A DNA stretch of 64,000 nucleotides. It comes from Actinomyces sp. oral taxon 897 (GTDB lineage: Bacteria > Actinomycetota > Actinomycetes > Actinomycetales > Actinomycetaceae). This document shows positions 1-64,000 of this stretch, piece after piece. Below the pieces are notes generated by a model. That model had not been told where the DNA came from and ran no database searches. It saw only the letters and a list, made by a program, of their open reading frames with translations. Position 1 is the stretch's first letter, and every line of letters begins with the position of its first letter. Made by a program: the position numbers and the translations under genes. The stretch covers positions 806,001-870,000 of the forward strand of contig NZ_CP027236.1 of the NCBI RefSeq assembly GCF_002999235.1, written 5' to 3'.

Positions 1-62
1 GTGACGCCCGTCCCCGCGGGCGGGGACGCCCGGGGCCGGGCTGTCTCCCGGGGAACGGTCAG

Positions 63-100
63 GCTGTCTCCCGGGGCCGGGCCGCCCCCCGGGAGACAGC
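63..100 (-). terminator. stem-loop downstream of the GNAT gene
   Basis: A 14-bp perfect inverted repeat (63-76, GCTGTCTCCCGGGG, against 87-100) with a 10-base loop lies just past the stop of the minus-strand acetyltransferase gene. The left half also recurs as a direct copy at about 40-53. There is no T-run, as is usual in GC-rich actinobacteria, so terminator function is inferred from stem length and position. Confidence 0.55.
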
Positions 101-118
101 ACCCCCGCCCCGGGCCCC

Positions 119-1168
119 TCACACGTCCAGGCCGTAGAGGATGGTGCCGCGGGTGGCGTGGTAGCCCAGGCCCTCGTACAGGTCGACGGCCCCGCTGGGG
201 TTCTCCGAGTCCACCCCCGCCGCCGCGTAGTCCATGCCGTCGGCCGCGTAGGCGCGCATGGCCGCCGTCAGCAGGGCCCGGCCCACGTCCCGCCCGACGT
301 ACTGGGCGCGCACCCCCAGCATGTCCGTGTAGCCCTCGGACCACCCCAGGGCCTGCCAGTCCTGCTCGTAGCGGGCGCTGCGCAGGTAGCCGGCCACCCG
401 GTCCCGGTCCCCGGAGCGGTCCACGGCCACCAGGCTCCAGGAGGGGGCGAAGAAGGCGCGCCCCACCGACCACTCCTCGGGGGTGAGGACCTGGTTGCCC
501 CACCCCTGGCCGATGACCTCGTTGTGGGCCCGGCGCACCGCGTCCTCACGCTCCGCCGTCCAGGGCTCGATAGTCAGGAACCCGTCGGTCCGCACGTGCG
601 GGATCGGCTCGCTCAGGGACCTGCGCACCTCCCGGTACCAGCGCCGGGGCTCGAAGCCGAGCTCGGCCAGGTGGTCCTTGAGGCCCTCGTCGTCCTCCAT
701 GACGGTGGTCACCACGTGGGCGGGCACCGGCCTGCCCCCCTCCGGGGACGCCCGGCCGCTGCGCTCGGCCCCCACCAGGTGGCGGGCCCGCTCGGCCTGC
801 CAGTGCAGCAGGGCCATGCCGATGCCGCGCCTGCGCCAGGCGGGGTCGACCACCCCGCTCATGGAGGCGAAGATCTCAGCGGCCGGGCGCAGGCGCACCA
901 GCCCGAAGGCCCGCATGAGCCCGTCCTCGTCACGCCCGGCCACCCCCGAGTAGGTGGGGTCGAGGAAGTACTCGGCCGTCTCCTCCGCGCTGGTGCGGAA
1001 GGGAGGGTTGTCAGCCTGCTCCGCCCGGGCGATGAGCGCGGCGAGGTCGGTGTTGTCCGCGGGCCCCAGCGGGGACCAGCTCAGGAGGCGGGGTAGGGCG
1101 GAGCGCAGGCCGGGTCGGAGCATTGACCAGGCGGTACCCCGCCGGGGGCCGCCGTAGACGGGAGTCAA
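119..1168 (-). CDS. two-domain GNAT family N-acetyltransferase
   Basis: Predicted cytosolic acetyl-CoA-dependent N-acetyltransferase of about 349 residues; the substrate cannot be read from sequence. Two GNAT folds lie in tandem. The first has the acetyl-CoA loop RRRGIG near residues 112-117, and the second has QYVGRDVGRA near 289-298, followed by a typical C-terminal strand containing ENPSGAVDLYEGLGY. Double GNAT proteins of this size (MshD-like architecture) are common in actinobacteria, but mycothiol synthase identity is not supported here. I chose the TTG at 1168 because a perfect AGGAGG sits 5 bases upstream; the first ATG is at 1123, has no visible ribosome site, and would remove 15 residues. 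It is the last gene of its strand before a stem-loop at 63-100 and lies downstream of the topoisomerase gene. Confidence 0.85.
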   Translation of the reverse strand: MTPVYGGPRRGTAWSMLRPGLRSALPRLLSWSPLGPADNTDLAALIARAEQADNPPFRTSAEETAEYFLDPTYSGVAGRDEDGLMRAFGLVRLRPAAEIFASMSGVVDPAWRRRGIGMALLHWQAERARHLVGAERSGRASPEGGRPVPAHVVTTVMEDDEGLKDHLAELGFEPRRWYREVRRSLSEPIPHVRTDGFLTIEPWTAEREDAVRRAHNEVIGQGWGNQVLTPEEWSVGRAFFAPSWSLVAVDRSGDRDRVAGYLRSARYEQDWQALGWSEGYTDMLGVRAQYVGRDVGRALLTAAMRAYAADGMDYAAAGVDSENPSGAVDLYEGLGYHATRGTILYGLDV

Positions 1169-1257
1169 GGGGACCTCCTGGGGTCGGTGTGGCTGCCAGG
1201 CTACCGCAGGGACGTTACCGTCCCGTGACCTTTGCCCCGGGGCGCCCCGGGCGCGGG

Positions 1258-3390
1258 TCAGGCGTCGATGCGCTCGCGGTCGATGTCCCTGGCACCGGCG
1301 ATAATAAAGTCCCGGCGGGGCTCGACCGACGCGCCCATGAGCAGCTCGAAGACGCCCTCGGCCTCGGCCAGGGCGGCCTCGTCCTCCACGGTGATGCGCC
1401 GCAGGGTGCGGTGCCCGGGCTCCATGGTGGTCTCGGCCAGCTGGTGGGCGTCCATCTCCCCCAGGCCCTTGTAGCGCTGGGGCTCCTTGAAGGTGCGCCC
1501 GGCCCTCTCCAGGCGGCGCAGGGTGTCCACCAGCTCGGCGTCGGAGTAGGTGTAGATGACCTCCTTGCGGCGCCTGCCCTTGGCGGCCACCTCCACCCGG
1601 TGCAGGGGCGGGACGGCCGCGAAGACCCGCCCGGCCTCCACCATGGGGCGCATGTAGCGGAAGAAGAGGGTCAGCAGCAGGGTGCGGATGTGGGCGCCGT
1701 CCACGTCGGCGTCGGTCATGAGGATGACCTTGCCGTAGCGGGCCGAGTCCAGGTCGAAGGTGCGCCCGGACCCGGCGCCCACCACCTGGATAATGGCCGA
1801 GCACTCGGCGTTGCGCAGCATGTCGGCCTGGGAGGCCTTCTGGACGTTGAGGATCTTGCCGCGGATGGGCAGCAGGGCCTGGAACTCGGAGTTGCGCGCG
1901 TTCTTGGCCGTGCCCAGGGCGGAGTCGCCCTCCACGATGAACAGCTCGCAGGAGCCCACGTCGTCGCTGCGGCAGTCCGCGAGCTTGGCCGGCAGGGTGG
2001 AGGTCTCCAGGGCGTTCTTGCGCCGGGATATCTCCTTGTGCACCCGGGCGCTGACCCGGGCGCGCATCTCGCCGACGACCTTCTCCTGCAGGGCCCGGGA
2101 CTGGGCCTTGAGGTCCCGCTTGGGGCTGGTCAGCAGGGCGGTGAGCTCGGCCTCGACCACCTTGGCCACGATGGCGCGCACCGGGGCGGTGCCCAGGACC
2201 TCCTTGGTCTGCCCCTCGAACTGCGGCTCGGGCACGCGCACCGTGACCACGGCGGTCAGGCCCGCCAGGATGTCGTCCTTCTCGATGCGGGGGTCCTTGG
2301 TGGTGACCTTCAGGGCCCGGGCGTTGGACTCGATCTGCCTGCGCAGCACCCGTACCAGGGCCTGCTCGAAGCCGGTCAGGTGGGTGCCGCCCATGGGGGT
2401 GGCGATAATGTTGACGAAGGACCGCTCGGTGGTGTCGTAGCCGATGCCCCAGCGCAGGGCCACGTCCACGGCGCAGGTGCGCTCCACCTCCACCGGGCGC
2501 AGGTGCCCGCTGTCCTGGTCCAGCTGCTGGACGGTCTCGGTGTAGGTGCCCGACCCGGTCAGGTGGAGGGTGTCGGTCACCGAGGCGTCGGTGGCCAGGA
2601 AGTCCACGAAGTCGGCGGTGCCGCCCCTGGCCAGGAAGGTCCGCGCCTGGCCGGGGGCGTGCTCCGGGTCCCCCGGGCGCTCGTCCACCAGGCGCAGGGT
2701 CAGGCCCGGCACCAGGAAGCTGGTCTGGCGCAGGCGGGCGGCCAGGGCCGCGGCGTCGTAGTCGGTGGGGGCGGGGAAGATCTGGGGGTCGGCCCAGTAG
2801 CGCACGCGGGTGCCGGTGACCCCGCGCCCGACCCTGCCGACCACCCGCAGCTCGGTGGCCCGCGTGTACTCCGTGAAGGGCGACCCCGGGCCGGGCAGCG
2901 GGGTGCCGTCGGGGCCGACGGGGTCGGCAAAGACCCCGGGCACGCCGCGGTGGAAGCTCATGGCGTAGGTCCTCCCGCCCCGGTCCACCTCCACGTCCAT
3001 GCGCGCGGCCAGGGCGTTGACCACCGAGGCGCCCACCCCGTGCAGGCCGCCGGCCGCCCCGTAGGAGCCCCCGCCGAACTTCCCGCCGGCGTGGAGCTTG
3101 GTGTAGACCAGCTCCACGCCGGTCAGGCCGGAGGAGGGCTCGACGTCCACGGGCACGCCCCGGCCGTTGTCGCGCACCTCGAGGGAGCCGTCGGCGTGGA
3201 CGGTGACGCCGATGGTGTCCCCGTGCCCCTCCAGGGCCTCGTCGACGGCGTTGTCCACGATCTCCCACACGCAGTGCATGAGGCCGCGCTGGTCGGTGGA
3301 GCCGATGTACATGCCGGGGCGTTTCCTCACCGCCTCCAGTCCCTCCAGGACGGACAGGTGCCGGGCGGAGTACGAGTTGTCTTGGGCCAC
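1258..3390 (-). CDS. parE: type IIA DNA topoisomerase subunit B (ParE/GyrB2-like)
   Basis: ATPase subunit of a second type IIA topoisomerase (topo IV-like), 710 residues. GHKL ATPase signatures are visible: KRPGMYIGS near 23-31, EIVDNAVDEAL at 43-53 with Mg-binding Asn47, and GLHGVGASVVNAL further on. The TOPRIM domain has EGDSALGTAKNARN near 486, then LLPIRGKILNVQKA and DADVDGAHIR, and the C-terminus ends with the QRYKGLGEMD tail. The EGDSALG form (rather than EGDSAGG of GyrB) and the lack of the long GyrB insert fit the second actinobacterial B subunit. The partner A subunit is not in the window, so ParE versus GyrB2 naming is uncertain. The start is GTG. A LexA-type palindrome lies 24 bases upstream, suggesting SOS control. 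The divergent neighbour is a DUF7455 gene. Confidence 0.9.
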   Translation of the reverse strand: MAQDNSYSARHLSVLEGLEAVRKRPGMYIGSTDQRGLMHCVWEIVDNAVDEALEGHGDTIGVTVHADGSLEVRDNGRGVPVDVEPSSGLTGVELVYTKLHAGGKFGGGSYGAAGGLHGVGASVVNALAARMDVEVDRGGRTYAMSFHRGVPGVFADPVGPDGTPLPGPGSPFTEYTRATELRVVGRVGRGVTGTRVRYWADPQIFPAPTDYDAAALAARLRQTSFLVPGLTLRLVDERPGDPEHAPGQARTFLARGGTADFVDFLATDASVTDTLHLTGSGTYTETVQQLDQDSGHLRPVEVERTCAVDVALRWGIGYDTTERSFVNIIATPMGGTHLTGFEQALVRVLRRQIESNARALKVTTKDPRIEKDDILAGLTAVVTVRVPEPQFEGQTKEVLGTAPVRAIVAKVVEAELTALLTSPKRDLKAQSRALQEKVVGEMRARVSARVHKEISRRKNALETSTLPAKLADCRSDDVGSCELFIVEGDSALGTAKNARNSEFQALLPIRGKILNVQKASQADMLRNAECSAIIQVVGAGSGRTFDLDSARYGKVILMTDADVDGAHIRTLLLTLFFRYMRPMVEAGRVFAAVPPLHRVEVAAKGRRRKEVIYTYSDAELVDTLRRLERAGRTFKEPQRYKGLGEMDAHQLAETTMEPGHRTLRRITVEDEAALAEAEGVFELLMGASVEPRRDFIIAGARDIDRERIDA

Positions 3391-3413
3391 GGCGCGAATC
3401 TAGCCCACATCCG

Positions 3414-3429
3414 TCGAACACGTGTTCTG
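3414..3429. promoter_or_regulatory. LexA/SOS box between parE and the DUF7455 gene
   Basis: TCGAACACGTGTTCTG contains the perfect 12-base palindrome GAAC-ACGT-GTTC. The actinobacterial LexA consensus TCGAAC-N4-GTTCGA is matched at 10 of 12 fixed positions. It lies 24 bases before the parE GTG and 121 bases before the divergent DUF7455 ATG, so it could act on either. The match is seen directly; LexA binding is inferred. Confidence 0.6.
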
Positions 3430-3549
3430 CCGCGCCGCCCGTACCTTCCCCGCCCCCGGCGCCTGCGCCGTCGGCGTAAGCCGTGCGCCGGAGGCGGACA
3501 GAGGCGCGGAACCGGGCACGACGGCCCCCTGGCGTGCTGCAATGCAGCC

Positions 3550-3813
3550 ATGAACGCGATGAGCGCCCCTGTCACCGCACCGGCCGTGCCCGCACGGGTC
3601 CAGGACGTCCCCGCCGCGACGACCCGGCCGACCTCCCGCCCCCTGACCAGTGCGGACCGATGTGACGTCTGCAACGCCCAGGCCTACGTCCGGGTGGTCC
3701 TGGGCCGGGGCGAGCTCTACTTCTGCGGACACCACGCCCGGGCGGCGGGGGCGCGCCTGCGCGAGGCCGCCCTGCTCTACCAGGACGAGACCAGCCGTCT
3801 GGCCGCAGGCTAA
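3550..3813 (+). CDS. DUF7455 family small protein
   Basis: An 87-residue protein of a small actinobacterial family of unknown function. The conserved core is visible: LTSADRCDVCNAQAYVRV near 32-49 with C38 and C41, ELYFCGHHAR with C59, H61 and H62, and the C-terminal YQDETSRL. The C-x2-C and C-x-H-H residues suggest a single small zinc site (inference). The first 30 residues are Ala/Pro/Thr-rich and probably unstructured. The start could also be the second ATG at 3559. The gene is divergent from parE and shares its SOS-box region. It is followed 10 bases later by a YbjN-like gene and is probably co-transcribed with it. Confidence 0.85.
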   Translation: MNAMSAPVTAPAVPARVQDVPAATTRPTSRPLTSADRCDVCNAQAYVRVVLGRGELYFCGHHARAAGARLREAALLYQDETSRLAAG

Positions 3814-3823
3814 GGTAACCCCT

Positions 3824-4294
3824 ATGGCCCCCTTCCCCTTCCTCGGCCGCGCTCCGAAGCCGGACGAGCCGGACCCGCTCGTGCCCACCCCCATCAGCCA
3901 GCAGCGGCTCATCGACCTGTTCAGGAGACAGGACTGGCACTACTTCATTGACTCCGACGGCGACCTGGGCGGGCAGTGGGACGACGTCACCTTCTACTTC
4001 TTCATCACCGGCTCCGACGACGAGCTCCTGGTGATCCGCTCCCAGTACCCCGGGACGGTCGACCCCGCCCGGGTGGGGACCGTCCGCGACGTCCTGGAGG
4101 ACTCCCACCGGCGGCGCCCCTTCCCCAAGAGCTGGTACCGGATGGACGACGAGGGCCAGATCCGGGTCATGGCCTCCAACGCCTTCGACTGCGAGATGGG
4201 GGCCACCGACGACCAGCTGCTCCAGCACGTACGGTGCTCGATCGGGACCTCCCTGACCCTGTACGAGTCCATGGACAAGGCCCTGGGCCGCTAG
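3824..4294 (+). CDS. YbjN domain-containing protein (first copy)
   Basis: A 156-residue cytosolic protein with no signal peptide or membrane segment. The order of elements matches the YbjN fold related to type III secretion chaperones: an N-terminal helix (ISQQRLIDLFRRQDWHYF), an acidic strand pair (DSDGDLGGQWDDVTFYFFITG), a strand ending in IRSQYPG, and a C-terminal helix (DQLLQHVRCSIGTSLTLYESMDKALG). YbjN proteins are common in actinobacteria; their molecular role is unsettled (chaperone-like or stress modulators). It lies 10 bases after the DUF7455 gene and 48 bases before a second YbjN-like gene of nearly the same length, so the pair looks like a tandem duplication that has diverged strongly. 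Confidence 0.75.
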   Translation: MAPFPFLGRAPKPDEPDPLVPTPISQQRLIDLFRRQDWHYFIDSDGDLGGQWDDVTFYFFITGSDDELLVIRSQYPGTVDPARVGTVRDVLEDSHRRRPFPKSWYRMDDEGQIRVMASNAFDCEMGATDDQLLQHVRCSIGTSLTLYESMDKALGR

Positions 4295-4342
4295 GGGCCC
4301 GGCCCGCCCTCACCCACCCTCACGGAGAAACGGAGAACCCTC

Positions 4343-4822
4343 ATGCCCTGGTTGTCCCGGGCCAGCAGCCCGACGTCGGAGCCCGCCCAGCGGGTCAGCC
4401 CCCTGACCAAGGAGCGGGTGGCGGCGATCTTCGACGAGCGGGGGTGGCGCTACAGCGAGGACGACGACGGTGACCTGACCGCCGTCTGGGACGGCGACTT
4501 CTTCTCCTACCTGCTGCGCGGCGACAACAACGAGATCCTCAACGTCCTGGGGTACATCAAGGAGGACATCCCCATGACCAGGCTCGACGAGGCACGCTTC
4601 GCCCTGGACGAGTGGCACCGGGACCACCTGTGGCCCACCGCCTTCTGGCGGGAGAACGACGACGCGGGCCTGACCTTCTCCATCGGCGCCGCCGTGGCCA
4701 TCGACTGGGAGCACGGGGTGACCGACAAGCAGATCTACCTCCAGCTGGACTGCGCCATGTCCACGATCCTCAAGTGCTTCGACGACGTCCGCTCCCGCCT
4801 GGGCATGGAGCAGCCCAGCTAG
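4343..4822 (+). CDS. YbjN domain-containing protein (second copy)
   Basis: A 159-residue paralogue of the gene before it. The same plan is visible: LTKERVAAIFDERGWRYSE helix, DDDGDLTAVWDGDFFSYLLRG strands, LNVLGYIKEDIP, and a C-terminal helix (KQIYLQLDCAMSTILKCFDDVRSRLG). Sequence identity between the copies is modest, but the D-DGDL-W-D pattern is kept in both, which suggests that this acidic patch matters. The ATG has GGAG about 14 bases upstream. The gene converges on tyrA; the gap between them holds a family A palindromic repeat. Function is not known from the sequence. Confidence 0.75.
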   Translation: MPWLSRASSPTSEPAQRVSPLTKERVAAIFDERGWRYSEDDDGDLTAVWDGDFFSYLLRGDNNEILNVLGYIKEDIPMTRLDEARFALDEWHRDHLWPTAFWRENDDAGLTFSIGAAVAIDWEHGVTDKQIYLQLDCAMSTILKCFDDVRSRLGMEQPS

Positions 4823-4838
4823 CCCCTCCCCTTCAGCA

Positions 4839-4923
4839 ACGTGCCTTAGTCATGGGCGACGTACCTTAGTCACCGGTGACGTACTCTAAGGGTACGTTCC
4901 CGGTGACTAAAGCACGTCCCCGG
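4839..4923. repeat. family A palindromic repeat, copy 1
   Basis: Two 20-bp tandem units (ACGTGCCTTAGTCATGGGCG at 4839, ACGTACCTTAGTCACCGGTG at 4859) face inverted copies. TTAGTCACCGG (4866-4876) is the exact reverse complement of 4900-4910, and the stem continues inward through GACGTAC/GTACGTT, giving a hairpin of about 18 pairs. It fills the gap between two convergent genes (YbjN gene and tyrA), so a bidirectional terminator role is possible. Related copies lie at 57364-57452 and 58277-58401. Confidence 0.75.
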
Positions 4924-4967
4924 TGGACGGGCGGGTCCGGGCGGGGCGAGGGCGCCCGTGGCGGCCG

Positions 4968-6224
4968 CTAGCCGCGCACCACGCGCCAGCCGCACCCCTC
5001 CAGGGCCCGCTCCAGGCCGGCGGCGGCCCCGGGCACCACGGACAGCAGGGCCAGGCCCGCGCTCTGCCCGGCGGAGTGCTCCAGGGAGAAGTCCTCGATA
5101 TTGACCCCCGCCGCACCGACGTCGGAGAACAGGCGCCCCAGCTCGCCGGCGGAGTCGGGGACCAGGACCTGCACCCGGGCGTAGCGGCGCGGCGCCCCAC
5201 CGTGCTTGCCGGGGATGCGCGCCTGACCGGTGTTGCCCCGCCTCATGACGTCGGTGACCGCCCCCACGGCACCGGGAGCCGCGACGGCCCCCTCCCCGCC
5301 GACCTCGCCGGCGGCCGGGGCCACCCCCTCAATGAGCCGCTCCAGGTCCGCGGCGACCTCCCGCAGCAGCCCGACCACCGGCCCCGCGTTGGCCACCACG
5401 ATGGCCGACCACAGGCGGGGGTCGGAGGCGGCGACGCGGGTGACGTCCCGCAGCCCCTGGCCCGCCAGGGCCAGGCAGGACTCGGGCAGCCCCTCCAGGC
5501 GGGCCGCCACCAGGGAGGATACGAGCTGGGGGACGTGGCTGACGGCCGCCACCGCGGCGTCGTGCTCGGCGGCGCCCATGCGCACCGGGGTCGCCCCCAC
5601 GTCCACGGCGAGGTCGCGGACGACCAGCTCGGCCCGGGCCGACGAGCCGTCGGCGACCACCACCCACGGGCGGCCCGCGAAGAGGTCGGAGTCCGCCGCC
5701 GCGGCCCCCGAGCGCTCGCGGCCGGCCATGGGGTGGCTGCCCACGTAGCGTCCGGACGCCGCCCCCCCGTGCCGGCGGACCCGGGCCACCACCTGGTCCT
5801 TGACGCTGGCGACGTCGGTGACCACGGCGTGGGGGTGGGCGGCGAGGGCGTGCAGGACGACGTCGGCGGCCACGTCCGGGGGTGTGGCCACGACCACGAG
5901 CCGCGGCTCGGCGTCGCCCGGGCGGCGGGGGCGCCCGGCGCCCATGTCGCGGGCCAGGGCCAGGGAGGTCGGGGAGGTGTCGGAGAGCTGGACCTCCACG
6001 CCGGCGGCGCTCAGCGCCAGGGCCAGGGAGGTACCCAGCAGGCCGGTGCCCACCACCAGGACGGGGCCCTGCGTGGCCGTGCGCCGGGCCGGGGGCGCAC
6101 CGTCCTCAGGGCCCGGGGGGCGCTCCCCCGGCTCCGTCCTCGGGTCCGGGTCCGTCCCCCCGCCCGCCTGGTCCGTCCTCCCGCCCGCCGGGTCCGGGAC
6201 GTCGGGGATCCCCGAGGTGCTCAC
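4968..6224 (-). CDS. tyrA: prephenate dehydrogenase with ACT domain
   Basis: Oxidative decarboxylation of prephenate to 4-hydroxyphenylpyruvate in tyrosine synthesis; 418 residues, NAD(P)-dependent and cytosolic. The N-terminal 50 residues are Pro/Gly/Asp-rich and probably disordered. A Rossmann fold starts with VLVVGTGLLGTSLALAL (glycine motif at 59-64). The family motif GSHPMAGRERSG follows near 170, the all-alpha dimerisation domain has SHVPQLVSSLVAARL, and a C-terminal ACT domain (about 345-418, VLVPDSAGELGRLFSDVGAAGVNIEDF) suggests feedback control by tyrosine. The GTG at 6224 overlaps the rluB stop by four bases (GTGA), so translation is probably coupled. It is the last gene of the long minus-strand run. 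In many relatives cmk and der follow here; they are absent from this locus. Confidence 0.92.
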   Translation of the reverse strand: MSTSGIPDVPDPAGGRTDQAGGGTDPDPRTEPGERPPGPEDGAPPARRTATQGPVLVVGTGLLGTSLALALSAAGVEVQLSDTSPTSLALARDMGAGRPRRPGDAEPRLVVVATPPDVAADVVLHALAAHPHAVVTDVASVKDQVVARVRRHGGAASGRYVGSHPMAGRERSGAAAADSDLFAGRPWVVVADGSSARAELVVRDLAVDVGATPVRMGAAEHDAAVAAVSHVPQLVSSLVAARLEGLPESCLALAGQGLRDVTRVAASDPRLWSAIVVANAGPVVGLLREVAADLERLIEGVAPAAGEVGGEGAVAAPGAVGAVTDVMRRGNTGQARIPGKHGGAPRRYARVQVLVPDSAGELGRLFSDVGAAGVNIEDFSLEHSAGQSAGLALLSVVPGAAAGLERALEGCGWRVVRG

Positions 6225-7198
6225 AGCCCGACCTCCCTCTGGAGGGAGACGACCTCCTGGGAGGTCAGCGCACGCACCTGCCCCGGGCGCAGGCCCGCCA
6301 GGGTCAGCGGCCCCAGGCGGGTGCGGGACAGGCGCACCACCGGGTGGCCCACGGCGGCCAGCATGCGGCGCACGACCCGGTTCCTGCCCGAGTGCAGGGT
6401 GATCTCCACGATCGAGCGGCGCGGGCCGGCTTCCTTGACCACCACGCGGTCGGCCCGGGCCGGGCCGTCCTCCAGCTCGATGCCGCGCCTGAGTTTGCGG
6501 GGCACCCACGGCGCCACCCTGCCCTCCACGATCGCCACGTAGGTCTTGGCGATCTCGTAGGAGGGGTGGGTCAGGCGGTGGGAGAGCTCACCGTCGTTGG
6601 ACAGCAGCAGCAGCCCCTCGGTCTGGGTGTCGAGGCGGCCGACGTGGACCAAGCGGGGCCGCTCCCGCACGCCCAGCTCCTGGGCGTGCTCGTCCAGGTA
6701 GCGCTCGGCCAGGCCGGCCACGGTGGGACGCCCCTGGGGGTCCTCCATGGTGGTGACCACGCCCGCGGGCTTGTGCAGCATGACCGTCAGGACGTCGGGG
6801 TCGGCCAGGAGGCGGGAGCCGTCCACCCGGATCTCCTGGGAGGCGGGGTCCACCCGCATGCCGGGCTCGCGCACGGTCACCCCGTCCACGCTCACCCGCC
6901 CGGCAGTGATCATGGCCTCGCTGGCGCGCCTGGAGGCCACGCCCGCGTGGGCCATGACCTTGGCCAGACGCTCCCCGCCGACCACGTAGGGGTCGTCCTG
7001 CCCGCCCCGGGACGCGCGCTGGCGCCGGGTGAGCTCCCGGGCCTCCTCGTCCTCCCCGATGGCGTCCTGGTCGAAGGAGGCCAGGGCACCGGCGCCAGCG
7101 GAGCCGTCAAGCTCCTCCAGGTCGTCCTCGTCGTAGAACTCCTCGCTACCCAGCTCCCCTACCGGTGCGACCTGGTCAAAGGTACGTCGCGTACTCAT
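6221..7198 (-). CDS. rluB: pseudouridine synthase RluB/RsuA family
   Basis: Isomerises a uridine of large-subunit rRNA to pseudouridine; 325 residues from the ATG at 7198. An acidic N-terminal tail of about 70 residues (many D and E) precedes an S4 RNA-binding domain (ERLAKVMAHAGVASRRASEAMI, about 76-97). The catalytic domain has the GRLDTQTEGLLLLSNDG motif with catalytic Asp190 and, near the C-terminus, HSGRNRVVRRMLAAVGHPVVRL. The scpA-scpB-rluB order is a widespread bacterial arrangement. The reading frame has no stop for a long way upstream of this ATG and carries a coding signal there (see the next entry), so the true N-terminus is uncertain. Confidence 0.9.
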   Translation of the reverse strand: MSTRRTFDQVAPVGELGSEEFYDEDDLEELDGSAGAGALASFDQDAIGEDEEARELTRRQRASRGGQDDPYVVGGERLAKVMAHAGVASRRASEAMITAGRVSVDGVTVREPGMRVDPASQEIRVDGSRLLADPDVLTVMLHKPAGVVTTMEDPQGRPTVAGLAERYLDEHAQELGVRERPRLVHVGRLDTQTEGLLLLSNDGELSHRLTHPSYEIAKTYVAIVEGRVAPWVPRKLRRGIELEDGPARADRVVVKEAGPRRSIVEITLHSGRNRVVRRMLAAVGHPVVRLSRTRLGPLTLAGLRPGQVRALTSQEVVSLQREVGL

Positions 7199-7789
7199 GG
7201 GCCTCCCCTGCTCGTGTCTACCCGCCCGTGGCCTGGGGCGCCGGGCTGCGGTCCAGGCCCCATCATGCCCGAGACCGCCGGCGTCCGCCCCGCCCACCGG
7301 CACGTCCTCCAACCGGGCGCCCTGGCGCGCCGCCCCGCCCACCGGCGCCTCGGGGCAGCCCCGGGGCGGCCTCTGCCCGTCGTCCAGGTCCAGGAGGCGC
7401 TCGACCTCGTCCTGGCCGACCTCACGCACCTCGGGGTCCTCACTGGCCAGGGCCCGCTCCGCGACCCAGGCAACCTCGTCGTACAGGCCGAAGTGGTAGA
7501 GGATGCCGGCGTGGCAGCGGTAGTCCCACCAGTCGAGCCCCACCGGGGTGGACAGCTCCCTCCTGACGCAGGGGGCCACCACCTGGCAGATCCCCCGGCG
7601 GCCCAGCCGCCCCAGCAGGCGCAGCACCCTCTCGCGGTACCTGAGCACGGTCGACCAGTACACCAGCGCGGGCGCCAGGACCCTCACCCCGGCGGTATCC
7701 AGGAACCCCGCCGCGGACAGGGCCTGCTCCACCGAGACGCCCCCACCGCCCCGCGTCCTGGTGGTCAGGCACCGGCCCAGGACCCCCAT
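7199..7789 (-). CDS. hypothetical coding region in frame with, and running into, rluB
   Basis: A stretch in the same frame as rluB looks truly coding: in the lines I checked (7277-7420 and 7501-7600) essentially every third codon position is G or C, while the other minus-strand frames are mixed. The encoded text is protein-like (WWDYRCHAGILYHFGLYDEVAW, then an acidic helix LASEDPEVREVGQDEVERLLDL), and I recognise no family. There is no stop before the rluB ATG. Either RluB has a 200-residue extra N-terminal domain, or this is a separate gene that lost its frame near its end. In favour of the second, the neighbouring minus frame stops at 7195-7197, giving the ATGA overlap with rluB seen elsewhere in this genome. 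The start (ATG 7789 or GTG near 7729) is a guess. Confidence 0.45.
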
Positions 7790-8316
7790 CACCCGCCCTG
7801 ACACGTCCCGGGGAGCCAGCAGGGAGCACCCCGCACGCCACCTGTCCGCAACCCCCACCACCCGCCCGACCGGGCCACCGACCTCACACCCGTCACCTGA
7901 TCTTGACATACTTCTGCCATCCCATCGACTTGACCCTCGCGCTGAAGCCATCAAACGTCATCCACCTTCCCCGGCCAGGAACAGCACCGCCTCCGACCCC
8001 ACCACCACGAGAACACGCGGCGGGCCCCAGCTCATCCCACGAGGACCTCCTCCCCGCGACCAGGCCCTGCCCTGCTCACGCTGTACGGCGCGCAGCGGAA
8101 CATTTTGTGCACAGGGTAACCAATTGCGCACAAAGTGACCTAGATTCGTTACCTTCTGCGCAAAACGTTACCCTGTGCACAAAATGTTCCGCCCTGTACA
8201 AAGTACGGCATACCTCGAAGGCGACCTTCTGGGTACTACCCTGTGCCGTCCTCCGACTGGTTGAGCTTGCCGACGGTAGGCAACCAGCATGGGGCGTTAA
8301 AGGGGTAGGCAGAGGC
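7790..8316. other. gene-free gap of 527 bases between the hypothetical region and scpB
   Basis: Base composition is clearly less GC-rich than the rest of the window, and no frame shows coding bias. It contains the family C repeat (8095-8192) and, nearer scpB, an imperfect hairpin with CTGGTTG at 8257-8263 facing CAACCAG at 8281-8287 that could end scpB transcription. The minus-strand promoter of the hypothetical region/rluB/tyrA probably lies here, but I could not fix its -35 and -10 elements. Confidence 0.6.
8095..8192. repeat. family C inverted pair of tandem 19-bp repeats
   Basis: Two perfect 26-base inverted arms (8095-8120 and 8167-8192) enclose 46 bases. Each arm is the outer of two tandem 19-bp units: on the right, GTTACCTTCTGCGCAAAAC (8148-8166) is followed directly by GTTACCCTGTGCACAAAAT (8167-8185), with 15 of 19 bases shared. 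On the left the mirrored units are 8102-8120 and 8121-8139. The arrangement is therefore two units facing two units, with an AT-richer composition than its surroundings. No other copy is visible in the window. Confidence 0.8.
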
Positions 8317-8961
8317 TCAGCCGTCCAGCTCGGCGTCGAGCTCGTCCAGGGACCCGGCCCCGGGCAGGTAGGGGGCCAGGGGCGGCAGGTCCTCCAGGCT
8401 GTCCAGGCCGACCAGCTCCAGGAAGTCCTCGGTGGTGCGGTACAGGACGGCCCCGTTGGGCTGGGTCCCAGCCTCCTCGACCAGCCCGCGCGCCTGGAGG
8501 GTGCGCACGACGCCGTCCACGGCCACGCCCCGGATCGCGCTGACACGTGAGCGGCTCACGGGCTGGCGGTAGGCGATGACCGCCAGGGTCTCCAGGGCGG
8601 CCTGGCTCAGGCGCGCGGTGGCCCCGCCGATGACGAACCCCTCCACCACCCGACAGTAGGCAGGCGCGGAGGCCAGGCGCCACCCGCCTGCCGCCCGCCG
8701 CAGCACGAACCCCCGGGCCCGGCACCCGGGCACCTCGCCGCGGTACTCGGCGGCCAGGCGCACCAGGAGCCGCTCCACCTCGGTGGCCCCCAGGCCCAGG
8801 GCGGCCGAGAGCGCCCTGGTGGTCACCGGCGCGTCGGAGACAATGAGGACGGCCTCCACCGCCGCCAGAAGACGCTCCTGGCCCCCCGGGGCCAGCGCAG
8901 CCTCCTCCCTCAGGGCAGCCTCCTCCCCCTGGGCGGGATCCCCAGCAGGGCGTACGCTCAC
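8317..8961 (-). CDS. scpB: segregation and condensation protein B
   Basis: Kleisin-associated winged-helix subunit of the bacterial SMC-ScpAB condensin, 214 residues. Two winged-helix domains are seen. The first contains LLAAVEAVLIVSDAPVTTRALSAALG and the second has the family hallmark LETLAVIAYRQPVSRSRVSAIRGV, then VDGVVRTLQARGLVEEAG and LYRTTEDFLELVGLDSLEDLPPL. The GTG at 8961 overlaps the scpA stop by four bases (GTGA), so the two are probably coupled in translation. SMC itself is not in this window. Confidence 0.93.
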   Translation of the reverse strand: MSVRPAGDPAQGEEAALREEAALAPGGQERLLAAVEAVLIVSDAPVTTRALSAALGLGATEVERLLVRLAAEYRGEVPGCRARGFVLRRAAGGWRLASAPAYCRVVEGFVIGGATARLSQAALETLAVIAYRQPVSRSRVSAIRGVAVDGVVRTLQARGLVEEAGTQPNGAVLYRTTEDFLELVGLDSLEDLPPLAPYLPGAGSLDELDAELDG

Positions 8962-9827
8962 GTGAACTCCTCCTCCACCTCGGGGGCCACCAGCCCGGTC
9001 AGGTCGGACGCCGGGCCGCACCAGGTCACGGCGATCTCCCCCATGGCCTCGGCCTGCTCCAGGTCCACACTGCCCTGACGGTACAGCACCAGCAGCGCCA
9101 GGAAGCGCGCCACCACCACGGAGGCGTGGTCGGCGTCCCCTATGAGCTCGCTGAAGGCCAGGCGCCCGGCGCCCCGCAGCCGCAGGGCGATCAGGTTCAT
9201 CTGCTCCCCCACCGCGACCCGCTCGTGGAGGTGGACGGTCTGGACCTCGGGCGGCCCCGGGCGGGTCAGGGCCCGCAGGGCATGCCGGGCCAGGTCCTGG
9301 GGGCTGAGCGTGCCGACCAGGGGCGGCAGGAGGGCGGCCAGGTCAGGGGCCAGGACGACCCGCCTGGGCACGCTGCGGGCGCCGTCGCGTACCGCCCGGG
9401 CGATGGCACCGGCCGCCTCCTTGTAGGCCCGGTACTGCAGGAGACGGGCGAAGAGCAGGTCGCGGGCCTCCAGGTACTCCATGTCCGCCTCCTCCTCACC
9501 CGGCTCCTGGGGCAGGAGGCGGTGGGCCTTGAGCGCCACGAGGGTAGCGGCCACCACCAGGAACTCGCTGGCCTGCCCCAGGTCGGGTGAGGTGCGCATG
9601 AGGGTCAGGAAGTCGTCGATGACCTCCGCCAGGGCCAGCTCGGTGACGTCCAGGCGCCTGCGGGCGATCAGGGTCAGGAGCAGGTCGAACGGGCCCTCGA
9701 ACTGGGGCAGCGCCACCAGGAAGCCCGACAGGCGGGTGGGTCCCTGCCCCCCGGCCTCCGTGCCCGGCAGCGGTACCGGCGGCCCGTCGGCCTGCGCCGT
9801 CGTGGTCCCGTGCCTCTCAGGCGACAT
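8958..9827 (-). CDS. scpA: segregation and condensation protein A (kleisin)
   Basis: Kleisin subunit that bridges the SMC heads, 289 residues. The family motif FEGPFDLLLTLI is at 43-54, followed by RRRLDVTELALAEVIDDFL and the basic helix LVALKAHRLLP. The C-terminal winged helix ends with FLALLVLYRQGSVDLEQAEAMGEIAVTW, which binds SMC. About 35 residues of disordered Pro/Gly-rich sequence precede the domain. The ATG at 9827 lies inside the end of parA (11-base overlap), and the gene overlaps scpB by four bases, forming a parA-scpA-scpB unit. Confidence 0.93.
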   Translation of the reverse strand: MSPERHGTTTAQADGPPVPLPGTEAGGQGPTRLSGFLVALPQFEGPFDLLLTLIARRRLDVTELALAEVIDDFLTLMRTSPDLGQASEFLVVAATLVALKAHRLLPQEPGEEEADMEYLEARDLLFARLLQYRAYKEAAGAIARAVRDGARSVPRRVVLAPDLAALLPPLVGTLSPQDLARHALRALTRPGPPEVQTVHLHERVAVGEQMNLIALRLRGAGRLAFSELIGDADHASVVVARFLALLVLYRQGSVDLEQAEAMGEIAVTWCGPASDLTGLVAPEVEEEFT

Positions 9828-10680
9828 TGCCTCGGACAATGACCTCCCTGGCCAGGCGCCGGTAGGCCTCGGCGCCGGGGTGGCTGGGCGCGTAGCTGGT
9901 AATCGGCTCCGCCGCCACGGAGGCGTCGGGGAACTTGACGGTGCGACGGATCCGGGTGTCGTAGAGCTTGTTCCCGAAGGCCTGCTCCAGGCGCTCAATG
10001 ACCTCGCGGGAGTGCAGGGTGCGCTGGTCCACCATGGTGGCCAGGATGCCGTCAATCTGCAGCCGCGGGTTGAGGCGGTCACGGACCCTGTCCACGGTCT
10101 CCACCAGCAGGGCCACGCCGCGCAGGGCGAAGAACGCCGTCTCCAGGGGGATGATGACCCCGTGGGAGGCGGTCAGCGCGTTAATGGTCAGCAGTCCCAG
10201 GGAGGGCTGGCAGTCCACCAGGATGACGTCGTAGTCGTCCGTGACGGGACGGAGCACCCTGGCCAGGGCCTGTTCCCTGGCGACCTCGTTGACGAGCTGG
10301 ACCTCGGCGGCGGACAGGTCGATATTGGCGGGCACAATGTCCATCCCCGGCGCCGATGTGGGGCGGACGGCCGAGCGGATATCCGGTCGCGGGGCCACCA
10401 GGAGCTCGTAGATCGTCTTGTCGACCTCGTTGGCGTTAATTCCCAGGCCCGCGGAGGCGGCTCCCTGGGGGTCAAAGTCCACAATGAGGACCCGGCGCCC
10501 GTACTCCGCCAGGGCCGCACCGAGGTTGATCGTCGTCGTCGTCTTGCCGACACCTCCCTTCTGGTTACACATTGAGATAATGCGAGCCGGCCCGTGGGAC
10601 TCCAGGGGCGCTGGCGCCGGGAACTCCTTGTCGGGGGGCTCTGGCAGGTCATCAGGACCAGACTGGATGGGGTCATTCAC
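9817..10680 (-). CDS. parA: ParA/Soj-family chromosome partitioning ATPase
   Basis: Deviant Walker-type ATPase of the ParA family, 287 residues. The P-loop is CNQKGGVGKTTTTINLG with K41 (signature lysine) and K46. Walker A' is VLIVDFDPQGAASAGLG and Walker B is YDVILVDCQPSLGLLTINAL. It is not the oriC-linked parAB pair: no parB follows, and it lies between xerD and scpA, an arrangement well known in actinobacteria and firmicutes, where this orphan ParA may help load or place condensin (inference). The GTG start at 10680 gives a 35-residue leader before the ATPase fold. Confidence 0.9.
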   Translation of the reverse strand: MNDPIQSGPDDLPEPPDKEFPAPAPLESHGPARIISMCNQKGGVGKTTTTINLGAALAEYGRRVLIVDFDPQGAASAGLGINANEVDKTIYELLVAPRPDIRSAVRPTSAPGMDIVPANIDLSAAEVQLVNEVAREQALARVLRPVTDDYDVILVDCQPSLGLLTINALTASHGVIIPLETAFFALRGVALLVETVDRVRDRLNPRLQIDGILATMVDQRTLHSREVIERLEQAFGNKLYDTRIRRTVKFPDASVAAEPITSYAPSHPGAEAYRRLAREVIVRGNVA

Positions 10681-10709
10681 ACACCCAGCCTAACCCAGGG
10701 CGCTGAAAA

Positions 10710-11687
10710 CTAGCCGAGAGCCCGAGGATGGCTAGTGACGTAGACCTCACGCAGCTGGTCGATGGTGACCTTGGTGTAGATCTGGGTCGTGGTCACCGAG
10801 GCGTGGCCGAGCATCTCCTGGACCACGCGCACGTCCGCCCCCCCGGCCAGGAGGTGGGTGGCGAAGGAGTGGCGCAGGGTGTGCGGGGAGACGGGCCGCT
10901 GGCTGCCGGTCCCCTTCCTGCCGCCCAGGCCCGCCCGGGCGGCCGCCGCCTGCAGCACCGCCCAGGCGCTCTGGCGGCTCAGAGGACGCCCCAGGGTATT
11001 GAGGAACACCTCAGGTACCCCCTGGCCGCGGCTGGCCAGGGTCGGGCGGCCCCGGACCAGGTAGGCGTCCAGGGCCGACCAGGCGTAGGTGCCCATGGGC
11101 ACGATCCGCTCCTTGCGCCCCTTGCCGAACAGGCGCAGGCAGCCCGAGTCAGGATCCAGGTCGTCCACCACCAGGCCCACGGCCTCCGAGATACGTGCGC
11201 CGGTAGCGTAAAGGAGTTCCAGGAGGGCCCGGTCGCGCAGCCCGACCGGGGTGTCGGCGTCCCCGGCGGCCTCCAGGAGGGCCTGGGTCTGGGGGACCGT
11301 CAGCGCCTTGGGCAGGCGCCGCCCCACCTGGGGCGGGTGGACCCTGGCGGAGGGGTCCTCGGTGGCCTCGCCCTCCTGGAGGACGAACTGGTGCCACCCG
11401 CGCAGGGCGGTCACCGCCCGGGAGGCGGAGGAGGTGGCCAGCGCGCTGCCGCCGTCCGCCCCCGTGCGCAGCGTCTCCAGGTAGGCGGTCACGTCGGCCT
11501 CGGTGGCCTGGCCCAGCGTCCCGCGGCCCCGGGCGCGCAGGAAGGAGGCGTAGCGCCTCAGGTCGCGGCGGTAGGCGCCCACCGTGTTGGTAGACAGCCC
11601 CCGCTCGACCTGGAGGTGGGAGAGGTAGCCGCGCAGGGAGCGCTCCAGCGCGTCCCCGCGCGGGCCCGGGTGCGTGGTGGTGCTAAT
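10710..11687 (-). CDS. xerD: tyrosine recombinase XerD (non-standard start)
   Basis: Site-specific recombinase that resolves chromosome dimers. All catalytic residues are visible: Arg in ATGARISEAVGL, Lys in GKGRKERIVP, H-x2-R in HTLRHSFATHLL, His in LGHASVTTTQ and Tyr in IYTKVTIDQLREVY. The needed N-terminal helix (ALERSLRGYLSHLQVERGL, then STNTVGAYRRDL) is in frame, but between the secG stop (11700) and the GTG at 11582 there is no ATG, GTG or TTG. The GTG would delete that helix, so the likely start is ATT at 11687 (or CTG at 11648), giving about 325 residues. No ribosome site is seen, so a leaderless or coupled start, or a sequence error, is possible. The gene sits between secG and parA. 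Confidence 0.85.
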   Translation of the reverse strand: MSTTTHPGPRGDALERSLRGYLSHLQVERGLSTNTVGAYRRDLRRYASFLRARGRGTLGQATEADVTAYLETLRTGADGGSALATSSASRAVTALRGWHQFVLQEGEATEDPSARVHPPQVGRRLPKALTVPQTQALLEAAGDADTPVGLRDRALLELLYATGARISEAVGLVVDDLDPDSGCLRLFGKGRKERIVPMGTYAWSALDAYLVRGRPTLASRGQGVPEVFLNTLGRPLSRQSAWAVLQAAAARAGLGGRKGTGSQRPVSPHTLRHSFATHLLAGGADVRVVQEMLGHASVTTTQIYTKVTIDQLREVYVTSHPRALG

Positions 11688-11699
11688 GGCCGTACCCGG

Positions 11700-11942
11700 T
11701 CAGGCGTACCTGGTCAGCAGGCCCAGGCCCACAATGGTGGCCACCCAGATCAACGCCACGCTCACCGTGATCCGGTTGAGGTTCCGCTCGGCCACGCCCG
11801 AGGAGCTGGCCACCGAGGAGACCCCGCCGCCGAAGACGTCGGACAGGCCCCCGCCCTTGCCCTTGTGCAGCAGGATCGTCAGGATGAGGAAGAAGCTCGA
11901 CGCCACGAGCAGCACCTGGAGGATGGTGCGGAGGATGTCCAC
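11700..11942 (-). CDS. secG: preprotein translocase subunit SecG
   Basis: Small subunit of the SecYEG channel, 80 residues. It has two membrane segments (about 8-25 ILQVLLVASSFFLILTIL and 57-76 ITVSVALIWVATIVGLGL) joined by the typical loop HKGKGGGLSDVFGGG. The GTG start at 11942 has AAGGGA about 7 bases upstream. It follows tpiA after a strong stem-loop, in the conserved gap-pgk-tpiA-secG order, and is followed at once by xerD in the same frame. Confidence 0.93.
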   Translation of the reverse strand: MDILRTILQVLLVASSFFLILTILLHKGKGGGLSDVFGGGVSSVASSSGVAERNLNRITVSVALIWVATIVGLGLLTRYA

Positions 11943-12020
11943 GCTCGTCCCTTTCGACAGGAGTGAGGATCTTAAGGAGACGGAACCGGCCCGTCCAGGG
12001 TGACTCTACCTGAGAGCGGG

Positions 12021-12056
12021 GCGGGCCCGGGCACCGGTGAGGGTGCCCGGGCCCGC
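12021..12056 (-). terminator. stem-loop downstream of tpiA
   Basis: A 15-bp perfect stem (12021-12035 against 12042-12056, GCGGGCCCGGGCACC) with a 6-base loop lies between the tpiA stop and secG. Its strength and place suggest transcription termination or attenuation before secG; there is no T-run. Confidence 0.6.
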
Positions 12057-12090
12057 CGGGGCCGGTGGCGCCGAGGACGCCACCAGGATC

Positions 12091-12870
12091 TCAGGCGTAG
12101 AAGTTCGCCATGGCGGCGAAGGAGTCGGCCTTGAGGGAGGCGCCTCCCACCAGGGCGCCGTCGACGTCGTCCTGGGCCATGAGCTCCTTGATGTTGCCGG
12201 GCTTGGCGCTCCCGCCGTACAGGACGCGGGTGGCCTCGGCGGTGGCGTCCCCGTAGTCGGCGCGCAGGGCCTGACGGATGGCGTGGCAGACCTCCTGGGC
12301 GTCGGCGGCGGTGGCGGTCTCGCCGGTGCCAATGGCCCAGATGGGCTCGTAGGCGATGACGATCCTGGCGACGTCCTCACCGCTCCAGCCCTTCAGGGCG
12401 GCGCGGATCTGGGCCAGCACGAACTCCACGTGGGTGCCGGCCTTGCGCACCTCCAGGGCCTCGCCGCAGCACAGGATCGGCGTCATGCCGGCGTCCAGGA
12501 CCTTGCGGGCCTTGGCGCCGACCAGCTCGTCGGACTCGCCGTGGTACTCACGGCGCTCGGAGTGGCCCATGACCACGTAGGTGCAGCCGAGCTTGGTGAG
12601 CATGGCGGTGGAGATCTCGCCGGTGTAGGCGCCCTTGTCGTGCACGGAGACGTCCTGGGCGCCGTACCTGATGCTCAGGGAGTCGGCGTCGACGACCGTC
12701 TGCACGGTGCGCAGGTCCGTGAACGGCGGGATGACGACGACCTCGCACCTGGCGTAGTCGTGGTCGTGGTCCGACAGCTCCATGGCCAGGCCCTGGACGA
12801 GGTGGTTGGCCTCGAGGTGGTCCAGGTTCATCTTCCAGTTGCCCGCCATGAGCGGGGTGCGGTTGCTCAT
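12091..12870 (-). CDS. tpiA: triosephosphate isomerase
   Basis: Interconverts dihydroxyacetone phosphate and glyceraldehyde 3-phosphate in glycolysis; 259 residues, TIM barrel, cytosolic. Active-site elements are all present: GNWKMNLD near 10-17, [14 protein letters not shown] near 96-109 with the catalytic His, [11 protein letters not shown] near 170 with the catalytic Glu, and the phosphate loop [10 protein letters not shown] and VGGASL. The ATG at 12870 lies 5 bases after the pgk stop, so the two are in one transcript. Confidence 0.96.
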
Positions 12871-12875
12871 TGGTC

Positions 12876-14069
12876 TCAGCCCTCCAGGACAGCGATACCG
12901 GGGAGGGTCTTGCCCTCCAGGAGCTCCAGGGAGGCGCCGCCGCCCGTGGAGATGTGGGAGAAGGTGGACACGTCGAAGCCGAGCGTGCGCACGGCGGCCG
13001 CCGAGTCCCCGCCGCCGATGACGCTGAAGGCGTCGGAGTCGGAGACGGCCTGGGCCACGGCCTTGGTGCCCTCGGCGAAGGCCGGGAACTCGAAGACGCC
13101 CATGGGGCCGTTCCACACCACCGTCTTGGAGGTGGCAATGGCCTCACCGAAGAGCTTACGGGTCTTGGGGCCGATGTCCAGGCCCATCTGGTCGGCCGGG
13201 ATCTCGGTGGAGGGGACCACCGTGGCCGGGGCGTCGGCGGCGAAGACCGGGGCCACCACGGTGTCCACCGGCAGGAGCAGCTCCACGCCGTTGGCCTTGG
13301 CGGTGTCCAGGTAGCCCTTGACGGTCTCGACCTGGTCCTTCTCCAGCAGGGAGGTGCCCACCTGGTAGCCCTGGGCCACCAGGAAGGTGTAGGCCATGCC
13401 GCCGCCGATGAGGAGGCGGTCGGCCTTGCCCAGGAGGTTGGCGATGACACCGAGCTTGTCGGAGACCTTGGAGCCGCCCAGGATGACGGTGTAGGGGCGC
13501 TCGGGGTCCTTGACGGCCCGGCCCAGGGACTCGATCTCCTTGGCCACCAGCAGGCCGGCGGCGGCGGGCAGGAGCTTGGCGACGTCGTAGACGGAGGCCT
13601 GCTTGCGGTGGACCACGCCGAAGCCGTCGGAGACGAAGACCTCGCCCAGGGCGGCCAGCTCCTTGGCGAAGGCGGCGCGAGTGGCATCGTCCTTGGAGGT
13701 CTCGGCGGCGTTGAAGCGCACGTTCTCCAGCAGGACGATCTCGCCGTCCTTCAGGGCGGCGACCGCGGCCTTGGCGGAGGGGCCCACGGTGTCCTCGGCC
13801 AGGGTGACGTGCACGCCGGTGACCTCCGCCAGGCGCTTGGCCACCGGGGCCAGGGAGTAGTCGGGGTTGACCTTCCCCTTGGGGCGGCCCAGGTGGGCCA
13901 CGATAATGACCTTGGCCCCGGCGTCCAGCAGGGTGCGCAGGGTCGGCAGGGCGGCCTGGATGCGGCCGTCGTCGGTGATGTTCTTGTCGGCGTCGAGCGG
14001 GACGTTGAAGTCGGAGCGGACCAGGACGCGCTTGCCCTTGAGGTCGCCCAGGGACTCGATGGTCTTCAT
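12876..14069 (-). CDS. pgk: phosphoglycerate kinase
   Basis: ATP-forming step of glycolysis from 1,3-bisphosphoglycerate; 397 residues, two-lobed. Visible motifs are [14 protein letters not shown] (N-lobe), [33 protein letters not shown] and the hinge [10 protein letters not shown], with the nucleotide-loop motif GGGDSAAAV near the end. The ATG at 14069 was chosen because the family starts with a short strand-forming leader like this ([15 protein letters not shown]). It lies between gap and tpiA; the gap-pgk gap holds a stem-loop. Confidence 0.96.
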
Positions 14070-14160
14070 GAAACCTCTCATCGGTGGTGGGTTGGATGGC
14101 GGGGCCGCCGTCGGCCCCAGGGGCGGGGCCCTGACCGTGAGGCCTGGGTCCCTGAGCGGA

Positions 14161-14194
14161 CTGCGCCCGCGCACGGGGGTGTGCGCGGGCGCAG
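14161..14194 (-). terminator. stem-loop between gap and pgk
   Basis: A 14-bp perfect stem (CTGCGCCCGCGCAC, 14161-14174, against 14181-14194) with a 6-base loop lies 30 bases after the gap stop. It is probably an intra-operon terminator or mRNA-end stabiliser that would let gap mRNA exceed pgk-tpiA mRNA (inference). Confidence 0.55.
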
Positions 14195-14223
14195 TCTCTA
14201 GAGAGTCATGCTCTCGTCCGGCC

Positions 14224-15315
<1,092 letters not shown>

Positions 15316-15485
15316 TTATCTATCCGGCAGGGCCGAGTTTAGCGTGACGGACCCCTCCTTCGGGGACACTTGGCACGCCAGGGGCGAACAGGAGGGGATT
15401 GACCAACGTTTGACAGGTCCGCGACCGCCCCGGCGGGACCCTGGTCCTAGACGGCCTGGCGACCGACCGTCCGGACGGGAGGGGC

Positions 15486-16466
15486 CTAGAGGTCGAGCAT
15501 GTCCTGGGTGAGGACCGACTCGGTGTCGGGCACCCCCAGCTCCTGGGCCCGCTTGTCCGCCATGGCCAGCAGGCGGCGGATGCGCCCCGCGACGGCGTCC
15601 TTGGTCAGCGGCGGGTCGGAGTACTGGCCCAGCTCCTCCAGGGACGCCTGCTTGTGCTCCAGGCGCAGGCGCCCGGCCTCGGCCAGGTGGGCCGGCACGT
15701 CCTCGCCCAGGATCTCGAAGGCGCGCTCCACCCGCGCCCCGGAGGCGACGGCGGCCCGTGCCGAGCGCCGCAGGTTGGCGTCGTCGAAGTTGGCCAGGCG
15801 GTTGGCGGTCCCCCGGCTCTCCCGGTGGCTGCGCCGCTCCCCCCAGACCCGGTAGGCCTCGTGGGCGCCCATGCGCTGCAGGAGGATCCCGATCCCCTCC
15901 CCGTCACGGACGACGACCCGGTCCGAGCCGCGGACCTCACGGGCCTTGGCGGCGACGTCGAAGCGCCGGGCCGCCCCCACCAGCGCCAGGGCCGCCTCCG
16001 ACCCCGGGCAGGTGACCTCCAGGGAGGAGGAGCGGCCGGGCTCGGTCAGCGATCCCCGGGCCAGGAAGGCCCCGCGCCAGGCCGCGGCCGCCGCCGTGCG
16101 CCCGCCCTGGACCACGGCCACCGGCATGCCGCGCACCGGCAGGCCCCGGGTGTCGACCAGGCCGGACAGGCGGGCCAGGTCCTTGCCCCGCTCGGCCACC
16201 CGCAGCACGTAGCGCGAGCCCCGGTGCAGGGAGCCCCCCTGGATCATCATGACCTCGGACTCGATCCCGTAGAGCTCGCGCAGGTCACGGTGGAGGCGGC
16301 GCAGGGCGCCGACGTGGTCGAGCTCGACCTCCACCACGATCTTCCCGGCCACGATGTGCAGGCCGCCGCCGAAGCGCAGCGTGGCCGCCAGCTCGGCGCG
16401 GCGCACGGCGGAGGCGGTGGTGCTCACGTGGGCGAGCTCGTCCTTGACGATGACCGTCAGCGACAT
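15486..16466 (-). CDS. whiA: WhiA sporulation/cell-division regulator
   Basis: DNA-binding protein of 326 residues, conserved in Gram-positives, where it affects cell division or (in Streptomyces) sporulation. It has an N-terminal LAGLIDADG-homing-endonuclease-like domain (KDELAHV, then [15 protein letters not shown] and the diverged second half [12 protein letters not shown]), without nuclease acidic motifs. The C-terminal helix-turn-helix has [28 protein letters not shown]. It is in the conserved rapZ-yvcK-whiA order and sits just upstream of the glycolytic genes. Confidence 0.93.
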
Positions 16467-16536
16467 GAGGCAGGATCTCCCTAGGTTAGGTTGAGGACGG
16501 GGCAGGGTGGCCGACCCGGGGCCGGCCGCGCCGGGC

Positions 16537-17550
16537 TCAGGTGTCGAGGTCGGAGACGACGCCGTCGAAGGCGTCACGGAAGGCGGCTGCCAGCCGCAGG
16601 GGGTCATGGTGGCACATGGACTCCCCCGTGCGCACCTGGCGCAGCAGCAGGGACGCGCCCAGGTCCGAGGCCACCCGCTGGAGGTCGTCCACGTCGCCCA
16701 CGGCCATCGGGTCGGCGACGACCGTGTCCAGCCGCAGGCCGGGGGCGTACTCGGCCAGGACCCGCAGGTGGTCGGCGGCGCTCATGCCGTCGGTCTCCCC
16801 CCGCTGCACGGTGAGGTTGAGGACCACCGCCTTACGGGCCCGGGTACGCTCCAGGGCCTGGCGCATGGCCGGCAGGATGAGGTGGGGCAGCACCGAGGTG
16901 TACCAGGAGCCGGGCCCCATGACCACCCAGTCGGCCCGCTCGATGGCCCGCACGGCCTCGGGGTGGGCGTCCGCGTCGGTGGGCACCACGCTGACGTTCT
17001 CCAGCCGCCCGGTGCTGGTGGCCACCGCCACCTGCCCGCTGACGCGGCGGCGCTGGCCCCCGTCCACCACGTCCGCCTCGATGACCAGCGGGGAGGCGCT
17101 CATGGGGACCACCCGCCCGTGGATGGCCAGGAGGCGCCCCACCCAGTCCAGGCCCTTGATTTCGTCGTCGAGCAGCTGCCACAGGGCCAGGATGAGCAGG
17201 TTGCCCAACGCGTGGTTGTCCAGCTCCCCGTGGCCGGCGAAACGGTGCTGGAGGACGTCCCTCCAGGTCAGCCCCCACTCGGAGTCGTCGCACAGGGAGG
17301 CCAGCGCCATGCGCAGGTCCCCGGGCGGCAGGCAGTCGAACTCCCGGCGCAGCCGGCCCGAGGAGCCGCCGTCGTCGGCCACGGTCACCACGGCGGTCAG
17401 GCGGTGGGTGACGTGCCGCAGGGCCCGCAGGGTGGCCGACAGGCCGTGCCCCCCGCCCAGGGCGACCACCGCGGCGCCCTCCTCCCCGCGCAGGGGCCAG
17501 CCTGCGGCGTCGAGCATGGTCCCGGTCTTGCGGGTGACTCGCTGGGGCAT
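16537..17550 (-). CDS. yvcK: gluconeogenesis factor YvcK/CofD-like
   Basis: UDP-sugar-binding regulator of central carbon use and cell shape, 337 residues, CofD fold. The nucleotide-binding loop [17 protein letters not shown] is near the N-terminus, followed by [16 protein letters not shown] and [13 protein letters not shown]; later come [10 protein letters not shown] and [17 protein letters not shown]. It starts one base after the rapZ stop and leads to whiA 70 bases further on. This three-gene unit is conserved across actinobacteria and firmicutes. Confidence 0.93.
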
Positions 17551-17551
17551 G

Positions 17552-18529
17552 TCACTGCCTCCCCAGGTCCCGGTGCTGGACCACGACGTCCAGGCCGCGG
17601 GCGCGCAGGCGGGCGGCAATGCGCTCGGCGGAGGCCACGGAGCGGTGCCTGCCGCCGGTGCAGCCCACGGCGAGGGTCACGTAGGGCTTGAGCTCGTCGA
17701 GGTAGCGCGGCAGGGCCGGGGCCAGCAGGTCGGCGTAGGCGTCGACGAAGGCGGCGGCGCCGTCCTGGGCGAAGACGTAGTCGGCCACGGGCGCGTCGCG
17801 GCCGGTGAGGTGGCGCAGCTCGGTGACCCAGTAGGGGTTGGGGATGAAGCGCACGTCCAGGACGTGGTCGGCGTCCAGGGGCAGGCCGTGTTTGAAGCCG
17901 AAGCTCACGACGTTGACCTGTAAGGCGATGTCGGACTCGTCGGCGACCAGGTCGCGGACTTGGCGGGCCAGGTCGTGGACGGACAGGTCGGAGGTGTCGA
18001 TGACGGTGTCGGCCATGGAGCGCAGGCCGCCCAGCAGGGTGCGTTCCTTGGTAATGCCCTCCAGGACCGAGGTGGTGCCCAGGGGGTGGGGGCGGCGGTT
18101 GGACTCGAACCTGCGGACCAGGGCGGCGTCGGAGGCGTCCAGGAACAGGAGGCGGACGTCGGTCCCGGACTCGCGGACCTGGCGGAGGTAGGTCATGAAG
18201 GAGGCGAAGAACTCCCGGCTGCGTACGTCCACGACGGCGGCCAGGCGGTGGACGCCGGCGCCGACGGTGGTCATCATGCCGGCCAGGGCGGGCAGGAGCT
18301 GGGGCGGGATGTTGTCCACGACGTACCAGTCGAGGTCCTCCAGGGCCATGGCGGCCCGGGAGCGGCCCGCGCCCGACATGCCGGTGACGATAATCATCTC
18401 GGGGCGCCCGGCCGGGGAGACGGGCGGGGCCGCGGCGTCCATGGCGGGGATCTCCGCGGGTACGGTGTCCGGGCGGGGCGAGCGGGTGCGTGGGGGGCGT
18501 GCCCGTGGGGGGCGGTCCTGGGCGTCCAT
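17552..18529 (-). CDS. rapZ: RNase adapter RapZ family P-loop protein
   Basis: P-loop NTPase of the RapZ/YvcJ family, 325 residues. A disordered Pro/Arg-rich N-terminus of about 43 residues precedes the nucleotide site VTGMSGAGRSRAA (50-57, with the actinobacterial Arg in place of the usual Lys). The C-terminal domain has FKHGLPLDADHVLDVRFIPNPYW and the anion-binding CTGGRHRSVASAERIA. In E. coli it guides RNase E to the glmS-regulating sRNA; in actinobacteria the role is less clear. Many relatives place uvrC directly upstream; here uvrC lies 6 kb away. Confidence 0.92.
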   Translation of the reverse strand: MDAQDRPPRARPPRTRSPRPDTVPAEIPAMDAAAPPVSPAGRPEMIIVTGMSGAGRSRAAMALEDLDWYVVDNIPPQLLPALAGMMTTVGAGVHRLAAVVDVRSREFFASFMTYLRQVRESGTDVRLLFLDASDAALVRRFESNRRPHPLGTTSVLEGITKERTLLGGLRSMADTVIDTSDLSVHDLARQVRDLVADESDIALQVNVVSFGFKHGLPLDADHVLDVRFIPNPYWVTELRHLTGRDAPVADYVFAQDGAAAFVDAYADLLAPALPRYLDELKPYVTLAVGCTGGRHRSVASAERIAARLRARGLDVVVQHRDLGRQ

Positions 18530-18571
18530 ACCACCACCTTCTCACGGACGGCCCTGGCCGCGCTGGAGTGT

Positions 18572-18598
18572 GGCTACCGGTGTGTGGCGCCGGTAGCC
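18572..18598. promoter_or_regulatory. inverted repeat in the rapZ-purT divergent region
   Basis: GGCTACCGG (18572-18580) and CCGGTAGCC (18590-18598) form a perfect 9-bp dyad with a 9-base spacer. It lies 37 bases before the purT ATG and 42 bases before the divergent rapZ ATG. It could be a leader hairpin or an operator; no family match is claimed. Confidence 0.3.
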
Positions 18599-18635
18599 TG
18601 GGCGGTGTCGTCCCTACCGTTTGCCAAGGAGCATG

Positions 18636-19883
18636 ATGAGCGACGTCGTTGCCGCCCCCCACGGGGGCCCGGGAGCCCCGGTTATCGGTACCCCCTGGAC
18701 GGGCTGTGCCACCAGGGTCGCGCTGCTGGGGGCGGGTGAGATCGGTAAGGAGGTGGCGATCGCGCTGACCCGCCTGGGCGTGGAGGTCACGGCCATCGAC
18801 CGCTACGAGGGCGCCCCGGCCCAGCAGGTGGCGCACAACGCGCTGACGGTAGACATGGGTGACCCGGCGGCGCTGACCGCGGCGGTCCTCTCCAGCGGGG
18901 CGGACGTCGTGGTCCCCGAGATCGAGGCGCTGGCCACCGACGCCCTGGTGGCCCTGGAGGCCGGGGGGCGGGTGCGGGTGGTGCCCACGGCCCGGGCCGT
19001 GCAGCTGACAATGAACCGGGAGGGGATCCGGCGGCTGGCGGCTGAGGAGCTGGGGCTGGCCACCAGCCCCTACGCCTTCGCCTCCGGCCCCCAGGAGCTG
19101 GCTCGGGCGGCGCAGGACGTGGGCTTCCCCTGCGTGGTCAAGCCGGTCACCTCCTCCTCGGGCCACGGGCAGTCGGTGGTGCGCGGCCCTGACGAGCTCG
19201 CCGCGGCGTGGCGCCATGCGGCCGATGACGGCCGGGTGGACCGCGGGCGGGTGATCGTCGAGGGGTTCGTGGACTTCGACGCCGAGGTCACGCTGCTGAC
19301 GGTGCGCTCGCGCGACCCGCGCACCGGCGGGACGGTGACGGGCTTCTGCGCCCCCATCGGGCACAGGCAGGTGGGTGGGGACTACGTGGAGTCCTGGCAG
19401 CCCCAGGCCCTGGCCCCGGTGGTCCTGGAGCAGGCCCGGGCGGTGGCGCAGCGGGTGACGGAGGCCCTGGGCGGCTGGGGCGTGTTCGGGGTGGAGCTGT
19501 TCGTCCGCGGCGAGAAGGTGCTGTTCTCGGAGGTCTCCCCCAGGCCCCACGACACCGGCCTGGTGACGTTGGCCAGTCAGCGTCTGAACGAGTTCGAGCT
19601 GCACGCCCGGGCCCTGCTGGGGCTGCCGGTGGACACCTCGCTGCGCTGCCCGGGCGCCTCGGTGACGATCAGGGCCGGTGGGGACTCGGCGCCGGGCCAG
19701 GGGGTGAGCTTTGCCGGCGTGGAGGCCGCGCTCGCCGTTAAGGGCGTCGACCTGCGCCTGTTCGGCAAGCCCGAGGCGCACCCGGGCCGGCGCCTGGGGG
19801 TGGTGGTGGCGTGCGCCGAGGACGTGGGTACCGCCCGGGCCCGGGCGGCGACGGCGGCCGCGTCGGTGCGTCCCAGCGTGTGA
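18636..19883 (+). CDS. purT: formate-dependent GAR transformylase PurT
   Basis: ATP-grasp enzyme that makes formylglycinamide ribonucleotide from GAR, formate and ATP in purine synthesis; 415 residues. It has an N-terminal pre-ATP-grasp fold ([22 protein letters not shown]), the motif [15 protein letters not shown], an ATP-grasp domain with [18 protein letters not shown] and [27 protein letters not shown], and a C-terminal domain with [16 protein letters not shown]. Two ATGs are adjacent; I chose 18636, 4 bases after AAGGAG, over 18633. It is transcribed alone and converges on bglA. Confidence 0.93.
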
Positions 19884-19889
19884 GGCGCG

Positions 19890-19966
19890 CCGGGGCCCGC
19901 GCGGGCCCCGGGGGACGGCCCCGGCCGGTACCTGACCGAGCCTCTGGTGGCCGGGCCAGGTACCGG
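19890..19966. terminator. two dyads between convergent purT and bglA
   Basis: Immediately after the purT stop is the self-complementary block CCGGGGCCCGCG (19890-19901) and its mirror to 19911. A second dyad, CCGGTACCTG (19925-19934) with CAGGTACCGG (19957-19966), follows. They lie between convergent stops and are probably bidirectional terminators. Confidence 0.5.
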
Positions 19967-19993
19967 GCTGTGCCGGGCTGTGCGCTGTGCCGG

Positions 19994-21481
<1,488 letters not shown>

Positions 21482-23347
21482 TCAGTGGTCGATCTCGACC
21501 ACGGTGGTGGCGGTGGTGACAGGGCCGTCCACGACGGGCACGACGGCGCCCAGGGAGGCGGTGTTGGTCACCACCAGGACGGTCGTGGGGTCGTAGCCGG
21601 CCTGCCGCACCGCGGCCAGGTCCACGTCCACCAGGGGGTCGCCGCGGTCCACCCGCTGCCCCGCGCCCACCCTGGGGCTGAAGCCCTCGCCCTTGAGGTT
21701 GACGGTGTCCAGGCCGACGTGGACGAGGACCTCGACGCCGTCGTCGGTCCTAATGCCGTAGGCGTGGCCGGAGTCCATGGCGGTCACCACGGTGCCCGCC
21801 ACCGGGGCGCGCACGTGTCCGTCGGAGGGGACGATGCCGACGCCGTTGCCCAGCGCCCCGGAGGAGAAGACGGGGTCGGCCACCTTCTCCAGGGGCGTGG
21901 CGGTGCCGGCCACGGGCGCGGTCAGGGCGGTGGTGGGCTCGGCGTCCGACGCGGTCGTCGGCGCGGCCGGGGCCTGCGGCCTGCCCTCCACGGCGTCGTC
22001 CTTGACCCCGAAGAAGAAGGTGAGGGCGAAGGCGATAAAGACGGCGAGGACGACGCCGAAGGCCCACAGGGGGAAGTTCGGGGTCTCGAGGTAGGCGGGC
22101 AGCCCGATGAGGGACGGGAAGACCCCGGCCTGGGAGACGCGGCCTCCGGCGATGGCCCCGATGGCGCCGCCGATGGCGCCGCCGACGACACCGAAGTAGA
22201 AGGGGAGCTTGCGCGGCAGGTTGACACCGTAGATCGCGGGCTCGGTCACGCCGGCCAGGAACCCGGACAGGGACGCCGGCCCGGCGAGCCCCTTCGTCTT
22301 CTTGTCCCTGGTGCGGATCATGACGGCGAGGGTCGAGGCGGCCTGGGCGAGGACAGCCGCCTCGATCGGGCCGTAGATCAGGGAGTAGCCGTTGGACGTG
22401 ATCTCCTGGGTCATAATCGGCACGAGGCCCCAGTGCAGGCCGAACATGACGAAGACCTGCCAGAACCCGCCGATGACGATCCCGCCGACGACGGGGACAG
22501 TGACGAAGAGCCACTGGACGCCGGAGGCGATGCCGTTGGCGATGATCGTGGTCACCGGGCCGATCGTGAGCAGGGTGAGCGGGACCATAATGAGGACCGT
22601 GATCCACGGCGTCATAAAGTTGCGGAAGGAGCTGGGGATAAAGCGGTTGCAGCAGCGCTCGACGTAGCCCTGGACCCACACCGCGACAATGATCGGGAGC
22701 ACCGACGACGTGTAGCTCATAATGACGAGCGGAATACCCATGAAGGTGTGCGAGGCCCCGTCGTTCATGGCGATGATGGAGGGGTAGACGAGGGCGCCGG
22801 CGATCGCCATGGCGGTGAACTGGTTGGTCTTGAAGTGGCGTGCCGCCGTGACCGCCAGGACGAGCGGGAGGAAGTTCATGAACGCGTCCGCGGCGGCGTA
22901 GAGCACCTTGTAGGTGTCGGACGTGTCACTGATCCAGCCGAAGGTGAGGAACATGGCGAGGAACGCCTTGAACAGGCCGGTTCCCGCCAGCGTCCACAGC
23001 ATCGGGGAGAAGATCGCGGAGACGAGCCCGATAAAGGCGTCGAGCGGGTTGCGCCTCTCCTTCGGCCCGCTCTCCCCCGAGTCCGCGCCCAGGCCGGGGA
23101 GGAGCCTCGTCAGCTCCTCGTAAAGGATGGGCACGTCGTTGCCAATGACCACCTGGTACTGGCCGCCGGCCTGGACCACGGTAACCACCCCGTCGAGCGC
23201 CTTAATGCCCTCGGTGTCGGCCTTGGAGACGTCCTTGAGGACGAAGCGCAGGCGGGTGGCGCAGTGGTTCATGGCGGAGACGTTGTCCTCACCCCCCACG
23301 CGCTCCAGCAGGCGCGGCGCCAGTGCCGCGTAGTCCGTCTTCGCCAT
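21482..23347 (-). CDS. bglF: PTS beta-glucoside permease EIIBCA
   Basis: Membrane sugar transporter of the phosphotransferase system, 621 residues with domains in the order IIB-IIC-IIA. IIB has phospho-cysteine C29 in MNHCATRLRFVLKD. IIC (about 100-455) has some ten membrane segments and the GVTEPAIYGVNLPRK motif. After a Thr/Ala-rich linker, IIA ends with HVRAPVAGTVV and the phospho-histidine in VEVLVHVGLDTVNLKGEGF near 541. It phosphorylates beta-glucosides during import. Expression is probably under antitermination by the adjacent BglG-type protein through the RAT/terminator at 23393-23459. Confidence 0.95.
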   Translation of the reverse strand: MAKTDYAALAPRLLERVGGEDNVSAMNHCATRLRFVLKDVSKADTEGIKALDGVVTVVQAGGQYQVVIGNDVPILYEELTRLLPGLGADSGESGPKERRNPLDAFIGLVSAIFSPMLWTLAGTGLFKAFLAMFLTFGWISDTSDTYKVLYAAADAFMNFLPLVLAVTAARHFKTNQFTAMAIAGALVYPSIIAMNDGASHTFMGIPLVIMSYTSSVLPIIVAVWVQGYVERCCNRFIPSSFRNFMTPWITVLIMVPLTLLTIGPVTTIIANGIASGVQWLFVTVPVVGGIVIGGFWQVFVMFGLHWGLVPIMTQEITSNGYSLIYGPIEAAVLAQAASTLAVMIRTRDKKTKGLAGPASLSGFLAGVTEPAIYGVNLPRKLPFYFGVVGGAIGGAIGAIAGGRVSQAGVFPSLIGLPAYLETPNFPLWAFGVVLAVFIAFALTFFFGVKDDAVEGRPQAPAAPTTASDAEPTTALTAPVAGTATPLEKVADPVFSSGALGNGVGIVPSDGHVRAPVAGTVVTAMDSGHAYGIRTDDGVEVLVHVGLDTVNLKGEGFSPRVGAGQRVDRGDPLVDVDLAAVRQAGYDPTTVLVVTNTASLGAVVPVVDGPVTTATTVVEIDH

Positions 23348-23392
23348 TGGTATCCTCCTTGATCCGGCGAACCTGTGCGGGGGAATAAAAAA

Positions 23393-23459
23393 GACCCGAG
23401 ACCCCGCAGCGTGTCAGCGCATACGTGCCTCAGGTCTTGCCCCCTCGGGTCACAATCCT
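23393..23459 (-). promoter_or_regulatory. RAT antiterminator site overlapping a terminator, upstream of bglF
   Basis: Read on the minus strand, a ribonucleic antiterminator (RAT) sequence lies at 23459-23432: AGGATTGTGACCCG, then GGGGGCAAGACCT, matching the bgl/sac RAT pattern GGATTGTTACTG...GGCAAAACC. Its GACCCGAG (23451-23444) is also the 5' half of a terminator whose 3' half CTCGGGTC is at 23400-23393, followed by six T (23392-23387). RAT and terminator are thus mutually exclusive, the classical BglG/LicT switch. It lies between the antiterminator gene stop and the permease start. Confidence 0.9.
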
Positions 23460-23486
23460 GGGAGCCCTCACGGGCCCGTGGTTATT

Positions 23487-24398
23487 CTACGGCGACCGGT
23501 ACCCTGCCGGACAGGTCTCACGCATATGATCCACCTCACCTTCATGGCCGGTCGGCGGGCGTGCGGCGGCCGCGTCCTCGAGACGGGCCACGTGCACCGT
23601 CAGGTAGGCGACCTCGTCCTCGGAGACGGTGGTACCGAGCCTCAGCTCGAGGAGGTCCCTGACGCGCCGGGCGACCTGGTAGGCGTGCGGCCGGGCCTGG
23701 CACAGCGCGGCCCCGATGGTGGAGGCGGCGCCGTCGGCGACCTGGATCCCGCTGCGGGCCCGGGCCAGGAAGTAGCGCAGGTGCGCCGCGAAGCGGGCGA
23801 CGTCAATGGAGTCGGGGTCGAGGCCGCTGCCGTAGGCGGCCCGGAGGACGTCCAAGACCTGGCCGATGAGCCGCGACCGGCGGGCGGCCTCCCGGGTCGA
23901 GCGCGCCCCGACGGCGGCGGTGAACAGGTGGAGGGCCAGCGCGACCGCCTCCCCCGCGGGCAGCTGCACGTCCTGGGCCGCGTTGAGCTCGGCCACCATG
24001 GCCTCGGCCAGGGCCAGCTCCTGGGGGTGGAGGTGGGCGGCCTCGGCGCGCAGGGGGTAGTCCATGACCAGTCCCTGGCGTACCCGCTCCATGGCCTGGT
24101 TGACGTGGTCCACGACCGCGACGATGGTGGAGGAGGGCACCCCGGTGCCCAGCTCCCGGGCAGCGCGCCGGAAGACGCGCTCAATGAGGGCCAGGCGCTC
24201 CAGCGGGATCCCGGCGATCACCTCGGCCACGGACTCGGCGTTGTCGGCCGGGACGTAGCGGCGGGCGACGAGCGAGGCGTCCACGTCCTGGCCGGGCCTG
24301 CGCCCGAAGCCGAGGCCGCGGCCGGTGAGGATGGCCTCACGCCCGATCTCGTCGCGCGCCAGTACGACGTTGTTGTTCAGGACCCTCAGGATCACCAT
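23487..24398 (-). CDS. licT: BglG/LicT family transcriptional antiterminator
   Basis: RNA-binding antiterminator of 303 residues. An N-terminal CAT RNA-binding domain (MVILRVLNNNVVLARDEIG, with the family NNNVV motif) is followed by two PTS-regulation domains (about 65-170 and 175-280) carrying the histidines expected to be phosphorylated by EIIB and HPr (for example DHVNQAME and LTVHVARLED). Without substrate the permease keeps it phosphorylated and inactive; with substrate it binds the RAT 30 bases downstream of its own stop. It starts 33 bases after the uvrC stop, so read-through from uvrC is possible. Confidence 0.93.
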   Translation of the reverse strand: MVILRVLNNNVVLARDEIGREAILTGRGLGFGRRPGQDVDASLVARRYVPADNAESVAEVIAGIPLERLALIERVFRRAARELGTGVPSSTIVAVVDHVNQAMERVRQGLVMDYPLRAEAAHLHPQELALAEAMVAELNAAQDVQLPAGEAVALALHLFTAAVGARSTREAARRSRLIGQVLDVLRAAYGSGLDPDSIDVARFAAHLRYFLARARSGIQVADGAASTIGAALCQARPHAYQVARRVRDLLELRLGTTVSEDEVAYLTVHVARLEDAAAARPPTGHEGEVDHMRETCPAGYRSP

Positions 24399-24431
24399 GC
24401 CCTGATTGTGCCACGAATCACGCGAAAGTCC

Positions 24432-26615
24432 TCACGGGGGCGTCCTTCTGTCACGGGGCCCGGAGCCGCCGGGCGCGGGGCCCGGGCCGTTGAGGTAGGC
24501 CAGGATCGTACCCGCCAGGGCCTCCCCGATGCCCCTGACCCGGGTGAGGTCCTCCACGCTGGCACCGCGTAGGCGCCTGACGCTGCCGAACTCCTTGAGC
24601 AGCGCGGCCTGGCGGGCGGGCCCCAGGCCGGGGACCGAGTCCAGGACCGAGCGGGTCATGCCCGCCGAGCGCTTCTTACGGTGGTGGGTGATGGCGAAGC
24701 GGTGAGACTCGTCGCGCAGGTGCTGGAGCAGGTAGAGGGCCGGTGAGGTGCGGGGCAGGATGACGGGGAACTCCTCGCCCGGCACCCACACCTCCTCCAG
24801 GCGCTTGGCCAGGCCCACCAGGGGTACCTCCACGCCCAGGTCGTCCAGGACGGCGCGCACGGCGCGCACCTGGGGCAGGCCGCCGTCGACCACCACCAGG
24901 CTGGGGGCGTAGGAGAAGCGTCTGGCGCGGCCGGTGGCGGGGTCGATCGGGCCGGAGGCAATGGGGAGGCCGTCGTCATCGACGGGCGTGCCGTCGACGG
25001 TCCCGGCGCCCGCGTCCCCGGGCCCGGCGCCCTGCTCGGCGACGAGCCGCCTAAAGCGGCGGGCGAGGACCTCGGCCATGGCGGCGGTGTCGTCCACCGC
25101 CCCGGCCCCGTCCTGGCCGCGGACGGTGAAGCGGCGGTAGTCGGCCTTGCGCGGCGCCCCGTCCTCGAAGACGACCATGGAGGCGACCTGGTAGGTGCCC
25201 TGGGTGTGGGAGACGTCGTAGCACTCAATGCGCAGGGGGGCCTCGGGCAGGTCGAGGGCCTCGGCGAGCTCCTCCAGGGCGGCCGAGCGCTGGGTCAGGT
25301 CCCCGGCCCGGCGGGTCTTGTGCAGGCGCAGGGCCTCCTCGGCGTTCCTGCGCACCGTGTCCATGAGGGCGGCCTTGTCACCGCGCCGGGGGACGCGCAC
25401 CTCCACCCGGCCCCCGCGCAGGCCGCAGAGCCAGTCCGTGACGGCCCCGGCGTCCTGGGGCAGGACCGGCACCAGGATCTCGCGGGGCACCGCGGTGGTG
25501 GCGGTGTGGGCCACGTCGTCCACGCTGGTGGCCGCCCGGCGGGCGGGCCCGGGGGCGGGGTCGGCGCGCGGCGCCGGGTCGGCGGGGGCGCGCTCCCCCA
25601 CGCCCAGGCTCGTGGTGGGGCCAGAGCGCGGGGGCGCGCCCGCGTCCCGCGCCCCGGGGCCCGGGTCGGCGGGGTCGGGCAGGGCCCCGTAGACCTGCTG
25701 GAGCAGCCTGTGGACGAGCTCGGCGTCACCGGGGGCGTCCACCAGGTCGATGACCCACCCGCGCTGCCCGCGCACCCGCCCGCCCCGGACGTGGAAGACC
25801 TGGACGGCGGCGGTGAGCTCGTCGCGTACCAGGGCGAAGACGTCGGCGTCGGTGGCGTCGGGCAGGACGACGGCGTTGCGCTCGACGACCTTGCGCAGGG
25901 CGGCGGCGTCGTCGCGCAGGCGGGCGGCCCTCTCAAAGTCCAGGGCGGCGGCCGCCGCCCTCATCTCGGACTCGACCTGGCGCAGGTAGGGGCCGGTGCG
26001 CCCGGACATGAAGGCGCACAGGTCCTCGGCCAGGGCGCGGTGCTCCGCCTGGCTGACGCGACCCACGCAGGGGGCGGAGCACTTGTCGATGTAGCCCAGC
26101 AGGCAGGGGCGCCCCGAGGCCTGGGCGCGCCGCAGGACCCCGGGGGCGCAGGAGCGCACCGGGAAGACCCGCAGGAGCTGGTCGAGGGTCTCGCGTATGG
26201 ACCAGGCCTGCACGAAGGGGCCGAAGTAGCGGGTCCCGGCCCTGCGGGCCCCGCGCACCACCTGGACGCGCGGGTAGGTCTCGGACATGGTGACCGCCAG
26301 GTAGGGGTAGGACTTGTCGTCCTTGTACATGACGTTGAAGCGGGGGTTGAACTCCTTGATCCAGGAGTACTCCAGCGCCAGGGACTCCACCTCGGTGGAC
26401 ACCACCGTCCACTCCACGGCGGCCGCGGTGGTGACCATGGTGCGGGTGCGCGGGTGCAGGGCGGACAGGTCCTGGAAGTAGCTGGACAGGCGGGCGCGCA
26501 GGCTCTTGGCCTTGCCCACGTAGATGACGCGGCCCTGACCGTCCAGGAATCGGTAGACGCCCGGCGCGGCGGGGATCTCCCCGGGAGCGGGCCGGTAGGT
26601 GGACGGGTCGGCCAT
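24432..26615 (-). CDS. uvrC: excinuclease ABC subunit C
   Basis: Makes both incisions in nucleotide excision repair; 727 residues from the ATG at 26615. The GIY-YIG nuclease is at the N-terminus ([26 protein letters not shown]), followed by a Cys cluster region ([15 protein letters not shown]) and a UVR-type helix ([24 protein letters not shown]). The RNase H-like second nuclease has [21 protein letters not shown] and [10 protein letters not shown]-terminal helix-hairpin-helix motifs are [17 protein letters not shown] and VRGIGEALA. Residues about 310-375 form an unusual Pro/Ala/Gly-rich low-complexity insert, which explains the extra length over the usual 600-650 residues. uvrA is 7 kb away. 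Confidence 0.94.
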
Positions 26616-26640
26616 GCACGGCAGCCTACGGGCTCCGCCC

Positions 26641-26727
26641 CCGTCGGCGCCACGGCCCCGGGCCGGGTGGCCCGGGGCGTCCCGGTGGCCCTGCTGCACA
26701 CCGTCGGCGCCACGGCCCCGGGCCGGG
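26641..26727. repeat. 27-bp direct repeat between uvrC and the HAD gene
   Basis: The 27-base sequence beginning CCGTCGGCGCCACGGCCCCG at 26641-26667 recurs without change at 26701-26727, exactly 60 bases later, in the divergent gap of 274 bases. It contains the dyad CCCGGGCCGGG. It is probably a recent local duplication; a paired binding site is also possible. Confidence 0.6.
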
Positions 26728-26889
26728 CCCACGGGCTGGGCAGGCAGTGGTGGTCCATGGGGCGCGCGGCCCCGGTACGAGGGCGGGGGCTCCGGGTCGG
26801 AGCCGGGCACCGGGCCCGGGTATGGTGGTGCCCGGGCGCGGGGCGCCCACGACGACGGGGTCCTGCGGCCCGGGAAGGCGGTTCCTGCA

Positions 26890-27732
26890 ATGGGGCGCAA
26901 CAGCCAGGTCGTCCTCCTGGACGTGGACGGCACCCTCGTGGACTACGACAACCAGCTGCCGCCCTCGGCGGTGCGGGCGGTACGCCGCGCCCGGGCGGCG
27001 GGCAGGCGCGTCTACGTGTGCACCGGACGCTCACGCGCGGAGGTGCCCGAGGAGATCTGGGACATCGGCCTGGACGGCATGATCGGCGGCAACGGCGCCT
27101 ACGTGGAGGACGACGGCCGGGTCCTGCTCCACCGGCACCTGTCCCGGGAGCAGTGCCAGGCGGTCACGGTCTGGCTGCGCGCCCGCGGCCTGGTCTTCTA
27201 CCTGGAGGCCAACTCCGGCCTGTACGCCCCACCGGCCTTCCGCGAGGGGGCCCGCCCCGCTATCCGGTCCTACGCGGCCGGGCGGGGGCGGGACGCGCGG
27301 GACCTGGAGGTGGAGGACGTCCTGACCGGCCTGGTCCTCACCGAGGACCTGGTGCGCGGTGACGTCAACAAGATCAGCTTCGTGCTGTCCTCCTGGGCCG
27401 ACGTGGAGGCGGCCCGGGAGCGCTTCCCCGACCTGCTGGTGGGCTCCTGGGGCGGGCGCGGGCACGAGGCCCTGTTCGGGGACGTCGCCCTGCCCGCGGC
27501 CAGCAAGGTGGAGGCCGTGGACGTCCTGCTCGCCGCTCTCGGGGCCCGCCTGGAGGACACGGTCGCCTTCGGGGACGCCGTGGTGGACATTGGCATGCTC
27601 CGGCACTGCGGCACCGGGGTGGCCATGGGCAACGCCGCCCCGCAGGTCAAGGAGGCGGCCGACCTGGTCACCGACGACGTGGAGGAGGACGGCCTGGCCC
27701 ACGCCTTCGAGCGCCTGGGGCTGACCGGGTAG
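26890..27732 (+). CDS. Cof-type HAD-IIB family phosphatase
   Basis: Haloacid dehalogenase superfamily hydrolase, 280 residues, probably acting on sugar or nucleotide phosphates (substrate not readable). Motif I is [12 protein letters not shown] near 9-20 (nucleophile and acid/base Asp), motif II is the Thr in [12 protein letters not shown], and motif III Lys lies in [15 protein letters not shown]. Motif IV is [25 protein letters not shown], with Asp where the family usually has GDxxND, here GDAVVD. The central cap (about 80-190) is the C2 type that defines subclass IIB. The ATG at 26890 was chosen; the upstream in-frame text is Pro/Arg-rich and unlike protein. tRNA genes follow. Confidence 0.88.
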
Positions 27733-27790
27733 CGGGCGGGTCCGCCGCGCGGTGGTAGCGGGTGGCGGTGTCGCGGCGCCGGGCTGGTGG

Positions 27791-27862
27791 TGGGCGATAC
27801 TGGGATCGAACCAGTGACCTCTTCCGTGTCAGGGAAGCGCGCTACCGCTGCGCCAATCGCCC
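27791..27862 (-). tRNA. tRNA-Val (GAC)
   Basis: A cloverleaf folds on the minus strand: acceptor GGGCGAT/ATCGCCC with A73, D-loop AGCGGTA, anticodon stem CTTCC/GGAAG around loop CTGACAC (anticodon GAC), T-arm ACTGG-TTCGATC-CCAGT. No CCA is encoded. It is the last of three minus-strand tRNAs. Confidence 0.95.
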
Positions 27863-27863
27863 G

Positions 27864-27934
27864 AGGTGGGTACCGGATTCGAACCGGTGTAAACGGCTTT
27901 GCAGGCCGGTGCCTAGCCTCTCGGCCAACCCACC
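27864..27934 (-). tRNA. tRNA-Cys (GCA)
   Basis: Acceptor GGTGGGT/ACCCACC with discriminator U73, which is the identity base of cysteine tRNA. The anticodon loop CTGCAAA gives GCA, and the T-loop is TTCGAAT. It is 71 nt, separated by one base from tRNA-Val. Confidence 0.94.
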
Positions 27935-27972
27935 GCTGAGACGCTGGGGGCTGGGCGCTCCCGGCTCCTCGG

Positions 27973-28045
27973 AGCGGATGACGGGACTCGAACCCGCGAC
28001 CCTCACCTTGGCAAGGTGATGCTCTACCAACTGAGCCACATCCGC
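27973..28045 (-). tRNA. tRNA-Gly (GCC)
   Basis: Acceptor GCGGATG/CATCCGC with U73, anticodon stem CACC/GGTG around TTGCCAA (anticodon GCC), T-loop TTCGAGT. It is 73 nt and the first of the three minus-strand tRNAs, which are probably one transcript. Confidence 0.95.
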
Positions 28046-28194
28046 GTCGCCTCGACCACCCCTGCCGGGGTGCCCGGTGCTGGAGAACCATAACACCCCC
28101 GCCCGGCCCGGACGCAAACGGCGGGCCGGTGATTCACCTCACCGGTCACGGAGTTGCCCCGGTGGGGGCCACCTGGCTAACCTACCTGCGCAGC

Positions 28195-28267
28195 GGGCGA
28201 TTGGCTCAGGGGTTAGAGCGCCTCGTTCACACCGAGGAGGTCACTGGTTCGATTCCAGTATCGCCCA
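28195..28267 (+). tRNA. tRNA-Val (CAC)
   Basis: Plus strand. Acceptor GGGCGAT/ATCGCCC with A73, anticodon stem CCTCG/CGAGG around TTCACAC (anticodon CAC), T-loop TTCGATT. Its acceptor stem equals that of the GAC valine tRNA. It is divergent from the other three and followed by a strong terminator. Confidence 0.95.
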
Positions 28268-28289
28268 CTCCCGGCCCCCGCGGGGGCGT

Positions 28290-28322
28290 ACGGGGTCGGA
28301 GCCCGGGTGGCTCCGACCCCGT
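28290..28322 (+). terminator. terminator of tRNA-Val (CAC)
   Basis: A 13-bp perfect stem ACGGGGTCGGAGC / GCTCCGACCCCGT with a 7-base loop is followed by TTCTCTC. It begins 22 bases after the tRNA and is a convincing intrinsic-type terminator. Confidence 0.8.
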
Positions 28323-28370
28323 TTCTCTCCCTCACCGTACCGCTCCTGGCCGGTAGGCGGTCGCGGGCCC

Positions 28371-29156
28371 TCAGCCAAGCTGCTCGGCGACCCCGGCCAG
28401 CAGCAGGGCGTGGGTCGCGGCGTCGGCGGCGCACAGGAGACCGTCGTGGCCGAGGTGGAGCGGCCCACCGCGCAGATCAGTCAGGACACAGCCCGCGGCT
28501 CGGCAGATCCCGATCCCGCTGGAGAAGTGGACGCTGGCCTCGCGCCACCCCGGCAGGACGAAGCCCGCACGCAGTCCGGTGGCCACCCAGGCCAGGGCGA
28601 TCCCGGTGCCTACGAACCGGGGGCTCAGGGTCCGCAAGGCCGGGGACCGCCAGAATCGAGCTGAGGAGAAACCCTGCTCGTCGGGGTCGACCGTCTCCAT
28701 GAGGATCTCGACGATCCGCGAGGACGCGCTCGGGGCGGTGGGCTCGTCGCGACCGGCGACACGGGTGAAGGCCCTCGTCCCGTCCGTCCAGGTCAGCCGG
28801 TGTGGCTCCGCGACGGCTGCAGCCAGCACGTCGTCGCCGCGCGTGAGGGTCACCGAGGCGCCGTAGGGCCCCTGCCCGGCAGCGTAGTTGAGAGTGCCGC
28901 ACAGCGGGTCCACGAGCCATACGCGCTCCGCGTCCTGCGGCCCGCTGCGACCGGACTCCTCGGCGACCACCGCGTCGTGGGGACGCTGCTCACGCAGGAC
29001 AGCCAGGACGGCGACCTCAGCCGCGACGTCCACGTCGGTGGCGAAGTCGGCCCCGGACTTCCAGCGCCGTCCCAGCTGCCTGCCGGCCCACGAGCGATGG
29101 ACCCGCGCGGCGGCCTCGGCTGCGACAGTGGTGGTCTCGACGTCAGTCAGGCTCAT
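28371..29156 (-). CDS. degenerate inositol-monophosphatase-family protein
   Basis: A 261-residue protein with the fold of the inositol monophosphatase/FIG superfamily but altered metal ligands. VVAEESG at 63-69 fits the first Glu pair. The central motif, normally DPLDGT, reads VDPLCGTLNYAAG: D83 is kept while the second Asp is Cys86. The C-terminal WDxAAG motif is missing (the region reads WREASVHFSSGIGICRAAG, keeping only the later AAG-like part). A normal Mg-dependent phosphatase would need both, so it may be inactive, act on another substrate, or have a binding role. It lies alone between the tRNA terminator and the UDP-glucose pyrophosphorylase gene. Confidence 0.7.
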   Translation of the reverse strand: MSLTDVETTTVAAEAAARVHRSWAGRQLGRRWKSGADFATDVDVAAEVAVLAVLREQRPHDAVVAEESGRSGPQDAERVWLVDPLCGTLNYAAGQGPYGASVTLTRGDDVLAAAVAEPHRLTWTDGTRAFTRVAGRDEPTAPSASSRIVEILMETVDPDEQGFSSARFWRSPALRTLSPRFVGTGIALAWVATGLRAGFVLPGWREASVHFSSGIGICRAAGCVLTDLRGGPLHLGHDGLLCAADAATHALLLAGVAEQLG

Positions 29157-29241
29157 GGGGCCATGATAGTGCGATGCGACACAGCCGTCTCAGGAAGGTG
29201 CGGCAGAGCACGGCCCCCGGCGCGGGGCCGCCCCGGCCCTC

Positions 29242-30618
29242 TTAGATGCGGGCGCCGTCGGGGACGGTGCCCGGCGCGCCGTCGGGGCCCAGGTGGGCGT
29301 CACCGGTGGCCACGACGCCGGCCCCGAAGGTCCAGTCCCCCTCCACCCTCAGGGTGCGGGCACCGCGCAGGGAGGGCGGGCCCGCGGGGAAGCGGGCCTC
29401 GAAGTCGGCGATCGTCCTGTAGTAGCGGGCGTCCAGGCTCACCGTACAGGCCTGCTCCGCCACCTGGACCAGCAGCCCGTCGGCGTTGAGCTCGTAGGCG
29501 TCGGAGCGCACCAGGAGCAGGTCGTTGGTGGTCTTTACCGGCTGGAAGCGGCTGCGCGGCACCTCCACGGCGGTGGCCCCCTCGAAGGCCTCCACGGCCG
29601 CCCCCATGGCGGTCTCCAGCTGGATGACGGGGGTGGAGGAGGGGTCGGCGGGGTCCACCGTCTTGGTGTTCCTGATCAGGGGCAGGCCCAGGATGCCGTC
29701 GCGCTCCTCCAGGGTCTGGCGCAGGACGCGCAGGTCGAACCACAGGTTGTTGGTGTGGAAGAAGGGGTGGCGGAACTGGTCGGTGAAGTAGTGCATCTGG
29801 TCGGCCGGCGTCTGGGCGGTGTCGCGCAGGATAATGCGCCCGTCGCTCCTGCGCACCGCCAGGTGGCCGCCCTTGACGTCGGCAGGGGTGCGTCGGCACA
29901 CCTCGGGGGCGTAGGGGGCGCCGGTGGCCGCGAACCAGCCGGCGATGCGGGCTGAGGGGGCGGCACCCAGGTTGTCGGCGTTGGCGGTCATGGCGTAGCG
30001 GTAGCCGCGCTCCAGCAGGGCGTCCAGGACGCCGGAGGACACCAGGGCGGTGTAGATGTCGCCGTGCCCGGGGGGGCACCACTCCAGCGTGGGGTCGGCG
30101 TCCCAGGTCACGGGCGTCAGGTCGTCGGCCCTCAGCTTGGGCTCCTGGTTCTGCACGAAGTCCAGGGGCAGGCCCTCCACCTCCAGGTCGGGGTAGGCGG
30201 CCAGGGCCGCCAGGGTGTCCTGGCGGGTGCGGAAGGAGTTCATGAGGACCAGGGGCAGGGTGACGTCGTACCTGGCGCGGGCGGCCATGACCTGGGCCAC
30301 CAGCAGGTCCAGGAAGGTCCTGCCGTCGCGCACGGGCAGCAGGGTCTTGGCCCGCTCCAGGCCCATGGAGGTGCCCAGCCCGCCGTTGAGCCTGATCAGG
30401 ACGGTACGGCCCAGGGCCTGGCGGGCGTCGTGCTCGCTGACCTCGACGTCGTCCACGGAGGCGACCTGCCTCAGCGGCTCAATGGTCTCCTCGGGGACGA
30501 GCCCGGTGGCCCCCCGCTCGAGCTCGCCGTAGTAGTGGCTGAAGACGTTCATGGCCTGGGGCGCGACGCCGGCGTCGCGCATCTTGGCCAGGGCTGCGGA
30601 CAGGCCGTTCTTGCTCAT
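29242..30618 (-). CDS. UTP--glucose-1-phosphate uridylyltransferase, eukaryotic (UDPGP) type
   Basis: Forms UDP-glucose from UTP and glucose-1-phosphate for cell-wall and exopolysaccharide sugars; 458 residues. It is the eukaryote-like UDPGP family, not bacterial GalU: the nucleotide loop is RLNGGLGTSMGLERAK near 76-91, followed by LVLMNSFRTRQDT, WCPPGHGDIYTAL, ANADNLGA and FHTNNLWFDL. The C-terminus carries a left-handed beta-helix-like tail ending TVPDGARI. This type is usual in Actinomyces and Bifidobacterium. It starts with ATG at 30618, divergent from the membrane protein gene across 180 bases. Confidence 0.92.
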   Translation of the reverse strand: MSKNGLSAALAKMRDAGVAPQAMNVFSHYYGELERGATGLVPEETIEPLRQVASVDDVEVSEHDARQALGRTVLIRLNGGLGTSMGLERAKTLLPVRDGRTFLDLLVAQVMAARARYDVTLPLVLMNSFRTRQDTLAALAAYPDLEVEGLPLDFVQNQEPKLRADDLTPVTWDADPTLEWCPPGHGDIYTALVSSGVLDALLERGYRYAMTANADNLGAAPSARIAGWFAATGAPYAPEVCRRTPADVKGGHLAVRRSDGRIILRDTAQTPADQMHYFTDQFRHPFFHTNNLWFDLRVLRQTLEERDGILGLPLIRNTKTVDPADPSSTPVIQLETAMGAAVEAFEGATAVEVPRSRFQPVKTTNDLLLVRSDAYELNADGLLVQVAEQACTVSLDARYYRTIADFEARFPAGPPSLRGARTLRVEGDWTFGAGVVATGDAHLGPDGAPGTVPDGARI

Positions 30619-30798
30619 GGGACGAGCCTACCCTACGATGAGCGATTCTGTCCCTATTTGGTCGAGTCTGTTCGGTTGAGGGAGAGGTGTTCCTACAGCC
30701 CCACCATTCAACCACATCTGACAACTATCTGCGGCTACCTCTCGCTAAGGACGGAAATCCGGGATATCCTTCAGGTACCCGAACCACGAGGAGGTGCC

Positions 30799-33435
30799 AT
30801 GTCGGCCCCCTACCCTCCCGGTCTCACCCCCGAGCCGGCCCCACCCACCCAGGCAGACGCCCTGGACCCCGTGGACGTCGATGTCCTCGCCCGCCTGGAC
30901 CGCCTGGAACGCAAGCTGGACTGGGTGGCCACCCGGGTCGCCCGGATCGCCGCCAGCCCGGCCGCCCGCTACCAGCCCGCGCCACCGCAGGCGGCCGCAC
31001 CGGCCGGACCGGCGCAGGCACCCCGGTCGCGCCCCTCCCCCGCCGCAGGGTCCCCCGGCGGGGCGCCACCGGACGGCGCGCCCGGAGCGGCCCACGACCC
31101 GCGCCCGCACACCGTCCCGGCGACGCGCCCCTCTCTGGCCGTCCCCGGTGCGTCCGCGGCGACGAGGGCCGTCATCGCGGCCATGGACGCATGGTCCCCG
31201 GATGACGCCCCGGCCGTCAGGGCGCAGCCGGTCAGCCGCCCGGGCGACCAGGCCGCCACGCCGCGGCCCACCCCGTACGCACCGCCCTCCCGCCCCTCCC
31301 CCGCCCCCTACCAGCCGCCCCCGGAGCAGCGCTCCGAGATCGAGGACGTGGACGCCCTGCCGGACTGGATGGCACGGATGACCCAGGAGGGCAACCTCGG
31401 ACGCTACCTGCTGTCCGCCGCCGCGGCCCTGCTCGTGGCCCTGGCCGGTATCAGCCTCATCGCCCTGACCTGGGACTCCATCCCCGACCTGGTCAAGGTC
31501 GGCTCCCTGGCGCTCCTGGCGGGCGGGCTGACGGCCGCCGGGACGTGGGTGGCCGGCCACCGCCCCGGCCTGAGGGTGGCGGGGGCCACCCTGACGGGGA
31601 CCGGCGGGGTCCTGGGGTTCGTGTCCGCCATCGGGGCGGTGCTGCTGGAGACGCTCCCCGCCTACCCCGCCCTGGCCCTCATGGCCCTGTGGGCCCTGTT
31701 CCTCCTGGTCCTGTCGGCACGCACCCGCCAGGTCTTCACCACCGTGGTCTCCACCCTGGGCGCCCTGGTCACCGTGTGGTTCGCCACCGACTGGGCCGTG
31801 CGCACCCCCGACCAGACGTTCCTGGCCTGCGCCACGACCCTGCTCTACGTCGTGCTGTTCGCGACCGGCACCGCCGTCCTGTCCGAGCAGGGCCGGTCCG
31901 GCCGGTGGAGCCCCGGGATGCCCGCCGCCTCCCTGGTGCTGACCGCCTTCACCCTGGTCCGCCTGCCGGTGCCCACCTTCCAGGCGGCCAGCCCCCTGGT
32001 GGACACCCTCATGATCCTGGCCACCGGCACCCTGGGGCTGTGCCAGGCCGCCCACTGGTCCTCCCTGCTGTGGCGCAACGGGCACCGCTCCCTGACCGGC
32101 GCCGACTGGTGCCTGGGCCACGCCCTGGTGCTGGGGGCGGTGGCGCGCGTCCTGCACGGGGCCGCCCAGCGCAGCCTGACGGGCGCCACCCCCGCGGCGG
32201 TGCACGGCCAGCAGACCCTGGTGATCCTGCTGGCCCTGGTGGTCACCGGGGGCTCGGCCCTGCTCCTGCTGACCCCCTTCGCCGAGCGGGCCTGGCGCCA
32301 GCGCGCCGCCCCCACCGTCCTGGGGGCCTCCGTCCTGCTGGGGCTGGTCGCCGTCAGCGTCGAGCCCCACACCTACCTGACGACCGTGCTGGTCCTGGTC
32401 GTGTGCGCCCTGTCGGCCCTGCGCGTGGGCGCGTTCGTGCCCCTCCTGACGCTCCTGGCCGCCGGGGCCGCGCTCATCCTGCCCGGGGACACCCTCACCG
32501 ACGTCCTGCTCCTGGCCGCCGGGGCGGCCGTCGCCCTCGGCGGCTCCCTGCTCCTGGAGTACCTGCTGCCCGAGCGCGAGACGGCGGACCAGGAGCCCGG
32601 TCGGGAGAACCTCCTCACCGCCGCGGCCTGGGTGGCGGCCCTGGTCCTGACCGTCCTGCCCGCCAACCTCCTGTGGCGCCGCCTGCCGTCCGGTGACGTC
32701 GCCCGCACCCTGCCGGTCCTGGTGGCGGCCCTGGTCGTCATGGCCCTGGTGGGCCTGGGGCTGTGCGCCAGGGAGCTGACCCCCCTGGTCCTGCTGGGCG
32801 GGAGCGCCCGGGGCCAGCGCGCCGGCTCCCCGGGGACGCCCGGGGCCACCACCCTGCCCACGCCCCAGATCTGGGTCACCACGGTGGCCTCGTGGGCCCT
32901 GGCCGTGTCCCTGCTGTCCGTGGGCCAGGCGGACTCCTCGTGGCCGTGGAAGGCGGCCTGCGCCGTGGTCGTCCTGGCCCTGTGCGCCACCGCGGTCTGG
33001 CTCACGGCCCCGTGGACCCGTGACGAGCCCGGCCTCCTGCTCCTCGTCACGGCGACGACCACCCTCCTGGTGTGGGGGACCGTCGTCGCGCTCACCGACG
33101 TCACGGTGCAGGGGATGACCATGTCCGGGGTCGTCCTGGCCACCGGCACCGTGTGCATTATCGGAGGCTTCCTCAGGCGGCTGACCACCCTGCGCCACTA
33201 CGGGCTGCTCGTGGTCCTGGCGGCCGTGCTCAAGCTCGCGGTCGTGGACGTGGGCACGCAGAGCTCCCTGGTACGCATCGCGGCCCTGGCCGTCGGGGGG
33301 CTGGTCTGCTTCCTGCTGTCCCTGGCCTACAACCGGCTGGCGGCCCAGGAGCCCGCACCGCCGCAGGCCCCGGGCGCACCGCCGGGCGCGCCGTTCCCGG
33401 CGCCGGGGCCCGTACGGCCCCCCTCCGCCCCCTAG
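30799..33435 (+). CDS. large polytopic membrane protein, DUF2339-like
   Basis: An 878-residue integral membrane protein of unknown function. Residues 1-200 are cytosolic and rich in Pro, Ala and Ser, with a predicted coiled start (VDVLARLDRLERKLDWVATRVARI). From about residue 200 to 860 there are some two dozen hydrophobic segments (first YLLSAAAALLVALAGISLIAL), separated by very short loops, and a Pro-rich tail. This layout, coiled N-terminus then many evenly spaced helices, is that of DUF2339 proteins; the assignment is by architecture only. The ATG at 30799 has GAGGAGG 4 bases before it. The stop is 19 bases from the convergent uvrA stop. Confidence 0.7.
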   Translation: MSAPYPPGLTPEPAPPTQADALDPVDVDVLARLDRLERKLDWVATRVARIAASPAARYQPAPPQAAAPAGPAQAPRSRPSPAAGSPGGAPPDGAPGAAHDPRPHTVPATRPSLAVPGASAATRAVIAAMDAWSPDDAPAVRAQPVSRPGDQAATPRPTPYAPPSRPSPAPYQPPPEQRSEIEDVDALPDWMARMTQEGNLGRYLLSAAAALLVALAGISLIALTWDSIPDLVKVGSLALLAGGLTAAGTWVAGHRPGLRVAGATLTGTGGVLGFVSAIGAVLLETLPAYPALALMALWALFLLVLSARTRQVFTTVVSTLGALVTVWFATDWAVRTPDQTFLACATTLLYVVLFATGTAVLSEQGRSGRWSPGMPAASLVLTAFTLVRLPVPTFQAASPLVDTLMILATGTLGLCQAAHWSSLLWRNGHRSLTGADWCLGHALVLGAVARVLHGAAQRSLTGATPAAVHGQQTLVILLALVVTGGSALLLLTPFAERAWRQRAAPTVLGASVLLGLVAVSVEPHTYLTTVLVLVVCALSALRVGAFVPLLTLLAAGAALILPGDTLTDVLLLAAGAAVALGGSLLLEYLLPERETADQEPGRENLLTAAAWVAALVLTVLPANLLWRRLPSGDVARTLPVLVAALVVMALVGLGLCARELTPLVLLGGSARGQRAGSPGTPGATTLPTPQIWVTTVASWALAVSLLSVGQADSSWPWKAACAVVVLALCATAVWLTAPWTRDEPGLLLLVTATTTLLVWGTVVALTDVTVQGMTMSGVVLATGTVCIIGGFLRRLTTLRHYGLLVVLAAVLKLAVVDVGTQSSLVRIAALAVGGLVCFLLSLAYNRLAAQEPAPPQAPGAPPGAPFPAPGPVRPPSAP

Positions 33436-33454
33436 GCCCGCGCGCCGGGCCGGC

Positions 33455-36301
<2,847 letters not shown>

Positions 36302-36342
36302 GGCCGTGAGTCTAGGGCGGGGGCGCTGAGTGGCCCCACCGC

Positions 36343-36358
36343 TCGTACACGTGTTCGA
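36343..36358. promoter_or_regulatory. LexA/SOS box upstream of uvrA
   Basis: TCGTACACGTGTTCGA matches the actinobacterial SOS consensus TCGAAC-N4-GTTCGA at 11 of 12 fixed bases and has the same ACGT centre as the box at 3414-3429. It lies 41 bases before the uvrA GTG and 50 bases before the divergent YciI gene. Confidence 0.75.
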
Positions 36359-36408
36359 CGACGGCGGAGCGGTGCTTGGTCACACCGCCCCGGCGCTAGG
36401 ATGGCCTG

Positions 36409-36693
36409 GTGAGCACCGTCTTCGCCGTGGAGTACCAGTACGTGACCGACCGGGACCAGGACCTGGACCGGATCCGCCCCTCCCACCGGGCCTTCAACGC
36501 GGCCCTGGCCCAGGCCGGCGACCTGCTGGCCGCCGGCCCCTACGTGGGCACACACGAGGCGCTGATCCTGGTACACGCCCGGGACGAGGCGGCGGCCCTG
36601 GCGCTGCTGGAGGAGGACCCCTTCAACCAGGCCGGCCTCATCGCCCGGCGCACCCCCCGGGAGTGGAACCCCGTGATCGGCGTCCTGGCCTGA
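36409..36693 (+). CDS. YciI-like small protein
   Basis: A 94-residue YciI-fold protein (ferredoxin-like, dimeric). Visible family features are the first strand VFAVEYQYV, the conserved R-P-x-H (RIRPSHRAFNAALAQAGDLLAAGPYVG), and later EEDPFNQAGLIARRTPREWNPVIG. The His in RPSH is the residue thought to be catalytic in the family. The biochemical role is unknown. It starts with GTG and is divergent from uvrA, possibly sharing its SOS-controlled promoter region. The 256 bases after it hold no gene that I can support. Confidence 0.85.
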   Translation: MSTVFAVEYQYVTDRDQDLDRIRPSHRAFNAALAQAGDLLAAGPYVGTHEALILVHARDEAAALALLEEDPFNQAGLIARRTPREWNPVIGVLA

Positions 36694-36931
36694 GGACCGG
36701 CGCCAGCCTGGGGCCCGCCGGGGCGTGCGCGCCCTGGCCCCCTGCGCCGTCCCGGACTCGCCCCCGCGCCAGCGTCCACCAGCGGTAGACCCCGGGCAGT
36801 GGTGCCCCGGGGCCGTGAGGGCAGGGCCCGCGGGGGCGTGCGCCCCCTGGGGGCGCTGGCGGGGGACCCGCGGGGCGTGGCGGCGGCCAGGGCCACCTCA
36901 CGGGGGCGCCACCCTGGTCAAGAACGGGCTC

Positions 36932-36950
36932 TGAGGGTAGCCTCACCTCG
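36932..36950. promoter_or_regulatory. DtxR/IdeR-like iron box at the start of the next gene
   Basis: TGAGGGTAGCCTCACCTCG matches the 19-base DtxR/IdeR consensus TTAGGTTAGGCTAACCTAA at 13 positions (12 of the central 15), with a dyad TGAGG-CCTCA. It ends at the GTG start of the following gene, a place where bound repressor would block transcription. The match is seen; iron control is inferred. Confidence 0.5.
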
Positions 36951-37819
36951 TGCCCATGAACGCCGACTCCCCAGACGCCCGCGCCCGCCGCACCGCACGT
37001 CGGCTCCTGGCCGGCGCTGGCTGCGCCAGCCTCACCGCCTACCACAGCGCCCCCAACGAGACCACCTACGTGGCCCACGCCCTGACCGACGAGGGCTACG
37101 TGCTCGTCGCCGTCCGCCCCGCCGCCGGCTCGGCCCTGTGCGAGGACCTGGCACCCGAGGACGAGCTCCAGCACGTACGGCTGGACGTCACCCTGGACGC
37201 CGCCGACGCCTCGGTGAGGGTGACCGCGGCCACCGCCCACCTCCTGGGGCACCTGCACTGGGTGCCCGCGTCCATGCGGGAGACGGTCCTGACCACCGCC
37301 CGCACCCCCACCTGCCACTGCGCCGTCACCGGCGAGGACCCGCTCCTGGGGGTCGCCGAGCTGGCGGCCGTGGAGGGGGGCCGGCTGGCCCTCATCGAGA
37401 CCGACAGGGTGGTGGTTCACGACGTCTCAGGGGTCAGCGCCCACGCCATCGAGGACGTGGTCGCGCTGAGCTCGGAGCCCACCGTCTCCTGGGGCTCGGC
37501 CGAGCTGCTGGTGGCCACCGAGGCGGTGCGCGACCTGGGGGACCTGTCCCTGAACGCCCTGTGCGACGCCGTCGCCTCGGGGAACGTCCCCGGCGTGCTG
37601 TGCTCGGAGCGGCCCAGCGAGGGGATCTGCCCGGGACTGGTCGGACGGGTCCTGTGCGTGGACGCCGACGCCCGCTCGGTCACCCTCATGCAGCTGGGCA
37701 GGGCCCGCACGCGCACGGTGGTCCTGCTCTTCCCCGACGCGCCCCTGACGCCCGCGGCGCTGGGACCGGCCCTGGAGGGGCTCTCCCTGAGCGCCCTGAG
37801 CCTGTCTCTCCTGGGCTAG
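36950..37819 (+). CDS. hypothetical protein, possibly HugZ/DUF2470-like split-barrel
   Basis: A 289-residue soluble protein. An N-terminal helix ([22 protein letters not shown]) leads into alternating short strands, and a second domain starts near residue 110. The layout (small helical DUF2470-like part plus an FMN-split-barrel-like part, with LLGHLHWVPAS) is reminiscent of actinobacterial haem-utilisation proteins, but I see no decisive motif and the call is tentative. A DtxR-like box overlaps its start, which would fit an iron or haem role. The start could also be ATG 36956. It converges on a DUF1540 gene. Confidence 0.6.
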   Translation: MPMNADSPDARARRTARRLLAGAGCASLTAYHSAPNETTYVAHALTDEGYVLVAVRPAAGSALCEDLAPEDELQHVRLDVTLDAADASVRVTAATAHLLGHLHWVPASMRETVLTTARTPTCHCAVTGEDPLLGVAELAAVEGGRLALIETDRVVVHDVSGVSAHAIEDVVALSSEPTVSWGSAELLVATEAVRDLGDLSLNALCDAVASGNVPGVLCSERPSEGICPGLVGRVLCVDADARSVTLMQLGRARTRTVVLLFPDAPLTPAALGPALEGLSLSALSLSLLG

Positions 37820-37923
37820 GGGGCCTCCTGGGCTAGGGCGCGGGCGGCGCAGCGAGACCACCCTGATACGGGCGCGGGCCGGGGGCGCCCGCACCGGTCA
37901 GGACGGACGCCCCCGGTGCCCAG

Positions 37924-37979
37924 CCGTTCTCACGACGAACAAGTACCGTTCTCACGAGCAATAAGTACCGTTCTCGCGG
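37924..37979. repeat. family B solo array (two 22-bp units)
   Basis: Two tandem 22-bp units, 37932-37953 and 37954-37975, each containing AAGTACCGTTCTC, flanked by a partial unit (CCGTTCTC, 37924-37931) and GCG. The last unit has AATAAGTACC where the other has AACAAGTACC, the same rule as in the arms at 61392-62071. It lies in the convergent gap before the DUF1540 stop, in the orientation of the right arm of the large element, with no inverted partner nearby. Confidence 0.8.
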
Positions 37980-38001
37980 TGGGTGGGCGTGGTGCGGGTG
38001 G

Positions 38002-38283
38002 TCAGCGGGCCCGGTAGGTCAGGCAGGTGGCCGTCTCCCCGCCCAGGGAGATGCCCTCGGCGGTGCACATGAGGTTCTGGTTGTGGACGCACTCCAGGCG
38101 CTGGCAGGTGCCCACACGCCCCTGGGCGACCGGCAGCCCGCCACGGGCGTCCAGGACCACGAGGGTGCCGCAGGCCGGGGCGCCAGCGGTGCCGCCGACG
38201 GTGATGGCGGGGGCCGTGCAGCCGTCGTGGTTGAAGGCGCAGGCGGTGGCGGCGCAGGAACGGATAGCGGTGAACGCGGTCAT
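38002..38283 (-). CDS. DUF1540 domain protein
   Basis: A 93-residue cysteine-rich protein with two DUF1540-type motifs of the form C-x4-C-x2-N-x3-C: C10/C15/N18/C22 with a later Cys at 38, and C60/C65/N68/C73 with a later Cys at 87. Such motifs probably bind a metal ion (inference from Cys spacing). The function of the family is unknown. The ATG at 38283 follows GGGAGG with a good gap. A family B repeat lies immediately downstream. The upstream gap to the divergent YbaK gene is AT-richer than average and probably carries both promoters. Confidence 0.85.
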   Translation of the reverse strand: MTAFTAIRSCAATACAFNHDGCTAPAITVGGTAGAPACGTLVVLDARGGLPVAQGRVGTCQRLECVHNQNLMCTAEGISLGGETATCLTYRAR

Positions 38284-38585
38284 AATGAGCCTCCCGGTGT
38301 GAGTGGTGTCGCGCGAGGCGCGGTGACATTTAGAAAGGTAACCGCCCTCCTGCCGCCCCGCAAGGAACCCAATGGATCAGAGCCGTGACTGTTCCGCCAA
38401 TCGTTGCCATATCAACGAAAGGTAAGAGTCAGTAAGGCCTGTCTGAGAAGACCGGGAGGCTCTGGCGAGGGCATTAATTACGCAACATGATCGTTTCGGG
38501 AACGGAAGCGGGCCGCCTACCGGCCACCGTCCCGACCGCCGCCCACCAGGGCTAGGCTTGAGGCCGACGCACGGAAGGGAGCACC
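38284..38585. other. divergent gap between the DUF1540 and YbaK genes
   Basis: A 302-base non-coding gap with several AT-rich stretches (for example GGCATTAATTACGC near 38470 and CCATATCAACGAAAGG near 38408), which is unusual here. CGTTG-CCATAT-CAACG at 38403-38418 is a weak dyad. It is a likely two-way promoter region; I cannot assign exact elements. Confidence 0.4.
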
Positions 38586-39167
38586 ATGACCGAGCAGCTT
38601 CGTAACCCCGAGGACGTCTTCGAGTGGGTAGCCGCCCTGGACCACCCTGAGATGCTGGCGGCCCCGGTCCACGCGGCCCTGGCCGACCTGGCGGCCCGCT
38701 CGCCCCAGGACGCGGACCTGGTCCACCGGGCCAGGGTGGTGGGCATCGACCCGGCCTACTCCGACACCGAGGCCCTCAACACCAGGTTCGCCCTGGACCC
38801 TGACGCCACCGGCAACTGCGTCCTGGTGGCCGGCAGGCGCGCCGGTCAGGAGAGGATGGCCGCCTGCGTGGTGCGCTCCAGCGACCTGGCCGACGTCAAC
38901 CACGTGGTCAAGCGGCTCCTGGACGTGCGCAAGGCGAGCTTCGTGCCCATGGACCGGGCCGTGGAGGAGTCCGGCATGGAGTACGGGGCCATTACCCCGG
39001 TGGGCCTGCCCACCCCCTGGCGCGTCCTGGTGGACGCCGCCGTGGCAGGACGGGACAGCGTCCTGGTGGGCGCGGGCGTACGCCAGACCAAGCTCATCCT
39101 CCCCGGGGCCCTGCTGGCCGCCCTGCCCGGCGCCCAGGTCGTCCAGGGCCTGGGCCTGCGCCCCTGA
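38586..39167 (+). CDS. YbaK/ProX-type aminoacyl-tRNA deacylase
   Basis: A free-standing editing domain that hydrolyses mischarged tRNA (Cys- or Ala-tRNA-Pro in characterised relatives), 193 residues. Family marks are CVLVAGRRAGQERMAACVV, the catalytic Lys region VKRLLDVRKASFVPMDRAVEESGMEYGAITPVGLP (Lys in VRKAS and the GxExG-PxGLP stretch), and the C-terminal VGAGVRQTKLILPGALL. The amino-acid specificity cannot be told. It is transcribed alone and converges on the glycerate kinase gene. Confidence 0.88.
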   Translation: MTEQLRNPEDVFEWVAALDHPEMLAAPVHAALADLAARSPQDADLVHRARVVGIDPAYSDTEALNTRFALDPDATGNCVLVAGRRAGQERMAACVVRSSDLADVNHVVKRLLDVRKASFVPMDRAVEESGMEYGAITPVGLPTPWRVLVDAAVAGRDSVLVGAGVRQTKLILPGALLAALPGAQVVQGLGLRP

Positions 39168-39229
39168 GCCCGCCGGGCACGGCCCAGCCGCCCGCCCCGG
39201 TCACCACGGGAACCACCTGGCAGGCCCCC

Positions 39230-40384
39230 TCACGCCCCTGCCCACCGACGCACGGCCCGGGCCGTGCAGCGGCGCAGGTTCTGCGGCCCCTGGGCCAGGG
39301 CGTCGCGCAGCGGCACCGACGGGTCGCTAATGCGGATGACCGCCTCAGCCCCCAGGTCTGCGAGGCCGTGGTCATTGCCGCCACCGCCGTCACAGCCGTG
39401 CCCGCAGGACCCGGCGTCGACCCTCCCGGCCAGGATAATGACGGGCACCGCGCACTCGCGGGCCAGGCGCACCACCCCGCTGACGGCCTTGCCCTCCAGG
39501 GACTGCGCGTCCAGTGACCCCTCACCGGTCAGGACCAGGTCCGCGTCCTGGATGCGCCGACGCAGTCCCACCGCCTGGGCCAGGCAGTCGATCCCCGGGA
39601 CCAGCCCGGCGCCCAGGACCGCCGCCAGGGCGAACGCGGTGCCCCCCGCCGCGCCGGTCCCCGGGCGCGTGACCCACTCCCCCGCCTTGAGCAGCGCCGC
39701 CAGTCGTGAGGCCTGGGCGTCGAGGTGCTCGATCTGCGCCGCGGTCAGCCCCTTCTGGGGGCCGAAGACCGCTGCCGCGCCACGGGGCCCGGTGAGCGGG
39801 TTCGTCACGTCGCAGGCCAGGGTCAGGTCGATACCCTCCACCCGCCTGCGTGCCGGGCCCGTCTCAATGGCGGCGATACTGCTGAACGCGGCCGGTACCG
39901 GGGCCACGGGCCGGCCGTGGGCGTCCAGGCACCGGGCGCCCAGGGCGGTGAGCAGGCCCAGCCCCAGGTCGTTGGAGGCCGAGCCGCCCAGCCCGATGAG
40001 CAGCGAGCGGGCCCCGGCGTCCGCGGCGGCCGCCAGCACGCGCCCCATCCCGGCCGTCGAGGAGCGCATGGCGTCGCGGTCGGCGGCGGCGACGTGCTCA
40101 ATACCCACCGAGGAGGCCAGGTCCACCACGGCCCGGCCGCCGTCGAGCCCGAACCCCGCGGTCCGCGCCCTGCCCAGCGCGTCCACGGTCTCGACCCGGT
40201 GCCAGGAGGCGCCCCAGGCCTCGGTCACGGCCCGGGCGAAGCCCTCGCCGCCGTCGGAGACCGGGATGAGGTCCACCTCGCAGGACGGGAGTGCCTCACG
40301 GGCCCCTGCCGCCATTGCCCGGGCCGCCTGCGGGGCCGTCATGGACTCCTTGAAGGAGTCCGGCGCCACTACGATCCTCACCAC
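39230..40384 (-). CDS. glxK: glycerate kinase (type II, GarK/GlxK family)
   Basis: Phosphorylates D-glycerate to 2- or 3-phosphoglycerate; 384 residues. Diagnostic motifs are IVVAPDSFKESMTA at the N-terminus, IPVSDGGEGFARAV, LLIGLGGSASNDLGLGLL, LACDVTNPLTGPRGAAAVFGPQKG and VLTGEGSLDAQSLEGKAVSGV. A glycine-rich insert with CGHGCDGGGGNDHG near 327-340 is unusual. The start is one of two adjacent GTGs (40384 or 40381). It lies 26 bases after the symporter gene and is probably co-transcribed with it, so the transporter may bring in a related organic acid rather than proline. Confidence 0.9.
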   Translation of the reverse strand: MVRIVVAPDSFKESMTAPQAARAMAAGAREALPSCEVDLIPVSDGGEGFARAVTEAWGASWHRVETVDALGRARTAGFGLDGGRAVVDLASSVGIEHVAAADRDAMRSSTAGMGRVLAAAADAGARSLLIGLGGSASNDLGLGLLTALGARCLDAHGRPVAPVPAAFSSIAAIETGPARRRVEGIDLTLACDVTNPLTGPRGAAAVFGPQKGLTAAQIEHLDAQASRLAALLKAGEWVTRPGTGAAGGTAFALAAVLGAGLVPGIDCLAQAVGLRRRIQDADLVLTGEGSLDAQSLEGKAVSGVVRLARECAVPVIILAGRVDAGSCGHGCDGGGGNDHGLADLGAEAVIRISDPSVPLRDALAQGPQNLRRCTARAVRRWAGA

Positions 40385-40410
40385 GGCCCCCTACCCTGGT
40401 GCCTCCGCGC

Positions 40411-41895
40411 TCAGGCCCTGAGGCCGGCGACGGCCCGGTCGAACTCCTGAGAGACCGCCGGGTCCGGGCGGCCGAGCAGCGAGACGCCCACAGCCACGGC
40501 CAGGTGCCCGATGAAAGCGGGCAGGAGCTCGTAGAGGTCGAAGATCCCGCCGGGACCGCCGTCGGTGTTCCCCCAGACGGCCACCAGGACCGCCCCGGCC
40601 ACCATGCCGGCCAGCGCACCGGGAACGGTCAGGCGCCTCCAGTACAGGCACAGGAGCACCGTGGGCCCGAAGGAGGCGCCGAAGCCCGCCCAGGCGAAGG
40701 CGACCAGCGTCAGGATCGTCTCCGACGGGCTCCAGGCCATGACGGCCGCCACGAGGGCGACGACGAGGACGGCCGTGCGCGAGGCGATAATCAGGTGACC
40801 GGTGGAGAGCTCCTTCCTGCGCACGGTCCGGTAGAGGTCCTCAATGAGGGCCGAGGAGGTGACCAGCAGCTGGGAGGAGATCGTGGACATGATCGCCGCC
40901 AGGATCGCGGCCAGCATGAAGCCCGCCACCAGGGGGTGGAAGAGGAGCGTGCCCAGCGAGATAAAGACCGTCTCGGGGTCCTTGAGCTGGGCGGTGTCGC
41001 GCTGGTAGACGGCCACGCCCACCACGGCGGTGCCGACGGCCCCGAGTACGGCGAAGAGCATCCAGCTAATGCCGATAACGCCGCCCTGGACCGCCTCACG
41101 CGGTGAGCGGATGGCCATGAAGCGCACGATAATGTGGGGCTGGCCGAAGTAGCCCAGGCCCCAGGCCAGGGCCGATATGACGCCCACGAGGGAGACCGTC
41201 GGCCCGACCAGTACCCAGTAGTCGGGATCGACCTCACCGACGGCGCGGAGCACCTCCCCCGGGCCGCCCACGTGCACGGTGCCGACGACCGGGACGGCCA
41301 CCAGGGCGGCCACCATCATGAGGCCCTGGACCAGGTCGGTCCAGGAGACCGCCAGGAACCCGCCCACAAGCGTGTACATGACTGTGATGGCAGCCACCAG
41401 GGTCGTGCCCAGGCGGTAGTCCATGCCGAAGGAGGACTCGAAGAACTTGCCGCCGGCCACCATGCCGGAGGAGACGTAGAAGGTGAAGAACACCAGGATA
41501 ATGACGCCCGCGGCCCAGCGCATGAGGTGGCGCGAGTCGTGGAGGCGGTTGTCCAGGAAGCTGGGGATGGTGATGGAGTTGCCGGCCACCTCGGTGTAGC
41601 TGCGCAGGCGCGGCGCCACCACGAGCCAGTTGGCCAGGGCCCCCACGGTCAGTCCGACGGCGATCCAGGACTCCACCATCCCCGAGGCGTACAGGGCCCC
41701 GGGCAGCCCCATGAGCAGCCAGCCGGACATGTCCGAGGCCCCGGCGGACAGGGCCGCCACGAAGGGGTTCAGGTCGCGCCCGGCGAGCATGTAGTCGTCC
41801 AGGTCGGAGGTGCGCACATAGGCCCACAGGCCGATCATGATCATGGCGACGAAGTAGACGGTCATTGCGATGGCCTCGAAGGTCGTGTCAGTCAT
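40411..41895 (-). CDS. putP: sodium:solute symporter, PutP subfamily
   Basis: Membrane Na+-coupled importer, 494 residues with about 13 membrane segments. SSS-family motifs fit PutP (sodium/proline): AGRDLNPFVAALSAGASDMSGWLLMGLPGALY, VVAPRLRSYTEVAGNSITIPSFL, FFTFYVSSGMVAGGKFFESSFG, WGLGYFGQPHIIVRFMA and FMLAAILAAIMSTISSQLLVTSSALIEDLYR. Proline is the likely substrate by sequence, but the coupling with glycerate kinase leaves room for another. The ATG at 41895 was chosen over an upstream frame extension. A -10-like box and dyad lie at 41964-41980. Confidence 0.88.
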   Translation of the reverse strand: MTDTTFEAIAMTVYFVAMIMIGLWAYVRTSDLDDYMLAGRDLNPFVAALSAGASDMSGWLLMGLPGALYASGMVESWIAVGLTVGALANWLVVAPRLRSYTEVAGNSITIPSFLDNRLHDSRHLMRWAAGVIILVFFTFYVSSGMVAGGKFFESSFGMDYRLGTTLVAAITVMYTLVGGFLAVSWTDLVQGLMMVAALVAVPVVGTVHVGGPGEVLRAVGEVDPDYWVLVGPTVSLVGVISALAWGLGYFGQPHIIVRFMAIRSPREAVQGGVIGISWMLFAVLGAVGTAVVGVAVYQRDTAQLKDPETVFISLGTLLFHPLVAGFMLAAILAAIMSTISSQLLVTSSALIEDLYRTVRRKELSTGHLIIASRTAVLVVALVAAVMAWSPSETILTLVAFAWAGFGASFGPTVLLCLYWRRLTVPGALAGMVAGAVLVAVWGNTDGGPGGIFDLYELLPAFIGHLAVAVGVSLLGRPDPAVSQEFDRAVAGLRA

Positions 41896-41963
41896 GACGC
41901 CTCCAGTCCTCTTGCACCGGGCGGCGTTCCTCAAGGCCACCGCGGGACGAGCATGGGCAGGTC

Positions 41964-41980
41964 ATATTAGTGTGACACAC
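41964..41980 (-). promoter_or_regulatory. possible putP promoter with adjacent dyad
   Basis: On the minus strand a TAATAT (41969-41964) stands out in GC-rich DNA as a -10-like box 69 bases before the putP ATG. Directly upstream is the perfect dyad GTGTG-T-CACAC (41980-41970), which would cover the promoter and could be an operator. No -35 is evident. Confidence 0.35.
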
Positions 41981-42065
41981 CACTCGCCGCCCCACGGCGC
42001 AACCGAGAACGGACGGCGCGTCACCTCCAGGCTCCGACCGCCTGCTGCCGGACGACTCGCCCCCG

Positions 42066-42130
42066 GGCCCCTACCGGGCCGGGGTGCAGGGCACGGTCAC
42101 CGCGGGCACGGCCCCTACCGGGCCGGGGTG
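42066..42130. repeat. 21-bp direct repeat spanning the acpS stop
   Basis: GGCCCCTACCGGGCCGGGGT plus G occurs at 42066-42086 and again at 42110-42130, 44 bases apart. The second copy contains the stop and last codons of acpS, so the tail of the gene is duplicated downstream of its stop. It is probably a replication-slippage product. Confidence 0.6.
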
Positions 42131-42621
42131 TAGAGCACGACGGCGGCCGCCCAGTTCCCGTCATGGGTCAGGGACACCGGCCAGCACCCAGGCTCCGCGC
42201 TCCCGGCGCCCAGGCTCGCCTCGACGGCGTCGGCCACCTCGCCCACCAGGTGCAGAGACGGCCTGCCCCAGCGGTCGGAGACGACCTCGACCTGGCGCCA
42301 GTCAACGGACTGCGGAGCGATGACGGGGGCGGCGGACGCGCCGGTAGCGCGCGCGCGCAGCACCAGGGCCTGGCTCCAGGCCTTGACAAAGGACTCCTTG
42401 GCGGCCCACCGCGCGGCCAGGTGCTCGGCCTGCGCCGACCCCTTCTCCCGGGAGCGGCGGGCGGCCTCCCGGCGCTCCCGGGGCGTGAAGGCGCGCTCGG
42501 CGAAGACCGTGCCCGGCTGCCCCAGCTGCTCGGCCAGGCCGGGGACGTGGACCAGGTCCGTGCCCACGGCGAGCCCTCCTCCCGGTGGGCCGGTGAGCCC
42601 GGGGAGCCGCGGGTCACTCAT
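42115..42621 (-). CDS. acpS: holo-[acyl-carrier-protein] synthase
   Basis: Transfers 4'-phosphopantetheine from CoA to the ACP domain of the FAS encoded upstream; 168 residues, trimeric family. The Mg-binding AVGTDLVHVPGL has Asp22, and AARWAAKESFVKAWS has Glu76. FAERAFTPRER and the C-terminal PVSLTHDGNWAAAVVL complete the fold. It is longer than the 120-130 residues of E. coli AcpS because of an N-terminal leader and an insert near 88-100. The neighbouring FAS-I lacks its own transferase domain, so this gene supplies it. The ATG overlaps the end of a possible 45-codon ORF. Confidence 0.92.
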   Translation of the reverse strand: MSDPRLPGLTGPPGGGLAVGTDLVHVPGLAEQLGQPGTVFAERAFTPRERREAARRSREKGSAQAEHLAARWAAKESFVKAWSQALVLRARATGASAAPVIAPQSVDWRQVEVVSDRWGRPSLHLVGEVADAVEASLGAGSAEPGCWPVSLTHDGNWAAAVVLYTPAR

Positions 42622-42751
42622 GCTCCCGCCCTCCCCCGCCGGGTCGGAGCCGCTGGCCCGTCTCCAGGCGGTCCGCAGCGGGCAGGAGGTGGCGCGCACC
42701 GGCGGGCGAGTACACGGGGGCGGTCTTCAGGGAACTGGGTACGGTCCGCAT
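42614..42751 (-). CDS. possible 45-residue ORF coupled to acpS
   Basis: An ATG at 42751 has a perfect AGGAGG six bases upstream, the best ribosome site in this region. It opens a 45-codon frame (MRTVPSSLKTAPVYSPAG..., ending GGGGREHE) whose TGA overlaps the acpS ATG inside ATGAGTGA. About 84% of its third positions are G or C, a little under that of long genes here. It may be a small protein, or a translated leader that couples acpS expression. There is no family match and no membrane segment. It lies between the fas terminator and acpS. Confidence 0.4.
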   Translation of the reverse strand: MRTVPSSLKTAPVYSPAGARHLLPAADRLETGQRLRPGGGGREHE

Positions 42752-42836
42752 AATCGGCCTCCTGTCAGCCTCCTGCCTGGGAGGACGTTACCTAAAGGGG
42801 CGCCGGGCCACGAGCGAGGACGACCAGGGCGATGCG

Positions 42837-42878
42837 GTGGGTCCGCCCGCGCGGCCAGAGCCGTGCGGGCGGACCCAC
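42837..42878 (-). terminator. terminator downstream of fas
   Basis: A stem of about 18 pairs: GTGGGTCCGCCCGC (42837-42850) with its exact complement at 42865-42878, extended inward by GCGG/CCGT, with a 6-base loop. It begins 20 bases after the FAS stop. It separates fas from the acpS transcript. Confidence 0.7.
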
Positions 42879-42897
42879 CTCGCCGCCGAGCGGCCCG

Positions 42898-45800
42898 TCA
42901 GCCCCGGGGCAGGGTCTCCCCGGCGTGGTAGACGCCGTCGGCGCCCAGGCGGGCCTGCGGGTCGAGCAGCATGGCGGCCTCCACCTCGTGGGGGTCGCGA
43001 CCGTCCTCGGCCTCACCCAGGCGGCGGCCCTTGACCTGCGTGAACAGCTCGGCCCGGCCGATCATGCCGGCGCGGCGGCGGCGCGTGCCGGCGGCCAGGC
43101 GGGCGTTGGCGCGCTCCACCCAGGCGTCCACGGCCTCCTGGCCGCCGGAGCGGCGCAGGGCCGCCTCGAAGGCGCCGGGGTGGACGACCGCGATCAGGCC
43201 AGAGACGTGCCCGAAGCCCAGGGAGGTCAGCAGGCCCGCGCGCACCGGGCCGGCGCCCGGGACGCGCCCGGAGGCGCCCCCGCGCCCGGCCAGGCGGATG
43301 GGCCTGCGCGGCCACACCCAGAAGCCGTCCTTGCGCAGCGGGGCGTCCACCACGTCCAGGGAGGCGTTGCCCGGCGCCACGCCGGTGGCCAGGATCTCGG
43401 TCAGGCCCGCCACCTGGAAGACGGCGGCACCGCCCTTGGCGTGGCCGGTGATGGTCTTCTGGGACACGGCCACCAGCGGGTTGCCCTCGGTGCGGCCCAG
43501 GGCGCGGGCCAGGCGGGTGTGCAGCTCGGACTCGTTGGGGTCGTTGGCCCCGGTGGAGGTGTCGTGCTTGGAGACCACGGCGATGTCGTCGGCCTCCACG
43601 CCCAGGGCGGCCAGGGCGCGGGCCAGGCGGGAGGCCCGCCCGCCCCGGCCGGCCCCCAGGGCCCCCAGGCCGGGGGCCGGGATGGAGGTGTGGGCGCCGT
43701 CGGCGTAGGAGGAGACGAACCCGACCACGCCGGCCACGGGCAGGCCCAGCTCGGCGGCCACGGAGCCGCGGGCCAGGATGACCGTGCCGCCTCCCTCGGC
43801 CTCCACGAAGCCGCCGCGGCGGCGGTCGTTGGCCCGGGAGAAGTGGCGGTCGGAGATGCCCTTGGCGCGCATGGCGGCGGCCTCGGCGGTGGCGTTCATA
43901 TTGCCGAAGCCGACGACGGACTCGATCGAGATGTCGTCGATGGCGCCGGCCACCACGACGTCGGCCTTGCCCAGGGCGATCTTGTCCCAGCCCTCCTCGA
44001 TGGACACCGCGGCGGTGGCGCAGGCGCTGACCGGCTGGACCATGGCGCCGTAGCCGCCGACGTAGGACTGCATGACGTGGGCGGCCACCACGTTGGGCAG
44101 GGCCTCCTGGAGGATGTCGCTGGGGCGCTCCTGGCCCAGGAGGCGGCCGACGAACATCTTGCGCATGGACTCCATGCCCCCGAAGCCGGTGCCCTGGGTG
44201 GAGGCGACGTCACTGGGGTGGACGGCGGCCAGCAGCTCGGCGGGGCTGAAGCCCGCGGACAGGAAGGCGTCCACGGCGGTGACCAGGTTCCACGAGGCGA
44301 TGGGGTCCATGCCCTGGGTCATGGAGACGGGGATGCCCCAGCGTCCCGGGTCGAAGTCGACCGGGAACTGGCCGCCGACGGTGCGCGACAGGGCGGCCCG
44401 GCGCGGCACGCGGACCAGGGACCCGGCCAGGCGGGTGACCGTCCACTCGCCGGTGGCGGCGTCGGGCGCCACGAGCGTGTGCTCGGGGTCGGAGTCCTCA
44501 ATGGTGCGGGCGGCGGCCTCGTCGGCCACGGACAGGGTGATGTCCCGGTCCAGGTAGACGCCCACCTCCTCGTCGGCGACGGTGGCGATGAGGCCGTCGT
44601 CGGTGAACTCGCGGATACCGCAGCGGGCGACCACCTGGTCGCGGTAGCGCGCCCAGACGTCCTCCTCGGGGACCAGCTCGCCCTCGGTGTCGTACCAGCC
44701 GGCCTTCGGGGAGTCCTGCCAGCTCAGCAGGCCCATGCCCCAGGCGAGCTCCAGGACCCCGGCGGCGGTGAGCTCCACGTCCTCCCCGCCGGTCATGCCC
44801 AGCTCGGCCTCGCGGCGGGTGCGCCCCGAGCCCCAGGTGGAGACCTCGCCGGTGGAGACGATGACGACCACGTCCTCCAGGTCCACGTCCACCTCGCCCC
44901 AGGCGGGGGCGGTGGGCTGGCGCGGGACCACGGGGGTGGGCAGGGCGGGCACGCTCACCTGACCGGGGGCCGCCTGGGCCGGGGCCGGGGCCGTGCCCGC
45001 CGCGCCCTGGCGCAGGGCGACCAGGTCCACCCCCTCGCCCAGGCCCCCGGTCAGGTCGGCCAGGACCGGGGCGGTGGCGGCGGCGGCACGCACCTGGGGG
45101 GTGCACAGGTCCAGCAGCTCGGAGGCGATCTCCTGGGTGGACCAGGTGCGCACCCCGGCGGCCTCGACGGCGGCCACGAGCGGGTCGTTGCCTCCCATGA
45201 GCCCGGTGCCCCGCACCCAGCCGATGCGCGGGTGGGCCAGGGTGACGCGCTGCGCCCAGGCCCGCTCGGAGCGCCAGCGGTTGACCACGGCGTCCAGGGC
45301 GGACTTGACCTCGCCGTAGGCGCCGTCACCGCCGAAGGTGCCCCGGTTGGGGGAGCCGGGCAGGACCACGTGGAGACGGTGGTCGACGTGGGTGTCGGTG
45401 CCGATGGCGCTCAGGGCGGCGATGGTGCGCTCCACGCTCCACAGCAGCAGGCGCGTCTGGGCCTCCGCGGCGGGGCCGGCGTCGGCCAGGGAGCCGGTCA
45501 CGCGGGGGGCGGCGAAGGGGACGAGCAGGGTGGGCACCAGGGCCTCCTTGACCACGGTGGTGGTGCCCCCGCTGGTGACGGACTGCTCCCCCCCGATCCA
45601 CGCCGCCAGGGCGTCCACGTCCCGGTAGGAGGACAGGTTGGCGGGGACGATCCACAGGCGGGCCCCGGCGCTGGCGTGCTCCCGGTACAGGCGCGTGGCG
45701 AAGGCCAGGCGCTCGTGGGTCAGGCGCGAGCTGGTGGCCACCACCGTGGCGCCCCCGGCCAGGAGCTGGCCGGCGACCGCCGCGGCAATGGACCCGGGGG

Positions 45801-48800
45801 CCACGCCGGTGACGACGGCCACGTCGTCGGCCCAGCGTACGGCGTCCTGGCCGGGGGCGGGGCTGCGGCGGGCGGCGGCCGCCAGGGCGGCGGCCAGCTC
45901 CGCGCGCTCCTGGCGGTCGGGCAGGGCGGAGCGGGTCAGGGTGGTGGCCCACCAGTCGGCCTGGTCGGCCACGGCCTGCCCCAGGCCCGTGAAGCGCTCG
46001 GGGGCCAGGAGGCGGCGGGCCTCCTCCAGGGGGGTCTCACCGTTGCCCAGGCGGGCGAGGTCCTCGCGGGCGGTGGCCCAGCGGTCGTCAATGAGGACGG
46101 CGCGGGCGGGCTCGAAGGCCGGGGTCACCGACCTCACCCAGCCGCTGCCGAGCTCGGCGTCAATGGCTGCCAGGGCGGCCCTGGTGGCGGCGTCCTCGTC
46201 CCCGGCACCGGCTGGGACGCTGACCTTGTCGGCCAGGCCCAGGGCGTCCAGGAGGGTGCGGGCCGTGGTGGCCAGGACCCCCTGCTCGCCCGTGACCGTG
46301 GCGGCGAAGGCGTCCAGGGCCGCGGAGTCCACCACCGCGCCGCCTCCGGCGCCGGCGGCGGAGGCCTTGGCCACCGTCACCCCGTGCTCGGCGGCCACCG
46401 CCGCCACGGCGGCGTCAATGAGGGCGTCCACGGCCCCGGCGCTGGTCAGCGGGGCGGAGGTGCCCAGGCTCGCCAGGTCCTGGCCGCGCACGGAGACGCC
46501 CTCGCGGGTGCCCAGCACCAGGGCGGCGGTGACGTGGGAGACCCAGCCCTCGCCCAGCCCCCAGACGCCGGTGACCTGCTCGGCGACGCGCGAGGCGCGC
46601 ACCCCCGAGGGCCCCAGGATCCGGGCCAGGCCGGTGCGGACGACCTCGGACAGGACCGGGCCGAAGGGCTTGTAGCCCGGGGCCCCCTTGGCCACGGTGG
46701 CGGCCAGGGCGGTCATGTCGGCGTCGGCCGCGCCGTCGATGCTGGCCAGCTCCAGCTCGGTGCCCAGGTCCATGAGGAGCTGGTTGCGCCTCGAGGAGAC
46801 GCCGTTGGTGAGGGTCTCGGTGGTGTCGGTGGCACCGATCTGCTCGGGGCGGATGCGCGAGGCGTGGGCCAGCAGCACCGTCAGGGCGTCGGTGGCGCCA
46901 AAGGGCAGGTCCGCCACCGGGCCCGCCGGGGCGCCAGCCGGGGCGGGGGCGCTAGCCGGGGCGGCCGGGGCCGGGGCAGGTGCCGCCGGGGCCGGCTCAG
47001 GCGCGGGCGCCGCGGACGCCGCTGCTGCGGGCGTCGCGGGCGCCGGTGCGGCCGGCTCGTCCAGGACCTCCAGGTCCACGGCCGGGTCGGTGTCGGTGGC
47101 CAGGACCCGGGCCTCGTCACGGCGGGCGTTGTGCACCGTGACGTGGCGCCCGGCGTGGCGCGGCAGCATGAGGGTCTTGGCCGCGAGGTTGGCCAGGGTG
47201 GGGGCGTTGGCCAGCCCCACCTCGACCAGGTGCTCAATGCCCAGGCCGCCCTCGGCCGGGGAGGAGAAGAGGACGTCCTGCGTCTCGATCCAGCGCACCG
47301 GGGAGGCGAACTGCCAGGCCAGGAGCTCCACCAGGAGCACCCGGGCCAGGTCCACGGGACGGGCGGCCCACTCCTCCCAGGAGTCCAGGACCTCCTGGAC
47401 CGGCTCGGAGGGGACCACCTGGAGGATGGAGCGGGCGAACTCCGGGGTCAGGGCGAAGGGCCGGGCCACCAGGTTGGGCACGTAGCGGTCCACCAGGCGG
47501 TGGTAGTCCAGGTCGGTGGGCACCAGGGCCAGGAGGCGGTCACGGAAGTCCGCCACGCCGGGGCGCAGGACCTCGGAGTGGAAGGGGACGTCGATACCGG
47601 GCACCAGCATGAAGGGGTTCTTGCCGCCGCGCTCCCGGGCCCGGGCCCGGGAGTCGGCCGCCAGGGCCTTGAGGCCCTTGACGGTACCGGCCACCGCGTA
47701 CTGGACACCGGCCAGGTTGTGGTTGACGATCTGGAGGAACTCCCCCGTCTGCGCCGCCACGTCGGCCACGTAGGCCTCCACGTCCTCGGCGCGCACGCCG
47801 CACTGGTTGGGGCGCAGGGCCCCCATGCGGTAGTCGGAGGCGCCCTGCTCGTCACGCGGGACCAGGGTGTGCATGGTCGAGCCGCGCTGGAAGACGATGG
47901 AGATGGTGGTCTCCACGTCCATGACCCGCCCGTAGGAGCTCAGGGCCGTGTACTCCCCCAGGGAGTGGCCGGCGAAGGCCGCCCCCTCCACCAGGGCCCC
48001 GGCCTCGGCCAGGCGGGCGGTGGTGGCCATGGCCACGGTGGCCAGGGCGACCTGCGTGAACTGGGTGAGGTTGAGCAGGCCCTCGGGGTGGCGGTAGGTG
48101 ACCCCGCGCGCCGTCATCTCGGTGGGGTTGTCGCGCACCAGGGAGATCACTGAGAAGCCCAGGGCGGAGCGGGTGTGGGCGTCGGCCCGGTTCCACACCT
48201 CCAGGGCGGCCTTGGAGGAGGCCCGCTCGTCCAGGCCCATGCCCGCGACCTGGATGCCCTGGCCGGGGTAGACGTAGGCGGTGGGCTCGGGCTCGGTGAC
48301 GGCGGTGCCGCGGGAGACGACCTCCCCGTCGATACGGCAGACGACCTCCAGGACGTAACCGCCGCCGCGCACCAGGCCGGTGCGCTCCACGGAGATCTCC
48401 ACCTGGTCGCCCAGCTCCACGGGGCCGGTCATGACGTAGGTCCAGCCCGCCAGGACGAAGTGGGTGCCGTCGGCGGCGGTGGAGGCGGCCACCTGCTGGG
48501 CGGTGGCCGACAGCCACATGCCGTGCACCAGCGGGGCCTGCATACCGGCCACCTTGGCGGCGTGGTAGCTGGTGTGGATGGGGTTGAAGTCGCCGGTGAC
48601 CCGGGCGAAGGCGGTCATGTCCGACGGCGCGGTCACGCTCACCCGGCGCAGCAGGCGGCGGGCGGCCGGGGCCGTGGCCCGCCCGGTGCCGCCGGCGGTC
48701 TCGGGGGCGGAGGGGACGGCGGATCCCGAGGCCCGGCCCCGGATGGCGAAGCGCTCGCGCATGAGGGCGATGAGGCTGCCGTCGGCGACGTCGGTCAGCT

Positions 48801-51800
48801 CCAGGCGCACGTCCACCACGCGCCCGGCACTGGACTCCTCCAGGGCCGCGACCCAGCCGTCGACCTGGACGCGGGGGCGGTCCCCGGCCGCGGCGCCCTC
48901 ACGGGCGGCGGCCTCCAGCTGCGCCAGGGGGCGGCGCAGGTCGACGGTGTGGTCCAGGTGGACCGCGCCGAGCAGCCCCTCAATGAGGGGCATGCCGTCC
49001 TCCACCACGCTGCCCAGGGCCGCGTAGACCACCGGCCAGCACGGGCCCAGGAGGGCGTCGGGGACCAGGGAGGCGGCCGCCAGGGTGGTGGGCAGGGCGT
49101 CGGCGGTGACCGAGGCGTGGTCGTGGCCCAGGGTCTCGGCCAGGGTGAAGCGGGCGTGGACCGTGCCGAAGGGCTGGGTGGCGGGCCGGCCCAGGGCGTC
49201 GACGGCCCCCGGCACGGCCGGCCGGACCCGCGGCAGGGTCTCGACGTGGTCGCCGGTAATGGAGGTGGCCCCCACCCCGGCGGTCACCCGCAGCAGGTCG
49301 TTCATGGTCTCGCTAATGCGCTCGGGGTCCACCAGCGGGGCGGCCCCGTCCCAGGCGCGGGCCAGGCGCAGCGGCACCACCAGGCGGCGCACGGCGTGGA
49401 TGGCCGACCCGCCGGGGGTGGAGTCCCAGTGGGTGTCCAGGTGGATGTCCAGGTCGTAGGCGTCAGGGGCGACGTCGGGGCGGGCCACCACCGTGTAGGC
49501 GTCGTCGGTGAGGACCCGGGCGGGGTTGACGGTCAGGTGGCCGTTCCACAGCACGTGCGGGGTGGTACGCACCAGCTCGGTGGCGTCGGCCACGGTGTGC
49601 GCCTCAGGCAGCCAGGAGGTGCCCAGGCGCCCGGCGACGGCCCGCTCGGGGGTCCCCGAGGCCTGGAGGGCCTCGACGGCGGCGGTCTCGAAGCGTCCCA
49701 GCAGGTGGCCCACGGGCTCGTTAATGGTGGTGATCCCGGCCACGGCCACGGGCCCGGGGATAATCCGGACCTGGTCGGCGGTGTAGCGCGGGTCCTGGGA
49801 CTGCCACAGGGAGTCCGTGCCCCACCAGCGCAGGATGTCGGCGTCCAGGACGGGCACGAAGGGCACCGGCTTGGGGTGCTTGCGGCACAGGTCCACGAAC
49901 CAGGCGGCGTCGGCGGGCTCCACCAGGGTGGTGGCGGCCGACGGGTAGCGCCCGGCCAGGGCCGCCAGGGCGGCGTCGGCGTCAATGACGGCGTCGTGGT
50001 CGGCGAACAGGGTGGGGACCTGACCGTGGTCGGCCTGGCTCAGCCGGGCCTCGACACGGTGCAGCAGGTCCAGGAAGCGGTCGTACCAGCCCTCGTCGGC
50101 CCAGTCCGCCACCGTGGCGGCGCGCCCCGAGTGGGGGGCCACGCACAGCTCGGCGTAGCGGGTGGCCCACGCCAGGTAGGTCATCTCCTCCACGTCACCG
50201 AAGTAGGGCTTGGCGGTCCTGGCCAGGGCGGCGACCATCTCGTCACGGCGGGCGTTCATGGCCGCCTCGTCACCGGCGAGCTCCTGGATGAGGCGGGAGG
50301 CCCGCGCCGAGGAGTTGTCGATCTCGTACAGGTCGGCGCGCAGGTGGGACAGGCCCGAGGTCATGCCCCCCTCGGAGGCCCCGGAGGCCACCCAGCCGCG
50401 GTTGGCCCCGTGCGGGTCGATCCCGGGGGTGTCCACCAGCAGCTGCTTGACGTCGTCGTTGGTCCTGGCCTCCAGGCAGGTCATGGCGGCCGTGCCCACC
50501 ATGACCCCGTCCACCGGGGCGGCGGCGGTGCCGTAGGCCAGGGCCCAGCGGCCGGTGAGGTAGTCGGCGGCCCGCTCGGGGGTGCCGATGCCCCCGCCCA
50601 CGCACAGGATGACGTTGTCCCGCTGGCGGATGGCGTCGTAGGTGGCCAGGAGCATGGTGTCCAGGTCCTCCCACGAGTGGTGCCCGCCGGCGTGGCCGTC
50701 CTCCACCTGCATGATCACCGGGGTGGTGGGCACGGCGCGGGCAATGGCCAGCACGGAGCGGATCTGCTCCACGGTACCGGGCTTGAAGGCCACGTAGGGG
50801 AAGCCCTCGGCGTGCAGGCGCTCAATGAGGGCGACGGCCTCCTCCAGCTCGGGGATGCCCGCCGAGACGGTGATGCCGTCCACCGGGGCCCCCCCGGCGC
50901 GGGCCCGCGACAGCAGGCGCTGGGTGCCCAGGTGGAGGTTCCACAGGTAGCGGTCCATGAACATGGCGTTGAAGGCCGCGGTGCGCCCGGGCTTGAGCTG
51001 CTTCTGGAGGCCGGCGAGGTTGGCGGCCAGGACCGGGCCGGTGGTCTGGCCCCCGCCGGCCAGCTCGGCCCAGTAGCCGGCGTTGGCGGCGGCGGCCACG
51101 ATCTGCGGGTCCACCGTGGTGGGGGTCATGCCCGCGAGCATGACGGCGGAGCGGCCCGTCAGGCGGGTGAAGGCGGTCTCCAGGGTCAGGCGCCCGTCAG
51201 GCAGGCGGGTCAGGCGCGGGGCGAACCGGGAGCGGTCCACGGTGGCGGCGGGACGGACCCCGGGGCGGTCCAGGTTATCCAGGGCGGCGGCGGTCCCGGC
51301 GGGCACCACGGTGGCCCCGGTCCCGGCCAGGACGGCCTCGGTCAGGCGGGACAGGACGGCCCCCGGACCCAGGTCCAGGACGGTGCGCACGCCCCCCTCC
51401 AGGGCGGCGGTGACGGTGGCGGGCCAGTCCACGTGGTCGGTCAGGACGGCGGCCCCCAGGTCCCGGGCCAGGGAGGTGTCCAGGCCGCAGGCACCCGCCC
51501 AGGCGACGACGTCCTCCACGGCACCGGCCAGCAGCGGGGTGTGGAAGGGCACGGAGGTGGTCAGGAACTCGGTGACGGGGGCCAGGACCGCCCCGCCCAG
51601 GCGACGCTCCTTACGGGCCCTGGCACTGGCGGCGGCCGCCGCCTCCAGGGCGGTGACCACGCGCTCCAGGTCGCCGGGGCGCCCGGAGAGGATGTGGGCG
51701 GTGCGCCCGTTGGTGACCCCCACCGACAGGCGCTCGGAGCCGGGCACCCGCTCCAGCACGGAGTCCAGCTCCTGGCGGGTCACGCCGCGCACCGAGAGCA

Positions 51801-52353
51801 TGGGCGTGGACTCCCCCACCGTGCCCAGGTCCAGGCGGCGGGTGGCCCGGGCGGCGGCGGCCCCAATGAGACGGGCCAGGGCGTGGACGTCCACGACCGC
51901 GTCACGCGAGCCGCGCAGCGCCTCCAGCAGGGCCACGCCCAGGACGCCCTGGGAGTGGCCGACGGCCCCCGCCGGGGGCGTGGCCGACAGGGACACCCCC
52001 GCAGCCGGCAGGGCCTCCAGGACCGCCTGCTGGGCCAGGAGGATACCGGGCACGGACACGTCGGCGGTGTCCGCCGCGCCCCGGCGCCGGCCCACCACCG
52101 GGGCGGCCTGGTCGGTCAGCAGGCGGGTACCGGTAGGGGTGACGGTCAGCAGCTCGGCGGCCACGGGGGCCAGGCGGTCGGCCACGGCCGCGTCCAGGTC
52201 GGCCAGGGAGGCGGCGAGGTCACGGTCCAGGGCGACCAGGTCGGCCAGGACGGCGCGCCAGGGGGTGGCCTGGCCGCCGAAGGCCACGATGTAGGGCTCG
52301 CCGTCAGTGAGTCGCTGCGCGGCGGTCGTCGCGGTGGAGGGGGTGGTGCTCAT
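42898..52353 (-). CDS. fas: type I fatty acid synthase (single chain)
   Basis: Multifunctional synthase making acyl-CoA from acetyl- and malonyl-CoA; 3151 residues from the ATG at 52353. The order fits mycobacterial/bifidobacterial FAS-I: acetyltransferase (VGHSQG near 134), FMN enoyl reductase (VMLAGMTPTTVDP near 406), hot-dog dehydratase (DFNPIHTSYHAAK and LVHGMWLSATAQ near 1276), malonyl/palmitoyl transferase (YVYPGQGIQVAGMG, then AGHSLGEYTAL near 1462), an Ala/Pro linker, ACP (LTNGVSSRRNQLLMDLG near 1853, Ser carrier), ketoreductase (VVTGVAPGSIAAAVAGQLL near 2182) and ketosynthase (SACATAAVSIEEG near 2777, HDTSTGANDPNE, ITGHAKGGAAV). No transferase domain for phosphopantetheine is present; AcpS is encoded next door. 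A GTG at 52455 overlapping the accD stop (GTGA) is an alternative start adding 34 residues with weaker codon bias. Confidence 0.96.
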   Translation of the reverse strand: MSTTPSTATTAAQRLTDGEPYIVAFGGQATPWRAVLADLVALDRDLAASLADLDAAVADRLAPVAAELLTVTPTGTRLLTDQAAPVVGRRRGAADTADVSVPGILLAQQAVLEALPAAGVSLSATPPAGAVGHSQGVLGVALLEALRGSRDAVVDVHALARLIGAAAARATRRLDLGTVGESTPMLSVRGVTRQELDSVLERVPGSERLSVGVTNGRTAHILSGRPGDLERVVTALEAAAAASARARKERRLGGAVLAPVTEFLTTSVPFHTPLLAGAVEDVVAWAGACGLDTSLARDLGAAVLTDHVDWPATVTAALEGGVRTVLDLGPGAVLSRLTEAVLAGTGATVVPAGTAAALDNLDRPGVRPAATVDRSRFAPRLTRLPDGRLTLETAFTRLTGRSAVMLAGMTPTTVDPQIVAAAANAGYWAELAGGGQTTGPVLAANLAGLQKQLKPGRTAAFNAMFMDRYLWNLHLGTQRLLSRARAGGAPVDGITVSAGIPELEEAVALIERLHAEGFPYVAFKPGTVEQIRSVLAIARAVPTTPVIMQVEDGHAGGHHSWEDLDTMLLATYDAIRQRDNVILCVGGGIGTPERAADYLTGRWALAYGTAAAPVDGVMVGTAAMTCLEARTNDDVKQLLVDTPGIDPHGANRGWVASGASEGGMTSGLSHLRADLYEIDNSSARASRLIQELAGDEAAMNARRDEMVAALARTAKPYFGDVEEMTYLAWATRYAELCVAPHSGRAATVADWADEGWYDRFLDLLHRVEARLSQADHGQVPTLFADHDAVIDADAALAALAGRYPSAATTLVEPADAAWFVDLCRKHPKPVPFVPVLDADILRWWGTDSLWQSQDPRYTADQVRIIPGPVAVAGITTINEPVGHLLGRFETAAVEALQASGTPERAVAGRLGTSWLPEAHTVADATELVRTTPHVLWNGHLTVNPARVLTDDAYTVVARPDVAPDAYDLDIHLDTHWDSTPGGSAIHAVRRLVVPLRLARAWDGAAPLVDPERISETMNDLLRVTAGVGATSITGDHVETLPRVRPAVPGAVDALGRPATQPFGTVHARFTLAETLGHDHASVTADALPTTLAAASLVPDALLGPCWPVVYAALGSVVEDGMPLIEGLLGAVHLDHTVDLRRPLAQLEAAAREGAAAGDRPRVQVDGWVAALEESSAGRVVDVRLELTDVADGSLIALMRERFAIRGRASGSAVPSAPETAGGTGRATAPAARRLLRRVSVTAPSDMTAFARVTGDFNPIHTSYHAAKVAGMQAPLVHGMWLSATAQQVAASTAADGTHFVLAGWTYVMTGPVELGDQVEISVERTGLVRGGGYVLEVVCRIDGEVVSRGTAVTEPEPTAYVYPGQGIQVAGMGLDERASSKAALEVWNRADAHTRSALGFSVISLVRDNPTEMTARGVTYRHPEGLLNLTQFTQVALATVAMATTARLAEAGALVEGAAFAGHSLGEYTALSSYGRVMDVETTISIVFQRGSTMHTLVPRDEQGASDYRMGALRPNQCGVRAEDVEAYVADVAAQTGEFLQIVNHNLAGVQYAVAGTVKGLKALAADSRARARERGGKNPFMLVPGIDVPFHSEVLRPGVADFRDRLLALVPTDLDYHRLVDRYVPNLVARPFALTPEFARSILQVVPSEPVQEVLDSWEEWAARPVDLARVLLVELLAWQFASPVRWIETQDVLFSSPAEGGLGIEHLVEVGLANAPTLANLAAKTLMLPRHAGRHVTVHNARRDEARVLATDTDPAVDLEVLDEPAAPAPATPAAAASAAPAPEPAPAAPAPAPAAPASAPAPAGAPAGPVADLPFGATDALTVLLAHASRIRPEQIGATDTTETLTNGVSSRRNQLLMDLGTELELASIDGAADADMTALAATVAKGAPGYKPFGPVLSEVVRTGLARILGPSGVRASRVAEQVTGVWGLGEGWVSHVTAALVLGTREGVSVRGQDLASLGTSAPLTSAGAVDALIDAAVAAVAAEHGVTVAKASAAGAGGGAVVDSAALDAFAATVTGEQGVLATTARTLLDALGLADKVSVPAGAGDEDAATRAALAAIDAELGSGWVRSVTPAFEPARAVLIDDRWATAREDLARLGNGETPLEEARRLLAPERFTGLGQAVADQADWWATTLTRSALPDRQERAELAAALAAAARRSPAPGQDAVRWADDVAVVTGVAPGSIAAAVAGQLLAGGATVVATSSRLTHERLAFATRLYREHASAGARLWIVPANLSSYRDVDALAAWIGGEQSVTSGGTTTVVKEALVPTLLVPFAAPRVTGSLADAGPAAEAQTRLLLWSVERTIAALSAIGTDTHVDHRLHVVLPGSPNRGTFGGDGAYGEVKSALDAVVNRWRSERAWAQRVTLAHPRIGWVRGTGLMGGNDPLVAAVEAAGVRTWSTQEIASELLDLCTPQVRAAAATAPVLADLTGGLGEGVDLVALRQGAAGTAPAPAQAAPGQVSVPALPTPVVPRQPTAPAWGEVDVDLEDVVVIVSTGEVSTWGSGRTRREAELGMTGGEDVELTAAGVLELAWGMGLLSWQDSPKAGWYDTEGELVPEEDVWARYRDQVVARCGIREFTDDGLIATVADEEVGVYLDRDITLSVADEAAARTIEDSDPEHTLVAPDAATGEWTVTRLAGSLVRVPRRAALSRTVGGQFPVDFDPGRWGIPVSMTQGMDPIASWNLVTAVDAFLSAGFSPAELLAAVHPSDVASTQGTGFGGMESMRKMFVGRLLGQERPSDILQEALPNVVAAHVMQSYVGGYGAMVQPVSACATAAVSIEEGWDKIALGKADVVVAGAIDDISIESVVGFGNMNATAEAAAMRAKGISDRHFSRANDRRRGGFVEAEGGGTVILARGSVAAELGLPVAGVVGFVSSYADGAHTSIPAPGLGALGAGRGGRASRLARALAALGVEADDIAVVSKHDTSTGANDPNESELHTRLARALGRTEGNPLVAVSQKTITGHAKGGAAVFQVAGLTEILATGVAPGNASLDVVDAPLRKDGFWVWPRRPIRLAGRGGASGRVPGAGPVRAGLLTSLGFGHVSGLIAVVHPGAFEAALRRSGGQEAVDAWVERANARLAAGTRRRRAGMIGRAELFTQVKGRRLGEAEDGRDPHEVEAAMLLDPQARLGADGVYHAGETLPRG

Positions 52354-52451
52354 CGTCCGGTTCTCATCCTGGTTCTGCTCGGAGGGGGTCAAGGGTGTCG
52401 GGGCGCCCGGTGCGGGCGCGGATAGGGTGCTCACAGCTGGTCTGTCCTGCC

Positions 52452-54086
52452 TCACAGGGGTCCGTTGTCGTGCTTCTTGGGGGTCGTACGTCGTCCGTCA
52501 CGCTTGCCGCGCAGGGCGGCCAGGGAGTCGACAATGACCGTCCGGGTGTCCTCCGGGGCGATGACGGCGTCGATCTCCCCGATGGCCACCGCCTTGTCGG
52601 GGTTGATCACGGCCCGGGTGTACTCGTCCACCAGCCGCTCGTGCTCGGCGGCGGCAGCGGCCTCGCCCTGCTGGGCGCGCACGGCGGCCAGGGTGCGGCG
52701 GTGGATAATGCCCACGGCCCCCTGCGCCCCCAGGACCGCGATCTCGGCCCCGGGCCAGCAGAAGTTCAGGTCCGCGCCGATGGCCTTGGAGCCCATGACG
52801 ATAAAGGCCCCGCCGTAGGCCTTGCGCAGGATGACGGTGACCAGGGGGACGGTGGCGGTGGCGTAGGCGTTAATGACCTTGGCGCCGCGGCGGATAATGC
52901 CCGCGTGCTCCTGGGCTGCGCCGGGACGGTAGCCGGGCACGTCCACGAAGGTGACCACCGGCAGGCCGAAGGCGTCGCAGAAGCGCACGAACCGGGCCAG
53001 CTTCTCGGAGGCGTCCACGTCCAGGGTCCCCGCGTCGTGGAGCGGCTGGTTGGCCACGACACCGGCCGGACGGCCCTCGAAGCAGACGAAGCCCACCACC
53101 ACGTTGGGGGCGAAGTCCTCCTGGACCTGGACCAGCTCGCCGTGGTCGGCCACCGCGCAGACCACCTCCACCACGTCGTAGGGCTGCCGGGTGGAGGAGG
53201 GCACCAGCTCACCCACCTGCCGGGCGGAGGCCAGGTCCTCCTGGCGGTCGACGGCGTCGTAGTCGTAGGAGGGGGCCTCCTGCTCGGAGGAGGAGGGCAA
53301 GTAGGCCAGGACCGTGCGCACCTGGCTCAGGGCGTCGTCCTCGTTCTCGGCCACGTAGTGCACCACCCCGGAGACCGAGCCGTGGATGTCGGCCCCGCCC
53401 AGCTCCTCGGCGCTGATCTTCTCCCCGGTGGAGGCCAGCACCACGTCCGGGCCGGTGACGAACATGTGGGAGGCCTGCCGGGTGGCGATAATGTAGTCCG
53501 TCAGGGCCGGGGAGTAGACCGCCCCGCCCGCGCAGGGCCCCAGGATGACGCAGATCTGGGGCACCAGCCCGGAGGCCGCGCAGGTGCGGTTGAAGATCCG
53601 CCCGTACTGGCGCAGGGCCCCCACGCCCTCCTGGATCTTGGCCCCCCCGGAGTCGATCAGGCCGATAATCGGGATGCGCAGGCGCAGGGCGTCGTCCAGG
53701 AGGCGGACGATCTTGTCCCCCTCCACCGCGCCCAGGGCGCCCCCGGAGATGGAGAAGTCCTGGGAGTAGACGGCCACCTGGCGCCCGTCGACCTGCCCGA
53801 AGCCGGTGACGACGGCCGAGGGCCGGGCCCCCTCCCCCGCCCCGGACCCGGTGTAGCGGCCGATCTCCAGGAAGGAGCCGGGGTCCAGCAGGGAGTCAAT
53901 GCGCTCGCGGGCGGTCTGCTTGCCCTTGGCGTGCTGGCGCTGGGCGGCGCGCTCCTCGGCGGCGGCGGCGACCTGGGCGGTGCGCTCGCGGAAGGCGGTG
54001 GTGGTCGCCGAGTCCGCCATGGTGGTCCCGCTCACGGGGGCTGCCCCGGCCTCGGCCCCGGCTGCGGGGGCGTGGGTGGTGGTCAT
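52452..54086 (-). CDS. accD: acyl-CoA carboxylase carboxyltransferase (beta) subunit
   Basis: Moves carboxyl from biotin to acetyl- or propionyl-CoA, supplying malonyl-CoA to the FAS; 544 residues. It is the PccB/AccD5-like fused form holding both N and C crotonase-fold halves: GKQTARERIDSLLDPGSF, YSQDFSISGGALGAVEGDKI, LIDSGGAKIQEGVGAL, then VVANQPLHDAGTLDVDASEKLARFVRFCDAF, TFVDVPGYRPGAAQEHAGIIRRGAK and RKAYGGAFIVMGSKAIGADLNFCWPGAEIAVLGAQGAVGIIHRR. The ATG at 54086 follows GAGGAGG at 8 bases and overlaps the upstream stop (ATGA). The downstream fas gene shows that its product is used for fatty acid synthesis. Confidence 0.93.
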   Translation of the reverse strand: MTTTHAPAAGAEAGAAPVSGTTMADSATTTAFRERTAQVAAAAEERAAQRQHAKGKQTARERIDSLLDPGSFLEIGRYTGSGAGEGARPSAVVTGFGQVDGRQVAVYSQDFSISGGALGAVEGDKIVRLLDDALRLRIPIIGLIDSGGAKIQEGVGALRQYGRIFNRTCAASGLVPQICVILGPCAGGAVYSPALTDYIIATRQASHMFVTGPDVVLASTGEKISAEELGGADIHGSVSGVVHYVAENEDDALSQVRTVLAYLPSSSEQEAPSYDYDAVDRQEDLASARQVGELVPSSTRQPYDVVEVVCAVADHGELVQVQEDFAPNVVVGFVCFEGRPAGVVANQPLHDAGTLDVDASEKLARFVRFCDAFGLPVVTFVDVPGYRPGAAQEHAGIIRRGAKVINAYATATVPLVTVILRKAYGGAFIVMGSKAIGADLNFCWPGAEIAVLGAQGAVGIIHRRTLAAVRAQQGEAAAAAEHERLVDEYTRAVINPDKAVAIGEIDAVIAPEDTRTVIVDSLAALRGKRDGRRTTPKKHDNGPL

Positions 54087-55936
54087 GCTCGGGCCTCCTC
54101 AGGGTCCTCGCCGGTCAGTCGCACCAGCACGTCCCCGGCGCTGACCGTGCGCCCGGCCACCGCCTGGATGCTGGTCACGACGCCGTCGATCGGGGCGTGC
54201 ACGTAGTTCTCCATCTTCATGGACTCCAGGACGATGAGCAGGTCGCCGGCCTGGACGCGGCGGCCCTCCTCCACGCAGACGCGGGTGACGATGGCCTGCA
54301 TGGGGGCGATAATGAGCCCGGGCTCGGCCCCGGCCCCGGCGGCCCCGGGGCGCGCGGTGGCCCGGGCTCGGTCGCGCAGGGGCTGGACGCGACGGCGGTG
54401 CTCGGCGACGGTGGCGCGCGGGCCCGCCCCGCCCAGGATGCCGTCGGGGATGGTCAGCTGGACCCGCTGTCCGTTGACCTCGATGACGTAGGTGGAGCGG
54501 GTGCGCGCGGTGGGCGCGGGGGCGGCGGGTGCCTGGGAGCCGGCGGTCACCGGCCCGGCGGCCACGGCGGGGCCGGCCGCGTGGTCCCCCGCGGCCAGGT
54601 CGGGCAGGACGGTGTCCTCGATCCAGCGGGTGGTCACGCCCAGGCGCCCGTCGGCGGTGGGCCGGGTGAAGTCCGTACGGCCCAGGACGTCCTCGTGCAG
54701 GGCGGTGCACACGGTGACCCCCTCCACGAGGGTCTCGTACAGGGCCCGGCGGGCCCGCTCAATGGCCTGCTCCCGGCTGCTGCCGGTGACCACGATCTTG
54801 GCCAGCATGGGGTCGAAGAACGGGGTGACGACGTCGCCCTCCACGACCCCGGACTCAATACGGATCCCCGGGCCGGCGGGCCAGCGCAGGCGGGTGATGG
54901 CGCCCGTGCAGGGGGCCAGGCCCCGGGTGGCGTCCTCGCAGGTGATGCGCAGCTCGATGCTGTGGCCGCGGGGGGCGGGGATGGCGGGCAGGTGCCCCCC
55001 GGAGGCCAGGGTGAGCTGGACGGCCACCAGGTCGGTGCCGGTGACCTCCTCGGAGACGCAGTGCTCCACCTGGAGGCGGGGGTTGACCTCTAGGAAGTAG
55101 ACCTCGCCGGTGGGGGTCAGGAGGAACTCGCAGGTGGCCACCCCCACGTAGTCCACGGCGTCCAGGAGCCTGTGGGAGCTGGAGACGAGCAGCTCCTCGA
55201 CGCCCTCGGGCAGGAACGGGGCCGGGGCCTCCTCCAGGAGCTTCTGGTTGCGGCGCTGGAGGGAGCAGTCGCGGGTGGAGACCACGGCGAAGCCACCGTG
55301 GGCGTCGCGGGCGCACTGGGTCTCCACGTGGCGGGCGGCGGTGACGAACCGCTCCAGCAGCAGGGTGGCCCCGGCGGCCTGGGCGCCGACCAGGGCGTCG
55401 GTGGCCCGGGCCTGCGCCTCGTCGTGGAGCACGGTAATGCCGCGCCCGCCCCCGCCGTCGGTGCGCTTGAGGGCCACGGGCCAGCCGTGCTCGGCGGCGA
55501 AGGCCAGGACGGTGTCCACGTCCGTGACCGGCTCACTCAGGCCGGGCACGGGGGCGACCCCGGCCCGCAGGGCGGTGGCGCGGGCGCTCATCTTGTCCCC
55601 GAGGGCGTCCATGGCCTCAGGGGACGGCCCCACCCAGGTGATCCCGGCGTCAATGACGGCGCGGGCGAAGTCGGCGTCCTCGGAGAGGTAGCCGTAGCCG
55701 GGGTGGATCGCGTCGGCGCCGGTGGCCCGGGCCAGCTCCAGCACGGCGGCGGCGTTGTCGTACCGGGTGTCGGCGGGCAGGGCGTGGGCCTCGTCGGCGA
55801 GCTCGGCGGGCGGGGTGAGGATGTCGTCGGGGGTGTAGGGCAGGATCGAGGTCACGCCGAGGTCCCGCAGGGTGCGGACCACGCGCAGGGCGATCTCGCC
55901 GCGGTTGGCGATGAGGACGCGGTTGATGCTGGCCAC
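54083..55936 (-). CDS. accA: acyl-CoA carboxylase biotin carboxylase/BCCP (alpha) subunit
   Basis: ATP-dependent carboxylation of its own biotin, 617 residues. Biotin carboxylase fold: INRVLIANRGEIALRVVRTLRDLG, IHPGYGYLSEDADFARAV, the ATP-grasp glycine loop ALKRTDGGGGRGITVLHDEAQ near 160, FLEVNPRLQVEHCVSEEVTGTDLV, and a carboxylase C domain. A C-terminal biotinyl domain has the biotin Lys in VLESMKMENYVHAPIDG near 573. The linker (about 450-520) is Ala/Pro-rich. The GTG at 55936 has AAGGAG upstream. First gene of the accA-accD-fas operon. Names AccA3/AccC/BccA are also used for this actinobacterial subunit. Confidence 0.93.
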   Translation of the reverse strand: MASINRVLIANRGEIALRVVRTLRDLGVTSILPYTPDDILTPPAELADEAHALPADTRYDNAAAVLELARATGADAIHPGYGYLSEDADFARAVIDAGITWVGPSPEAMDALGDKMSARATALRAGVAPVPGLSEPVTDVDTVLAFAAEHGWPVALKRTDGGGGRGITVLHDEAQARATDALVGAQAAGATLLLERFVTAARHVETQCARDAHGGFAVVSTRDCSLQRRNQKLLEEAPAPFLPEGVEELLVSSSHRLLDAVDYVGVATCEFLLTPTGEVYFLEVNPRLQVEHCVSEEVTGTDLVAVQLTLASGGHLPAIPAPRGHSIELRITCEDATRGLAPCTGAITRLRWPAGPGIRIESGVVEGDVVTPFFDPMLAKIVVTGSSREQAIERARRALYETLVEGVTVCTALHEDVLGRTDFTRPTADGRLGVTTRWIEDTVLPDLAAGDHAAGPAVAAGPVTAGSQAPAAPAPTARTRSTYVIEVNGQRVQLTIPDGILGGAGPRATVAEHRRRVQPLRDRARATARPGAAGAGAEPGLIIAPMQAIVTRVCVEEGRRVQAGDLLIVLESMKMENYVHAPIDGVVTSIQAVAGRTVSAGDVLVRLTGEDPEEARA

Positions 55937-56390
55937 TGGGCTCCTTCCGGGTTCCTGGGGGCGACGGCCCCGCTCCCACGGACCTTACGGTAGGGGCCCG
56001 GCGACGGGAAGCCCGACTGTGGAATCCTCACAAAGGGCGTCGGGCACCTTGAAACCGCTGCCGCCAGGACGGTGCTTCTCGCAGGATATCGCGGGTGTTG
56101 GAGAGGGGCACCAAAGCACCAGCACGATTTGGAGGAACCCACAGGCACTCAAGGCGGGGCCCGCCGCCCGCCACGCCGCGACCACGACGCCATCGCCCGA
56201 GGAGCCCGCGGGTGCTTGGGCGTCCATCGGCGTAGCACGCCGGGACCTGCTGCGTCAAGGCCTGAAGGGGGCAGGAAGTTGCCCTCTGATCACGTTACGG
56301 TAACGACGGCGCCGCTGGTAGCGTCCCCCGACATCGGCGGCCGAGCTGCCGACCACGTGTCCGAACCCGCCCCCACCAGGGAGTTTGTCC
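55937..56390. other. divergent gap between the fatty acid operon and a lipoprotein gene
   Basis: 454 bases without a gene that I can support. It must carry the promoter of accA-accD-fas on one side and that of the lipoprotein on the other. The clearest site is the perfect dyad CGTTAC-G-GTAACG at 56293-56305, 86 bases before the lipoprotein ATG, which could be an operator for either direction. I see no convincing -35/-10 pair. Confidence 0.5.
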
Positions 56391-57278
56391 ATGAGATTTC
56401 CGCCTACGTCACCACGGTCGCGCCTCGGGGTCGGCACGCGGGCAGTGGCCGTCGCCACCCTGCTGTGCCTGGCGGCCTGCGGGTCGACGCAGTCAGAGAC
56501 CAGCGGCCCACAGGCCACGGGCCCGGGGGACACGCCCCAGGTGGACACGACGCCGTCCCCGACCCCGGCGCCCACCACCGCCGCGGCAGTGACCGGGCCC
56601 CTGACCACCGCGGACCACGTGTGGCACTACACCAATAAGAACGGGTACGGCTACGACCTGTCGATCGCCATGGGGGCCGCGGAGCACTACGTTCCCGGGA
56701 TGGTGCTCAGTGACGCGCAGGACAGGAAGATCGGCTCGTCGTGCTCGATCGACCCCAGGACCGACGCCGTCATCCCCGTCCGGCTCACCGTCACCGCCAC
56801 GACGTCGCAGTTCGACACGACCGTCTCCGTGCGCACGATCCTCACCGCCGTCAGCAGCGCCTCCTCCACGTCCAAGGTGGACTACCACGGCTCGGGGACC
56901 GCCCCCAAGCGTGACGACGACCGGGTCTCGGTGGAGAAGTACTACGCGGGCGGGCCGGAGTGCGCGCAGATGTCGAGCGTGAACACCTGGGGCTACGGGC
57001 AGCCGAAGGCGATCACCGTCAAGTGGGAGAAGCCCCTGTCCCCGGGGGACTCCATTAGCCACCGGTTCGTCATTGTCATTAAGGACTACTACTCGCCGGC
57101 CACCCCGGAGGGCGACTCGGCCTACCTGGAGGCCGTCGGCCTGCGCCCCATGATGGGCGGGGACATGTCCGACCAGGCCAATGTGTACTCCGAGCCCAAG
57201 GATGAGCTGGACGGCCGCTACAGCCGCACGGTGCTCTCCCTGAGCGGCCAGGTGGTCACCAACCCCAGCAGCCACTAG
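56391..57278 (+). CDS. putative lipoprotein of unknown function
   Basis: A 295-residue secreted lipoprotein. The N-terminus has positive charges, a hydrophobic stretch and the lipobox LCLAACGS with lipidated Cys30. A Ser/Thr/Pro/Gly-rich spacer (about 31-72) follows, then a beta-rich domain with Cys pairs at about 124 and 190 (GSSCSIDP and GGPECAQM) that may form a disulfide. I do not recognise the family; the layout resembles actinobacterial DUF4352-like antigens, but no motif proves it. The ATG at 56391 was chosen because AGGGAG lies about 8 bases upstream; a TTG at 56385 is in frame. It converges on rpe across a family A repeat. Confidence 0.8.
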   Translation: MRFPPTSPRSRLGVGTRAVAVATLLCLAACGSTQSETSGPQATGPGDTPQVDTTPSPTPAPTTAAAVTGPLTTADHVWHYTNKNGYGYDLSIAMGAAEHYVPGMVLSDAQDRKIGSSCSIDPRTDAVIPVRLTVTATTSQFDTTVSVRTILTAVSSASSTSKVDYHGSGTAPKRDDDRVSVEKYYAGGPECAQMSSVNTWGYGQPKAITVKWEKPLSPGDSISHRFVIVIKDYYSPATPEGDSAYLEAVGLRPMMGGDMSDQANVYSEPKDELDGRYSRTVLSLSGQVVTNPSSH

Positions 57279-57363
57279 CGTCCCGGCGCCCGGTAGCACC
57301 CGGCGCACTGCCGTGGTCTGCCAGGCGCACCCCGGCGACGGTCCCGTCCCGGCGTCTGCCAGC

Positions 57364-57452
57364 GGGGACGTACCTTGGTCACCGGGGACGTACCTTAGAG
57401 GTACGTCCCCGTCGGCTAAGGTACGTCGTCGCTGGCTAGGGCACGTCGCCGG
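57364..57452. repeat. family A palindromic repeat, copy 2
   Basis: Two direct units (GACGTACCTTGGTCACCGGG at 57367, repeated from 57387) run into inverted ones. The centre is a perfect hairpin: GGGGACGTACCT (57384-57395), loop TAG, AGGTACGTCCCC (57399-57410). It lies between convergent stops (lipoprotein gene and rpe). Confidence 0.85.
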
Positions 57453-57462
57453 CACCAGCCCG

Positions 57463-58164
57463 CTAGCAGCTGACGTAGCCGTGGCGGTGGGCGGAGGCCA
57501 GGGCCCGCAGCTGGTCCACGGCGTCCAGGGCGTCGGACGCCCGGTAGACGGCGCTGCCGGCCACGAAGACGTCCGCCCCCGCCTCGGCGGCCCGGCCGAT
57601 GGTCGTCGCGCTCACCCCGCCGTCGACCTGGATGCGCAGCTCCAGGCCCCGGCGCCCCACCATGCGCCGGGCCCGCTCGATCTTGGGCAGCATGGCATCG
57701 ATAAAGGACTGCCCGCCGAACCCGGGCTCGACGGTCATGATCAGGAGCATGTCGAACTCCCCCAGCACGTCGGCCACCGCCTCCAGGGGGGTGGCCGGGC
57801 GCAGGGCGATCCCCGCCTGGCTGCCCAGGCGGTGCAGCTCGCGGGCCAGACGCACCGGCGCCGTGCTGGCCTCCAGGTGGGCGGTGACGGTGTGGCACCC
57901 GGCCTCCGCGTAGGCCGGGGCCCAGCGGTCGGCGGCCTCGATCATGAGGTGGGCGTCCACGGGCAGGGGGGTGTGGGCGAGCACGGCCTGGACCACGGGC
58001 AGGCCCCAGGACAGGTTGGGCACGAAGTGGTTGTCCATAACGTCCACGTGCACCCCGTCGGCCCCCGCCCGCCCGCTGGAGGGGTCGGCCGCCACCCGGT
58101 CCAGCTCACGGGCCAGGTGGGCGACGTCGCAGTTGAGGATGGAGGGGTGGATAGCAGGTTCCAT
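57463..58164 (-). CDS. rpe: ribulose-phosphate 3-epimerase
   Basis: Interconverts ribulose-5-phosphate and xylulose-5-phosphate in the pentose phosphate route; 233 residues, TIM barrel with a metal site. Motifs are [36 protein letters not shown] (metal ligands and catalytic Asp), [42 protein letters not shown] and [30 protein letters not shown] with the second catalytic Asp. The ATG at 58164 follows a GAAAGAGCC stretch. The gene is bracketed by two family A repeats, one on each side. Confidence 0.95.
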
Positions 58165-58276
58165 GGGCTCTTTCCTGGTGGTGGGTGTCGGGACGGTGGT
58201 ACGGGCCGGCGCGCGGTGGCCGGTCGGCGGGTGGCCGGTGCGGACTGTCGGGCAAGCGGCAGGTGGGCAGCTGGTG

Positions 58277-58401
58277 GCGACGTACCTTGGTCACCGGGGA
58301 CGTACGTACCCGAGGACGTGCGCGAGGTGATGCGCCTGCGACGTACCTTGGTCACCGGGGACGTACCTCTAAGGTACGTCCCCGCCGACTAAGGCACGTT
58401 A
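58277..58401. repeat. family A palindromic repeat, copy 3 (with internal duplication)
   Basis: It has the same plan as copy 2, with hairpin GGGGACGTACCT (58357-58368), loop CTA, AGGTACGTCCCC (58372-58383). In addition the left part is duplicated: 29 bases starting GCGACGTACCTTGGTCACCG at 58277 recur at 58338. It lies between the rsmB stop and the rpe start, within a tandem minus-strand pair. Confidence 0.85.
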
Positions 58402-58421
58402 GCAGTAACCGTGGCGGCGGG

Positions 58422-60347
58422 TCAGTGACGGCACAGCAGCGCGCAGAACATGGCGTCGGTACCGTCCAGGTGGGGCCAGAGCTGGAGCATCTGCTGCTCT
58501 GCCCCCGCCGGCGGCACCGGTGACACCCGGGCGGCCACCTCACCGGCGTGGAGAGGACTCGCCTCCACCCCCTTCCTGGCCAGGGCGGCCAGGGTGTCCT
58601 TGACCACGAGGCTGGTCTCCAGCAGGTGCGGGGAGCAGGTGGTGTAGGCCACTACCCCCCCGGGGCGTACGGCGAGCAGGGCGCTGGCCAGGAGGTCGCG
58701 CTGGAGGGCGGCGAGCTCGGTGACGTCACGGGGCTGACGGCGCCACCGGGCCTCCGGGCGCCGCCGCAACGAGCCCAGGCCCGAGCAGGGCACGTCCACG
58801 AGCACCCGGTCGTAGGCCCCCGGCTCCTGGCGTCCCGCCTCCCGGCCGTCGGCGCAGCGGACCTCCACGACCCGCTCGGGCAGGGCCCGTACGGCGGCGC
58901 GCACCAGGTCGCAGCGGTGAGGGGCGACCTCGTTGGCTACCAGGGTGGCGCCGCGCTGGGCGGCACGGGCCCCCAGCAGGGCCGCCTTGCCCCCGGGCCC
59001 GGCGCACAGGTCCAGCCAGCGCTCGTCACGCCCTTGAAGGGGGGCCTCGGAGAGCACCAGGGCCACGAGCTGGCTGCCCTCGTCCTCCACGCCCGCACGT
59101 GAGTCGCGCACCGCGGCGATACGCACCGGGTCCCCCCCTGCCAGGACGACGGCGCAGGGGCTGCGCTCCCCCCGCCGGGGCTCCTGGTGGCTGGCGTCCC
59201 AGGCGGCGGAGGCCAGCTCCTCGGGGGTGACCAGGCCCGGACGGGCGCACAGGGCCACCTCGGGCTCGGTGTTGTCGGCCTCCAGGAGGGCCTGGAGCTC
59301 ACCGACGTCCCGCCCGTTGCCCAGGAGGGCCTGGCGCATGGCCCTGACCACCCAGGCCGGGTGGGAGTGGGTCCGGGCCAGGGCGCTCACCTCGTCGGGG
59401 GCGGCGGAGGCCACCCGCTCCAGCCACGACTCCAGGTCACCCTGGGCCACCCTCCGCAGGACGGCGTTGACGAAGGTGGCGGCGCCCCGGCCGGCGGCGT
59501 AGGAGGCCAGGTCCACGGTGGTGCTCACCGCGGCGTGGGTGGGCACGCGCATGCCCAGGAGCTGGTGGACCCCCAGGCGCAGCACGTCCAGGACCAGGGC
59601 GTCGACCTGGTCCAGGGGCCGGTTCGAGCACATGGCGATCACGGCGTCGTAGCGGCCCTGGAGGCGCAGCGTGCCGTAGGTCAGGGAGGTGGTGAAGGCG
59701 GCGTCACGCCGACCCGCCCGCGCCTGGTCCAGCATGGGCGGCAGGACCAGGTTGGCGTAGGCGTCGTCCTGACGGACCCGCTCCAGGGCCCTGAGGGCCA
59801 GGATCCGGGGGGTGTCGGGCTCACCGGGGCGCCCCGGGGCACGCCCCGACGAGGTACGGCCGCGGTCCCGGCCGTCATACCGGCCCTGGCCGCGGCCCCA
59901 GTGGCCCAGCTGGCTACGACCGTCGCCACCGGGGCGATCCCCGTCCCGGCTGCCGCCGTCGTAGCGATTCCGGCCCCGGTCATCGTCCTGGTCCCGGCCG
60001 CGGGCCCAGTGGCCGTCACCATGACCTGTGCCGTCGTAGTGGCCGGGGCGACCCCGACCCTGGTCCCAGCGTTCCCCGTTATAGCGGTCCTGGCTGCGGC
60101 CGCCACCGTCGTATCGGCCGCGGCCCCGGTCCCTGTCGTCGTAGCCTCCCTGGTCCTGGCGGCCACTGTCCCGACGGCTCTCACCGCGGTCCCGGCCCTC
60201 ATCCCGGTCCCGGCCCCGGCCTCCATGGCCCAGCTGGCTACGACCGTCGCCACCGGGGCGGTCCCCGTCCCGGCTGCCGCCGTCGTAGCGGCCCCGGTCC
60301 CGGCCGTCGTCCCGGTCCCGGCCCTGCCAGCCGTGGCTGCCGGTCAT
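58422..60347 (-). CDS. rsmB: 16S rRNA m5C967 methyltransferase RsmB with long disordered N-terminus
   Basis: SAM-dependent cytosine-5 methyltransferase of 16S rRNA, 641 residues. From residue 181 it is a normal RsmB: NusB-like helical domain (RILALRALERVRQDDAYANLVLP), then a Rossmann methyltransferase with LDLCAGPGGKAALLGARA, the Cys motif DVPCSGLGSLRRRPEARWR near 518 and catalytic AYTTCSPHLLET near 566. Residues 1-176 are an added Arg/Gly/Asp/Tyr-rich tract holding a 22-residue near-exact duplication (20-41 and 127-148, RYDGGSRDGDRPGGDGRSQL...). Such RGG/RDG tracts bind RNA in other proteins. The stop of fmt overlaps its ATG by four bases (ATGA). Confidence 0.92.
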   Translation of the reverse strand: MTGSHGWQGRDRDDGRDRGRYDGGSRDGDRPGGDGRSQLGHGGRGRDRDEGRDRGESRRDSGRQDQGGYDDRDRGRGRYDGGGRSQDRYNGERWDQGRGRPGHYDGTGHGDGHWARGRDQDDDRGRNRYDGGSRDGDRPGGDGRSQLGHWGRGQGRYDGRDRGRTSSGRAPGRPGEPDTPRILALRALERVRQDDAYANLVLPPMLDQARAGRRDAAFTTSLTYGTLRLQGRYDAVIAMCSNRPLDQVDALVLDVLRLGVHQLLGMRVPTHAAVSTTVDLASYAAGRGAATFVNAVLRRVAQGDLESWLERVASAAPDEVSALARTHSHPAWVVRAMRQALLGNGRDVGELQALLEADNTEPEVALCARPGLVTPEELASAAWDASHQEPRRGERSPCAVVLAGGDPVRIAAVRDSRAGVEDEGSQLVALVLSEAPLQGRDERWLDLCAGPGGKAALLGARAAQRGATLVANEVAPHRCDLVRAAVRALPERVVEVRCADGREAGRQEPGAYDRVLVDVPCSGLGSLRRRPEARWRRQPRDVTELAALQRDLLASALLAVRPGGVVAYTTCSPHLLETSLVVKDTLAALARKGVEASPLHAGEVAARVSPVPPAGAEQQMLQLWPHLDGTDAMFCALLCRH

Positions 60348-61306
60348 GAGCGCTCCTCCCCGGTGGTGGCGTCATCCTGGCCCAGCCGCTCTCCCGGCCC
60401 GGGGCGCGCGCCCCGGGCCCAGGCGTCGGCCGCCATCCAGGAGCGTCCGGCCGGGGCGACCTGCCCCAGGCGCAGGGCGTGCGAGCCGGTCCCCACCAGG
60501 ACCTCGTGGCGGGAGGGGCGCAGCTCGCCGGGGGCCAGGTCGGTGACCTCGGGGACCAGGGCCAAGGGGCCTAGGCGCAGGCGGACGCCGCGCCAGGTGG
60601 TGTGCGCCCCCGGGGAGGGGGTGACGCCCCGGACCCGCCGTTCCAGCGCGAGGGCCGGGTCCTGCCACCGCAGCAGGCCGTCGGCGGTGGTGAGCAGCGG
60701 GGCGAGGGTGGCCGCGGCGTCGTCCTGGGTCTCGGGACGCACGCTGCCGTCGGCGACGGTCCCCAGGGTGGTCAGGAGCAGACCCGCACCGGCGGCGGCC
60801 AGGCGCTCCAGGAGGTCACCGCTGGTGTCGGTGGAGCGGACGGCCTCGGTCAGGCGCGCGTAGACGGGACCGGTGTCCAGGCCCTCCTCAAGCTTGAACA
60901 CGCAGGCCCCGGTGACGTCGTCGCCCGCGATAAGGGCCCGCTGGACGGGGGCGGCCCCGCGCCAGGCGGGCAGGAGGGAGAAGTGCAGGTTGAGCCAGCC
61001 GTGGACAGGCACCTCCAGCAGGCTGACGGGCACGATCCGCCCGTAGGCCACGACGACGGCGACGTCGGCCTCCAGGGAGCGGATCCAGTCCTGGACCTCC
61101 ACCTGGCGCAGGGTGGCGGGGGTGCGTACCTCGAGCCCGGCCGGGCGGGCCAGGGCGGCCACGGGTGAGGGGTGGAGGCCCCGGCCCCGGCCCCGGCGCG
61201 CGTCGGCCCGGGTCAGGACCCCTACCACCTCGTGCTCCGGGCTGTCCATGAGGGCCGTCAGGGCGGGTAGGGCGACCTCAGGGGTCCCGGCGAAGAGCAC
61301 ACGCAT
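60344..61306 (-). CDS. fmt: methionyl-tRNA formyltransferase
   Basis: Formylates initiator Met-tRNA; 320 residues. The N-terminal formyltransferase fold has VLFAGTPEVALPALTAL, VVVAYGRIVPVSLLEVP, the catalytic set NLHFSLLPAWRGAAPVQRALIAGDDVTG (Asn, His, Asp) and VFKLEEGLDTGPV. The C-terminal OB-like domain starts near 205. The ATG at 61306 was chosen because the family begins MRVLFAGTPE. The gene usually follows def; def is absent here. The large family B element lies directly upstream, so its promoter is near or within the left repeat arm. Confidence 0.95.
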   Translation of the reverse strand: MRVLFAGTPEVALPALTALMDSPEHEVVGVLTRADARRGRGRGLHPSPVAALARPAGLEVRTPATLRQVEVQDWIRSLEADVAVVVAYGRIVPVSLLEVPVHGWLNLHFSLLPAWRGAAPVQRALIAGDDVTGACVFKLEEGLDTGPVYARLTEAVRSTDTSGDLLERLAAAGAGLLLTTLGTVADGSVRPETQDDAAATLAPLLTTADGLLRWQDPALALERRVRGVTPSPGAHTTWRGVRLRLGPLALVPEVTDLAPGELRPSRHEVLVGTGSHALRLGQVAPAGRSWMAADAWARGARPGPGERLGQDDATTGEERS

Positions 61307-61391
61307 ACCCGTCAGTCTACGGGGACCGGCAGGACAGCACGACGTCACCCCCGCCGCGCCCCCTCGCCCCTCGCGCTCCCCTCGCGCTCCC

Positions 61392-62071
61392 CTCGCGAGA
61401 ACGGTACTTATTCGCCGTGAGAACGGTACTTGTTGCTCGTGAGAACGGTACTTGTTCCTCGTGAGAACGGGGGCCGCTCCGGTGGCCCGGGTGTAGACGC
61501 CCCCTGTCGCAGGGTCGCCTGCCGTGAGGACGGGGTTGCCCAGAGGGCTCGCCGGGGTCTGTGACGTCTCCGACAGGCATGGGAATCCATGCGATCTTCC
61601 GATTGCTCGCGGGTCGCCTGACGATCTCGGGATCCTGCTTTGACGCAGCCTGGCTTAAGGTCGGACCCACTCCGCCCTACCTTTTGTAGCAATGAATGCC
61701 CACGCAGGTCAGGGGCATGACCTCGGCGCGGCCAAGGACGGCCCCGGCGGAGATCGCGCTGCGTCGGGCCCCGATGCGGCCGAGGACGGCCCCGGCCCTG
61801 AGCCTCAGACTGCGTCAAAAGCAGGTCTGCGGACCGACAGTTTTGCACGAGTTCTTGCAGATCGCACAGGTTCTTGTGTCGGCTCCCCACCTGCCCCTGA
61901 GATACCTGCGTGATTCCGTAGGCCCCGACGGAGCCTCCTACAAGAACTCGTGCAGTCCAGAGGTCGCACCACGTGACCGTTCCGCGACTCGCCCGTTCTC
62001 ACGAGGAACAAGTACCGTTCTCACGAGGAACAAGTACCGTTCTCACGGCGAATAAGTACCGTTCTCGCGAG
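61392..62071. repeat. 680-bp non-coding element bounded by 80-bp inverted family B arrays
   Basis: The left arm 61392-61471 and right arm 61992-62071 are reverse complements with one mismatch in 80. Each arm is CTCGC, three tandem 22-bp units beginning GAGAACGGTACTTRTT, and a partial fourth. Left units are 61397-61418, 61419-61440 and 61441-61462; right units are 62001-62022, 62023-62044 and 62045-62066. The 520 internal bases have no coding bias and hold two more dyads: CCTGCTTTGACGCAG (61634-61648) with 61810-61825 (one extra A), and TGCACGAGTTCTTG (61844-61857) with 61941-61954. A 21-base direct repeat (61728 and 61776, one mismatch) is also present. It fills the gap between fmt and a HAD gene. 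Confidence 0.85.
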
Positions 62072-62082
62072 AGGGAGGTGGG

Positions 62083-62721
62083 TCAGGGGCGCGGGAGGAG
62101 GCCGCGCTCAATGAGGTCGGCCCGCAGGCGGCCGGCGCCGGTGAAGTGGTGAGTCCGGAGCCCCACCGCCCGGGCGCCCCTGATATTGGCCGGTGAGTCG
62201 TCCACGAAGAGGGTGAAGGCGGCTATGAGGCCGTAGCGCTCCAGGAGCCGGCGGAAGATCACCGGTGAGGGCTTGACCTGGCGCTCCTGCCCGGAGACCA
62301 TCAGGCCGCGAAAGCGCTCCAGCTGGGGCACCATGGCGCGGGCGGCCGGGAAGGTGGGGGCGTCGAAGTTGCTCAGCAGGTACAGGGGGACCCCGGCGGC
62401 CAGGAGGTCGTCCACGACGCCCAGGGTCCCGGGTACGGGACCGGTCAGGGAGTCAGGGAAGTTCGCCCGGTAGGTGGACAGGATCTCCACCCAGTCGGGA
62501 CGCCGGGGGTGGGTGGCCGCCAGGTCCGCGAGAATGTCCTCAAACGGCTCACCCAGGTCGCTACGGGCATTGAGGGCGTCAAAGTCCGCGCCCTGGCAGA
62601 ACTCGTCCCAGTCGGCCTGGCTCACCCGCCCGGCCACGGCCGCCATGGCCTCCCAGGCCACCAGGACGTTGCCGTAGTCCAGGACGACGGCACTCACCCG
62701 TGTATCCGTGGTAGGGCTCAT
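62083..62721 (-). CDS. HAD-IA family phosphatase
   Basis: Haloacid dehalogenase-type hydrolase, 212 residues, resembling the YihX-like alpha-glucose-1-phosphatase group. Motif I is VVLDYGNVLVAWE (nucleophile Asp; the second Asp of the usual DxD is Gly here, as in the DYGN subgroup), motif II is LYLLSNFD, motif III Lys lies in ERQVKPSPVIFRRLLERYG, and motif IV is TLFVDDSPANIRGARAVGLRTHHF. The cap (about 30-95) is the helical C1 type. The substrate is not determined. ATG 62721. Its stop lies 11 bases from the right arm of the family B element. Confidence 0.88.
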   Translation of the reverse strand: MSPTTDTRVSAVVLDYGNVLVAWEAMAAVAGRVSQADWDEFCQGADFDALNARSDLGEPFEDILADLAATHPRRPDWVEILSTYRANFPDSLTGPVPGTLGVVDDLLAAGVPLYLLSNFDAPTFPAARAMVPQLERFRGLMVSGQERQVKPSPVIFRRLLERYGLIAAFTLFVDDSPANIRGARAVGLRTHHFTGAGRLRADLIERGLLPRP

Positions 62722-63114
62722 GGGCCTATTGTGCCCGACAACCCCCGGCAACGCACCGGTTCCCGGTGCACCGACCAGCCCCCTGCCACCGAGGCCGCGC
62801 GGGCCTGGCCAGGTTGGCCCTCAGCGCACTGGCCTCAGCGCACCAGCCTGCCACTGTCGGCCCCGCAGGCCGGACCGTCTCAGCGGTCACCACCGGCCAG
62901 CCCGACCCGGGGCCCAATCCCCCGGCCCGGGCCGTCCCCGAGCAGGTGCGGCCGCTAAGCACGCACCCGGTCCCGCCACGCACCACGAGGGCGCGTGACG
63001 GGACCGGGTGGACAAGGGCCTCAGTCCGTGTGGCTCGACGGCCGCCTGCGGGACAGGGGCGCTCGGGCCGCCAGATGACGACGCCAGGCCTGCGGGACAG
63101 GACCGGGAGGGGCC
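62722..63114. other. gene-free gap with a long dyad
   Basis: 393 bases without a credible gene. CACCCGGTCCCG (62964-62975) pairs with CGGGACCGGGTG (62999-63010), and CACGC/GCGTG extend the stem inward. It follows the stop of the secreted-protein gene on the minus strand and is probably its terminator. The rest is Pro/Ala-coding-like in several frames but without consistent bias. Confidence 0.55.
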
Positions 63115-64000
63115 TCAGGTCTGGGGGACGAGCACGTCCTTACCATCCTGCCTGACCACGTTGAGGGTCGCACCGCGCGGGACCGTGCCGGTGGTCGTCG
63201 CCGAGGACTCCACGCTGGTCTGGTAGTAGACGGCGGAGCCACGGCGCAGCGCCACCGTGTCCTTCCCGTCGCCGTCCCAGTCACCGACGTAGATCTCGTC
63301 GCTGGCACGCCCGATGGACACCGAGGCCACCGGCGCGGCCAGGGCCGTGTTGTCGTTGTAGAACACCACGCGGGTGCCCACGCGGACGGCCCAGGACCTC
63401 ACCCCGTCGCCGTCCCAGTCGCCCAGGAACACGGTGCCCTTGGCGGCCGCCTCCACGGTGGCCACGAAGATGGGCTTGGTGGGATTCTCCGGGTTCGGGC
63501 CGGGCGTGGGACCAGGAGTTGGCCCAGGAGTGGGCCCGGGCGTGGGACCAGGAGTTGGGCCGGGCGTCGGCTCGGGGGACGGCGTGGGCCCGGGCTCCGG
63601 GGTCGGCTCAGTGGTGGGCGCCGGCGTCGGGCTGGGCCCGGGCGTCGGCCCTGACGTCGGCTCGGGGGACGGCGTGGGCCCGGGCTCCGGGGTGTCACCG
63701 CCCGGCCGGGCGGGGGTGGACAGGCCCAGCCGCGCGTTGGCGGTGGCCGAGGTGCAGGCCTGGGGCACCGGGCTGGCTGTGCAGTCCACGCCGAGCAGGT
63801 CGTTGTCGGCGACCCGTTCCACCCTGACCAGGCGCAGGTTGTCCACCAGGACCGGGGCGGAGCCGTCACCAGCGGTGACGCTCAGGGTCACCGCGGTGCG
63901 GTCCTGGCCCACCGTGAAGCGCACCGGCACCCGCTGGAAGTAGGTGCCGTGCTTCTGGTCGGCCGCCACCCAGTTGGCCGCCGAGGTCGTGGAGATCCGG
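63115..64000 (-). CDS. C-terminal part of a large secreted protein (FG-GAP-like repeats, Pro-rich linker)
   Basis: Incomplete: the frame is open to the window edge. Of the 295 residues seen, the first part ([19 protein letters not shown]...[13 protein letters not shown]) looks like a carbohydrate-binding beta-sandwich, such as those after large glycoside hydrolases. A linker of some 75 residues made of PTPGP/PSPEPT units follows. Then come two repeats of FG-GAP/VCBS type ([18 protein letters not shown] and [18 protein letters not shown]) with Asp-rich, probably Ca-binding loops. There is no LPxTG signal or membrane helix at the end, so it is probably released or held non-covalently. The catalytic part and signal peptide are outside the window. 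The linker DNA contains a 38-base direct duplication (63566-63603 and 63656-63693). Confidence 0.8.

Follow-up and report, generated by a model that had tools for sequence, protein, structure and literature searches.

Two facing members of a high-copy intergenic 22-bp repeat family between a HAD-like hydrolase gene and fmt in Actinomyces sp. oral taxon 897

Several kinds of bacterial repeat resemble the 22-bp arrays that are the subject of this report. REP/BIME sequences are high-copy intergenic repeats that often stand as inverted pairs near gene ends, the MIRU-VNTR loci of mycobacteria are dispersed intergenic actinobacterial repeats with a locus-specific number of units, and the ends of Tn7, Mu and Tn5053 carry several short sites in tandem, inverted with respect to each other. 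Each likeness has its limits. REP sequences are palindromes, in contrast to the rigid tandem 22-bp units seen here, and we detected no Y1_Tnp protein in this genome of the sort found in REP/BIME-RAYT systems; MIRUs are longer, at roughly 40-100 bp; and Tn7, Mu and Tn5053 differ in that here we find no rve-domain protein, no defined terminus and mostly gaps with a single array. The nearest described system that we found is BrickBuilt of Porphyromonas gingivalis, a MITE with a 23-nt minisatellite inside it (Klein et al. 2015, PMC4596501). According to that paper, BrickBuilt is like the present arrays in having spacerless tandem direct repeats (of 23 nt) in variable number, in being always intergenic and in containing no transposase remnant, and its repeats are described there as being without matches outside the species (PMC4596501). 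It differs in copy number, with 19 copies in ATCC 33277 compared to an estimated ~124 arrays here, and in possessing a leader and a tail with terminal inverted repeats closest to ISPg1/ISPg9 of the IS5 family (PMC4596501), whereas in our case the outer flanks of the arrays have only short C-rich matches in common, most cores are unshared and the arrays often face each other.

The locus that led to this family is a 680-bp stretch, 61392-62071 in the window (the whole stretch of 64,000 nucleotides that was analysed), made up of two inverted arrays of 3.5 units each around 520 bp. We propose, with moderate confidence, that it represents two facing members of a high-copy intergenic 22-bp array family, that the whole was inserted between the HAD gene and fmt, and that the family is MITE-like with units recognised by a protein. 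The features of the locus and of the one further array in the window are as follows.

60344..61306, minus strand: fmt-like gene, methionyl-tRNA formyltransferase, flanking and outside the element (Pfam Formyl_trans_N, Formyl_trans_C)
61320..61393, plus strand: outer C-rich, G-poor tract before the left array, including tandem CCCCTCGCGCT and lying within DNA absent from relatives
61394..61471, plus strand: left array, three 22-bp units CGY-GAGAACGGTACTTRTT-NNY, a closing half unit CGTGAGAACGG, then G (cores at 61397, 61419 and 61441; half unit ending at 61470)
61472..61991, no strand: filler (core), a mosaic whose pieces also occur at array loci elsewhere in the genome
61844..61954, no strand: small inverted element within the filler, TGCACGAGTTCTTGCAG at 61844-61860 and a near-complement at 61938-61954
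61992..62069, minus strand: right array, mirrored and facing the left array, three 22-bp units, a half unit and G (cores at 62007-62022, 62029-62044 and 62051-62066, plus the half unit)
62070..62082, minus strand: short C-rich stretch on the outer side of the right array, which runs up to the HAD stop codon
62083..62751, minus strand: HAD-like hydrolase open frame, flanking and outside the element, start codon uncertain (Pfam Hydrolase, HAD_2)
37924..37979, minus strand: further array of the 22-bp family, two units and a half, lying between two called genes that converge (cores at 37938-37975)

The first-pass annotation had described two near-identical inverted arrays of three units and a partial one, and this holds: the 80-bp arms are 99% identical, with one mismatch. 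At 85%, the inverted similarity extends beyond the arms to 61356-62107, part of which reflects the C-rich nature of both outer flanks. With the 16-bp core and at most 3 mismatches, 8 occurrences are found in the 64-kb window, compared to 0.05 expected from shuffles. The 520 bp between the arrays is without a recognised gene; the four interior open frames tested have no Pfam match and, as had been noted at first pass, none is a transposase, and there is no Rfam match at gathering scores in the interior, Rfam returning only four tRNAs for the whole window.

Across the 3.25-Mb genome the unit core (16 bp, at most 2 mismatches) occurs in 426 copies and the reversed pattern once, which at 3.4 units per array gives the estimate of ~124 arrays. 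The details of the unit come from an 854-kb sample, the window plus 40 stretches picked partly around known matches and therefore not used for density, in which 65 match groups were found and one (1179552, with 3 mismatches and inside a gene) was discarded as chance. The remaining 64 arrays hold 220 units, 63 of them having two to seven units, and every internal spacing is exactly 22 bp (156/156). Seventeen of the 22 positions are nearly invariant, with 10 deviations in 3740 cells, and variation is limited to one C/T, one A/G and a three-base linker. There is almost no decay series, as 216 of 221 matches to the degenerate core are exact, a count that covers units at up to 3 mismatches and that more divergent units would escape. 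A closing half unit ends 50 of the 64 arrays, and in 38 of these a G comes next. CRISPR arrays, in which unique spacers of about 30 bp separate the repeats, were considered and rejected, since the units here are contiguous, with a 3-nt variable linker and no unique spacers.

In 6 comparisons of homologous DNA adjoining arrays at different loci, aligned positions agree at 76-81%. Set against the few deviations within the units, this shows that the arrays are held constant while their neighbours drift, by selection or homogenisation. The 99.7% constancy of the fixed positions, right beside varying linkers, offers a footprint of the factor involved, be it one that recognises the unit or one that copies it. 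The near-identity of the two arms at 61392-62071 is not special by itself: the 854-kb sample has 496 pairs of 3-unit arrays, of which 8 show one difference or none, so the gene conversion that had been offered as one explanation of the matching arms is not needed. Among 15 hand-listed facing pairs it is the sole pair that close, the other 14 differing at 3-10 sites.

Where the arrays sit was assessed with a simple home-made codon-usage gene caller, the gap classes and counts of which are approximate: for gaps of at least 20 bp between called genes, arrays occupy 22 of 79 where the genes converge, 24 of 305 where they are co-directional and 3 of 84 where they diverge. Three of the 65 match groups were called inside genes, namely 1179552, 494983 with a 24-bp overlap with a gene end, and 2199633 in a low-scoring call. 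The genes flanking arrays have no common theme and form a housekeeping mix (20 proteins scanned). A single array is present in 36 of the 49 occupied gaps, and in the 13 gaps with two arrays the pair faces inward 11 times (8/8 convergent, 3/5 co-directional).

These inward pairs, the inverted ends with several 22-bp sites and the gained DNA revealed by empty sites in relatives (see below) are what would speak for a two-ended transposon of the Tn7, Mu or Tn5053 kind, with several transposase sites at each end and mobilised in trans, and the first-pass annotation had likened the arms to Tn7-like or Mu-like ends. A two-ended transposon does not explain the predominance of single arrays, and the distance from array to border is not fixed, nor is there a clear target duplication. 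Beside the large repeat load of the genome (completeness 100), no protein of the rve family (PF00665; Tn7, Mu and relatives), the Y1_Tnp family (PF01797, RAYT) or the reverse transcriptase family RVT_1 (PF00078) was detected, at 0 matches each, with 6, 5 and 3 of 14 control genomes being positive, respectively. The likeness to Tn7 or Mu ends finds no counterpart in a detected rve-domain protein, and we consider this already disfavoured reading very unlikely. Nor was any transposase domain found in 10 proteins encoded in or beside five array-bounded stretches, 4 of these proteins having no Pfam match at all. The first-pass annotation had also foreseen that arms occurring singly would make the pair a chance neighbourhood and that arms with neither a common core nor an empty site would not form a discrete element; most occupied gaps do hold one array, yet empty sites exist, and the truth lies between the outcomes that were foreseen.

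The inward pairs, together with the partial dyad symmetry of AAC-GGTACTT-RTT in a pairing map, would also suit inverted sites of a site-specific recombinase, with a 7-bp centre GGTACTT between imperfect half sites and an invertible core. Tandem repetition and single arrays are left unexplained by such sites, and no inversion was seen in the one genome; we regard this as highly improbable.

The position of the arrays relative to genes raises a stronger alternative, which is that they are host 3'-end elements, either directional tandem terminators or Rho-type sites, composed of a C-rich tract, repeated CCGU-GAGA-ACGG hairpins and a U-rich tail. The upstream side of the array is a gene 3' end in 46 of 62 classified arrays, convergent gaps are enriched, and a terminator scan flagged two of the window's units compared to 0.5 expected. 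The arrays are preceded by a C-rich, G-poor tract that fades over ~40 nt (over 63 arrays, the 10 nt closest to the array have C 0.62 and G 0.14), and in the hairpin the outer stem pair, linker Y-G8, is C-G or U-G in all 156 units tested, with a mean folding z of -1.87 relative to shuffles on the sense strand. However, a directional element would not leave the one-array co-directional gaps free of orientation bias, with 11 sense and 8 antisense (p = 0.65), and one of the two arrays at HAD-fmt is directed away from the start of fmt. The C-rich tract is equally pronounced, with the same composition, in the 46 arrays that have a gene 3' end upstream and in the 17 that have a 5' end there. The single hairpins are weak, at -4.4 to 0 kcal/mol, and fail to form in C variants, the Y0-A5 pair being U-A in only 105 of 220 units, and folding of the antisense strand is almost as strong (mean z -1.51; 53 arrays for both strands). 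As a terminator covers the gene-end bias but not the absent orientation bias, we favour the MITE-like, protein-recognised family and consider a host 3'-end element possible, if rather unlikely. The structured RNA with a huge stem that had been suggested at first pass is likewise not favoured, given that the two strands fold about equally and that one of the two variable stem positions is unpaired in about half of the units, the other pairing in all.

Two other accounts of the array surroundings were tried and rejected. Gene ends in general do not have the C-rich tract, array-free ones showing C 0.39 and G 0.375 (331 ends). The site at 1590476 had suggested that arrays sit within the loop of a hairpin that was already there, but the two sides showed no excess of complementarity over 63 arrays (mean z 0.09). 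The tract has no fixed end, so the termini of the array family are undefined.

Comparison with relatives indicates that the locus has grown. The HAD gene and fmt are 776 bp apart here, whereas in 28 of the 29 relatives that were fetched fmt follows the final HAD codon by 13-160 bp, two of the 28 distances (L072, L075) resting on hand-extrapolated HAD ends and the 29th relative having its HAD locus cut by a contig end; in the related genome G015 the gap is 10 bp. The region 61392-62071 is thus DNA gained relative to other species. Empty sites, which the first-pass annotation had proposed to look for in sister strains, exist in these relatives and in G015; as for a target-site duplication, the only candidate at the HAD-fmt locus is a low-complexity CCC/CCCC and none is clean. 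For the fmt and HAD genes themselves, DNA identity to G015 is 76% and 71%.

Among 131 gene pairs with orthologues in G015, arrays are present here in 9 of the gaps, and 7 of these are 95-1042 bp longer here, with no array core seen in G015 at those places; the remaining two are coaA, with an array in both genomes, and one gap that is longer in G015. Among the 122 array-free gaps, with a median difference of -2 bp, 19 exceed their G015 counterparts by more than 80 bp, which gives Fisher p = 0.00016 for the excess of longer gaps at arrays, with a threshold chosen after seeing the data. Beyond HAD-fmt this comparison is with G015 alone, so that gain here is not told from loss in G015. The corresponding comparison with two further genomes, G200 and G100, covered 103 and 84 gene pairs and contained one shared array gap, HAD-fmt.

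At coaA the array common to both genomes has 3.5 units here and 1.5 in G015, with nearly identical flanks, and 3 kb of G015 align at this locus at 94%. A unit number that differs at an orthologous site is a feature of VNTRs and minisatellites, and to judge by this one site, compared between species, unit number appears to change in place. Similarity to G015 is uneven, with stretches of 90-98% around coaA (G015 C1 546069-551815 compared to own C1 1601001-1606738).

The extra DNA usually runs past the array on its inner side. On our reading of the sequences, 6 of the 7 gaps with gained DNA relative to G015 have their array or arrays next to the border and directed towards the additional DNA; the seventh, 1590476, has hardly any filler. 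This arrangement, and a near-invariant core with a variable linker, would be consistent with an array-writing enzyme that adds units in templated fashion to DNA ends or gaps, giving arrays that point away from the native border. The lack of a detected RVT_1 protein and of a template, as well as linker variation that speaks against a simple template, makes such an enzyme hardly probable at all. More broadly, the arrays could stem from a system not yet described, one that places 22-bp units at the borders of genes, from native to gained DNA, and keeps 17 positions nearly error-free over an estimated ~124 arrays as the adjoining sequence drifts, in a genome without detected rve, HUH Y1 transposase or reverse transcriptase, which we think improbable.

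The filler between arrays is not a constant partner of the repeats. With 40 of 223 candidates scored, the 10 listed matches into the 520-bp interior from elsewhere in the genome are all at array loci, at differing distances and in both orientations. Within 500 bp beyond the array, 69 of 1953 possible pairs match (63 arrays, excluding pairs less than 2.5 kb apart), and therefore most arrays have no common core. Of the proposal that the locus is a non-autonomous mobile element, the gain of DNA relative to relatives is supported, and a discrete unit with a common core is not, as cores differ and arm spacing varies.

A third small family was observed in the filler, in which the 17-bp TGCACGAGTTCTTGCAG lies ~90-130 bp from its complement. 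In the window the distance is 94 bp (61844-61954, near the right array), and such pairs recur at approximately 2184112-2184260, 2671124-2671272 and 2759123-2759231 of the same genome (C1). At up to 2 mismatches there are 11 matches (control 1), but at 3 mismatches there are 14 compared to 14 in the control; 10 of the 14 matches lie within 500 bp of a 22-bp array. Also observed were two 1.8-kb stretches, 83.5% identical and each enclosed by facing 22-bp arrays, at C1 1184717-1186680 and 3148457-3150625. Each holds a gene without assigned function, with a DUF6318 gene called in the second, and they occupy unrelated loci, one beside an IclR-type regulator gene and the other beside an SMC-like gene according to our reading of the sequence.

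The MITE-like family that we favour meets both support and difficulty. The arrays are dispersed, their period is rigid and their unit nearly invariant, DNA has been gained at HAD-fmt and the unit number is different at coaA. Like MITEs, they are multi-copy, short and intergenic, contain no transposase and have empty sites in relatives. Against insertion of a MITE-like element stand the absence of a clean target duplication, the undefined termini, the one comparable gap in nine that is longer in G015 and the growth of some array-free gaps, and a search for a conserved terminus outside the arrays found none. We suggest that the family may have spread as non-autonomous, MITE-like insertions, of which the array would be the recognised part, offering sites about two helical turns apart so that a sequence-specific protein could bind along one face. 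Such putative protein recognition would account for array sequence being kept compared to the drifting filler. The number of units may then have been altered in place, the units recombining or slipping against each other. Insertion and unit gain or loss can be tested directly at the empty sites and at the site with 3.5 compared to 1.5 units, and if the bound protein is a chromosome-organising factor or a transcription factor, the family would represent a mobile element that has become a set of sites spread across the genome.

Outside this genome the family is nearly absent from what was searched. A pattern search of 186 distinct other genomes of the family or order (38 plus 150, two in both) matched G015 alone, once, the pattern used for the 150 demanding more of the second unit, such that it could miss a 1.5-unit array. 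In collections from which the own or near genomes may be left out, the 680 bp had no match among plasmids and phages in a distant mode, viral contigs gave 0 matches and genome contigs gave 0 matches to a two-unit query. A single 19-bp unit found 8 stretches of genome contigs in distant taxa, 4 of them in Psychrobacter, which is about chance by our own estimate and was set aside. In 400 kb of the own sample there are 85 tandem arrays, 22 of them of period 22; 400 kb each of G200 and G100 have 25 and 17 tandem arrays (period 15-30), with none of period 22 among the first 12 listed for each. A literature search by title and start of abstract, in which the repeat letters were not used as a query, found no such repeat. 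With 426 core copies compared to a single match in 186 other genomes, the family is a sharp case of lineage-specific spread.

The window contains other repeats as well. A second family has 20-bp units ACGTACCTTRGTCACCGG, some of them in tandem, at 4838-4917, 57367-57446, 58276-58305 and 58340-58399, and plus and minus copies stand 41 bp apart at six places. Allowing at most 3 mismatches, the 854-kb sample has 20 matches to it, compared to 1 in the control, and there is none in 580 kb of G015 or in 400 kb each of G200 and G100. Finally, a 45-nt inverted repeat, 87% complementary and with 8 nt separating its arms, lies at 8095-8192.
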